From positions 1-32,403 of the IMG/VR virus record IMGVR_UViG_3300030101_000543: 32,403 nucleotides of DNA; one strand, 5' to 3'. The notes under the pieces are model-generated. The model was not told the origin of the DNA. It made no database searches and saw nothing but the letters and a program-made list of their open reading frames with translations. Made by a program: the position numbers and the translations under genes. Numbering within the stretch: position 1 is the first letter of the stretch; the number at the start of each line of letters is the position of its first letter. Of this stretch, positions 1-32,403 are shown piece by piece. Origin of the DNA: a virus.

Positions 1-90
1 TGATTGGTTTACAGAAGAAACAAATGAAAATATTGAAGAACAAACAAAGACAAATGATAGACAAAGAAAAGAACAAGCAAAAAACAAAAC
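1..90. repeat. Left copy of redundancy A (matches 30819-30908)
   Basis: Bases 1-84 are identical to 30819-30902. At 85 the copies differ (c versus g); 86-90 match again and the sequences then diverge completely. The repeat lies inside the minor head gene and codes for the linker after the MuF domain. It shows that the window is longer than one genome unit, with an offset of 30,818 bases here. The identity stops abruptly where the variable C-terminal cassette begins. Confidence 0.97.
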
Positions 91-877
91 TCAATCATTA
101 GTTCCTAATGTTGCAATCGGATCATTGTTGAATAAGGGTAGTGATAAAATAAGAAAAAATTATGAAGATGAATTTAATTCTCAACTAACAGATCAACAAA
201 AAAATATTGTAAACAGGATTGAAAAACCTACAAGCATATCAAGAGGAAGTGGTAAATATCGTTATAGAACAGGTGAATTAGTAGCAGGTTCTAATGCAAA
301 ATCTAAAGTGCAAGGTGGACAGGGAGTGAAAAGTTTTGTTATTGCACATGAATATGGGCATCACATTGATTATGTCACAAGTGGTGTTAAACTAAAATTT
401 TGGTCTGCACTAAATGAAGATTTTGCAAAAGCTATTGATAAAGATAGAAGGAAATTTAAAGGACAAAATTTTAAGGATCTTAGAGGTATTTCATCAGATG
501 GATATTATATTATAGATAATGAAGAATTAGATACAATATTTAATGAATTAGCTACAAGAGAAAAAAAAATAATCACAATAACTAGAAGAAAACGAAAATA
601 TGAAGTTACCAGAAATATTACGGAATTAAAAGGAGATGGATATGCATCAGTAAGTGATATAATTGATGCTTTAACTAGGGGTAATTTCTCAAAAAAGTAT
701 GGAATGTGGGGACATGGTACTAGTTATTTTAACAAACAAGGCTATATCCAAATGGAAATATTTGCTAATTTATTTGCTATAAAACATAACGAAAAAGCGT
801 ATAATCTTGCAAAAAAATACATACCAAATACTGTAAAGGAATTTGAAAAAAGATTAAAAGAATTAGAAAGATTTTAG
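2..877 (+). CDS. MuF-type minor head protein, C-terminal part with putative zinc-metallopeptidase domain (allele 1), 5' truncated
   Basis: The frame is open from base 2 and continues the same reading frame as the complete homologue at 29884-31758, so this is the 3' end of the minor head gene cut by the window edge. A TTG at 125 is not a real start. The first 28 codons match the linker of the other copy (from its residue 313), after which the protein is unrelated in sequence. The visible part is 291 aa; the full allele would be about 603 aa. It carries HEYGH (bases 347-361), the HExxH zinc-binding motif, and a downstream MEIFANLF with a candidate third ligand Glu at 755-757. A WGHGTSYF motif lies between them. 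From memory this C-terminal arrangement also occurs on minor head proteins of other phages. Peptidase activity is inferred. It could be an injected effector or, less likely, a head-maturation protease. Confidence 0.85.
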   Translation, partial: DWFTEETNENIEEQTKTNDRQRKEQAKNKTQSLVPNVAIGSLLNKGSDKIRKNYEDEFNSQLTDQQKNIVNRIEKPTSISRGSGKYRYRTGELVAGSNAKSKVQGGQGVKSFVIAHEYGHHIDYVTSGVKLKFWSALNEDFAKAIDKDRRKFKGQNFKDLRGISSDGYYIIDNEELDTIFNELATREKKIITITRRKRKYEVTRNITELKGDGYASVSDIIDALTRGNFSKKYGMWGHGTSYFNKQGYIQMEIFANLFAIKHNEKAYNLAKKYIPNTVKEFEKRLKELERF

Positions 878-884
878 AATATTT

Positions 885-1091
885 ATGACATTAACAACAG
901 ATCAAATACAAATAAAATTAGCAGAGTGTCAAGAGTCTAGTGATTTTTATAATTTATATTTATTACATTTTGGAGAGGAAGTGCCAAAACAATATACGCA
1001 AAGTGTTGGAGATGAAGTTGAAATAATAATTGATGCACTAATTGACAACAAAAAACTATCAAAAGAAAAATTACCCGAAATTTGGGATTGA
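885..1091 (+). CDS. Small acidic protein paired with metallopeptidase allele 1
   Basis: A 68-aa acidic protein begins 7 bases after the minor head gene stops. I do not recognise a family. It is rich in Asp and Glu, has no signal peptide or membrane segment, and ends in KLPEIWD. The other copy of this locus has a different small acidic protein (59 aa, 31759-31938) in the same place, ending KIPEELQNLD. Both stop codons lie exactly 47 bases before the scaffold ATG. The matched replacement of this gene with the upstream peptidase domain suggests a cognate partner such as an inhibitor, immunity protein or loading chaperone. That role is inference. The start has only a weak ribosome site, so translation is probably coupled to the upstream gene. 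Confidence 0.75.
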   Translation: MTLTTDQIQIKLAECQESSDFYNLYLLHFGEEVPKQYTQSVGDEVEIIIDALIDNKKLSKEKLPEIWD

Positions 1092-1114
1092 AAAATCTAT
1101 AATTATTTTATACA
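1088..1114 (+). promoter_or_regulatory. Possible promoter ahead of the scaffold gene
   Basis: The 47-base gap before the scaffold start holds TTGAAA (1088-1093), a perfect TATAAT (1098-1103) and TATACA (1109-1114). TTGAAA to TATACA gives a short 15-base spacer, and TATAAT has no good -35 at 17 bases. The matching gap in the second copy (31939-31985) has the same length but a different sequence and lacks TATAAT. AAGGAG before the ATG is conserved in both. The promoter call is weak. Confidence 0.3.
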
Positions 1115-1124
1115 TCTAGCATAA

Positions 1125-1556
1125 TAAGGAGAATTATTATGTCTGACGAGAACAAAACGGAAACAGTACAGGAAGAAACAAAACAAGAAGAAGTAGTAGA
1201 ACAAGTAGAAGCTAAAGAGCCAAAAGAAGATAGCCAAGCATTGATTGATAAAACAATCAAAGACAGACTTCATAGACAGAAAAGAAGAACACTAGAAGAT
1301 TTGGGTGTTGCTGACATTGAAGAAGCAAAAGAGATTATTGCTAGATCCAAAGAAGCTGAAGAAAAAAGAAAACTTGAAGCAGGTAAGTTTGAGGAAGTAA
1401 GGCAGTCTTTAGTTGATAATCATAAGAAAGAATTACAAAAATTACAAAATGAATTACGAGATGAAAAGATTGACAAACAATTAATTCAATCAGCATCTAG
1501 TAATAAAGCAATCAATCCTAATCAAGTAAAAGATTTATTGAAAAATAATGTTCGAC
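1125..1556. repeat. Left copy of redundancy B (matches 31972-32403)
   Basis: This stretch covers the scaffold ribosome site and the first 139 codons. It matches 31972-32403 over 432 bases with five mismatches: 1134 (t/c, leader), 1179 (c/a, Thr to Lys), 1240 (a/c, silent), 1474 (c/t, silent) and 1553 (c/a, silent Arg). The offset is 30,847 bases, 29 more than for redundancy A, because the two cassettes between the repeats differ in length. The mismatches indicate two closely related genomes rather than one sequence read twice. Confidence 0.97.
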
Positions 1557-1849
1557 TAAATCAAGAAGGTAGAGCAGAAATACTTGATAAAGATGGAACA
1601 ACAAGATACAACAAAGAAGGCAAACCATTAACCATAGATGAGTTTGTTTCTGAGTTTATGACACAGAATGCACACTTTCAAGTTGCAACCCCTTCTGGGA
1701 GTGGAAGTGTTGGTAATGTGGGGAAGGTAAACGCACAGACCTTTAATTTGGCGGACTTAGACATGACTAATCCAGAGGATAGAAAACGATATGCAGAATA
1801 TCGAAAAGAAAGAAATTCTAAACCAACTGTGATTAATCTAAATAAATAA
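1139..1849 (+). CDS. Scaffolding protein (DUF4355/GP20-like)
   Basis: A 236-aa hydrophilic, strongly charged protein lying directly before the major capsid gene, which is the usual place for a scaffold. The N-terminus is Glu/Lys-rich, residues about 60-125 look like a long coiled coil, and the C-terminal third has a Gly/Ser linker followed by a charged, helical end (DPEDRKRYAEYRKER is typical of this group, except that here it reads NPEDRKRYAEYRKER). It would guide assembly of the procapsid shell and then leave. The AAGGAG site at 1126-1131 fixes the start. No separate prohead protease is visible nearby. Function is inferred from position, composition and resemblance to the phage minor structural GP20/DUF4355 group. 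Confidence 0.85.
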   Translation: MSDENKTETVQEETKQEEVVEQVEAKEPKEDSQALIDKTIKDRLHRQKRRTLEDLGVADIEEAKEIIARSKEAEEKRKLEAGKFEEVRQSLVDNHKKELQKLQNELRDEKIDKQLIQSASSNKAINPNQVKDLLKNNVRLNQEGRAEILDKDGTTRYNKEGKPLTIDEFVSEFMTQNAHFQVATPSGSGSVGNVGKVNAQTFNLADLDMTNPEDRKRYAEYRKERNSKPTVINLNK

Positions 1850-1875
1850 TAACCGCTATTTAAAGGAGAAATAAA

Positions 1876-2715
1876 ATGGCAAATGAAACAACAAGTAGTA
1901 CGATATCAGAACTATATACTGAGATCGTAGCAGAAGCATTGTTTGTTGCTTCCGAGCAATCAATTATGCGAAATCTTGTGCGAAATTACACTATTGCTGG
2001 GGGCGGCAAATCTGTAGAAGTACCGATTTACGCAAATGTATCAGCAGCAGCAGTAAATGAAGCAACAGATTTATCAAACACAGCAATCAACCCTACATCT
2101 GTGACTATCACAGCTTCAGAGGTTGGTATTATGACAACACTTACAGACTTAGCTAGAAATTCAGCATCAAGAAATGTTGCGGCAGACATTGGAAGATTAT
2201 TCGGTGAAGCTATTGCAAGAAAAGTTGATGCAGATTTATCAGCATTGTTCACAGGCTTTTCAACAGAAAGAGGTGGTGGTGCAGGTAATGAACTAACTGT
2301 TCAAGACTTGTTTGAAGCGGCGGCAGACCTAAGAACTGCTAATGCACCTGCACCTTATTATGGTGTATTTCACCCAAAGCAAATCTTTAATGTTAAGAAG
2401 TCATTAACAAACACATTTGTTGGTAGAGATACAGAATTATCAAATGAAGCTATGAGAAGTGGTTTTGTTGGTAATATCGCAGGTATTCAAATATTTGAAA
2501 GTTCAAATGTTTCTGTTGATGGATCAGATGACTCTATTGGTGGTGTATTCTCACAAGATGCTTTAGCACTTGCTATGATGCAAGATCTAAAGATTGAGAG
2601 CCAAAGGGATGCTTCGTTGAGGGCTGATGAGCTAGTAGCCACAGCAGTTTTTGGAGTAAGTGAAATCCACGACAGCTATGGTGTTAAATTAACAGCAGAT
2701 AGCTTGGCTAACTAA
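1876..2715 (+). CDS. Major capsid protein
   Basis: A 279-aa protein following the scaffold by 26 bases, with AAAGGAG before the ATG. It is rich in Ala, Thr and Ser, with the pattern of an HK97-fold coat protein: an N-terminal helix, a GGGKSVEVPIY strand (residues about 43-53), a central helix around RNSASRNVAADIGRLFGEAI, and a C-terminal strand region ending in YGVKLTADSLAN. It lacks the long delta domain that scaffold-independent coats carry, which fits the separate scaffold gene. A strong hairpin follows the gene, separating this highly expressed unit from the tail genes. Coat identity rests on composition, size and order; I am fairly sure. Confidence 0.88.
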   Translation: MANETTSSTISELYTEIVAEALFVASEQSIMRNLVRNYTIAGGGKSVEVPIYANVSAAAVNEATDLSNTAINPTSVTITASEVGIMTTLTDLARNSASRNVAADIGRLFGEAIARKVDADLSALFTGFSTERGGGAGNELTVQDLFEAAADLRTANAPAPYYGVFHPKQIFNVKKSLTNTFVGRDTELSNEAMRSGFVGNIAGIQIFESSNVSVDGSDDSIGGVFSQDALALAMMQDLKIESQRDASLRADELVATAVFGVSEIHDSYGVKLTADSLAN

Positions 2716-2728
2716 TAAATAACAATTT

Positions 2729-2751
2729 AGGGGTGGGTTTTTCCCACCCTT
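2729..2751 (+). terminator. GC-rich hairpin after the capsid gene
   Basis: GGGTGGG (2731-2737) pairs with CCCACCC (2743-2749) around a five-T loop, with one A-T and one G-T pair outside. It is by far the most GC-rich element nearby. The T tract after it is short, so it may be a partial terminator or an mRNA 3' stabiliser. A near copy of the same hairpin sits at 20183-20204. Confidence 0.75.
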
Positions 2752-3243
2752 ATGATAATAATAATTATGGCTACAACAGATTTTTCAGTTAACTTGGCAG
2801 AAGTTCAAAAATATCAACCAGATATAGCCGAGTTTGGCATAACAGATTTTGATACCCAACTACAATTCGCAGAAGATGATGTCATTAGACAGATCAGAGA
2901 AGAATGGTGGGAAAGATATAGACATACAGTCAGATACAAAGATATAACAAAAGTCACATCACTAGAGTTAGTAAACTCTAAATTAACAGACGCACAATGG
3001 AAAAGGTGCGTAGTTTACAAAGCATTAGCAGATTACATTTACCCAATACTATCAAAGTTCAAAGATCCAGATGGTGGAGATGGTAAAGATACTTTTCAGA
3101 ACAAAATGGATTTTTATAGACAAAAGTATGCAGAGGAGTTTCAAGCAGTACTTAGAGATGGTGTTGAATATGATGAGGACAGTAGCGGTACAATCCAAGC
3201 TAGTGAGAAAGAGCCAATTCATATGTTAAGATTGCAGAGGTAG
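2752..3243 (+). CDS. Head-tail connector / head completion protein
   Basis: A 163-aa acidic, mainly helical protein right after the coat gene. The size, helical pattern and place fit the gp6/gp15-like connector that binds under the portal. Two starts are possible: ATG 2752 gives a poly-Ile N-terminus, while ATG 2767 (MATTDF) looks more natural and gives 158 aa. Neither has a clear ribosome site because the terminator hairpin lies directly upstream; the capsid hairpin could therefore affect access to this start. The assignment comes from gene order and general features only. Confidence 0.65.
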   Translation: MIIIIMATTDFSVNLAEVQKYQPDIAEFGITDFDTQLQFAEDDVIRQIREEWWERYRHTVRYKDITKVTSLELVNSKLTDAQWKRCVVYKALADYIYPILSKFKDPDGGDGKDTFQNKMDFYRQKYAEEFQAVLRDGVEYDEDSSGTIQASEKEPIHMLRLQR

Positions 3244-3246
3244 AAA

Positions 3247-3291
3247 ATGTGCGAATGTTGTGGTGGCGATTGTATCTGTAAATTATGGTAG
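3247..3291 (+). CDS. 14-residue cysteine-rich microprotein
   Basis: ATG at 3247 opens MCECCGGDCICKLW followed by TAG. Five of 14 residues are Cys, in a CxCC-x4-CxC arrangement that could bind zinc, iron or copper. It starts 3 bases after the connector gene stops and its last codons overlap the ATG (3285) of the next gene. It could be a metal-binding peptide or only a translated leader that couples the neighbouring genes. No ribosome site is obvious. Confidence 0.4.
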   Translation: MCECCGGDCICKLW

Positions 3292-3746
3292 CATCTGTAT
3301 CTATTAAATCTAATACGATACAACTAAGAAAAGAACTTGCAGAAATCCAAAGAAAATTTCCAAATGTTATCAGACAAACTTTGGCAAATGTTTCAGCTTT
3401 ACAAATAAGAAATATTAGAGATAGAACCCAAAGAAAAGGAGTATCTGTCAATGGTTCACCATTTAAAAAATATTCTCTAGGATATAAAAGAGCAAAGGTA
3501 AAAGAGTCTGGAGTTGTTGATCTTACCGATACAGGACAAATGTTTAGTTCTTTAACAAGTAAAATTACACCATCAAAGGGTAGTTTGTTTTTTAGAAATA
3601 TGTTTAGTAATAAAAAAGCATTTTTCCATGACATAGCAGGTGCAGGTAAAGGCAAGGTTGTAAGACCATTTTTCAGTATCAATAGACAAGAAGAAAAACA
3701 AATAGTAAAAGTATTTGAAGATAAGATTGCTAAAATATTACAATGA
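3285..3746 (+). CDS. Tail completion / virion morphogenesis protein
   Basis: A 153-aa basic protein. The segment from about residue 55 (GSPFKKYSLGYKRAK, then VDLTDTGQMFSSL) is typical of phage virion morphogenesis (Mu/P2 gpS-like) and HK97 gp10-like tail completion proteins: a Lys/Arg-rich loop followed by an L-T-D-T-G-x-M motif. It would sit at the head-tail joint and let a finished tail attach to a filled head. The start overlaps the microprotein stop, and the end overlaps the next gene by 4 bases, so it is translated within a coupled row of small structural genes. Confidence 0.75.
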   Translation: MVASVSIKSNTIQLRKELAEIQRKFPNVIRQTLANVSALQIRNIRDRTQRKGVSVNGSPFKKYSLGYKRAKVKESGVVDLTDTGQMFSSLTSKITPSKGSLFFRNMFSNKKAFFHDIAGAGKGKVVRPFFSINRQEEKQIVKVFEDKIAKILQ

Positions 3747-4186
3747 GTAAAAGAGAGAATATTGCAGGGAATATAATTACAGTATTAGATGCTGTATCTT
3801 CACCTATTGAATTTAAAAAACTTACAAGAGAACCATTTGATCCAGAGGAGTTATCAAATGCACAGTTCCCTGCCATGTTTATTTCTACAGGAGATGAAAC
3901 AAGAGAGGATCTAAGTTTGGGTGACTCATCAGCAGGTACAAGAAGTGGCACGATAGATTTTGTGATAGTTGCTTTTGCAAAAGGCACAGATACAAATATA
4001 GATACAAAAAGAAATCAACTAATAGAGGTTATTGAGGAAACACTAGATGCTGATAGAACTAGGGGTGGGAACGCATTAGAAACAAAAATTGTAGAAGTTT
4101 CTTCTGATGAGGGAACACTTTATCCTTTGGGTGGAGTAAGAATTGTGGTAAGAGTTTTATATAGTTTTACTAGAGGTACAGCTTAA
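3743..4186 (+). CDS. Tail terminator protein (gpU-like)
   Basis: A 147-aa protein between the tail completion gene and the tube gene, the usual place for the tail terminator that caps the tube at the head side. It begins with a helical stretch (MSKRENIAGNIITVLD) and has alternating hydrophobic beta strands, with the C-terminal strand VRIVVRVLYSFTRG similar in style to gpU-like proteins. The ATGA overlap at the start and TAATG overlap at the end show tight coupling. The family call is by order and pattern, not by a decisive motif. Confidence 0.65.
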   Translation: MSKRENIAGNIITVLDAVSSPIEFKKLTREPFDPEELSNAQFPAMFISTGDETREDLSLGDSSAGTRSGTIDFVIVAFAKGTDTNIDTKRNQLIEVIEETLDADRTRGGNALETKIVEVSSDEGTLYPLGGVRIVVRVLYSFTRGTA

Positions 4187-4374
4187 TGGCAAAAAGAATA
4201 ACTTTATGGAAAGATGGATATTCTAAAGAAATTTGGGATAGCGAACTAGACAAGTTTCTTTCATTAGGTTATACACTTAATGAAGAAAAAAAATCTACCA
4301 AGAAGAAAAAAAAGGTAGAAGATCAAACAAAGGAGAATGAAGAATGGCAACCCATGTCGGAACAAGTGGATTAG
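4186..4374 (+). CDS. Small charged protein before the tail tube gene
   Basis: A 62-aa protein with a lysine run in the middle (KKSTKKKKKVEDQTK) and an acidic end. I do not recognise it. It begins at a TAATG junction with the tail terminator gene. Its 3' end overlaps the tube gene by 31 bases in another frame, so the tube gene's ribosome site (AAGGAG) is inside it. Translation through it may help expose the tube start. Confidence 0.65.
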   Translation: MAKRITLWKDGYSKEIWDSELDKFLSLGYTLNEEKKSTKKKKKVEDQTKENEEWQPMSEQVD

Positions 4375-4730
4375 TTAAAGTTGGTGGCACTACAGTTGGT
4401 GAAGTAATCGGTTTTTCTATTGATGAAACACAAGATACTGTTGAAGATACAACATTAACTGACTCAAAAAAGTCTTACAAAGTTTTAAGGGGAGATGCTA
4501 CAGCTACTGTTGAATGTCATTTTGATGAAACAGATAGTGGTCAAGAAGCATTAGATGTAGGCACATCAGCAACTTTGGAATTATATCCAGAAGGTGCAGA
4601 TAGTGGTGATAAATACTATTCTGGCACAGGTATTGTGACAGGTGCATCTATAGCTGTGACTCTTGATGGCATTATTTCCAGAACTTTTAACTTTCAAATT
4701 TCTGGTGGCATATCTCACTTATCTGTATAA
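4344..4730 (+). CDS. Major tail tube protein
   Basis: A 128-aa protein with many Thr, Gly and Val residues and alternating beta strands. It begins with a Gly-rich strand (GTSGLVKVGGTTVGEVIGFS) and contains the DETQDTVEDTTLTDS loop, a pattern I associate with the TP901/HK97-type major tail tube family. Monomers would stack as hexameric rings around the tape measure. AAGGAG at 4330-4335 supports the ATG at 4344 despite the overlap with the previous gene. Confidence 0.8.
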   Translation: MATHVGTSGLVKVGGTTVGEVIGFSIDETQDTVEDTTLTDSKKSYKVLRGDATATVECHFDETDSGQEALDVGTSATLELYPEGADSGDKYYSGTGIVTGASIAVTLDGIISRTFNFQISGGISHLSV

Positions 4731-4743
4731 TATCTAATATTAT

Positions 4744-5088
4744 ATGGCTAAAAAAGATTTTCTTGAAGGTGCTATAACTCATTTTAAGCACCAAGAAACA
4801 AGAATTATTGAAGTTCCAGAATGGAACTTAGTAGGTGAAGATGCTATTTATGTGAAACCTTTTACTCTCATTGAGAAAGATGAGATATTCAAAGGTACAT
4901 CTGACAACAGTTTGACAGTTCTTATTGATGTCATTGTAAAAAAAGCATTGACAAAAGATGGTGATAAAATGTTTGATCTTGAAGCAAAGATCAAAATGAA
5001 AAGATTTGTAGATCCAGATATTCTAAGCAGAGTTGCAAGTCAAATTCTTGGTACATCACCAGATACACAAGCCTTAAAAAAAAACTAA
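4744..5088 (+). CDS. Tail assembly chaperone (gpG-like, short product)
   Basis: A 114-aa acidic protein lying directly before the tape measure gene, as lambda gpG does. It ends two bases after a run of As, and the -1 frame stays open beyond its stop as far as the tape measure start. The chaperone coats the tape measure protein and recruits tube subunits. See the slippery site and the long product for the frameshift evidence. Confidence 0.85.
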   Translation: MAKKDFLEGAITHFKHQETRIIEVPEWNLVGEDAIYVKPFTLIEKDEIFKGTSDNSLTVLIDVIVKKALTKDGDKMFDLEAKIKMKRFVDPDILSRVASQILGTSPDTQALKKN

Positions 5089-5267
5089 ATTCAAATCAAG
5101 ATTTTAGATTTTATTATTTTCTAGCAGAAAAATTACACAAAACTATTGGTGAAATTCTACAGATGCCTGTAGAAGAATTTACAACTTGGATAGCTTATTT
5201 TACTTTAAAACATGAAGAAGAACAAAAAGCATTGAATAAAGCAAAGATGCAAGGTAAAAGAAGATAA
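4744..5267 (+). CDS. Tail assembly chaperone, frameshifted long product (gpGT-like)
   Basis: A -1 shift at 5079-5085 joins the first 114 codons to 60 more codons in the -1 frame (from 5085 to the TAA at 5265-5267), giving about 174 aa. The added part contains FRFYYFLAEKLHKTIGEIL, MPVEEFTTWIAYF and a basic end (KMQGKRR), a good match in style to the T domain of G-T chaperones. It has no ATG of its own until 5163, well inside the domain, so frameshifting is the simplest way to make it. The TAA shares its last A with the tape measure ATG. Confidence 0.85.
5079..5085 (+). promoter_or_regulatory. Programmed -1 frameshift site A AAA AAC
   Basis: The heptamer fits X XXY YYZ in the frame of the chaperone gene, one of the most efficient -1 slippery sequences known in bacteria. 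The zero-frame stop TAA follows at once (5086-5088), so readthrough in frame is impossible and the shift is placed at the last moment. I see no strong downstream hairpin; the sequence after it is AT-rich. Confidence 0.85.
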
Positions 5268-7252
5268 TGACTACAAAAAAACTGAATATTGATATTCTTG
5301 CTAGAGATAAATCGAAACAAGCATTATCACAAGTTCAAACAAGATTAGGAAATCTAAGAAAATCAGTATTTAGTTTGCGATCTGCATTTATAGGTCTAGG
5401 TGCAGGATTAGCAATAAGATCATTTGTAAATGTTGGTAAAGAGGTTGAGAGCCTTAAGATAAGATTTAAATTTTTATTCGGATCAGCAGAAGAAGGTGCA
5501 AAAGCATTTGATAATCTTGCAAAATTTGCAGGTACAGTTCCATTTTCATTAGAAGAAATTTCAAGAGCATCTGGTAATCTTGCAGTAGTTTCCAAAGATG
5601 CAGATGATTTAAACAGAGTTTTAGAGATCACAGGTAATGTTGCCGCTGTCACAGGACTTGATTTTGAAACAACATCATCACAAATACAAAGAGCATTTGC
5701 AGGTGGTATAGGTGCGGCAGATCTTTTTAGAGAAAGAGGTGTTAGAGCCTTATTAGGATTTGAAGCAGGTGCAAAAGTTTCAGCAGAAGAAACAGTAAAA
5801 AGATTTGAAGAATTATTTTCTGGTAATGGAAGATTTGCAGGTGCAACTAATGATTTAGCTACAACACTTGAAGGAACCATCTCAATGTTAGGTGATAAAT
5901 TCTTTAATTTTCAAAAAGATGTAGCAGAAGAATTTTTTGATGAATTAAAGGGAGAGTTTGGTGATTTGAATGTTTTTTTAGAACAAAACGAACAACAAAT
6001 CGAAGATATTGCAAAAGCTATAGGAGAAAATTTTGCAGGTGCAATTCAAAAAACTTCAAAAGTAATCAAAGATTTAGCACCTGCAACAAAAAATATAGCT
6101 GATTCTATAGGTACAGTAATAACAGGTTTTACAAGTTTACCACCATTTGTTCAATCATCTGGTATAATAGCAGCTTTATTGTTTGGTAAAAAAGGTGCTA
6201 TTGCATTCACATCTCTTACTTTTTTAGTTGGACAAATTCAAGAAATTTTAGATCAAGCAGGTGCAGGAACAATTAGACCATTAATTGATATTGATGAACT
6301 TCAAATTGCAAAGGAAAGAATAGAACAAATAAAAGGAGAGCTTGAACTTTTAGAACCTAAAACTGTTGGTATTGCTGCAAGAGAAGAAGATAAAGAAACT
6401 GTAAAAAATTTAAGATTAGAATTAAAAGCATTACAAGAAAGTGTATTAAGATTTAATTTTGAACAAGGTATTGCAGAATTTGAAAAACTTATCGATCAAT
6501 TACAAAAAACTGAAGAAGGATCAGAAAATCTAAAAAAAGAACAAGTAAAATTACAACAAACATTATCAATATCTAAAAATATGTTGGAGTCTGGTGCAAA
6601 GGCACAAGCAAAATTATCTTTTGTTCAAAAACAAAACACAATGACTCTTGAAAATTTTAGATTTGAATTTGATAAATTTAACGAAACATATAGAACGAGT
6701 ATTAGTCAAACAGATCAGTTAAGAGAAAATTTCCCAAGATTTACACAAACATTAAAAGATGCAGGAGATACAACAAAACAACTTGATGGATTATTTACAA
6801 ATACTTTTAATAATTTTGCAGATACATTAGCAGATAGTATTATGACAGGAAAGTTTGCTTTCAAAGACTTTGCAAGATCTGTTATTGCAGATATAGCTAG
6901 AATGATTGCAAAGCAACAAGCATTGATAGCTATTCAAAAAGTTGCAGGATTGTTTGGTGGTAGTATTGGTGGATTTAATATTGGTAGTTTGCTACCTGCT
7001 ATGTCATCTGGTGGTAGGGTAAACAAAGGTATGCCTGTGTCGGTGGGAGAAGCAGGTCGTGAAATTTTCATTCCCCAATCTTCTGGAACTATCGTACCAA
7101 ATAATCAAACAGGTGGATCTACAAACATAAACTTTACAATCAATACAGTAGATGCAACAGGGGTAGATGAATTACTTACAAATAGACGAAGCACTATTAT
7201 CAATGTTATAAATGATGCTTTGAACAGACAAGGTAAAGAAGCATTAGTATAA
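5267..7252 (+). CDS. Tail tape measure protein
   Basis: 661 aa, the second longest protein here. The first 60 residues are basic and helical (LDRD-like start with ARDKSKQALSQVQTRL). Hydrophobic stretches lie around residues 36-55 and 285-325, and a Glu/Lys/Gln-rich coiled coil covers about 345-450. The end resembles the lambda gpH/tail C region (FADTLADSIMTGKFAFKDFA), followed by a Gly-rich part with SSGGRVNKGMPVSVGEAGRE, a motif seen in many tape measures. It sets tail length and leaves the tail tip at infection. By the usual 1.5 angstrom per residue rule the tail would be about 100 nm. It follows the chaperones by a TAATG overlap. Confidence 0.93.
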   Translation: MTTKKLNIDILARDKSKQALSQVQTRLGNLRKSVFSLRSAFIGLGAGLAIRSFVNVGKEVESLKIRFKFLFGSAEEGAKAFDNLAKFAGTVPFSLEEISRASGNLAVVSKDADDLNRVLEITGNVAAVTGLDFETTSSQIQRAFAGGIGAADLFRERGVRALLGFEAGAKVSAEETVKRFEELFSGNGRFAGATNDLATTLEGTISMLGDKFFNFQKDVAEEFFDELKGEFGDLNVFLEQNEQQIEDIAKAIGENFAGAIQKTSKVIKDLAPATKNIADSIGTVITGFTSLPPFVQSSGIIAALLFGKKGAIAFTSLTFLVGQIQEILDQAGAGTIRPLIDIDELQIAKERIEQIKGELELLEPKTVGIAAREEDKETVKNLRLELKALQESVLRFNFEQGIAEFEKLIDQLQKTEEGSENLKKEQVKLQQTLSISKNMLESGAKAQAKLSFVQKQNTMTLENFRFEFDKFNETYRTSISQTDQLRENFPRFTQTLKDAGDTTKQLDGLFTNTFNNFADTLADSIMTGKFAFKDFARSVIADIARMIAKQQALIAIQKVAGLFGGSIGGFNIGSLLPAMSSGGRVNKGMPVSVGEAGREIFIPQSSGTIVPNNQTGGSTNINFTINTVDATGVDELLTNRRSTIINVINDALNRQGKEALV

Positions 7253-7842
7253 TGAGTGGCACTTATCCAACATCACCAGAATTCAGATCCATAAACTTTG
7301 AATCAGAACAGAGAACAAAAGTATCAACTACTGATAGTGGTAAAATGTTCTCAACACAAATAGATGGTCAAAGATTTAAGTTTTCTGCAAGTTATCCTGC
7401 ACTAAGTAGATCAGACTTCGCACCTGTTTTTGCTTTTGTTATGAAACAAAGATCACAAAAAGAAACATTCCAAATATCTTTACCAGATATTAAAAATGCA
7501 AAAGGTAATGTATCTGGAACTGTTTTAGTTAAAAATGCACATACAGCAGGTGACACAACTATTACTGTAGATGCTATGACAGGAACATTAAAAGCAGGTG
7601 ATCTAGTAAGTTTTGCAGGACATAATAAAGTTTATATGTTGGTTTCAGATGCTACAGCAGATGGTAGTAATGAAGCAACACTTACAATAGAGCCACCATT
7701 AAGATCTGCTGTTTCAGATAATGCAGTAGTGACTTATGATGGTGTAGAATTTACTGTTAGACTTACAAGTGATATACAACAGTTTACAACAGACAATTTA
7801 GATACCTTTAGATATGAAGTAGATTTTATTGAGGCTTTGTAA
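7252..7842 (+). CDS. Distal tail / minor tail protein
   Basis: A 196-aa protein after the tape measure. The N-terminal part has a tail-like beta pattern (PEFRSINFESEQ, then FKFSASYPALSRSDF), and the middle (residues about 80-150) is a beta insert with TAGDTTITVDAMTG and LKAGDLVSFAGHNKVY, like a small carbohydrate-binding or OB-like module. Placement between the tape measure and the hub protein suggests a distal tail ring protein. TAATG overlaps join it to both neighbours. Confidence 0.65.
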   Translation: MSGTYPTSPEFRSINFESEQRTKVSTTDSGKMFSTQIDGQRFKFSASYPALSRSDFAPVFAFVMKQRSQKETFQISLPDIKNAKGNVSGTVLVKNAHTAGDTTITVDAMTGTLKAGDLVSFAGHNKVYMLVSDATADGSNEATLTIEPPLRSAVSDNAVVTYDGVEFTVRLTSDIQQFTTDNLDTFRYEVDFIEAL

Positions 7843-8387
7843 TGACTAGAGGATTATCTAGTGCAATAACAACTGAATTACAAAATCAGAATATAAAGCC
7901 TATTGTATTAATAGAAATTTTATTTCCAACACCACAAAGAATAACAAATCACTACAAAAATATTACACACAATTCCAACACCTATACATCAAGTGGACAC
8001 TTAATATCTATTGGTGGTAAAGCTGAAAAATCAGAACTTGATGTTGGTAATTTTCAAATTGAACTTTCAGCAGTTGATAGTGCTTTTGTTTCTATTGTTT
8101 TAAATAATAATGTATCTAATGATGAAGTCACAATAGACATTGGATTGTTAAATAGTTCAGATGTTTTGATTGATACTTTCAACTACGATATAGGTTTTAT
8201 TGAGAGTTTCAGTATTGATACAGATAAAGCAAGATTGATATTAAGTTGCACATCTCACTTTGCAGATTTTAGTAGAGTTTCTGGGAGAAAAACAAACGAA
8301 GGCAGTCAACAAAATATTTTTCCAAATGATAAAGGTATGCAATATTCTGCACTTACAGTTCAAGATTTGGTTTGGGGTAGAAAATAA
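7842..8387 (+). CDS. Tail hub / minor tail protein (DUF2163-like or gpL-like)
   Basis: A 181-aa protein. The opening (TRGLSSAITTELQNQNIKPI) followed by VLIEILFPTPQRITNHYKNI resembles minor tail hub proteins of marine siphophages and GTAs that sit between the distal tail ring and the tip. Its C-terminus (GMQYSALTVQDLVWGRK) is a short hydrophobic tail that may contact gpJ. It is joined to both neighbours by TAATG overlaps. The exact family is uncertain. Confidence 0.6.
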   Translation: MTRGLSSAITTELQNQNIKPIVLIEILFPTPQRITNHYKNITHNSNTYTSSGHLISIGGKAEKSELDVGNFQIELSAVDSAFVSIVLNNNVSNDEVTIDIGLLNSSDVLIDTFNYDIGFIESFSIDTDKARLILSCTSHFADFSRVSGRKTNEGSQQNIFPNDKGMQYSALTVQDLVWGRK

Positions 8388-11212
8388 TGGGTTTCTTTAT
8401 TCCAATTTTAACAATGATTGCAAAGAGTGTAATCACAGGTATAGCTATATCAAAAGCAATCTCTTGGTTAGCACCTAAACCAGAAATACCAGAGTTTCAG
8501 CAAGATACACAAGCACAAGGTGTTTTATTAAACAAACAATCTAACAATGCAAATATCCCTGTTATTTATGGAACAAGAAAAGTTGGTGGTGTAAGAGTAT
8601 TTTTAGAAACAAGTGGTACAGATAATCAATATTTATATGGTGCTATTGTTTTATGTGAAGGTGAGATCAACAACATAACTAGCATAATCGTAAATGATAG
8701 TCCTGTCACTTTTTCTGCAAGTATAGCAAACGGAACAACAATAACATCAAATGACAGTAAGTTTGGAACAACAATACAAGTTCAACCATTTTTTGGTGCT
8801 GACGATCAAGTAGCAAGTTCATTATTGACAACACTTAGTTCTTGGACAAGTGACCATAAATTATCTGGAATATGCTATATAGCTTTTAGAATTACTTGGG
8901 ATAATGATAAATATACAGGCATTCCAAATATTCAAGCTATTGTGCAAGGTAGGAAAGTATCAACTTTTGATGGAAGTAGTAATGAAACCACAGGTCAATT
9001 TTCTACTAATCCTGCTTTTTGCTTATTAGATTATCTAAGAAATGAAAGATTTGGAAAAGGTATTCCATTAGCAGATATTGATATACCTAGTTTTTTTTCA
9101 GCTTCACAAGTTGCAGTCACACAAGTCACCCCATTCTCTGGGGGATCACAAATCAATCTTTTTGATTGTAATGCAGTCATAGATACAGGACAGAAACTTA
9201 TTGACAATACAAGAACAATACTAAAAGGCATGAGAGGTTTTTTACCTTATACTCAAGGTAAATATAAATTAATCATTGAAACAACAGGTTCAAGTGTTCT
9301 GACATTAAATGAAGATAATATTATTGGTGGCATACAAGTATCATCATCAAGAAAAAATGAAAAATTTAATAGAGTGCAGGTAAACTTTGTAAATCCAGAT
9401 AAAAATTTTCAATCTGATACAATAGTCTATGATACAGACCACAGCACATTAAAAACAGCAGATGGTGGTTTTTTACAAGAAGGTGTTGTTGATTTACCAA
9501 CTATTACTAATCCATATCAAGCATTAGAGTTTGGTGAGATTGTTTTAAAAAGAAGTAGAGATAATCTTGGTTTACAGCTTACAGCAAACTATCAAGCTAT
9601 GAACTTAGCTATCGGTGATCTAGTTGCTGTGACTCATTCAATTACAGGTTTTAGTTCTAAGGTGTTTAGAGTCATGGGTATGGCAATTAATCCATCTTTT
9701 GAAGTTTCATTATCACTTATTGAGCATGATGATGATTGGTACACCTTTTCAAGTAAATCAGAAGTGGCAGCAGTTCCTAATACTTCATTTCCAGATCCCC
9801 TAACAGTACAACCACCTGCATCAATAACATTGACAGATGAATTAATAGAATATTCAGAGGGTATTGTTATTACAAGATTAAACATAGTCATTGGTGCATC
9901 TACAGATAATTTTGTTCAATATTATGTCGTTGAAGCAAGAAAAAGCACAGAAACAAATTTTAAAATTATTGGGCAAGGCACAGAACTAAACTATGAAATG
10001 TTAAATGTTGTTGATGATATTACTTATGATGTAAGATGTAGAGCAATAAATACACTTGGCATCTCATCATCATCAATTACAGCTAGTAGAAAGATTGTGG
10101 GTGCAACAGAGCCACCAAGTGATGTCAAAAACTTTTCTGTCAATATGCTTGGTAGTTCTCAAATGCAGTTGAATTGGGACGCAAACACAGATCTAGATAT
10201 ATCATTCTATGAGATAAGATATCAAAATGTTACATCAAATGCACAATGGAATAAGTCAGTAAATTGGCTACAAGTACCTAGAACATCTGGAACTTCTATC
10301 ACTACAAATACTAGAAGTGGTGCTTTTTGTATAAAAGCTGTAGATAAACTTGGTAATGAAAGCAACAATGAAACCATTATATTTTCAAATATTGCACAAA
10401 TCACAGAAAACTTCAAAGACATACAAACACTTACAGAAGATATCACAGCAGGAACATTTGATAGTGATGTAGCATTGACAGATAGTAGTGGCACTAATTC
10501 TATAGTTTTAGACACTAAAAATGATTTTGATGATCTTACAGGAAACTTTGATAGTGCATCTGGTGATTTTGATTTAGGTGGTGCTGATGATAATATTGAT
10601 GATGAAGGATTTTACACTTTAGCACAAACACTTTCATTATCTGATATTTATGATGTTTCATTCATCAAAAGCATAACAATCGACCAAATAGAAGATCCAT
10701 ACGATTTATTTGATGATGGTAGGGGTGTTAGTTTATTTGATGATGCACCTGCACCATTTGACGGAAACGATCCCACAAACGCAACAGCACAGCTTCAAAT
10801 AGCTACTTCAACCACATCTTTAGATAATGCTACTGAATTTCAGCCTATGAATACATCAACTACTTTTAAAGGTAAGTTTTTTAAATTTAGATTGAGATTA
10901 GCCAACACAAACAACAAAACAAGAGCATTTGTATCTGGTATCTCTATTGATATTAAAATGCAGAAAAGAACAGAAACAGGGGAAGATCAAGCTAGTGGTA
11001 CAAGCACTAAGACTATTACATTTACTAATCCATTCTTTGCAATTCCAAGCATAGGTATATCTGCTCAAAACATGGCAACAGGAGATTTTTTTTCAATCAG
11101 TAATAAGTCAATTTCATCTTTTGATATTGTATTTAAAAATTCAAGTGGTACTAATATAAACAGAACTTTTGATTTTGTTGCAATAGGTCATGGGTTGAAA
11201 AGTTCTTCATAA
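8387..11212 (+). CDS. Tail tip / host specificity protein (gpJ-like)
   Basis: The longest protein here, 941 aa. The N-terminus has a hydrophobic segment (residues about 3-28, TMIAKSVITGIAISKAIS) followed by NIPVIYGTRKVGGVR, a very common signature of gpJ-like tip attachment proteins. The hub region runs to about residue 470. Two fibronectin-III-like repeats follow at about 475-570 and 570-665 (PPSDVKNFSV, MQLNWDANTD). The rest is Asp/Ser/Thr-rich and probably exposed for receptor contact. It forms the tip of the tail and helps choose the host. Confidence 0.88.
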   Translation: MGFFIPILTMIAKSVITGIAISKAISWLAPKPEIPEFQQDTQAQGVLLNKQSNNANIPVIYGTRKVGGVRVFLETSGTDNQYLYGAIVLCEGEINNITSIIVNDSPVTFSASIANGTTITSNDSKFGTTIQVQPFFGADDQVASSLLTTLSSWTSDHKLSGICYIAFRITWDNDKYTGIPNIQAIVQGRKVSTFDGSSNETTGQFSTNPAFCLLDYLRNERFGKGIPLADIDIPSFFSASQVAVTQVTPFSGGSQINLFDCNAVIDTGQKLIDNTRTILKGMRGFLPYTQGKYKLIIETTGSSVLTLNEDNIIGGIQVSSSRKNEKFNRVQVNFVNPDKNFQSDTIVYDTDHSTLKTADGGFLQEGVVDLPTITNPYQALEFGEIVLKRSRDNLGLQLTANYQAMNLAIGDLVAVTHSITGFSSKVFRVMGMAINPSFEVSLSLIEHDDDWYTFSSKSEVAAVPNTSFPDPLTVQPPASITLTDELIEYSEGIVITRLNIVIGASTDNFVQYYVVEARKSTETNFKIIGQGTELNYEMLNVVDDITYDVRCRAINTLGISSSSITASRKIVGATEPPSDVKNFSVNMLGSSQMQLNWDANTDLDISFYEIRYQNVTSNAQWNKSVNWLQVPRTSGTSITTNTRSGAFCIKAVDKLGNESNNETIIFSNIAQITENFKDIQTLTEDITAGTFDSDVALTDSSGTNSIVLDTKNDFDDLTGNFDSASGDFDLGGADDNIDDEGFYTLAQTLSLSDIYDVSFIKSITIDQIEDPYDLFDDGRGVSLFDDAPAPFDGNDPTNATAQLQIATSTTSLDNATEFQPMNTSTTFKGKFFKFRLRLANTNNKTRAFVSGISIDIKMQKRTETGEDQASGTSTKTITFTNPFFAIPSIGISAQNMATGDFFSISNKSISSFDIVFKNSSGTNINRTFDFVAIGHGLKSSS

Positions 11213-11230
11213 TGAGGTAAAGAATAAAAT

Positions 11231-12094
11231 ATGAGTCAAGTATCAGATGTTTCTATAGCTAATCAAGGGTTTTCAGCATTTAGAACAGAATTAAATAATA
11301 TTCTTGGTGCATTAAATTCAATGCACTCTGGAACATCAAGACCATCCTCAGCAACCACAGGCACTATGTGGTTAGATACAACAAATTCTGGATCTAATTC
11401 ATTAGAGATTAAATTTTTTGATGGATCAGATGATATATCTGTTGCAACTATTGATACATCAGCAAACACAATAAACTTTTTAGATAGTGTTGTAACAGGC
11501 ATAAATATTGTAACTGATACTTCACCTCAACTTGGTGGTGATTTAGATACAAATAGTTTCAACATAAAAATAGATGATGCACATGGATTATTTGATGAAA
11601 ACAATAATGAGCAGTTAATATTTCAAACTACTGCAAGTGCTGTCAATTTTGCAGAACTTACTAATTCTGCAACGGGTAATGATGTTGGATTAGCTGTTGA
11701 TGGTAGTGATACCAATGTTGGTCTATCATTATCTACAAAAGGATCTGGTAAATTTAAATTTAATGACTCTGCATACTTTCCAGAAGCAACACTAACAGAC
11801 GCATCTACTATTGCATGGGATGTTCAAAGTTCCCCTGTTGCTAAAGTTACACTAGGTGATAATAGAACTTTAGGTGCAGGAACAAATGCTGTTGCAGGTC
11901 AGTTTGTTAGTTTATTAGTAATTCAAGATGGCACAGGATCAAGAACATTGAGTTTTAACGCAGTTTATGAGTTTACACAAGATACAGCACCCACACTTAC
12001 TACAACAGCAAGTAAGGGTGATTTATTTGTATTTAGATATAATGGATCAAAATTTTTAGAAGTTGGAAGGAACTTGAATTTAACTTTATCATAA
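11231..12094 (+). CDS. Tail fibre protein
   Basis: A 287-aa protein after the tip gene. It begins with VSIANQGFSAFRTELNNIL, a short helix that often anchors fibres, then SGTSRPSSATTGTMWLDTT, a motif typical of phage tail fibre necks. The rest is beta-rich with Gly, Thr and Asp (SPQLGGDLDTNSFNI and KGSGKFKFND are repeat units seen in trimeric fibres). GAGGTAAAG lies before the ATG. It most likely forms a trimeric fibre on the tip complex. Confidence 0.75.
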   Translation: MSQVSDVSIANQGFSAFRTELNNILGALNSMHSGTSRPSSATTGTMWLDTTNSGSNSLEIKFFDGSDDISVATIDTSANTINFLDSVVTGINIVTDTSPQLGGDLDTNSFNIKIDDAHGLFDENNNEQLIFQTTASAVNFAELTNSATGNDVGLAVDGSDTNVGLSLSTKGSGKFKFNDSAYFPEATLTDASTIAWDVQSSPVAKVTLGDNRTLGAGTNAVAGQFVSLLVIQDGTGSRTLSFNAVYEFTQDTAPTLTTTASKGDLFVFRYNGSKFLEVGRNLNLTLS

Positions 12095-12095
12095 T

Positions 12096-12716
12096 ATGTT
12101 TGCACTAGTACAAGAAGGATCAATAGTTTCACACCCAAAGGGAAACAAAGGTATTACAATAGATGATGTTCAATATCCATCAACTATTTATAGATTATGG
12201 ACAGAAGCTGAAAGAAATGCGATTGGCATTTATACAGTAGAGATTGATAATACTAATCTAAAAGATGAAACATATTACATAAACACAAACCAAACTATTG
12301 CTTATGATAGTAGTGCTGACAAAGTTACAGCTAGTTATGGAACTGCAACCGCTAAAAGACTTAATGATGAAAATGCAGTTGATGACAATGGTGATCCAAT
12401 ACTTGATGAAAACGGAGATCAAGTTGTTAATTATGGATTGAAAACAAAGTACAAAAATCAATTTAATGCACAAGCAAAAGGCTTATTAGAAAAAACAGAT
12501 TGGTATGTTATCAAAGCAACTGATGTAGAAAGTTATTCTGTACCAAGTAATATTACAACTTATAGAACACAAGTAAGAGCAAAAGTGAATTCTATGGAAA
12601 CTGATATAGATGATTGTTCTACTGTTGAAGAACTTATCACTTTACTTTCATATACCACAAATGATGCAGGAGTCAGTTCAAGACCATTAGGCGAGTTTCC
12701 AGACGAGGTAGTATAG
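12096..12716 (+). CDS. Tail fibre-associated protein
   Basis: A 206-aa acidic protein between fibre and adhesin genes. The first part (MFALVQEGSIVSHPKGNKGI, then YPSTIYRLWTEAERNAIGIY) is the pattern of small proteins found after fibre genes in many phages, some annotated as fibre assembly or DUF4376-like. A stretch of DDNGDPILDENGDQVV looks like a calcium-binding-style acidic loop, though it could be a simple linker. The C-terminal part is helical. The role as fibre chaperone or fibre component is inferred from position. Confidence 0.55.
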   Translation: MFALVQEGSIVSHPKGNKGITIDDVQYPSTIYRLWTEAERNAIGIYTVEIDNTNLKDETYYINTNQTIAYDSSADKVTASYGTATAKRLNDENAVDDNGDPILDENGDQVVNYGLKTKYKNQFNAQAKGLLEKTDWYVIKATDVESYSVPSNITTYRTQVRAKVNSMETDIDDCSTVEELITLLSYTTNDAGVSSRPLGEFPDEVV

Positions 12717-14090
12717 ATGGTTGCTATACTTGGTGCTAATAGTGTATCTGGTGGGTATGAAGTAAGTAATTCATTAAGATTTAATAGTAGTGATTCAGCT
12801 AGATTAACAGACGATTTTTCTTCTGCATCAAGACAGACTTTTACTTTTTCAACATGGTTTAAAAGAAGTAAATTAAGTGCAACTATGAGTTTACTTTCAA
12901 GTGGTACAAGTAATTCAGAAAGAACAAGTTTATTCATAAATTCAGATGATACAGTTAGGTTTTTTAGTTCCGAAAGCGACTCTGTTGCAAAATTATTAAA
13001 AAGTAATGCTGTGTTAAGAGATCCCTCTGCTTGGTATCATTTAGTATTGAGATACGATTCTACTCAATCGACTGATACAGATAGAATAAGATTTTATCTT
13101 AATGGAAGTGAAATGGATTATCAATCATCACCTGTCTATCCTGCTCAAAATAATTCAACACAATATATAGGAAGTAATGATACTCATGCTGTTGGTTGTT
13201 TATTTCATGGCTCTTCTGCTTCTGAATTTTTTGATGGTTATATGACTGAAACACATTATATAGACGGAACATCCTTAGATCACACATCTTTTGGAGAGTT
13301 TAACGATAATAAAGTTTGGATACCAATAAAATACACAGGAACATACGGCACTAATGGTTTCTTTCTACAGTTTAAACAAACAGGAACAAGTCAAAATTCA
13401 AGTGGTATAGGTGCTGATACATCTGGTAATGATAATCATTTTGCAGTAACTAATCTTGCAGCTACAGATATAACAGAAGATACTTGTACTAATAATTTTT
13501 GTACTTTGAGTTCCATAGCTAATCAATTAGGTACAGCTTTAAGTGAAGGAAACTTACAACAAAGTGATACTAGTAATGATAAAAATTGTTTTTCAACTTT
13601 TGGATTAACACAAGGTAAATGGTATTTTGAGGTAAAAGTTCCAACACAAGGCAGTAGAGGAAATATTTTGATTACAGATGCAGACCACAACGAGGGTCTA
13701 GGAACAAATTTTGCAAGAGTAGAATTATATAATGGAAATGTATCAACAAGTGCAACTGATAATGGTGATCTAAGTTCTTTTAGCAATAATGATATATTAT
13801 GTGTTGCTTTAAATTTAGATGATGGAGAAGTTTATTTTTCAAAGGGTGCTGATATTGACACTAGTGGCACAGCAACAGTAACTAATTTTCCTCTGACAGG
13901 AACAAATAGAGATTATAGAATTAGTCACTTTGGAACATCAACAGGAACTACAGTGCAATTTAATTTTGGAAACCCACCTTTTACAATATCAAGTGGTAAT
14001 TCAGATGGTGAGGGTTTTGGTAATTTTGAATTTTCACCACCATCTGGATATTTTTCATTATGCACAAAAAATTTAGCGGAGTACGGATAA
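12717..14090 (+). CDS. Tail adhesin with LamG-like and SPRY-like domains
   Basis: A 457-aa protein. Residues about 15-200 have the plan of a LamG/concanavalin-A-like lectin domain: an opening strand with NSSDSARLTDDF, FTFSTWFKRS, then WYHLVLRYDS and FYLNGSEMD, and finally EFFDGYMTETHYIDG. Residues about 290-425 look like a SPRY-type fold (GKWYFEVKVPTQ, DILCVALNLDDGEVYFSKG). Both folds bind sugars or proteins, so it is a good candidate receptor-binding or decoration protein. The end overlaps the next start by one base. Confidence 0.75.
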   Translation: MVAILGANSVSGGYEVSNSLRFNSSDSARLTDDFSSASRQTFTFSTWFKRSKLSATMSLLSSGTSNSERTSLFINSDDTVRFFSSESDSVAKLLKSNAVLRDPSAWYHLVLRYDSTQSTDTDRIRFYLNGSEMDYQSSPVYPAQNNSTQYIGSNDTHAVGCLFHGSSASEFFDGYMTETHYIDGTSLDHTSFGEFNDNKVWIPIKYTGTYGTNGFFLQFKQTGTSQNSSGIGADTSGNDNHFAVTNLAATDITEDTCTNNFCTLSSIANQLGTALSEGNLQQSDTSNDKNCFSTFGLTQGKWYFEVKVPTQGSRGNILITDADHNEGLGTNFARVELYNGNVSTSATDNGDLSSFSNNDILCVALNLDDGEVYFSKGADIDTSGTATVTNFPLTGTNRDYRISHFGTSTGTTVQFNFGNPPFTISSGNSDGEGFGNFEFSPPSGYFSLCTKNLAEYG

Positions 14091-15142
14091 TGGCTTATAC
14101 AACAATAGATGACCCTTCAGAATATTTTAACACTGTTTTATATACAGGAAATGGAAGTACAAACGCAATTACCAATAGTGCTAATGCAGGTAATTTTCAA
14201 CCAGATTGGGTATGGATTAAAGCAAGGTCTTTTGTAGAATCTCATATGCTCTATGATAGTAGTAGAGGTGTAACTAAAGATTTAAGGTCAGATGGAGCTA
14301 ACGCAGAAAACACAAATTCATCAGGATTAACTAGTTTTGATACAAATGGATTCAGTCTTGGAAGTTTACAAAATGTGAACAACAATACTTCTACATACGT
14401 TGCTTGGCAGTGGAAAGCTAATGGTGGAACTACCTCATCTAATAGTGATGGCAGTATTACCTCAACAGTTCAAGCTAATACAACAGCAGGATTTAGTATT
14501 GTAACTTTTACAGGTAATGCGACAGCAGGTCAAACTGTAGGTCATGGTCTTGGAGTTAAGCCTGAATTTATTTTTGCAAAAAACAGAAGTAATGGCAACA
14601 ACTGGAACTGTTATGTAGAAGCTACTGATAACACTGGAGACCATACTCTTACTTTAAATGGCACAGGTGCTAGGAGTAATTCTTTTAATATGTGGAATGA
14701 TACTGCACCTACAACTTCTTTAATTACTTTAGGAAATAGAAATGAAACAAATGGTAGTAGTCATAATATGGTTTTTCTTTGTTTTAATTCTGTAAAAGGC
14801 TACTCAAAGTTTGGTTCTTATACAGGTAATGGTAGTTCAGATGGTACATTTATTTACACAGGATTTAAACCTGCTTGGTTTTTAGCAAAAAGGACAAACG
14901 ATTCAAGTCATTGGACTATGTTAGACACTACAAGAAATCCTTTTAATCTTGCTGAAAATTATTTTCATGCTAATGAAACGAATGCAGAGAATAATAATAA
15001 TCAAAAAGCTGATTTTTTATCAAATGGTATTAAACTTCGCTCTAGTAGCAGACACAATGATTCTGGAAGTACATTTATTTACATGGCATTTGCAGAACAC
15101 CCATTTGTAAGTAGTGAGGGAGTGCCTGTCACAGCAAGATGA
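14090..15142 (+). CDS. Tail protein of DUF7483-like family
   Basis: A 350-aa protein using the ATG at 14090, whose A is the last base of the preceding TAA; an in-frame ATG at 14060 would extend it into the previous gene and has no better support. It contains two halves of one pattern: YTGNGSTNAIT...PDWVWIKAR and FTGNATAGQTVGHGLGVKPE, the latter a signature of marine phage tail/baseplate proteins. AWQWKANGG is also typical. The repeated form suggests a beta-rich virion surface domain. It ends with a 4-base overlap with the next gene. Confidence 0.72.
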   Translation: MAYTTIDDPSEYFNTVLYTGNGSTNAITNSANAGNFQPDWVWIKARSFVESHMLYDSSRGVTKDLRSDGANAENTNSSGLTSFDTNGFSLGSLQNVNNNTSTYVAWQWKANGGTTSSNSDGSITSTVQANTTAGFSIVTFTGNATAGQTVGHGLGVKPEFIFAKNRSNGNNWNCYVEATDNTGDHTLTLNGTGARSNSFNMWNDTAPTTSLITLGNRNETNGSSHNMVFLCFNSVKGYSKFGSYTGNGSSDGTFIYTGFKPAWFLAKRTNDSSHWTMLDTTRNPFNLAENYFHANETNAENNNNQKADFLSNGIKLRSSSRHNDSGSTFIYMAFAEHPFVSSEGVPVTAR

Positions 15143-15702
15143 GAAATGTTTGGCTCATTTATTTTATATCAGCTTTACTAATCACATTTATTTTATTTTT
15201 ACCTAAAGCATATTCAGAAACAAATACAGTTTCTAATTCTACAGTCACAGTAGATAAAACACCACCATCAGCAAATTCACCATCTATAAATTCTGTGAAC
15301 AGTTTTATATGTCGTAGTGGTGTGTCTGGTGCTGTTCAAACCCAAATACTTGGTATTAGTAGTGGTATGACTATTATAGACCTTAACTGTGAGAGATTAT
15401 TGCTAAGCCAAACTTTATTTAAGCAGGGGCTTCGTGTAGCTTCGGTAAGCATACTTTGTCAAGATAAGAGGGTGTTTATTGCTATGCAAAATTCTGGAAC
15501 AAGTTGCCCTGTTTATGATCCTGTAAATAAAGTTTCTTTAATCGGACAAGAAGCACAAGATTATTGGGAAGCAAATCCACATCTAAGACCAGATTATGAA
15601 GATATAAAAGAGCAAATTGTAGAAGAAAAAAAACAAGAAGGAACTTTTGATGATATTAAGGATTTTGGTCTTTTGGCTCTTAGTATGCTTGTATTCCTCT
15701 AA
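15139..15702 (+). CDS. Exported cysteine-containing phage protein of unknown function
   Basis: A 187-aa protein with an N-terminal signal peptide or anchor (residues 6-24, IYFISALLITFILFLPKAY). The mature part has Cys in four separate places: FICRSGVSGAV, DLNCERLL, SILCQDKRV and TSCPVY. I know this pattern from marine phages, where it lies after the tail genes, but no function is established to my knowledge. The even number of Cys suggests disulfides in the periplasm. The last 15 residues (FGLLALSMLVFL) are hydrophobic and lie in the stretch where the next gene's signal peptide is read in another frame. Confidence 0.7.
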   Translation: MRNVWLIYFISALLITFILFLPKAYSETNTVSNSTVTVDKTPPSANSPSINSVNSFICRSGVSGAVQTQILGISSGMTIIDLNCERLLLSQTLFKQGLRVASVSILCQDKRVFIAMQNSGTSCPVYDPVNKVSLIGQEAQDYWEANPHLRPDYEDIKEQIVEEKKQEGTFDDIKDFGLLALSMLVFL

Positions 15703-16981
15703 AGCTGAAGAAATAGATACAGGTAATTTAGTTCCACCTGCTGATGAGTGGACATTAGAAGATAAAGCATCAACAACCCAATGTAGTTATTCTGGTCAAT
15801 TACAAGATGGAGAAGTTTGCACAGGTAGTTCAAGTATTCGTGGTGGCTACAATGAAAATGATGGTGGCAAGATTGTTTCAGATCAAATAAGTCTTATAAA
15901 TCAAGGTTTATCTATTGCAGAGATACAACAAGGATTTGATTATCAATATGGTGCAAGTATTGAGAGCCATGTCAGTAATACAAATGTTCCAAGTTGTTCT
16001 AATACCAATGGTGATTGCAAAGATTATTTTACAATAACTGTCAATCTATCTGATGAAACAGGATCAGTTTTTAGAACACATGAACACACAGTAGAAATGA
16101 ACTATGTGGGTGTTGAGGATTATTCTTATTCTCAATCTTTATCAGCAAACAATTATTTAGATGTAAACTTTCAAATGGATATCTGGTCTGTAGATGCAGG
16201 ATTTACTACAGGCTTTTATGGTGGGATTATATCAGATCCATTTTTATCTGTTCAATATCAAACAGTAGAGATCATCACAGATATCATAGATGATATTGTA
16301 AATGACATTGTATTTGAAGAAATAGAATATGAAGAAGTTTCATTTGAAGTTGTGATAGAAGATTATTTTAATGAAGATATTTCTTTTGAAATAGATTTTG
16401 CACCAATAGAAGATTTAGATATATCTATTGATATTCCGATACTTGAGGATTTACCAGAGATTGAAGTAGAACTTTATGCAGAATTAGATGAACAGATCAT
16501 GGAAGAATTACCAGAGATGATTGAAGAAATGCCAGAGGAGATTGAGATAGAAGTTGTAGAGGAACAACCAGAAGAAATAGTTGAAGAACAACCAGAAGAG
16601 ATTGTAGAAGAACCACAAGAAGAAACTATAGAAGAAGTTGTTGAAGAAACAGTTGATGAACCAGAGCAAGAAGAAGTTGAAGAAACTACTACTGAAAAAC
16701 CTAACGCAAGAGAAATGAAACAAAAGATTGCAAAAAAGATTATTGCAAGTCAAAAAGATAAAATGTCAGTAGAGTCACAAACAACACAGTTAGCTTTGAT
16801 GATTGTTTTAGCTGATACTGATTTCAACAGCTATACAGATAAAGAATTATTAGATAGACAATTTTATGAAGATGTAAATTTGTATCTAGATCAAAACATG
16901 ATAGAAGATACTAACTTAGATTTATTTTATATGGATTATTTAGGAATGAATGAATTAGTGGATTTACAATGGCAGAGGTAG
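15647..16981 (+). CDS. Exported acidic protein with Glu-Pro-rich repeats
   Basis: A 444-aa protein starting 56 bases before the previous gene ends. Residues 1-20 are a clear signal peptide (ILRILVFWLLVCLYSSKA). Residues about 30-190 look like a folded exported domain with a few Cys. From about 200 to 360 it is an extremely acidic, low-complexity region, including tandem copies of EEIVEEQP. The last 85 residues are more normal and helical. The function is unknown; the position before the coiled-coil membrane proteins and lysis genes suggests a virion or envelope role. Confidence 0.7.
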   Translation: MMILRILVFWLLVCLYSSKAEEIDTGNLVPPADEWTLEDKASTTQCSYSGQLQDGEVCTGSSSIRGGYNENDGGKIVSDQISLINQGLSIAEIQQGFDYQYGASIESHVSNTNVPSCSNTNGDCKDYFTITVNLSDETGSVFRTHEHTVEMNYVGVEDYSYSQSLSANNYLDVNFQMDIWSVDAGFTTGFYGGIISDPFLSVQYQTVEIITDIIDDIVNDIVFEEIEYEEVSFEVVIEDYFNEDISFEIDFAPIEDLDISIDIPILEDLPEIEVELYAELDEQIMEELPEMIEEMPEEIEIEVVEEQPEEIVEEQPEEIVEEPQEETIEEVVEETVDEPEQEEVEETTTEKPNAREMKQKIAKKIIASQKDKMSVESQTTQLALMIVLADTDFNSYTDKELLDRQFYEDVNLYLDQNMIEDTNLDLFYMDYLGMNELVDLQWQR

Positions 16982-17418
16982 AATATCAAGGTATCAAATT
17001 AAAAGGTGGCAAAATATTTATTTTGTTTTCTTTGCTTGGTACTTTAGGTGGTGGTCTTTGGGGTGCTTTTGAGTTTTGGAAAGATTATCAACTGCTTCAA
17101 CAAAGGGTAAACGAGTTCGTGTCGCCGAACATGAGCCATTATGATGAACAAATAGCTGTGTTGAAATCAGAAATATCTACAGTTTTAGAAGAAGTAAGCC
17201 TTGTCAATGATGTTGCCTCTACACTTTCTAAAAACATTAATGATGACATAAAAGACCTAAAAAAAGACATAAGATCAATAGATAGGGTAGTTAATGATAT
17301 CGAGGACAGGGTAAAAGAAACAGAAAGAGAACTATCACAGGATTTAAAGGTTATTGAGCAAGAACTAGAAGATAAAATCCAAAAGATATTAGCCAATCCA
17401 TTAGCAGGAATAAATTAA
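16969..17418 (+). CDS. Membrane-anchored coiled-coil protein
   Basis: A 149-aa protein with one N-terminal membrane segment (residues about 15-35, IFILFSLLGTLGGGLWGAF) followed by a long predicted coiled coil to the C-terminus. This topology resembles an inner-membrane spanin or a tail/envelope bridge, but no spanin motif proves it. It overlaps the preceding gene by 13 bases and touches the next at TAATG. The neighbours are two more coiled-coil genes, one with a TM tail, so a lysis or envelope complex is plausible. Confidence 0.65.
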   Translation: MAEVEYQGIKLKGGKIFILFSLLGTLGGGLWGAFEFWKDYQLLQQRVNEFVSPNMSHYDEQIAVLKSEISTVLEEVSLVNDVASTLSKNINDDIKDLKKDIRSIDRVVNDIEDRVKETERELSQDLKVIEQELEDKIQKILANPLAGIN

Positions 17419-17711
17419 TGGCAACTACAGAGGAGTTGCAAGAGCAACTAAAAAAAACAAAGAAAGAATTGCGTGGACTTAGAGAAGAAGTCAAAGAGTT
17501 AAAAATAAGAGAAAATTTATATTTAGAAAGATTAGAAAATTGGGCAGACAAAAATCAAAAACTAAATGCAAAGATTTCAAACATGACACTTGATGATGTA
17601 GCAACAATGCAAAAAGCAAAAGCAGAATACATAGATAAATATTTAAAAGATAAAGAAATTACAGAAGCATTTGACAAGCAGACACAAGTTAAGTTAGATT
17701 CACTAAAATAG
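17418..17711 (+). CDS. Small coiled-coil protein
   Basis: A 97-aa hydrophilic protein made almost entirely of heptad-like helices (EELQEQLKKTKKELRGLREE at the start). There is no signal or membrane segment. I do not recognise the family. It begins at the TAATG junction with the membrane coiled-coil gene and is followed after three bases by the XhlA-like gene, so it may act with them. Confidence 0.62.
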   Translation: MATTEELQEQLKKTKKELRGLREEVKELKIRENLYLERLENWADKNQKLNAKISNMTLDDVATMQKAKAEYIDKYLKDKEITEAFDKQTQVKLDSLK

Positions 17712-17714
17712 ATC

Positions 17715-17906
17715 ATGGCAAAACAAATAGATAAAATAAATAAACTTGATAAAGAAGTAGCTATAATTAAAAAGGATATTGATATTATTAAGAACAATCA
17801 TTTAAAACATTTAGAATTAAAAATAAATCAAAATTCAAAAGTATTATGGACTGTAGGAGTTTTAGTTTTTTCAAACTTAATAATTTTACTTAGAGATTTA
17901 TTATGA
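17715..17906 (+). CDS. XhlA-like small membrane protein (holin-associated candidate)
   Basis: A 63-aa protein with an N-terminal coiled coil (DKINKLDKEVAIIKKDI) and a single C-terminal membrane helix (residues about 44-61, VLWTVGVLVFSNLIILL). This is the layout of XhlA/haemolysin-type proteins that help holins. It ends in a 4-base ATGA overlap with the next gene. The link to lysis is supported by the lysozyme and holin downstream but is not proved. Confidence 0.6.
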   Translation: MAKQIDKINKLDKEVAIIKKDIDIIKNNHLKHLELKINQNSKVLWTVGVLVFSNLIILLRDLL

Positions 17907-18094
17907 ACGCACCAAGTATTTTTTTACTTGGATATTTTTGCATCAATTCAATTTGTTATAGTGTCAATGAAAAATTTAATTCTGTAAATGATTGCAAAAT
18001 AGAAGGTACTTTTATAAAGTCTATGCTTGATAAAAACAACATACAGAAATACATGATGTTCTGCGTAGATGCAAATGAGTACGAAAAAACATGA
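17903..18094 (+). CDS. Small exported protein
   Basis: A 63-aa protein with a hydrophobic N-terminus (PSIFLLGYFCINSICYS) that is probably a signal peptide; there is no proper lipobox. The mature part contains two Cys (DCKIEG and MFCVDA), possibly a disulfide. It overlaps both neighbours in other frames (4 bases upstream, 26 downstream). With the membrane coiled-coil genes it might form part of an envelope-disrupting set. No family recognised. Confidence 0.55.
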   Translation: MNAPSIFLLGYFCINSICYSVNEKFNSVNDCKIEGTFIKSMLDKNNIQKYMMFCVDANEYEKT

Positions 18095-18788
18095 ACGAAT
18101 TTTGGTTATCAGCGATCTTCATGCACCTTATTGTCATGTAGATAGCATTTCTTTTTTAGAAAAATTAAAAAAAAAATATAATCCAACAACAGTCATAAAT
18201 ATTGGTGATGAAGCATCTTACAATAGCATACATTTCCATGAGATAGATCCAGACTTAGCAAGTGCAGGAGATGAATTAGAAGTCACTAAAAGTTGGCTTC
18301 ATAGATTAGAGAAGCTATTTCCAAAGATGGTTATCTTAGAAAGTAATCATGGATCAATGGTACTTAGGAGAGCCATAGCCAAAGGAATGTCAAGAAAGTT
18401 TATCAAATCCTATAATGATATACTTGAAGTCAATGATGATTGGGTTTGGAAAGACAAACATCAAATAGAATATGAAGGTAAAAAAATACTATTTGGGCAT
18501 CAATTTGCTAAGAATATAGAAAAAGCTGTAAGAGAATATTCACAATGCGTTGTTCAAGGGCATTTTCATTGTTCTGCAACCACAGTATTTGTAGCTAACG
18601 AATTTCACCTAAATTGGGGTATGACAGTTGGTTGTTTAGTCAATAAGGACAGTCTAGCTATGGCATATATGAAAATAAACCTATCAAAACCAATACTTTC
18701 TTGTGGTCTGATAACTGAAGGATATCCCCAAATAACACCTATGGTATTGAACAAAAACGGATCATGGGATAAAAATATCTATATATGA
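18069..18788 (+). CDS. Calcineurin-like metallophosphoesterase
   Basis: 239 aa with the metallophosphoesterase signature in order: SDLHAP (residues 15-20), NIGDEAS (about 45), ESNHG (about 93; the Asn-His pair), FGHQFA and GHFHCS (about 157-162). These residues bind two metal ions. Phages carry such enzymes for nucleic acid or nucleotide processing; the real substrate cannot be told. The ATG at 18075 (MSTKKHER) is an alternative start two codons later. It overlaps its neighbours on both sides. Confidence 0.85.
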   Translation: MQMSTKKHERILVISDLHAPYCHVDSISFLEKLKKKYNPTTVINIGDEASYNSIHFHEIDPDLASAGDELEVTKSWLHRLEKLFPKMVILESNHGSMVLRRAIAKGMSRKFIKSYNDILEVNDDWVWKDKHQIEYEGKKILFGHQFAKNIEKAVREYSQCVVQGHFHCSATTVFVANEFHLNWGMTVGCLVNKDSLAMAYMKINLSKPILSCGLITEGYPQITPMVLNKNGSWDKNIYI

Positions 18789-18991
18789 GTGATTACAAAG
18801 ATAAAATAAATCCGTCATATTACATAGGGGCATCAATTCAATTAATTGATGTTATAGAACAATTTAAGCTAGGACACCATGAGGCTTGTGTGTTGAAATA
18901 CATAATTAGATATAAGGACAAGAATAAATTAGAAGATTTGAAAAAGGCTCAATGGTATTTAGATAGATTAATAGAGAGGTATAGCAACTAA
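18785..18991 (+). CDS. DUF3310 protein
   Basis: A 68-aa protein with the DUF3310 pattern: INPSYYIGASIQLIDVIEQF, a central helix with ACVLKYIIRYKDKN, and the end LEDLKKAQWYLDRLI. In T7-like phages this domain is annotated as a nucleotide kinase-associated protein, with no firm function. It overlaps the phosphoesterase gene by 4 bases and the lysozyme by one. Confidence 0.85.
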   Translation: MSDYKDKINPSYYIGASIQLIDVIEQFKLGHHEACVLKYIIRYKDKNKLEDLKKAQWYLDRLIERYSN

Positions 18992-19461
18992 TGAATAGAG
19001 AAAGACTTATTAAAGATTTGATAAGATTTGAAGGTATTTCTTATGAAAAGTATTTTTGTTCAGCAGACAAAGAAACTATCAAAAATCAAAAAAGATACAC
19101 TATTGGTGTAGGACATTTGATTAGAGATGATGAGCCAGAATTATTATCTAGAGAAAAACCATTGAACAATGAAGAGGTGATGGTTTTGCTAAATAAAGAT
19201 TTAGATATAGCAATAAAAGAAGCACACAAATTTATTGATCCATCAACTATAGAGCCAGAAGCATGGGAAATAATTTGTCATCTTTCGTTTTGGCTTGGCA
19301 TACCAACTTTGTTAAAATTTAAAAAAGCACAACAAAGTTTGAAAGACAAAGATTATGTTATGTGTGCTGAAGAATTACTCGACTCTCGTTTAGGAAAATC
19401 TGAATATGCAGGAATTCAAAAAAGAATTATAGAGTTATCAGCAAGAATGAGAGATGTGTAA
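18991..19461 (+). CDS. Endolysin, T4-type lysozyme (glycoside hydrolase family 24)
   Basis: 156 aa. The active-site plan of T4 lysozyme is visible: Glu14 in RFEGIS, a candidate Asp26, and Thr37 in YTIGVGHLI. The spacing between Glu and the YTIG motif is longer than in T4 by several residues. It would cut the glycan chains of peptidoglycan at the end of infection. There is no signal peptide, so release needs the holin encoded next to it. It is joined to both neighbours at TAATG overlaps. Confidence 0.88.
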   Translation: MNRERLIKDLIRFEGISYEKYFCSADKETIKNQKRYTIGVGHLIRDDEPELLSREKPLNNEEVMVLLNKDLDIAIKEAHKFIDPSTIEPEAWEIICHLSFWLGIPTLLKFKKAQQSLKDKDYVMCAEELLDSRLGKSEYAGIQKRIIELSARMRDV

Positions 19462-19874
19462 TGTTAAGTAAATTATTAGGTGGTGGATTAGTTGATAGTG
19501 TTGGAAAGATTGTAGATGAACTGCATACTTCTGATGAAGAAAAAGCACAAGCAAAAATAAAACTAAAAGAATTAGACAATGCACTTAACAAAGCACAAAC
19601 AGATATAAATTTAGCTGATGCAAAATCAACAGCTACAGGACTAGGTGGATTACTACAAAGAATTTGGCGACCATTGATTGGTTTCAGTTGTGCCTTAGCA
19701 ATTTTTTGGGAGTTTGTTTTAAAGCAATTCTTAGTTTTTTTTCTAGCTGTGTTTGAAGTTCAAACTCTACCCTTGCCATCTCTTGATATGGGTGTTCTAA
19801 TGCCTCTTGTTATGTCATTGTTAGGAATGGCAGGATTAAGAACATACGAAAAACAAAAGGGGATAAGCAAATGA
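19461..19874 (+). CDS. Holin, GTA three-TM type
   Basis: A 137-aa protein. An amphipathic, charged N-terminal half (residues 1-60) leads into LLQRIWRPLIGFSCALAIFW, then a second hydrophobic segment (FLVFFLAVFEVQ) and a third near the end (LMPLVMSLLGMAGLRTYEK). The RxWRP motif and LGMAGLRTYEK end are typical of the GTA_holin_3TM family. It would form the membrane lesion that lets the endolysin out. Its position just after the lysozyme supports this. Confidence 0.88.
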   Translation: MLSKLLGGGLVDSVGKIVDELHTSDEEKAQAKIKLKELDNALNKAQTDINLADAKSTATGLGGLLQRIWRPLIGFSCALAIFWEFVLKQFLVFFLAVFEVQTLPLPSLDMGVLMPLVMSLLGMAGLRTYEKQKGISK

Positions 19875-19984
19875 TAGATATGATAAAAGATTGGTTTGAG
19901 GGTTTTACAAAACTCAAATCATGGGTAAAAATAGCTATGGTGTTAATATTAGTCGTAGCACTTCATCATTGGGTATTACACTAA
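19871..19984 (+). CDS. 37-residue single-TM protein
   Basis: The ATG at 19871 overlaps the holin stop by 4 bases. The protein has an amphipathic start (MIDMIKDWFEGFTKLKS) and one membrane helix (WVKIAMVLILVVALHHWVL). Such tiny proteins after holins often tune lysis timing, but that is inference. The stop TAA shares its last A with the next ATG. Confidence 0.6.
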   Translation: MIDMIKDWFEGFTKLKSWVKIAMVLILVVALHHWVLH

Positions 19985-20079
19985 TGGATAAGAAAAAAAA
20001 AACCAAAGGTCTAACCAAGAAGCAAATGAAACTACCAAAAGCATTACGAGATGCTATTATGAAGAAAAAGAAAAAGTAG
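19984..20079 (+). CDS. 31-residue lysine-rich protein
   Basis: MDKKKKTKGLTKKQMKLP begins this tiny protein, which ends in five lysines. About 45% of residues are Lys or Arg. It opens at a TAATG junction, which supports it as a real gene. It may bind nucleic acid or the membrane surface. No family recognised. Confidence 0.55.
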   Translation: MDKKKKTKGLTKKQMKLPKALRDAIMKKKKK

Positions 20080-20089
20080 GAGTTTAATT

Positions 20090-20179
20090 ATGCCTTATCA
20101 TTATGGTGGATCTTCAAGAGGTATCAAGAAAAACAAACGAGTAAAGAAAGAGAAAAAGAAAAAAAAGAAAAAGAAATAA
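20090..20179 (+). CDS. 29-residue protein with polylysine tail
   Basis: AGGAG lies at 20079-20083, 6 bases before the ATG, so the start is convincing. The protein begins MPYHYGGSSRGIKK and ends in eight lysines after one Glu. It lies just before a terminator. A DNA- or RNA-binding role is possible. Confidence 0.55.
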   Translation: MPYHYGGSSRGIKKNKRVKKEKKKKKKKK

Positions 20180-20182
20180 AAT

Positions 20183-20204
20183 AGGGGTGGGTATTTCCAC
20201 CCCT
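20183..20204 (+). terminator. GC-rich hairpin ending the lysis region
   Basis: AGGGGTGG (20183-20190) pairs with CCACCCCT (20197-20204) around a six-base loop, then TT. It is a near copy of the hairpin after the capsid gene. It probably ends the late transcript or protects its 3' end. Confidence 0.75.
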
Positions 20205-20213
20205 TTAATTATC

Positions 20214-20345
20214 ATGGGAATTACTACATCACAACTTATCCAAGAATTGATACCTAGATCATCTGGGAAGCGGAAAAGAAAAAAGCAACCCAAATCATTC
20301 AGAGCAAAACAAAAGGTCTTGCGTGTCAAAAATCCTTCACATTAA
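20214..20345 (+). CDS. 43-residue basic protein
   Basis: ATG 20214 lies 10 bases after the terminator hairpin. The protein starts MGITTSQLIQELIPR and is then Lys/Arg-rich (SGKRKRKKQPKSFRAKQK). There is no clear ribosome site, and the last 23 bases overlap the next gene. It is plausible but not certain. Confidence 0.45.
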   Translation: MGITTSQLIQELIPRSSGKRKRKKQPKSFRAKQKVLRVKNPSH

Positions 20346-20565
20346 ATTTTACGATCATATGTCATTGACTAACGAATGGCATGAACCAGAATTATTATTA
20401 AATACAAAACCTGTTATATGCGAGGCAATAGGATTTTTAATTTCTGAAAACGATCTTACATATAACTTAGCAACCATGATCTCAAATGACGAAATAGGCT
20501 CTTGCCATGTCATTATCAAATCTGCTGTTATTTCAGTCACAGAATACCCAAAAAAATCCAAATAA
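20323..20565 (+). CDS. Small conserved marine-phage protein
   Basis: An 80-aa protein with a GTG start at 20323. It begins SKILHIKFYDHMSLTNEWHE and has a mixed alpha/beta pattern (CEAIGFLISENDLTYNLATM). From memory similar short proteins with an H-x-F/Y-D-H start occur in marine phages, with unknown function. It is the last gene before the long intergenic region. Confidence 0.6.
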   Translation: MSKILHIKFYDHMSLTNEWHEPELLLNTKPVICEAIGFLISENDLTYNLATMISNDEIGSCHVIIKSAVISVTEYPKKSK

Positions 20566-20622
20566 ATGCGTTTCTAGGGGGTATGTAGCATCTTTAGAAG
20601 GGAATGACACATGGAATAGAAA

Positions 20623-20663
20623 CACCCCTCTTATGCGAAGAATACTATAGTATTTAAGGGGTG
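20623..20663. repeat. Nested inverted repeats with 14-base palindrome
   Basis: CACCCCT (20623-20629) is the inverse complement of AGGGGTG (20657-20663). Inside lies the perfect palindrome AATACTATAGTATT (20641-20654). As RNA this gives an outer 7-bp stem and an inner 5-bp hairpin; as DNA the palindrome could be an operator half-site pair. Confidence 0.75.
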
Positions 20664-20691
20664 CATGTTAAACAGGTACAAAATGTCTATG

Positions 20692-20735
20692 AAAAAACCA
20701 AAATTAGTGAAAAAACCACATTTGGTTGTTTTTTT
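20692..20735 (+). terminator. Terminator-like hairpin with alternative stems
   Basis: AACCAAA (20696-20702) pairs with TTTGGTT (20721-20727), and AAAA (20692-20695) with TTTT (20729-20732) past one bulged G. A second choice pairs AACCA (20714-20718) with TGGTT (20723-20727). The seven-T run (20729-20735) follows. It fits a terminator or attenuator before the early operon. Confidence 0.6.
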
Positions 20736-20845
20736 GTACCTTCACAGGAGGAATACTCTCTAAAAAAGAAGTTCCTATTTATTTTCTACTGATTTTTATG
20801 TCCAAATCAATCACTAAATTGTACAAAAATAATTATAAAAATAAT

Positions 20846-20908
20846 TTGCATTTTCTATAAAACTTCTATACAACTTTAATCATGTTAAATATTAAGGAGA
20901 ATACAAAA
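20846..20908 (+). promoter_or_regulatory. Early promoter and leader, copy 1
   Basis: This stretch has TTGCATT (20846-20852), CTATAAAA, TATACA (20867-20872) and then ATGTTAAATATTAAGGAGA (20882-20900) before the ATG at 20909. The same elements in the same order lie at 29193-29252; the last 19 bases agree at 18. TTGCAT could be a -35 and TATACA a -10 with a short spacer, or the block may be read by a modified host polymerase. Confidence 0.7.
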
Positions 20909-21184
20909 ATGACTACAACTAAAATGAAAGCTGAAATGCAAGGTGTTAATTATGACATCAGATTATTAAATGCTTTAATGGAAGCTGACAAAGACTACAG
21001 ACACATCTTTCAATCTCATGTTCACAAATCAAGATGGAACAGAGTAGTAAAACTTTTATCTCAAAGATATGGAGTTGAAAGATTTGATATTAATTTCATA
21101 TTAGCTAACAACAGTCCATCTTTTGGTGGCGAAGATGGAAAAAAGTTTGTTAGACCAAATCCATTAAGAATGGAGATTAAATAA
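20909..21184 (+). CDS. First gene of the early operon, unknown function
   Basis: A 91-aa protein. I use the ATG at 20909, which follows TAAGGAGA at an ideal distance; an in-frame ATG at 20882 lies inside the conserved leader and is unlikely. The protein is mostly helical and slightly basic (SHVHKSRWNRVVKLLSQRYG) and ends in a Gly/Pro-rich part. I do not recognise a family. Being the first early gene, it may act on host functions or on gene control. Confidence 0.7.
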   Translation: MTTTKMKAEMQGVNYDIRLLNALMEADKDYRHIFQSHVHKSRWNRVVKLLSQRYGVERFDINFILANNSPSFGGEDGKKFVRPNPLRMEIK

Positions 21185-21205
21185 TATGGCTTTAGTAATT
21201 ACAAA

Positions 21206-21292
21206 ATGTTAAACGAAATACTTACACTAATTGTTCATATAGGAATGATTGGTTTCACACTTTATTTTGTAAAGGAGTTATTCAATGAATAG
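21206..21292 (+). CDS. 28-residue membrane protein
   Basis: MLNEILTLIVHIGMIGFTLY starts a tiny protein with one membrane helix and a charged end (VKELFNE). It overlaps the next gene by 8 bases and its last codons contain the AAGGAG of that gene, so translation is probably coupled. Confidence 0.45.
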   Translation: MLNEILTLIVHIGMIGFTLYFVKELFNE

Positions 21293-21530
21293 ACAAAAAC
21301 TTGCAGAGGTAAAATACAACTTACAAGGTCAGCTTAAAATGAAACTTCATAAATTAGAAGTTCATGCAAAAGAAGTTGGTGGAATAGCAGATGAGTTTTT
21401 ATCTGGTTATTTACAAGCAATAAAAGATTTGGGAATACTTGTACCAGATTGGAAACATGAAAGTGTTTCTAATGAAAACAATCCTAAAGTATTTCCAGAT
21501 GAGGAAGGAGAGACAAATGACAATAATTGA
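21285..21530 (+). CDS. Early protein of unknown function
   Basis: An 81-aa protein with an AAAGGAG site at 21270-21276. The first 55 residues are helical and basic (QKLAEVKYNLQGQLKMKLHK), and the end is acidic (FPDEEGETNDNN). No family recognised. It overlaps both neighbours slightly, as is usual in this operon. Confidence 0.65.
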   Translation: MNRQKLAEVKYNLQGQLKMKLHKLEVHAKEVGGIADEFLSGYLQAIKDLGILVPDWKHESVSNENNPKVFPDEEGETNDNN

Positions 21531-21690
21531 ATTTACAGGTAAGAAGAAATCAGAAAAGTACACAACAATTCGTGTAAAGACTTCTGATATTGATAAGATC
21601 AAAAAGGCTTATCAAAAAAAAGATATGACTGCCACTATGCACGATATCTTTACACAAATGACTAATACTTGTTTTCTGGATAAAAGATAA
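21517..21690 (+). CDS. Small basic early protein
   Basis: A 57-aa protein. GGAAGGAG at 21503-21510 selects the ATG at 21517 and not the in-frame ATG at 21439. It begins TIIEFTGKKKSEKYTTIRVK and ends with a helical part and one Cys. The ribbon-like basic strand followed by helices slightly recalls small DNA-binding proteins, but I cannot assign it. Confidence 0.6.
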   Translation: MTIIEFTGKKKSEKYTTIRVKTSDIDKIKKAYQKKDMTATMHDIFTQMTNTCFLDKR

Positions 21691-21854
21691 TGCCAGAGGA
21701 ATTAAAACCATTTATGCACATAATTTATAGACTTTACATAAATTATGGTGAAAAAGAATATCCAATATGTTCACAGGAGAGGATAACAATAGATGAAAAA
21801 ACTATACTTAATTATGCTACTGATCTCGTCATGCGGTTACAACCCCGTGATTGA
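21690..21854 (+). CDS. Small protein overlapping the lipoprotein gene
   Basis: The ATG shares its A with the preceding TAA (TAATG), the commonest junction in this genome. The 54-aa product begins PEELKPFMHIIYRLYINYGE and runs 62 bases into the following lipoprotein gene in a different frame. Without it there would be a 100-base gap containing an open frame at the right place. Function unknown. Confidence 0.55.
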   Translation: MPEELKPFMHIIYRLYINYGEKEYPICSQERITIDEKTILNYATDLVMRLQPRD

Positions 21855-22098
21855 TTCAGCAGGAAAGAGTGGCAGTTTTGATGAGTCAAGAGCAGATCAG
21901 ATTACAAATGATCTTCAACATTGTAAAACACTAGCAAAAGAAAATACCAATAATGTACTAGAAGGATTTAAGGTTGTGCATAATTGGTACATAAGACCAT
22001 CTTTATTATTTTTACCAGATAAAGCTGAGTATGATTACAAACGAATGGTAAACAAATGTATGACTCTAAGAGGTCATGCAGTATTAACAGGAGAATAA
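21793..22098 (+). CDS. Small lipoprotein
   Basis: A 101-aa protein with a lipoprotein signal: MKKLYLIMLLISSC, with ISSC as lipobox and Cys14 as the lipidated residue. CACAGGAGAGG lies before the start. Two further Cys (HCKTLAK and NKCMTL) may form a disulfide. A phage lipoprotein in an early operon could act in superinfection exclusion by blocking a receptor; that is inference. Confidence 0.7.
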   Translation: MKKLYLIMLLISSCGYNPVIDSAGKSGSFDESRADQITNDLQHCKTLAKENTNNVLEGFKVVHNWYIRPSLLFLPDKAEYDYKRMVNKCMTLRGHAVLTGE

Positions 22099-22101
22099 AC
22101 T

Positions 22102-22575
22102 ATGGAAAAAAGAAACGACTATCTAATCAAAGCATTAGAAAAAGCAAGGAAGGAATTTAAGGAACTTAAAAAGTCTGGAAAAAATAATTTCTTCAAAACT
22201 GCAGGTGGTAAAGCACATGAATACAGTACACTAAATGATGTGTTTACAGCTTGTAGAGATGCCTTAATGAATAACGATCTCAACATTATGTATAATCTTT
22301 CATACAATGAAGGTATGAATTTTTTGACTACAACATTACATCATGTATCTAGTGGTCAGAAAGAAACATCAACATCAATTTTAGGTAATGCTCAAATGAC
22401 AAGTCAAGCACTTGGATCAGCAATTACTTATATGAGAAGATATCATATTCAAGCTATGTTGAACTTAGAAGGTGATTTTGAAGATGATGGTAATGAAGCA
22501 TCTAATAAACCTGCACCAAAAAAACAAACTACATCACAAGTGCTAGATGACAATATAGGGGGTTTAGAATTATGA
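22102..22575 (+). CDS. ERF-family single-strand annealing protein
   Basis: 157 aa. The ERF pattern is clear: ALEKARKEF near the start, GGKAHEYSTLNDVFTACRDA, a middle beta part (TTTLHHVSSGQKETS), and the hallmark ALGSAITYMRRYHIQAML followed by EGDFEDDGNEA. It anneals single strands during phage recombination and replication. The SSB-like gene follows with an ATGA overlap. Confidence 0.88.
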   Translation: MEKRNDYLIKALEKARKEFKELKKSGKNNFFKTAGGKAHEYSTLNDVFTACRDALMNNDLNIMYNLSYNEGMNFLTTTLHHVSSGQKETSTSILGNAQMTSQALGSAITYMRRYHIQAMLNLEGDFEDDGNEASNKPAPKKQTTSQVLDDNIGGLEL

Positions 22576-22907
22576 CAAAGGTTAATCTTACTTTATTTGT
22601 TAATGAGAATAAAAAAACAAATCCATTAGCACCACCATATACAAACAGTAAGTTTCAACCAAAACACGATATAGTGTTGAAAGCTGATACTGTGTATGAA
22701 ATGTCATTGTTTAAGAACACACATGACTTCGATAAGAACCCATATATAGATAGAGAGGGAAACCCAACACACAGGTTATCAATCACTATTAGAGAAAGTG
22801 AGTATTGGGCAAATCAAAGGGAAGTAGTAGAAAAAAACCTGCATCATATCACAGAGGAACAACCAAAAGCAAAACCTGTTGATCTTGATGATGACATTCC
22901 ATTTTGA
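22572..22907 (+). CDS. SSB-like single-stranded DNA-binding protein
   Basis: A 111-aa protein that ends DLDDDIPF, the acidic C-terminal tip by which SSB proteins recruit partners. The body is beta-rich and contains two aromatic-rich strands. No full OB-fold motif can be read with confidence. The position beside ERF supports a role in binding single-stranded DNA and loading the annealing protein. It overlaps its neighbours by 4 bases each. Confidence 0.7.
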   Translation: MTKVNLTLFVNENKKTNPLAPPYTNSKFQPKHDIVLKADTVYEMSLFKNTHDFDKNPYIDREGNPTHRLSITIRESEYWANQREVVEKNLHHITEEQPKAKPVDLDDDIPF

Positions 22908-23248
22908 TTAAAGACAAAAAATTTATGATTTGGGCATTGAATAGATTTAACTGCTATTCTTGCTCAATCATGAATTACGACAATTACAATCAACTCCAAT
23001 TTCACCACATTCAGTTAGAAAGAAACAAACATGGTGGTGCATTAATAAGAGATGATAGTAATGGTGTGGTTTTATGTTTCAACTGCCATCATAAAATTCA
23101 CACTAAATACGGGGAAAAGAAGTTCTGGGAAATGCTTAATGTAGATCCAAGAATAAAAGCAAAACAAATGTATGTTGAATACAAGGAGATATATAATGAA
23201 AAAAGGAAGCCAAAACGAAAGAATACTAGATCATCTAATAGAAAATAG
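22904..23248 (+). CDS. HNH endonuclease
   Basis: 114 aa. The core is FHHIQLERN (first His pair), then NGVVLCFNCHHKIHTKYG, with CYSC near residue 15 and CFNC near 66 giving four zinc-binding Cys. A TTG start at 22904 overlaps the SSB stop (TTGA); ATG 22925 is an alternative but has no ribosome site. It may be a recombination nuclease acting with ERF or a packaging nuclease. It overlaps the next gene by 53 bases. Confidence 0.8.
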   Translation: MIKDKKFMIWALNRFNCYSCSIMNYDNYNQLQFHHIQLERNKHGGALIRDDSNGVVLCFNCHHKIHTKYGEKKFWEMLNVDPRIKAKQMYVEYKEIYNEKRKPKRKNTRSSNRK

Positions 23249-23408
23249 ATCGATTAACCCATTACAAGCACTTAATTTGTATGGGTGTTTTAGACTGTCA
23301 GCAAGAATATTTGATCTCAAAGAACGAGGTATAAATATTGAAAAACACACAGAGAAAGACAGAAACACAGGTAAAGAATATGCTGTCTATACGCTTATTG
23401 GAAGATAG
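23196..23408 (+). CDS. Helix-turn-helix protein (HTH_39-like)
   Basis: A 70-aa protein using ATG 23196 after AAGGAG (23182-23187). It fits the HTH_39 pattern: NERILDHLIENRSINPLQAL then NLYGCFRLSARIFDLKERGI, a winged helix that binds DNA, ending in a beta wing (EYAVYTLIGR). It may control genes or act in replication start. It is embedded at the end of the HNH gene in another frame. Confidence 0.8.
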   Translation: MKKGSQNERILDHLIENRSINPLQALNLYGCFRLSARIFDLKERGINIEKHTEKDRNTGKEYAVYTLIGR

Positions 23409-23578
23409 TGCCACTATTTTCAAAGGATCAGCTAAAATTAGTGGACTGCTTGGACTGTAAGAAAAAATATTCGAAAGCTATGTGTATGATTATAGTTCAA
23501 GAAGTTCACCATTCATATCTTCAGAGATTATGTATAAAATGTTTCAACAGGAGAAAAAAAGATGGCAAAATTACCTAA
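23408..23578 (+). CDS. Small zinc-ribbon-like protein
   Basis: A GTG at 23408 shares its first G with the preceding TAG. The 56-aa product has CLDC near residue 14 and LCIKC near residue 42, two CxxC knuckles typical of a zinc ribbon, and a basic end (FNRRKKDGKIT). It overlaps the next gene by 17 bases. The start codon and gene are supported by position and motif, with no further evidence. Confidence 0.55.
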   Translation: MPLFSKDQLKLVDCLDCKKKYSKAMCMIIVQEVHHSYLQRLCIKCFNRRKKDGKIT

Positions 23579-24314
23579 GATGAATTTATTTATAGATGCA
23601 TTTAATTCAGACACAGTTTTTCTTACAGAAGAAGAACTTGGTCTATATATGAGAATGATTTTTTATGCTTGGACACATGATGCTTATTTACCAAAGGATA
23701 AAGAAATAATTTATTGTTTACCAAAGAAACCTAATGATGCTCTAGTTGATAAGATATTAAAATTATTCTGGACTGAAGATGATAAGGGGTTTTATCAAAA
23801 AAGAATGTTGAAGGAATATGAATATGCTATGGAAGTATCATTTAGAGCAAGTGAGAATGCAAAGAAACGCTATGCCACCGCAGAGCCACCGCAGAGCGAG
23901 TGCAGTAACACTATAACTAGAACTATAAAGACTAATACTATAACTAATAAAGATATATATATAGATCAATTTAAAGAGTTTTGGGAATTAGTAAGTAATA
24001 AAGTCAGTAAAGGACAAGCTAATAAGAATTATCAAAGATTAGACAAAGAATGGGCATTGCAACCAAAAGAACTAGCTGAAGCATACAATGATTATTACAA
24101 TTCCATTTCAGAGAAGAAGTATGTAAAACAACCTGCATTTTGGTTATCAGCAGAGAAGTATTTAGACGAAAAACCCAAAGAATACAGTAAAAAAGAAGAA
24201 GATAATTATAAATTAAAATCTTATGTAGAGATGTATCGTAAAGGAATTAGATTACCTATTTGGAGTAAACAAGACTTAGACAAACTTGAAGCACTTGCAA
24301 AACAAACTAATTAA
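23562..24314 (+). CDS. DUF1376 replication protein (lambda O-like)
   Basis: 250 aa. The N-terminal 100 residues match DUF1376: LFIDAFNSDTVFLTEEELGLY, RMIFYAWTHDAYLP. A variable linker (residues about 105-140, Thr/Asn-rich) follows, then a basic helical C-terminal part with PAFWLSAEKYLDEKP, as in phage replication initiators. It would recognise the origin and load host helicase. CAGGAG lies 13 bases before the ATG. Confidence 0.82.
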   Translation: MAKLPKMNLFIDAFNSDTVFLTEEELGLYMRMIFYAWTHDAYLPKDKEIIYCLPKKPNDALVDKILKLFWTEDDKGFYQKRMLKEYEYAMEVSFRASENAKKRYATAEPPQSECSNTITRTIKTNTITNKDIYIDQFKEFWELVSNKVSKGQANKNYQRLDKEWALQPKELAEAYNDYYNSISEKKYVKQPAFWLSAEKYLDEKPKEYSKKEEDNYKLKSYVEMYRKGIRLPIWSKQDLDKLEALAKQTN

Positions 24315-24328
24315 ACTATCTTTCAGAC

Positions 24329-24502
24329 ATGGAACATGAGCCACAACCAGAACACTATTTAATTGTTGAGGAGAAAGATGGAACATTCTCAGCTTTTATT
24401 AGATACGCAAACTTTGAAAGCAAACAAGATGCTGAAAAAGGATTGCAGTTAGTAATGGATCTCATGGGGTTTAAATTGCAACCGAATATAACTTATCATT
24501 AA
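24329..24502 (+). CDS. Small acidic protein
   Basis: A 57-aa protein starting MEHEPQPEHYLIVEEKDGTF and ending in PNITYH. It fills the gap between the replication gene and the terminase small subunit and joins the latter at TAATG. I do not recognise it. The mixed beta-alpha pattern suggests a small folded domain. Confidence 0.55.
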   Translation: MEHEPQPEHYLIVEEKDGTFSAFIRYANFESKQDAEKGLQLVMDLMGFKLQPNITYH

Positions 24503-24804
24503 TGGCAAGACCAAAAGAATATAATATCAATCCAGAAGAAATAATTAAATTAGCTAGTTATGGTTGTACTAATACTGAAATAGCTGATTTCTATGGGTGT
24601 AGTGAGAACACTATAAGGCGTTATGGCGAATATCTGACAAAAGGTAGAAGTGAAGGTAAAATCAGATTACGAAAGATACAATGGCAGATAGCTGAAAAAG
24701 GAAATGCAGTCATGGGTATCTGGCTTGGTAAGAATATTTTAGGTCAATCAGACAATGGAATGATGGAAGATGATGATACACCATTACCATTTAATGTAGA
24801 GTGA
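24502..24804 (+). CDS. Terminase small subunit
   Basis: A 100-aa protein with an HTH (KLASYGCTNTEIADFYGCSE, then NTIRRYGEYL) and a helical second half (RKIQWQIAEKGNAVMGIWLG), the plan of terminase small subunits. It recognises packaging DNA and passes it to the large subunit. It is separated from the large subunit by a DNA methyltransferase gene, which is unusual. It overlaps that gene by 4 bases. Confidence 0.8.
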   Translation: MARPKEYNINPEEIIKLASYGCTNTEIADFYGCSENTIRRYGEYLTKGRSEGKIRLRKIQWQIAEKGNAVMGIWLGKNILGQSDNGMMEDDDTPLPFNVE

Positions 24805-25547
24805 TACAGCTTTACAATAATGATTGTTTTGATGTTTTTTCAAAAATTGAAGATAATTCTATAGATCTTATACTAACAGATCCACCATATGGCACAACAG
24901 CTTGTAAGTGGGATAGTATAATTCCATTTGATCCTATGTGGAAAGAGTTAAAAAGAATTATTAGAGATAGTGGGTGTATTGCTTTATTTGGTACAGAGCC
25001 TTTTAGTTCTAAATTAAGATTATCTAATTTAAATTGGTTTAAATATGATTGGATTTGGGAAAAAAATAAAATTCATGGATTATTTAAAAATCAACCAAGA
25101 AGATCTTTTGAAATAATATCAATTTTTTATAAAAAACCACCAATTTGGAATGAAATTAAAATTAAACGAACAGAAAAAGAATATAAATTATGCAAAAGAA
25201 CAAAAAACTCAAAAACAATAGGTTCAGTTCATAGACCAAATCAAGAATTTATTTTAATTAGAAAATCTCTTGAAGATCAATGGTATAAAAAACCTATAAA
25301 TATTTTACAGTTCAATAAAGATGATATTAGAAATGGCAAACAACACCCAACGCAAAAACCATTAGCTTTACTTGAATATCTTATTAAAACCTATACTAAT
25401 GAAAATAATATTGTTTTAGATTTTACTATGGGATCTGGTTCAACAGGAGTGGCTTGTAAAAATTCAAATAGAAAATTCATTGGCATTGAAAAGGATAAAG
25501 AATACTTTGAAATAGCAAAAACAAGAATACACAATGCCCTTATCTAA
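24801..25547 (+). CDS. DNA methyltransferase, beta-type (N6-adenine or N4-cytosine)
   Basis: 248 aa with a GTG start. The catalytic DPPYG motif is at residues 27-31, the TRD region lies between, HPTQKP is near residue 184, and the SAM-binding motif FTMGSGSTG follows near 207. Catalytic motif before SAM motif is the beta-class order. It would protect phage DNA from host restriction. The TRD-like middle is very AT-rich, more so than its neighbours, hinting at a different source. It overlaps both terminase genes, so it is read within the packaging operon. Confidence 0.88.
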   Translation: MIQLYNNDCFDVFSKIEDNSIDLILTDPPYGTTACKWDSIIPFDPMWKELKRIIRDSGCIALFGTEPFSSKLRLSNLNWFKYDWIWEKNKIHGLFKNQPRRSFEIISIFYKKPPIWNEIKIKRTEKEYKLCKRTKNSKTIGSVHRPNQEFILIRKSLEDQWYKKPINILQFNKDDIRNGKQHPTQKPLALLEYLIKTYTNENNIVLDFTMGSGSTGVACKNSNRKFIGIEKDKEYFEIAKTRIHNALI

Positions 25548-26757
25548 AGCACAAAAAGAAGTATTTACATCAGAGGCTAGGTTTAGAGTTCTTATTACAG
25601 GCAGAAGATTTGGTAAAACATTTTTGGCTTTGAATGAACTAGCTAAGTTTTCAAGATATCCAAGAAAAAAAGTCTGGTACATAGCACCAACCTATAGAAT
25701 GTGTAAAGACATAATGCTTGATCCATTGGTCGATAAAATGACAAAACATAAATGGATTAGCAAGGTAAACTATTCTGATCTTACAATATCACTTAGAAAT
25801 AAATCACTAATACAGCTTAGATCAAGTGAGAACTTTAATGCTTTGAGAGGCGTGGGATTAGACTTTATTTGTATTGATGAGTTTTCAGATGTAGATGAGA
25901 GAGCATGGTTTGAAGTTCTAAGACCAACATTATCAGATAAATCTAAGGAAGGATCAGCATTGTTTTTGGGTACACCTAGAGGATATGGTAATTGGAGTTA
26001 TAATTTATTTACAAAACATGAGTCTGATAAGAATTGGCAATCATTTCAATATACTACATTAGATGGTGGTCAAGTATCAGCAAACGAAATAGACCAAGCT
26101 AAGAATGATCTTGATGATAGAACATTTAGACAAGAATACATGGCTTCATTTGAGAAATATTCTGGGCAGATATATTATAACTTTGATAGAGAGCAGAATG
26201 TTATAGAACAATATGCACCTACAACTAATTCAATACACATAGGCATAGATTTTAATGTTGACCCCGTTTCAGCAGTTATATCAGAAGTAAAACAAGATAA
26301 CTTGTATGTGTATGATGAAATTGTCATTTACAGTAGCAATACTGACGAACTTGTTGAAGAAATCAATAATCGCTACTCTGGAAAACATATATTCGTATAT
26401 CCCGATCCTGCATCAAAGCAAAGGAAAACAAGTGCAGGTGGTAAAACAGATTTATCTATATTAAAAAACGCAGGGTATAATGTAAGAGTAAGGAACGCAC
26501 ACCCATTGATTAGAGATAGGATTAATGCAGTAAATACAAAACTAAAAAATGCAAAGGGAGTAAGAACATTATTTATTGCAAATAACTGTAAGAATGTGAT
26601 AAAGAGTATAGAACGACAAATTTATAAAGAAGGAACGAGTTTGCCAGATAAGGAAAACAATTACGATCACATGAATGATGCACTAGGATATTTAGTTGAG
26701 TTTTTATACCCAATCAAAAGAGATTTCAAACCCTCACCACCACAGAGGTTCAGTTAA
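25534..26757 (+). CDS. Terminase large subunit
   Basis: 407 aa. Walker A GRRFGKT is at residues 23-29, Walker B FICIDEF at 111-117, the coupling motif LFLGTPRG near 145, and the C-terminal nuclease has GIDFNVDP (about 238) and DHMNDALGY (about 382). It cuts concatemers and pumps DNA into the head. It is shorter than many large subunits but has all main motifs. Confidence 0.95.
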   Translation: MPLSKAQKEVFTSEARFRVLITGRRFGKTFLALNELAKFSRYPRKKVWYIAPTYRMCKDIMLDPLVDKMTKHKWISKVNYSDLTISLRNKSLIQLRSSENFNALRGVGLDFICIDEFSDVDERAWFEVLRPTLSDKSKEGSALFLGTPRGYGNWSYNLFTKHESDKNWQSFQYTTLDGGQVSANEIDQAKNDLDDRTFRQEYMASFEKYSGQIYYNFDREQNVIEQYAPTTNSIHIGIDFNVDPVSAVISEVKQDNLYVYDEIVIYSSNTDELVEEINNRYSGKHIFVYPDPASKQRKTSAGGKTDLSILKNAGYNVRVRNAHPLIRDRINAVNTKLKNAKGVRTLFIANNCKNVIKSIERQIYKEGTSLPDKENNYDHMNDALGYLVEFLYPIKRDFKPSPPQRFS

Positions 26758-28178
26758 TGGCAAGTTATAAAAGAGATTTTTTAACAGCTAGACATGATGA
26801 TTATGAGTCTAAATTTAATGATTGGAACTTTCATTTATTATCATATTTAGGTGGTCAAGATTATCAGAATGGTTATCTACTCAATAGATATGTTCTAGAG
26901 TCAGATGAGGAGTATATCAAGAGAATGAATAATACCCCTATTGATAATCATTGTAAGAATGTAGTTCAAATCTATTCATCATTCCTATTTAGAGTTCCAC
27001 CCACAAGAAACTATGGCAGTCTATCTGGTGATGAACAACTTAATAATTTTTTGAAAGATGCAGATTTAGATGGTAGATCCTTTGACAATATAATTAGAGA
27101 AATGCAAATCAATGCTTCTATCTATGGAACTTGTTGGGCAATCATGGATAAACCTGCTGTGCAAACAGAAACAAGAGCAGAAGAAATACAGCTTGATATC
27201 AGACCATATATATCTGTTTACACACCAGAGAATGTTTTGAATTGGCAGTTCCAAAGAATGATAAATGGTAGATATGAATTAGTATCACTAACACTATTAG
27301 AAAACTTACAAAATGATGTAGCAACTATTAGAGTATGGACAAAAGAAGATATATCTACTTTGATGGTCAAAGATTTCAACAAAGGATATTCTACATCTCA
27401 ACCAATACTTGTTGATGAAATGCCAAATATGATTAATGAGATACCTGCTGTAATTTTATACAATCAGAAGTCACAAAAACGAGGTATTGGTATTAGTGAT
27501 TTACAAGATGTAGCTGAACTACAAAAAGCTATCTACAATGATTATTCAGAAATAGAACAACTTATCAGATTATCTAATCACCCAAGTTTAGTCAAAACAC
27601 CTAATGTAGAAGCTAGTGCAGGTGCAGGATCTATAATTGAAATGCCAGAAGATATGGAACCAAACTTAAAACCATACATCATACAACCATCATCACAATC
27701 ACTTGATGGCATCATGTCTAATATTCAAATGAAAGTAGATGCAATCAACAGAGTCACACATATGGGATCAGTAAGAGGAACAGAAAAAACAATCAACTCT
27801 GGTATAGCTTTACAAACAGAGTTTGAATTATTGAATGCAAGACTATCAGAGAAAGCAGATTATTTAGAGAATGCAGAGGAACATATTTGGAGATTGTTTG
27901 CTAAGTGGCAAGATAAAGAGTTTGATGGTGAGATAGAATATCCAGACAGCTTTAATCTTAGAGATTATTCTGCTGATCTACAGTTCCTACAAGTAGCAAA
28001 AGCATCTGGAGTTTCTTCTGATACTTTTGCAAAAGAAGTAGATAAACAAATAGCAAGAGCAGTTGTTGAAGATGATGATAAATTAGCAGATATTGATAGT
28101 GAGATAGAAGCTAAACCAAGACCAATAGGACAGTTCTCAACACCTGCAATAGAGGGTGAAGAAGTTGCCGAAGGGTAA
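26757..28178 (+). CDS. Portal protein
   Basis: 473 aa after the terminase (TAATG junction). Portal patterns are visible: CKNVVQIYSSFLFR near residue 63, GISDLQDVAELQKAIYNDYS near 245, and a long helical stem (LNARLSEKADYLENAEEHIW). The acidic C-terminus is typical of the barrel end. It forms the dodecameric gate at one head vertex. The final 23 bases overlap a basic small gene in another frame. Confidence 0.88.
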   Translation: MASYKRDFLTARHDDYESKFNDWNFHLLSYLGGQDYQNGYLLNRYVLESDEEYIKRMNNTPIDNHCKNVVQIYSSFLFRVPPTRNYGSLSGDEQLNNFLKDADLDGRSFDNIIREMQINASIYGTCWAIMDKPAVQTETRAEEIQLDIRPYISVYTPENVLNWQFQRMINGRYELVSLTLLENLQNDVATIRVWTKEDISTLMVKDFNKGYSTSQPILVDEMPNMINEIPAVILYNQKSQKRGIGISDLQDVAELQKAIYNDYSEIEQLIRLSNHPSLVKTPNVEASAGAGSIIEMPEDMEPNLKPYIIQPSSQSLDGIMSNIQMKVDAINRVTHMGSVRGTEKTINSGIALQTEFELLNARLSEKADYLENAEEHIWRLFAKWQDKEFDGEIEYPDSFNLRDYSADLQFLQVAKASGVSSDTFAKEVDKQIARAVVEDDDKLADIDSEIEAKPRPIGQFSTPAIEGEEVAEG

Positions 28179-28353
28179 AAGACGCAAAGTTCCAAAGGAT
28201 AAGAAAACAGGTGTACCCAAGAAGTATTTATCTGGACTTAAAAATGAAGAAGAAAGAAAGAAAAGAGCCAGACTTATCAAAAGAGTTTCAGCATTATACA
28301 AAGCAGGTAAACGCATACCTGCATCTTTACTAAGGGCAAGGACAAAAGCATAA
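28156..28353 (+). CDS. Small basic protein
   Basis: 65 aa with a GTG start; 26 residues (40%) are Lys or Arg. KKYLSGLKNEEERKKRARLI in the centre is a helical signature I know from small phage proteins near portal genes. It probably binds DNA in the head or prohead. No established function. Confidence 0.68.
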   Translation: MKKLPKGKRRKVPKDKKTGVPKKYLSGLKNEEERKKRARLIKRVSALYKAGKRIPASLLRARTKA

Positions 28354-28592
28354 TGGCAGTCAAAAGAAAACCCTTATCAGCATCAGTTCAAGCAACACTT
28401 AAAAGAAAAGCAAAAGCATCAAAGAGATACACATACGGAACATTAGCCAAAGTATATCGTAGAGGACAGGGTGCGTTCCTATCAGCAGGAAGTCGTAGAG
28501 TTCCTATGAGTGCTTGGGCTATGGGTAGAGTCAATAGCTTTCTTAGAGGATCAAGGAAGCATGATTTAGATTTAAGAAAGAGGAAGAAATAA
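28353..28592 (+). CDS. DUF5824-like basic protein
   Basis: 79 aa, strongly basic. KRYTYGTLAKVYRRGQGAFL and SRRVPMSAWAMGRVNSFL are strong family signatures of the DUF5824 group seen next to portal genes of marine phages. Function unknown; a head or DNA-binding role is inferred. It is joined to both neighbours by TAATG. Confidence 0.75.
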   Translation: MAVKRKPLSASVQATLKRKAKASKRYTYGTLAKVYRRGQGAFLSAGSRRVPMSAWAMGRVNSFLRGSRKHDLDLRKRKK

Positions 28593-28774
28593 TGGTAAAA
28601 GTAGCATCAATCAAAAACATCATCAAAGATCTAACACCAAGACAGCAAAGAACTATGCGTAGTCATGCCAGACACCACAGTTTAAAGCACATGAGGTCTA
28701 TGGCTAGGTCTTTAAAAAATGGCAAAACATTTGGTCAAGCACATACTACTGCTATGAGAAATGTTGGAAAGTAA
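28592..28774 (+). CDS. Small His/Arg-rich protein
   Basis: 60 aa with six His and many Arg residues (RQQRTMRSHARHHSLKHMRS). The middle helix would be strongly basic. No family recognised with confidence. It lies in the row of basic genes between portal and minor head protein. Confidence 0.62.
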   Translation: MVKVASIKNIIKDLTPRQQRTMRSHARHHSLKHMRSMARSLKNGKTFGQAHTTAMRNVGK

Positions 28775-28914
28775 TGCCTTTAATAAAAGGCTACAGCAAA
28801 AAATCTATTGATAAGAATATCAGAACAGAGATGAGGTCTGGTAAATCAAGGAAACAAGCTGTTGCAATAGCATTATCTGTTGCTAAAAAAGCAAAGAAAA
28901 GAAGAAGAAAATAA
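28774..28914 (+). CDS. DUF6496-like basic protein
   Basis: 46 aa starting at a TAATG junction. KGYSKKSIDKNIRTEMRSG and RKQAVAIALSVAKKAKKRR fit the DUF6496 pattern. Function unknown. It is one of five adjacent basic genes, likely virion or DNA-binding proteins. Confidence 0.7.
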   Translation: MPLIKGYSKKSIDKNIRTEMRSGKSRKQAVAIALSVAKKAKKRRRK

Positions 28915-29192
28915 TGGCAACATATCGAGGTAGATCAGTTAAATTAAATAAACCATTTAGAACACCAAATAAAAGCAAGAAGTTTGGAGTCTATGTAAGA
29001 GATAGATCATCTGGGAATGTCAGAATAGTTAGATTTGGTGATCCTAATATGAAGATAAAGAAGAATATTCCTGCTAGACAAAGGTCATTTTTGGCTAGAA
29101 TGGGTGGTGTTTTGAAGCAAGTAAAAGGGCAAAAGTCATTATCTCCTGCTTTTTGGTCAATAAAAGCATGGAAAAAAAGTTTTCCTCTCTAG
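28914..29192 (+). CDS. Basic phage head-region protein (YRGR family)
   Basis: 92 aa. It starts with TYRGRSVKLNKPFRTPNKSK and contains KFGVYVRDRSSGNVRIVRFG and FGDPNMKI, close to a protein of marine phages that is often near head genes or fused to head proteins. From memory, relatives carry Cys in the region ARHNC...WSC; here the corresponding part reads ARMGG...WSI, so the cysteines are missing and zinc binding may be lost. Function unknown. Confidence 0.7.
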   Translation: MATYRGRSVKLNKPFRTPNKSKKFGVYVRDRSSGNVRIVRFGDPNMKIKKNIPARQRSFLARMGGVLKQVKGQKSLSPAFWSIKAWKKSFPL

Positions 29193-29252
29193 TTGCATTC
29201 CTATAAAAAATATATACATTTTCTATATGTTAAATAATAAGGAGATATAAAA
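29193..29252 (+). promoter_or_regulatory. Promoter and leader, copy 2
   Basis: TTGCATT (29193), CTATAAAA, TATACA (29213-29218), then ATGTTAAATAATAAGGAGA (29226-29244) before the ATG at 29253. It repeats the block at 20846-20908 with small spacing changes. It would give the following methyltransferase-like gene, and perhaps the minor head genes, expression under early-type control. Confidence 0.7.
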
Positions 29253-29843
29253 ATGAAAGTTCTAATAGCCTGTGAATATTCAGGGATAGTAAGAGAAGCA
29301 TTCAAAAAAAAAGGACATGATGCTTGGAGTGTAGATATTTTACCAACAGAAATAGAAGGCAATCATATTCAAGATGATGTTCTAAACCATATTGATAAAG
29401 GTTGGGATTTGATGATTGCACACCCACCTTGCACTCATTTATCAGTAAGTGGTGCTAGATGGTTCACACAAGGTTATAAACCTATTTCTTTAAGAAATGA
29501 TGCTATAAATTTTGTAAAAAAATTGTTTGATGCAAAAATAGAAAAAATTGCAATAGAAAATCCTATCTCAGTAATATCTTCATACATAAGAAAATCAGAT
29601 CAAACTATACACCCTTATCATTTTGGAGAACCACATATGAAAGCAACTTGTTTGTGGCTTAAAAATTTACCTAAATTAAAATATACAGATGTTGTAGAAC
29701 CAGAGTTTGTATATAGTGCTAAAGGAAGAAAATGGTCTAAATGGTTTTGGGAAACATCATGCTTACCACCTAAAGAGAGAGGCAAAGCAAGAAGTAAATT
29801 TTGGGTTGGTATTGCTAAGGCTATGGCAGATCAATGGTCATAA
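29253..29843 (+). CDS. C5-cytosine methyltransferase-like protein (short)
   Basis: 196 aa. ACEYSGIVREAFKKKGHDAW gives a SAM-binding start, AHPPCTHLSVSGARWF has the catalytic Pro-Cys, and AIENP replaces the ENV motif. C5-methyltransferases are usually over 300 aa with a target recognition domain; this one is too short to hold a full one. It may be a minimal enzyme or have another use. A promoter/leader copy lies directly upstream, so it seems to be its own unit inside the head genes. Confidence 0.78.
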   Translation: MKVLIACEYSGIVREAFKKKGHDAWSVDILPTEIEGNHIQDDVLNHIDKGWDLMIAHPPCTHLSVSGARWFTQGYKPISLRNDAINFVKKLFDAKIEKIAIENPISVISSYIRKSDQTIHPYHFGEPHMKATCLWLKNLPKLKYTDVVEPEFVYSAKGRKWSKWFWETSCLPPKERGKARSKFWVGIAKAMADQWS

Positions 29844-29865
29844 TATAATTGATTATTTTTACATA

Positions 29866-29883
29866 ACCCTATAATTCTAGGGT
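29866..29883 (+). promoter_or_regulatory. Hairpin touching the minor head start codon
   Basis: ACCCTA (29866-29871) pairs with TAGGGT (29878-29883) around TAATTC. The ATG of the minor head gene follows with no gap, and the only G-rich ribosome-site-like stretch is the 3' arm. It could hide the start from ribosomes. Confidence 0.6.
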
Positions 29884-31758
29884 ATGGCAGACGCATTCAA
29901 AGACAGTTTCAAACAATTTGCAAATAAAAAACAGCAAATACTTTCAAGATTAGCTGATACTCACGAAGAAAGAATAATAAATACATTAAAGAATTTAGAA
30001 GATGAGATAATTGCTGATCTTACTAGATTGACTGATGGTGGTGTCAAACTCAATACTAGACTTGCAATAGAATTAAGACCAAACCTTAAAACATTAATAG
30101 AGCAAAACTTTTTAAAAGAAGCAGATGGTATTGTTTCTGAATATGATGAAATAGTAAAAGAATATCAAAGATTTATTAAGCCTTTACCAATACCAGAAAC
30201 ATTCAAAACACTTACAAAACCAGATCTAAGAGTCATCAATGAACTAAAGATACTTTCATTCTCTGGGTTCGAAGATGTAGGTAATAGATTTTTAGATACA
30301 ATAGCAAACGAAGTGTATCAATCTTCTGTGACAGGCAGACCATTCAACGAAATGGTTAAGAACATCAGAGGGCAGATTAGTGGTGTATACCAAAGATCAA
30401 ACGAGAACGCAGTTAATAGACTTGTAGATTATATAGATAAAAATAGATATTCAGAGAATGCACAGATTATTGCAAAAGTAAAAAATGCAAGAGAGATACT
30501 TCACACTAAATATGCTTCAGATATCCTAGGCAACAATATGAGAAGATATGCAGGGCAAATAGCACAAGATAGTTTGATGCAGTTTGATGGTCAGTTTACT
30601 TTATACAAAGGTAAAGAAGCAGGTATTACCAAGTATCAATATGTTGGAACAAATATTACTACAACCAGAGATTTTTGTAGAAGATATTTAGATAGAGTTT
30701 TCACAGAAGAAGAAGCTAGAGAGATATGGCAAGGATCATGGAGAGGTAAGTCTGGCACAGATCCATTTATCAATAGAGGTGGCTATAGATGTAGGCACAG
30801 TTTTATTCTGTATGATGATGATTGGTTTACAGAAGAAACAAATGAAAATATTGAAGAACAAACAAAGACAAATGATAGACAAAGAAAAGAACAAGCAAAA
30901 AAGAAAACACCAGAAAGAACATTCAATATAAATAACAATAAATTATATTCATCATTTGATAACAATAATGTTAATGAGTTTGGTAACATTATGAATAGTC
31001 TTGAAGGTCAAGAAATATCAAACCAAAAAATATCTAAGTTTATGGAAAAACATGGTATTACAGCATTATTTCTATCAAAACAAGTGACAGGTAAATCTTT
31101 CAGACAAAACGAGTTTAAAAAAGTTAATGAACAGTACAAAAAGAATATTCCAAAAGGTGAGAAAGCTACTTTGTATGCAAGAAATTATGATTTAGATTTA
31201 GAAGAAGCAGATATAAACAGATATCCAAGATCAAGAGTTAGTGGTTATGCTTCACCAATAAATAACGCACCTGTGGCTTGGATCACAGAAACAGACGATT
31301 TTACCAAAATTGATACTAAAATTTTACAAAAAAATACAGAGAAGGTTATAAATAGAACAAAAAATGGTGAAGGTAGATATGTTACAAAAGGAAAATTTGG
31401 AGAGAAAAAAAATGCAGATTGGTCATTTTTTACAGGTGCTACAAGTAGTGAAGAACAAAAAATAAAGACTATGCTACACGAAATTGGTCATCAAGTGCAT
31501 TTTTACGCAACTACTAATAATAATGGCTTATTCACAACTAATACATTTATGGATATTTATAAAAATGCACCAAAAGAACAAAGAAAAAATTTTATTTTAA
31601 CTAATTATCAACAAAAAGATAAATATGAACAACACGCAGAACTATTTACAGCTTATGCAACTAATAGAAAAGCATTAGAGAAATATAATCCAAGCCTTGT
31701 GGAATATATGGATAATTTACTAGACAAGGCAATAAACAGTACAACGAAAGGATATTAA
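29884..31758 (+). CDS. MuF-type minor head protein with C-terminal putative zinc-metallopeptidase domain (allele 2)
   Basis: 624 aa. Residues about 1-150 are helical. The MuF/SPP1 gp7-like domain covers about 150-312 (NITTTRDFCRRYLDRVFTEE, then GGYRCRHSFILY). The linker after residue 313 is identical to the start of the window until residue 340. Residues 341-624 are the variable part, with LHEIGHQVHF (HExxH at 532-536) and the candidate third ligand in QHAELFTAY (Glu586). MuF proteins enter the cell with the DNA in some phages and some carry C-terminal toxins; that this one is injected is inference. There is no separate prohead protease in the window, so capsid maturation is an alternative job, but the exchange of the whole domain between near-identical genomes fits better with an effector. 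Confidence 0.88.
   Translation: MADAFKDSFKQFANKKQQILSRLADTHEERIINTLKNLEDEIIADLTRLTDGGVKLNTRLAIELRPNLKTLIEQNFLKEADGIVSEYDEIVKEYQRFIKPLPIPETFKTLTKPDLRVINELKILSFSGFEDVGNRFLDTIANEVYQSSVTGRPFNEMVKNIRGQISGVYQRSNENAVNRLVDYIDKNRYSENAQIIAKVKNAREILHTKYASDILGNNMRRYAGQIAQDSLMQFDGQFTLYKGKEAGITKYQYVGTNITTTRDFCRRYLDRVFTEEEAREIWQGSWRGKSGTDPFINRGGYRCRHSFILYDDDWFTEETNENIEEQTKTNDRQRKEQAKKKTPERTFNINNNKLYSSFDNNNVNEFGNIMNSLEGQEISNQKISKFMEKHGITALFLSKQVTGKSFRQNEFKKVNEQYKKNIPKGEKATLYARNYDLDLEEADINRYPRSRVSGYASPINNAPVAWITETDDFTKIDTKILQKNTEKVINRTKNGEGRYVTKGKFGEKKNADWSFFTGATSSEEQKIKTMLHEIGHQVHFYATTNNNGLFTTNTFMDIYKNAPKEQRKNFILTNYQQKDKYEQHAELFTAYATNRKALEKYNPSLVEYMDNLLDKAINSTTKGY
30819..30908. repeat. Right copy of redundancy A (matches 1-90)
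   Basis: Identical to 1-84 and then one difference (30903, g instead of c) before the sequences part. This marks the left crossover edge of the variable cassette, inside the codons for the charged linker after the MuF domain. Confidence 0.97.
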
Positions 31759-31938
31759 ATGGCAATAGAATTACCAAAAGAGTTCGATCAAGCAGAATTA
31801 TTACTAAATCAAGATCCACTACCAAATAACATTATAGAACAACTTGATAAACTTAGAGCAAAATTAATAGATAGTGACAAAATTATTTTTGATGATCTAT
31901 ATGATAAAATACCAGAGGAGTTGCAAAATTTAGATTGA
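31759..31938 (+). CDS. Small acidic protein paired with metallopeptidase allele 2
   Basis: The ATG at 31759 follows the minor head stop directly with no gap. The product is a 59-aa acidic protein (MAIELPKEFDQAELLLNQDP at the start, ending KIPEELQNLD) with no signal or membrane part. It occupies the place of the unrelated-looking 68-aa protein at 885-1091, and its stop lies the same 47 bases before the scaffold ATG. I do not recognise it. The two ends (KLPEIWD and KIPEELQNLD) could be remnants of common ancestry. A partner, inhibitor or immunity role for the upstream domain is inferred. Confidence 0.75.
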   Translation: MAIELPKEFDQAELLLNQDPLPNNIIEQLDKLRAKLIDSDKIIFDDLYDKIPEELQNLD

Positions 31939-31971
31939 AAAACACAGTTTTTATATTAAATCTATAAATAT

Positions 31972-32403
31972 TAAGGAGAACTATTATGTCTGACGAGAAC
32001 AAAACGGAAACAGTACAGGAAGAAAAAAAACAAGAAGAAGTAGTAGAACAAGTAGAAGCTAAAGAGCCAAAAGAAGATAGCCAAGCCTTGATTGATAAAA
32101 CAATCAAAGACAGACTTCATAGACAGAAAAGAAGAACACTAGAAGATTTGGGTGTTGCTGACATTGAAGAAGCAAAAGAGATTATTGCTAGATCCAAAGA
32201 AGCTGAAGAAAAAAGAAAACTTGAAGCAGGTAAGTTTGAGGAAGTAAGGCAGTCTTTAGTTGATAATCATAAGAAAGAATTACAAAAATTACAAAATGAA
32301 TTACGAGATGAAAAGATTGATAAACAATTAATTCAATCAGCATCTAGTAATAAAGCAATCAATCCTAATCAAGTAAAAGATTTATTGAAAAATAATGTTA
32401 GAC
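31972..32403. repeat. Right copy of redundancy B (matches 1125-1556)
   Basis: 432 bases matching 1125-1556 with five differences, up to the window end. It carries the ribosome site and start of a second scaffold gene. Confidence 0.97.
31986..32403 (+). CDS. Scaffolding protein, second copy, 3' truncated by the window end
   Basis: 139 codons of the scaffold gene, differing from the copy at 1139 by one amino acid (Lys for Thr14) and three silent changes. It is the same locus from a related genome rather than an extra gene. AAGGAG is conserved at 31973-31978. Confidence 0.92.
   Translation, partial: MSDENKTETVQEEKKQEEVVEQVEAKEPKEDSQALIDKTIKDRLHRQKRRTLEDLGVADIEEAKEIIARSKEAEEKRKLEAGKFEEVRQSLVDNHKKELQKLQNELRDEKIDKQLIQSASSNKAINPNQVKDLLKNNVR

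What the first reader, a model, noticed from the sequence alone, without database searches (positions are those of the whole stretch)
85..1124. Whole-domain allele swap at the C-terminus of a capsid-borne MuF protein
Between flanks that are about 99-100% identical, the locus carries two unrelated roughly 1-kb cassettes (85-1124 and 30903-31971). Both join in frame to the same linker at the same codon (residue 340). This is a hot spot where a complete C-terminal domain is exchanged while the rest stays the same, the signature of polymorphic effector systems. MuF-domain polymorphic toxins are known from temperate phages of other hosts; here the phage shows no sign of lysogeny and both alleles are putative zincins.
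Basis: partly seen in the sequence, partly recalled or inferred. Interest (0 to 1): 0.92.

Follow-up and report, generated by a model that had tools for sequence, protein, structure and literature searches.

The report
Swappable protease cassette in phage gene
A marine phage related to viruses of SAR11 bacteria carries, at the end of a predicted head-protein gene, an exchangeable zinc-protease-like domain together with a tiny partner gene, and near-identical phages carry quite different versions, which looks like a weapon-and-antidote set in viruses that show no sign so far of living quietly inside their host.

Summary
The swap is real. Between flanks identical at 84/84 and 430/436 positions, the contig carries two different cassettes. 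Of 160 relatives fetched by the N-part, 152 could be scored: 104 lack a CTD, 47 have one (47 of 47 with HExxH), one is frameshifted. A small ORF follows 126 of 128 collected CTD entries, its family matching the CTD family with no cross-pair. Contigs L200/L201 repeat the exchange (599/600 upstream, 533/534 downstream, CTD cores 13% identical). On the N-part tree cassette presence changes 5 times, cassette family 20 times. Allele A's model (pLDDT 95.8) resembles lethal-factor/PPEP metallopeptidases; allele B rests on motif and a remote link. No integrase of two families was found in 17 records. The isolate HTVC026P carries such a cassette. Best reading: a head-borne protease effector delivered with the DNA, with a cognate protective partner: MuF-polymorphic-toxin-like, zincins only, in apparently virulent SAR11-type phages, whereas a published survey found MuF toxins only in temperate phages. 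Delivery, target and protection are inferred.

The parts
29884..30902 (+). Constant N-terminal carrier domain and linker of the MuF-like predicted minor head protein
   Evidence: ORF 29884-31758; relatives; lies between portal and scaffold; remote profile match to a set of MuF-type N-parts
30903..31758 (+). Allele B C-terminal domain (family III), zincin motif HEIGH at 31477-31491
31759..31938 (+). Small partner ORF of allele B (59 aa), start codon abuts the stop of the CTD; candidate immunity/inhibitor protein
31986..32403 (+). Second, partial copy of the scaffold gene at the contig end
2..84 (+). Second copy of the linker at the contig start, identical to 30820-30902
85..877 (+). Allele A C-terminal domain (family I), zincin motif HEYGH at 347-361; modelled fold is lethal-factor/PPEP-like
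885..1091 (+). Small partner ORF of allele A (68 aa); candidate immunity/inhibitor protein
1139..1849 (+). Head scaffolding protein, right flank of the exchange site
   Evidence: phrog_206 E 2.9e-19
1876..2715 (+). Major head protein
   Evidence: phrog_267 E 5.4e-23
26757..28178 (+). Portal protein
   Evidence: phrog_145 E 8.1e-62
25534..26757 (+). Terminase large subunit; four of the five best phage-record hits are pelagiphages
   Evidence: 51.5-52.8% identity to HTVC026P/111P/202P/112P

Best explanation
The locus is an exchangeable effector cassette on a predicted head protein. The constant N-part (MuF-like, encoded between portal and scaffold) would put the protein in or near the head/portal. 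The C-terminal domain is a zincin with its motif intact that would enter the cell with the DNA and cleave a protein there. The small ORF just behind it encodes a cognate partner, most likely an inhibitor that keeps the protease harmless in the cell where it is made, and perhaps in a cell already infected by kin. Recombination in the constant linker and near the start of the scaffold gene replaces CTD and partner together, so nearly identical phages carry different pairs. SHOWN: the swap, its boundaries, the pairing with the small gene, the empty state, the zincin motif, and for allele A a confident model with that fold. INFERRED: packaging, ejection, proteolysis of a cell target, protection by the small protein, and the recombination route.
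For: Flanks 84/84 and 430/436 around two cassettes. L200 vs L201: 599/600 up, linker 94/96, 36/36 before the scaffold ATG, 533/534 down, CTD cores 13% and small proteins 25% identical. 47 of 47 closed CTDs among the 152 scored N-part relatives, and isolate HTVC026P, hold HExxH; 98 of 99 short loci with a measured gap leave 77 nt or less before the scaffold, the 38 CTD loci with a measured gap leave 202-291 nt (one 517). Small ORF behind 126 of 128 CTD entries (some from the same contigs); families pair I-I 104, II-II 15, III-III 6, plus a singleton in HS6, no cross-pair; the misses are a contig end and a frameshifted CTD. Mantel, 35 loci: N-part/scaffold r 0.87, CTD/small r 0.89, across the blocks 0.33-0.38; within family I CTD/small r 0.89, n 104. 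In the fetched loci 134 of 135 small-ORF profile hits lie next to an HExxH ORF, the other beside the frameshifted CTD. N-part tree: family changes 20, presence 5; family II needs 13 changes for 15 members. Median dN/dS 0.18-0.25 for CTDs and small genes of families I and II. Fold of A: Z 11.1, 3.1 A over 152 aa to a lethal-factor catalytic domain, Z 8.9-10.0 to PPEP peptidases. The same CTD family sits on PF04233 (MuF) proteins in 9 of 10 tested; the tenth has the window's carrier type.
Against: No activity, target, virion proteomics or binding data. Cross-block Mantel correlations, though low, also exceed all 2000 permutations, and cassette labels are clustered on the tree overall (21 changes against a shuffled mean of 45.8), so cassettes are partly inherited with the backbone. 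Foldseek alone gave no PDB match at E <= 0.001. Allele B could not be modelled well. Pfam does not recognise the window's N-part as MuF and first profile comparisons were weak. A polymorphic toxin would be expected to draw on many activities, yet only zincins appear. A virulent phage has no lysogen to protect, so the need for an immunity gene is less obvious.
Confidence: 0.6

Rival explanations
1. The CTD is a virion-maturation or self-processing protease: it cuts the carrier, scaffold or other head proteins during assembly, and the small ORF is its regulator.
For: Zincin domains of phage polyvalent proteins have been proposed to process proteins (PMC5512222, passages). The gene sits between portal and scaffold.
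Against: 104 of 152 scored relatives lack the CTD (L009 corrected), and so do three of the four pelagiphage isolates with annotated scaffold and capsid genes. Near-identical carriers bear CTD cores only 13-18% identical (L200/L201, L183/L192), which is hard to square with cleavage of one conserved head substrate.
Confidence: 0.15
2. The small ORF is a packaging chaperone or adaptor that helps load the CTD into the head, not an immunity protein.
For: Strict pairing and correlated divergence with the CTD would also be seen for a dedicated chaperone.
Against: Downstream small genes next to MuF toxins were interpreted as immunity genes (PMC5576092 section 8). No direct evidence here separates the two.
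Confidence: 0.2
3. The variation is an assembly chimera or a neutral allele mix with no selected function.
For: The window's two alleles sit at the two ends of one contig, where assemblers fail.
Against: Cassettes and junctions recur in other contigs. Low dN/dS and complete HExxH conservation argue for function.
Confidence: 0.03

Closest known systems
MuF polymorphic toxins of temperate phages (Jamet et al. 2017, PMC5576092; abstract, passages and sections 8, 11, 13 seen)
   Same: Head-module carrier near portal/terminase genes, C-terminal toxin domain, metallopeptidases among the toxins (20% of 191 there), small downstream ORF in 89.4% of toxin genes but 25.5% of short ones
   Different: That survey found toxins only in temperate phages, mainly of Firmicutes, and none in virulent phages. 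Here the phages are SAR11-type with no integrase found, the repertoire is zincin-only, and near-identical backbones exchange whole CTD-partner pairs
Polyvalent proteins with zincin MPTase domains (Iyer et al. 2017, PMC5512222; passages seen)
   Same: Phage-delivered proteins carrying zincin domains linked to lethal-factor endopeptidase, proposed as effectors or processing enzymes
   Different: Those are large multi-domain proteins; here one CTD on a short carrier, paired with a small gene and swapped as a cassette
Lethal-factor / PPEP (Zmp1) type metallopeptidases
   Same: Fold of the allele A model: Z 11.1 to lethal-factor catalytic domain, Z 8.9-10.0 to PPEP-1/2/3; HExxH with a downstream E-x-[FHL]-A-type motif in 82 of 84, 15 of 15 and 4 of 5 cores of families I-III; one of 45 family I domains hits PF07737 at E 2.8e-5
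   Different: Sequence identity 11-16% in the listed rows; phage head-gene context; substrate unknown
Pseudoalteromonas phage HS6 minor head protein (NC_070820, gp28) with gp27
   Same: Family III CTD, 28.9% identical to allele B, on a head protein, small ORF overlapping its end
   Different: Different carrier and portal type; its small ORF matches no other small family here

Membership tests
MuF polymorphic toxins | N-terminal MuF domain | tested here: inconclusive
   No Pfam MuF hit for the window protein nor for the 29 members of A3 (one weak Phage_min_cap2 hit, E 0.003). First profile comparisons weak: probability up to 14% for the window type, under 1% for the HTVC026P type, 0.2-1% for a shuffled control. 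A larger alignment gives 90%, E 1.4e-6, over 246 columns with set M1 (11 rows, five of them Pfam-confirmed); no shuffled control was run for it, and set M2 is not independent because it held a row of the window's carrier type.
MuF polymorphic toxins | Gene lies in the portal/terminase head module | tested here: met
   Terminase, portal, several ORFs including a methyltransferase, carrier, scaffold, head protein in this order
MuF polymorphic toxins | Exchangeable C-terminal domain on a constant N-part | tested here: met
MuF polymorphic toxins | Small downstream ORF with the CTD, absent from short forms | tested here: met
   126 of 128 CTD entries; 98 of 99 short loci with a measured gap have no room for one
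MuF polymorphic toxins | Found in temperate phages or prophages | tested here: inconclusive
   No PF00589 or PF00239 match in 17 records incl. window and four isolates; several records are fragments and other lysogeny routes were not searched
MuF polymorphic toxins | C-terminal domain is toxic and small protein protects | not testable with these tools
   needs bench work
Zincin metallopeptidases, lethal-factor/PPEP type | HExxH motif | tested here: met
   48 of 48 closed CTDs found through the carrier, isolate HTVC026P included
Zincin metallopeptidases, lethal-factor/PPEP type | Fold (allele A) | tested here: met
   Model pLDDT 95.8, Z 11.1, 3.1 A over 152 aa; Foldseek alone not significant
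Zincin metallopeptidases, lethal-factor/PPEP type | Fold (allele B) | tested here: inconclusive
   Model of B unreliable; profile link III-II probability 97%, III-I 13%

The most novel reading that the evidence does not exclude
Virulent SAR11-type phages carry allotypes of a head-borne protease-antidote pair that are exchanged under diversifying selection. The injected protease sabotages a cell already taken by a rival phage (or that rival's proteins) and the partner gene makes an infected cell immune only to kin, so this is phage-against-phage warfare with no lysogeny involved.
Probability: 0.25. Interest if true: 0.88.

Novelty: new variant of a known kind. Interest (0 to 1): 0.7.

Why it matters
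MuF toxins have been explained through lysogeny, because the survey that defined them saw them only in temperate phages (PMC5576092, sections 11 and 13). A zincin-only set of swappable effector-partner cassettes in phages with no integrase found would loosen that link and asks what a virulent phage needs an antidote for. The nearest isolates infect SAR11, described as the most abundant surface bacterioplankton (PMC10504331, abstract start), and the cultured pair HTVC026P / HTCC1062 carries one allele (gp30-gp31), so the question is testable.

Tried and rejected
Pfam, PHROGs and NCBIfam do not name the window's carrier or its CTDs; weak sub-threshold hits only. Of nine proteins given to PHROGs, the two window small proteins, that of HTVC026P and two family I relatives have no match; the HS6 one matches phrog_18304 (unknown function). 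Rfam and tRNA searches gave nothing. Sequence searches of solved structures gave no convincing hit for the CTD or the carrier. Structure search of the full allele B protein gave mainly helical-bundle matches and did not test the MuF fold. Allele A has no tblastn match at 1e-5 in the phage records. One scan of bacterial and archaeal genomes confirmed 11 weak relatives of 136 pattern matches, titled as Clostridia-type organisms (eight) or Proteobacteria MAGs (three), none as Pelagibacter; a pattern scan does not exclude prophages there. Clustering of CTDs with their linkers merged everything and was replaced by core clustering; at E 1e-3 all cores still join, at 1e-6 they form three families. 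One search missed six small ORFs; five were found on inspection with other start positions or, the sixth is at a contig end. HExxH conservation in the family I loci is partly built in, since HEYGHHID was a search peptide. Three truncated loci (L132, L145, L158) were dropped before clustering; eight of 160 loci had open CTD ends and were not scored. Both N-part scans list only the best 80 (of 220, and of at least 580), and the query included the linker, so CTD frequencies are not population estimates. L009 was first counted as short and then corrected to frameshifted family I; figures predate this. The tree is a quick one with 47 of 137 inner branches weakly supported. The dN/dS script stopped with an error before the family III small gene and the carrier; its pairs are not independent. 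Literature searches for a precedent in SAR11 phages found none, within open-access papers only.

Full report
WHAT IS THERE. The window is a 32,403-base virus record whose ends overlap as in a circular map (my inference), but imperfectly: 1-84 equals 30819-30902 at 84/84 and 1121-1556 equals 31968-32403 at 430/436. Between these flanks the two ends carry different sequence. The full-length ORF 29884-31758 (624 aa) carries allele B; the ORF open at the contig start (2-877) carries allele A. The first differing codon is residue 340. The order is terminase (25534), portal (26757), several ORFs including a methyltransferase, carrier, scaffold (1139), head protein (1876). The terminase is closest to the pelagiphages HTVC026P, 111P, 202P and 112P and to lake phage DSL-LC06 (51.5-52.8%; 1992 records match in all).

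THE UNIT OF EXCHANGE. Behind each C-terminal domain (CTD) lies a small ORF: A 885-1091 (68 aa, 7 nt after the stop), B 31759-31938 (59 aa, start abutting the stop). They differ from each other and lie inside the exchanged block. I collected relatives by the N-part: 80 loci (best of 220) and 80 (best of at least 580). The query included the linker, and both lists are capped, so frequencies are not population estimates. Of these, 78 and 74 could be scored; eight end inside the CTD region. In the first set 67 end 13-21 aa after the conserved CRH motif and 11 carry a CTD; in the second 38 and 36. One of the 67 (L009) is a frameshifted CTD locus, so 104 of 152 are short. All 47 closed CTDs hold HExxH, as does that of isolate HTVC026P. 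The scaffold starts within 77 nt in 98 of 99 short loci where the distance could be measured; the exception, L022 (333 nt), holds a small ORF that matches none of the three small families. The 38 CTD loci with a measured distance leave 202-291 nt, apart from L189 (517, frameshift).

PAIRING. CTDs, the isolates, the window and phage HS6 gave 128 entries, some from the same contigs (104 non-identical cores). At E 1e-6 they form three families: I (106), II (15), III (7); at 1e-3 all join. Window allele A is family I, allele B family III. A small ORF was found behind 126; families pair I-I 104, II-II 15, III-III 6, plus the HS6 singleton; no cross-pair. The two misses are L070 (contig end) and L189 (frameshift). 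Profiles built from these ORFs gave 135 hits in the loci fetched (mostly a few kilobases round the head genes, plus the window and HTVC026P whole): 134 next to an HExxH ORF and one beside the frameshifted L189 CTD. In 35 loci with all parts, distances of N-part and scaffold correlate (r 0.87), those of CTD and small protein correlate (r 0.89), and across the two blocks 0.33-0.38; the cross values too exceed all 2000 permutations, so cassettes are partly inherited with the backbone. Within family I the CTD/small correlation is 0.89 over 104 entries. Entries are related, so permutation counts are not probabilities of independent events.

THE SWAP ELSEWHERE. L200 and L201 match at 599/600 upstream, 94/96 in the linker after the CRH motif, 36/36 before the scaffold start and 533/534 behind it, while CTD cores are 13% and small proteins 25% identical. 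L183/L192 have N-parts of identity 1.00 (rounded; 584/600 in DNA), cores 18% identical. The right boundary is less constant in other pairs: L005/L006 differ right up to the scaffold start. On a tree of the N-parts (163 rows, 155 labelled), cassette family needs 20 changes, presence versus absence 5; family II needs 13 changes for 15 members, close to shuffled labels (mean 14.5, 42 of 500 as low), with 10 forced by well-supported branches. Over all four states the labels are more clustered than shuffled ones (21 against 45.8, before the L009 correction). So having a cassette is a fairly stable trait, and which cassette changes much faster. Two contigs whose names share the prefix 3300037961, which I take to be one sample, carry family III (L007) and family I (L009) on the window's own carrier type.

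WHAT THE DOMAIN IS. The alignment of 45 family I domains keeps HEYGHHID and a downstream GH, Y and E without exception (HEYGHHID was a search peptide). One of the 45 hits PF07737 (lethal factor) at E 2.8e-5. The model of allele A is confident (pLDDT 95.8, pTM 0.93). VIA-align ranks lethal-factor catalytic domains first (Z 11.1, 3.1 A over 152 residues), then PPEP-1/2/3 peptidases (Z 8.9-10.0), with more distant peptidases at Z 4. Foldseek alone gave no PDB match at E 0.001; in the viral library the best three are minor capsid or head morphogenesis proteins (E 3.4e-5, 1.4e-3, 7.2e-3). Families II and III are linked by profiles (97%), I to II only over 19 columns at the motif (85%), I to III not (13%). 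Allele B has the motif HEIGH but no reliable model. Median dN/dS is 0.18-0.25 for CTDs and small genes of families I and II, as for working genes.

THE CARRIER. Pfam does not call the window protein MuF. Nine of ten tested family I proteins carry PF04233; the tenth, L104, has the window's carrier type (profile match 100%). First profile comparisons of the window type with MuF sets were weak; a larger alignment matched set M1 (11 rows, five Pfam-confirmed) at 90%, E 1.4e-6, over 246 columns ending at the CRH segment, without a shuffled control. I call it MuF-like.

LIFESTYLE AND ISOLATES. No tyrosine integrase (PF00589) or serine recombinase (PF00239) match in 17 records: window, 12 contigs (some fragments), four isolates; the searches rang in 14 and 10 of 14 control genomes. 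HTVC026P (host HTCC1062) has gp30 with a family II CTD and gp31 behind it; HTVC111P, 202P and 112P have the short form.

HOW IT MOST LIKELY WORKS. A head-borne protease that enters with the DNA and cuts a protein in the cell, with a partner that silences it where it is made. Packaging, entry, cleavage and silencing are inferred from MuF precedent (PMC5576092, abstract, passages and sections 8, 11, 13; PMC5512222 and PMC3482391, passages). A self-processing role is less likely because most scored relatives lack the domain. A chaperone role for the small protein is not excluded.

NOVELTY. Jamet et al. report MuF toxins only in temperate phages and none with a known toxin domain in virulent ones. 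The combination here (virulent-looking SAR11-type phages, zincins only, fast exchange of paired cassettes between near-identical backbones, with a cultured carrier) was not met in my searches, which cover open-access papers only and were read as listings beyond the papers named. I rate it a new variant of a known kind.

Noticed in passing
window 28353-29843: Between portal and carrier lies a second cargo stretch (small ORFs with phrog_28338 and phrog_7595 matches and a DNA methyltransferase, phrog_757); in HTVC111P and HTVC202P this place holds a single minus-strand ORF, in HTVC026P and HTVC112P nothing is annotated.
   Followed up: partly
window 24801-25547 and 29253-29843: Two DNA methyltransferase genes with different best families (PF01555; phrog_757) in one small phage genome.
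   Followed up: no
window 16549-16620: Three tandem 24-nt units inside the ORF 15647-16981.
   Followed up: no
L263 (phage DSL-LC06) 6254-8964: A terminase relative of the window whose annotated head module has no carrier gene between portal and scaffold, only two short ORFs.
   Followed up: no
L022 2290-2623: A short-form locus with a small ORF of no known family here between carrier and scaffold.
   Followed up: partly
L189 around 2378-2899: Family I CTD interrupted by a frameshift (or a sequencing error), with its small ORF still intact downstream.
   Followed up: partly
L005/L006 and L200/L203: Scaffold proteins only 58% and 76% identical although the carrier N-parts are 97% and 100% (rounded) identical, so exchange also occurs just downstream of the cassette.
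   Followed up: no

What the first reader, a model, noticed from the sequence alone, without database searches (positions are those of the whole stretch)
885..1091. Each metallopeptidase allele comes with its own small acidic gene
The genes at 885-1091 (68 aa) and 31759-31938 (59 aa) occupy the same slot, are acidic and soluble, and are swapped with the upstream domain. Their stop codons lie at exactly the same distance from the scaffold. A cognate pair (inhibitor, immunity or capsid-loading partner) would explain why they move together. Since the phage must build its own particles in the presence of the peptidase, a partner that keeps it silent makes sense.
Basis: inference. Interest (0 to 1): 0.85.

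Follow-up and report, generated by a model that had tools for sequence, protein, structure and literature searches.

The report
Phage head-protein protease with paired inhibitor
A marine phage carries two interchangeable versions of a protease domain on a head protein, each always accompanied by its own small acidic gene, which most likely encodes the inhibitor that keeps that protease silent in the cell making the phage.

Summary
The window is a whole 32.4-kb IMG/VR phage record whose two ends are two alleles of one locus: portal, MuF-like head protein with a variable zinc-metallopeptidase C-terminal domain (CTD), small acidic gene, scaffold. CTD type A or C goes only with small family A/C, and CTD type B only with small family B: 180 matched loci, 0 mismatched. 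Starting from the small genes, 52 of 54 have the cognate CTD; the other two are a contig edge and a deletion or misassembly. Of 57 relatives with a short MuF and no CTD, none has the small gene. The exchange unit runs from the MuF linker to the small gene's stop codon. CTD and small-protein distances correlate after removing the MuF N-terminus (partial r 0.82, 0.71). CTDs are basic (pI about 9.4), small proteins acidic (about 4.1-4.6). The best explanation is a MuF polymorphic toxin with its immunity (inhibitor) protein, a known kind (Jamet 2017; Apk2/IapK; Bxa/Bsi). New here are two immunity-like families absent from Pfam, PHROGs and NCBIfam, in pelagiphage relatives without a recognised integrase. 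Inhibition is inferred; cognate-only binding could not be tested.

The parts
2..877 (+). Allele A: 3' part of the MuF-like head protein gene (window edge cuts the 5' end); shared linker to about 86, then A-type zincin CTD
   Evidence: HEYGHHID at 347-370; later SDI.DA, GHG.SY and E.FANLF motifs invariant or nearly so in 41 relatives
885..1091 (+). Allele A small acidic gene (68 aa), family A/C; predicted inhibitor/immunity protein
   Evidence: a homologous gene directly follows every complete A-type CTD with readable downstream sequence in viral contigs
1092..1138 (+). 47-nt spacer with Shine-Dalgarno before scaffold; near-identical to the spacer of empty alleles
1139..1849 (+). Scaffold gene (right flank of the cassette)
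   Evidence: phrog_206 E 2.9e-19
26757..28178 (+). Portal gene upstream of the locus
   Evidence: phrog_145 8.1e-62; nearest annotated isolates are Pelagibacter phages HTVC111P/026P/202P/112P, 56-58%
29884..30909 (+). Conserved MuF-like N-terminal part of the head protein plus linker (residues 1-342); the exchange point with empty alleles lies after ...DDDW, about residue 315
   Evidence: hhalign 98.2%, E 5e-14 to PF04233-bearing carriers; junction alignment
30910..31758 (+). Allele B: zincin CTD (HEIGHQVH at 31477-31500; conserved E.HAELF further on)
   Evidence: weak PF01432/ATLF matches; Foldseek best hits ATLF- and PPEP-like, E >= 0.02
31759..31938 (+). Allele B small acidic gene (59 aa), family B; its ATG abuts the toxin stop (TAA ATG); predicted inhibitor/immunity protein
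31939..31985 (+). 47-nt spacer, homologous to 1092-1138 but of the subtype seen with other cassette alleles
31986..32403 (+). Second, truncated copy of the scaffold gene (99% identical to 1139-1556): the same locus read again at the record end

Best explanation
The locus is a MuF-type phage polymorphic-toxin site. The head protein carries an exchangeable zinc-metallopeptidase effector domain at its C-terminus. The small acidic gene behind it encodes that domain's cognate inhibitor (immunity protein). The two genes lie so close that their translation is probably coupled, and they are gained, lost and swapped as one cassette between the MuF linker and the scaffold spacer. While particles are made, the acidic protein binds the basic peptidase domain and keeps it silent. 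The peptidase is then built into the head with MuF and enters the next cell with the DNA, where no inhibitor is present at first. Shown here: the families, the pairing, the cassette boundaries, the joint absence of both genes, correlated evolution and opposite charge. Inferred: binding, inhibition, packaging, delivery and the cellular target.
For: Type-matched pairing with no mismatch: B-B 94, A-A 82, C-C 4 loci, representing 75, 59 and 4 distinct CTD sequences. Reverse search from small genes: 36 A-A and 16 B-B of 54, remaining two explained. 56 of 57 short-MuF relatives have only a 43-77-nt spacer; the 57th has an unrelated ORF. Cassette boundaries at MuF ...DDDW and at the small gene's stop. 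Flanks exchange independently: MuF N-termini at least 80% identical occur with either scaffold class for types B, C and none. Mantel partial r 0.82 (A) and 0.71 (B), controlling for the MuF N-terminus. CTD median pI 9.0-9.5 versus small 4.1-4.7. Genes overlap or lie within a few nt of each other (median offset -3 to +3). Carriers are MuF proteins. Distant Clostridia carriers also have a small gene after the CTD, while two unrelated secreted proteases found by the same search have no such gene. Precedent: small ORFs behind MuF toxins (PMC5576092), IapK occluding Apk2 (PMC12226406), Bsi binding Bxa (PMC11699363).
Against: No biochemical evidence that the CTD is toxic or that the small protein inhibits it. 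The single-chain co-folds (pLDDT 93.8 and 88.0, pTM 0.83 each) gave no PAE or coordinates, so the binding site and specificity are unknown. Presence only with the CTD would also fit a chaperone or loading factor. The small-gene profiles were built from genes downstream of CTDs, so the forward count is partly circular; the reverse search and empty alleles are the independent parts. No integrase was recognised here, whereas MuF toxins were described as exclusive to temperate phages.
Confidence: 0.75

Rival explanations
1. The small protein is a dedicated chaperone or capsid-loading partner: it binds the CTD to keep it folded and soluble, or to steer it into the procapsid, rather than to block its active site.
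For: Same facts of pairing, coupling and opposite charge; the scaffold gene lies next to it; joint absence with the CTD fits equally.
Against: Most relatives have the MuF protein without any small partner, so loading of MuF itself needs no extra factor. Small proteins of characterised MuF toxins are inhibitors (PMC12226406, PMC11699363).
Confidence: 0.17
2. The two genes merely travel together because the recombination points lie outside both; no functional link.
For: Cassette boundaries enclose both genes, so linkage within this phage group alone could be hitch-hiking.
Against: The same pairs persist in Mu-like prophages and in marine phages with different MuF carriers and flanks, down to about 22-30% CTD identity; zero mismatches; reverse search 52/54; correlated divergence beyond the carrier.
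Confidence: 0.03
3. The CTD is a maturation protease acting on the phage's own head proteins and the small gene delays it until assembly is complete.
For: HExxH domain on a head protein next to scaffold; an inhibitor is needed in either case.
Against: Most close relatives and isolate HTVC111P lack the CTD and small gene altogether, so it is not needed for head maturation; two barely related zincin types interchange at one site.
Confidence: 0.05

Closest known systems
MuF polymorphic toxins of phages (Jamet et al. 2017, PMC5576092)
   Same: MuF head-protein N-terminus, variable C-terminal effector domain (20% metallopeptidases there), small ORF under 150 aa directly downstream (89% there), head-packaging location.
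   Different: Described as exclusive to temperate phages; here carried in pelagiphage relatives with no recognised integrase, with two cassette alleles and an empty allele at one site. Conserved partner families and their strict pairing were not found described in the passages read.
Apk2 / IapK of pneumococcal and Pasteurellaceae prophages (PMC12226406)
   Same: MuF toxin followed by a small, specific inhibitor that occludes the active site; inhibitor diverges with its toxin.
   Different: Effector is a (p)ppApp synthetase; a second, enzymatic immunity gene (Aph1) follows. Here the effector is a zincin with one small gene.
Bxa / Bsi of a Bacteroides prophage (PMC11699363)
   Same: MuF fusion toxin in the head operon with a small binding immunity protein; homologous small genes always accompany their toxin.
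   Different: Effector is an ADP-ribosyltransferase, with an extra hydrolase immunity protein.
Zincin toxin domains of polymorphic toxins (Zhang et al. 2012, PMC3482391: Tox-MPTase1-5, ALF-type)
   Same: HExxH peptidase domains at the C-terminus of delivered toxins.
   Different: The passages read list no MuF carrier for these peptidase toxins and mostly no immunity family. Our CTDs match ATLF (PF07737) only weakly (best 3.7e-5, in 3 of 41 members; fold hits E >= 0.02).

Membership tests
MuF polymorphic toxin | MuF (PF04233 / SPP1 gp7) domain at the N-terminus | tested here: met
   Window protein itself has no Pfam hit but matches the profile of MuF carriers at 98.2%, E 5e-14; other carriers of the same CTDs score PF04233 above cut-off. 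A profile of Mu-like MuF alone gave no match.
MuF polymorphic toxin | Variable, exchangeable C-terminal domain with enzymatic motif | tested here: met
   Types A, B, C and none on the same N-terminus; HExxH invariant in alignments A4 and A6
MuF polymorphic toxin | Small ORF directly downstream, present only with the CTD | tested here: met
MuF polymorphic toxin | Located in the head/packaging operon | tested here: met
   Portal upstream, scaffold and major head protein downstream
MuF polymorphic toxin | Carried by a temperate phage | tested here: inconclusive
   No integrase among about 30 ORFs scanned; many small ORFs not scanned. Other carriers of the same cassettes are Mu-like phages or lie in bacterial genome contigs.
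MuF polymorphic toxin | Effector domain toxic to bacteria | not testable with these tools
   needs an expression assay
Immunity (inhibitor) protein | Cognate pairing with one toxin family | tested here: met
   0 mismatches against 180 matched loci; 52/54 in reverse search
Immunity (inhibitor) protein | Binds the toxin and blocks its activity | not testable with these tools
   Single-chain fusions fold confidently but without PAE, coordinates or non-cognate controls
ATLF / peptidase M34 family | Significant match to the family profile and fold | tested here: not met
   PF07737 weak and in few members; Foldseek E >= 0.02 with TM <= 0.37. Called zincin-like only.

The most novel reading that the evidence does not exclude
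The cassettes act between phages. A cell infected by one allele makes only that allele's inhibitor, so the head-delivered peptidase of a co-infecting or superinfecting phage with the other allele is not neutralised, and cells infected by empty-allele phages have no inhibitor at all. This would give allele-specific exclusion and keep several cassettes and the empty allele together in one marine phage population, without any lysogeny.
Probability: 0.12. Interest if true: 0.85.

Novelty: new member of a known kind. Interest (0 to 1): 0.58.

Why it matters
It gives two deeply conserved, previously unnamed candidate inhibitor families for zinc-peptidase effectors carried on phage head proteins, found from seawater phages to Mu-like prophages and (family A/C) Clostridia. 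It also provides a natural allele series (A, B, C, empty) on one head protein. That makes three open questions testable: whether MuF effectors are delivered with DNA, what the peptidases cut, and why an apparently non-lysogenic phage would carry a toxin with its antidote.

Tried and rejected
Equal stop-to-scaffold distance as evidence: rejected, the spacer is homologous and also present in empty alleles. Small proteins in Pfam, PHROGs and NCBIfam: no significant family; PDB by sequence: only chance-level hits. A and B small proteins as one family: rejected; A and C are one family (94.8%). Close-relative scans with P0002 alone found nothing, and with P0004 alone one further allele on two contigs; alignments were needed. 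Apparent stop codons inside L078/L079 MuF matches lie upstream of the true start. Orphan small gene L305: it is the small domain joined to a terminase small subunit, collinear with L157 downstream, so a deletion or misassembly rather than independent assortment. Unrelated secreted proteases L168/L169, which match mainly the HEYGHHID motif, have no such small gene and served as a negative control. Solved-structure profile search of CTD A gave only spurious hits. Isolate phages were searched for the A-type CTD without a match.

Full report
What is there. The window is one complete IMG/VR phage record of 32,403 bases. Its ends overlap: 1-90 matches 30819-30908 at 89 of 90 bases, and the scaffold gene at 1139 onward matches 31986-32403 at 414 of 418. 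Between these shared flanks lie two different cassettes. So the record has been read round a circular or permuted genome and ends in a second allele of the same locus; this is allelic variation in a population, not two loci of one genome (inference from the overlap; long reads would confirm).

The locus. Order: portal (phrog_145), small genes and a DNA methyltransferase, the head protein 29884-31758, small gene 31759-31938, 47-nt spacer, scaffold (phrog_206), major head protein. The head protein's first roughly 315 residues are conserved in relatives. They match MuF-bearing carriers of the same C-terminal domains at 98.2% probability, E 5e-14, and those carriers score PF04233 above Pfam's cut-off. 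Nearest isolates by portal and MuF are Pelagibacter phages HTVC111P, 026P, 202P and 112P. HTVC111P has a short MuF (330 aa) followed directly by scaffold, with no small gene.

The two peptidase alleles. Allele A ends in a domain with HEYGHHID, then SDI.DA, GHG.SY and E.FANLF, invariant or nearly so in 41 diverse relatives. Allele B has HEIGHQVH and E.HAELF. Both are zincin-like; A and B are recognisable as related only over the HExxH helix (53%). A third type C found on the same MuF is a distant relative of A (98.4%). Pfam ATLF, M3 and M78 matches are weak and fold matches are not significant (best E 0.02), so they are filed only as zincin-like.

The small genes. 885-1091 encodes 68 aa, pI 4.36; 31759-31938 encodes 59 aa, pI 4.11. 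They are unrelated to each other and absent from Pfam, PHROGs and NCBIfam. Family A carries a Y...F(G)..P......I..AI..N(K) pattern; C-type small proteins belong to the same family (94.8%). Family B carries A..LL...P.P..I...LD.LR...E...FD.LYD in its close members and extends to Mu-like prophages.

Test of assortment. Relatives with the same MuF N-terminus came from one scan. Of those with a short MuF and a visible scaffold, 56 of 57 have only a 43-77-nt spacer; the 57th has an unrelated basic ORF. Those with a complete CTD and readable downstream sequence have a type-matched small gene. Adding scans for the A and B CTDs in viral contigs and a genome scan, profile matching gave B-B 94, A-A 82, C-C 4 loci and no mismatch. 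These counts include repeated contigs; there are 75, 59 and 4 distinct CTD sequences. The 13 loci without a recognised partner are mostly contig ends, distant Clostridia carriers that do have a small gene of similar pattern (seen by eye), or two unrelated secreted proteases. The profiles were built from genes behind CTDs, so the independent test is the reverse one. Scanning for the small families themselves gave 54 loci, 52 with the cognate CTD directly upstream. The two others are a contig edge (L280) and L305, where the small domain is joined to a terminase small subunit in sequence otherwise collinear with L157, hence a large deletion or misassembly.

The exchange unit. Alignment of cassette and empty alleles shows the left junction just after ...DDDW of MuF and the right junction at the stop codon of the small gene (TTGAA), after which the spacer is homologous in all alleles. 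Allele A's spacer is nearly identical to that of empty alleles, allele B's resembles that of other cassette alleles. This explains the equal 47-nt spacing, which therefore carries no functional weight. MuF N-termini of at least 80% identity occur with scaffolds of either class for types B, C and none, so the cassette moves independently of both flanks while its two genes stay together.

Coevolution and charge. CTD and small-protein distance matrices correlate at 0.89 in both families; controlling for the MuF N-terminus leaves 0.82 (A, 43 pairs) and 0.71 (B, 43 pairs), p 0.0005 by permutation. CTDs are basic (median pI 9.3, 9.5, 9.0; net +5 to +9) and small proteins acidic (4.6, 4.1, 4.7; net -6 to -9) for A, B, C; 14% of distinct A-type small proteins are not acidic. 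Genes overlap or abut, with median start offsets of +3, -3 and -3 nt, which suggests coupled translation.

Structure. Only single chains could be folded. Two natural pairs in which stop and start abut in frame were folded as fusions with the stop read as glycine: an A-type relative (L105) and allele B of the window. Both gave confident models (mean pLDDT 93.8 and 88.0, pTM 0.83 each) with the small protein as three helices. Without PAE or coordinates this does not show where, or whether, the small protein docks, and non-cognate pairs were not tested.

Interpretation. The simplest account is a MuF polymorphic toxin with its immunity protein. Jamet et al. (PMC5576092) described MuF toxins, a fifth of them metallopeptidases, with a small ORF behind 89% of toxin genes. 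IapK blocks the active site of Apk2 (PMC12226406) and Bsi binds Bxa (PMC11699363). A peptidase fused to a head protein would be made in the producing cell; an inhibitor encoded right behind it protects assembly, and the virion would carry the peptidase into the next cell without it. Packaging, delivery, inhibition and the target are inferred. A loading or chaperone role is the main rival and is not excluded. Peculiar to this case are the apparent absence of an integrase in the ORFs scanned, against the published statement that MuF toxins are exclusive to temperate phages, and the coexistence of A, B, C and empty alleles at one site.

Noticed in passing
L305:181-621: Small A-type domain fused in frame to a terminase small-subunit-like N-terminus (PF03592 2.8e-4) with large subunit, portal and MuF missing in between; collinear with L157 downstream. 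Deletion derivative or misassembly.
   Followed up: partly
window:24801-25547 and 29253-29843: Two DNA methyltransferase genes (phrog_67, phrog_757), the second lying between the portal region and the MuF gene; HTVC111P instead has a gene on the opposite strand there.
   Followed up: no
window:1-32403: No integrase or repressor recognised among about 30 ORFs scanned, although MuF toxins were reported only from temperate phages; many short ORFs remain unscanned.
   Followed up: partly
L174:2011-3716 (Pseudoalteromonas phage HS6 gp28/gp27): An isolated, sequenced phage with a B-type CTD on a true MuF protein and a 75-aa partner overlapping its stop: a possible laboratory model.
   Followed up: partly
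L028 between MuF and scaffold (gap 333 nt): A short-MuF relative has an unrelated basic 70-aa ORF in the slot; the only one of 57 empty alleles with any ORF there.
   Followed up: no
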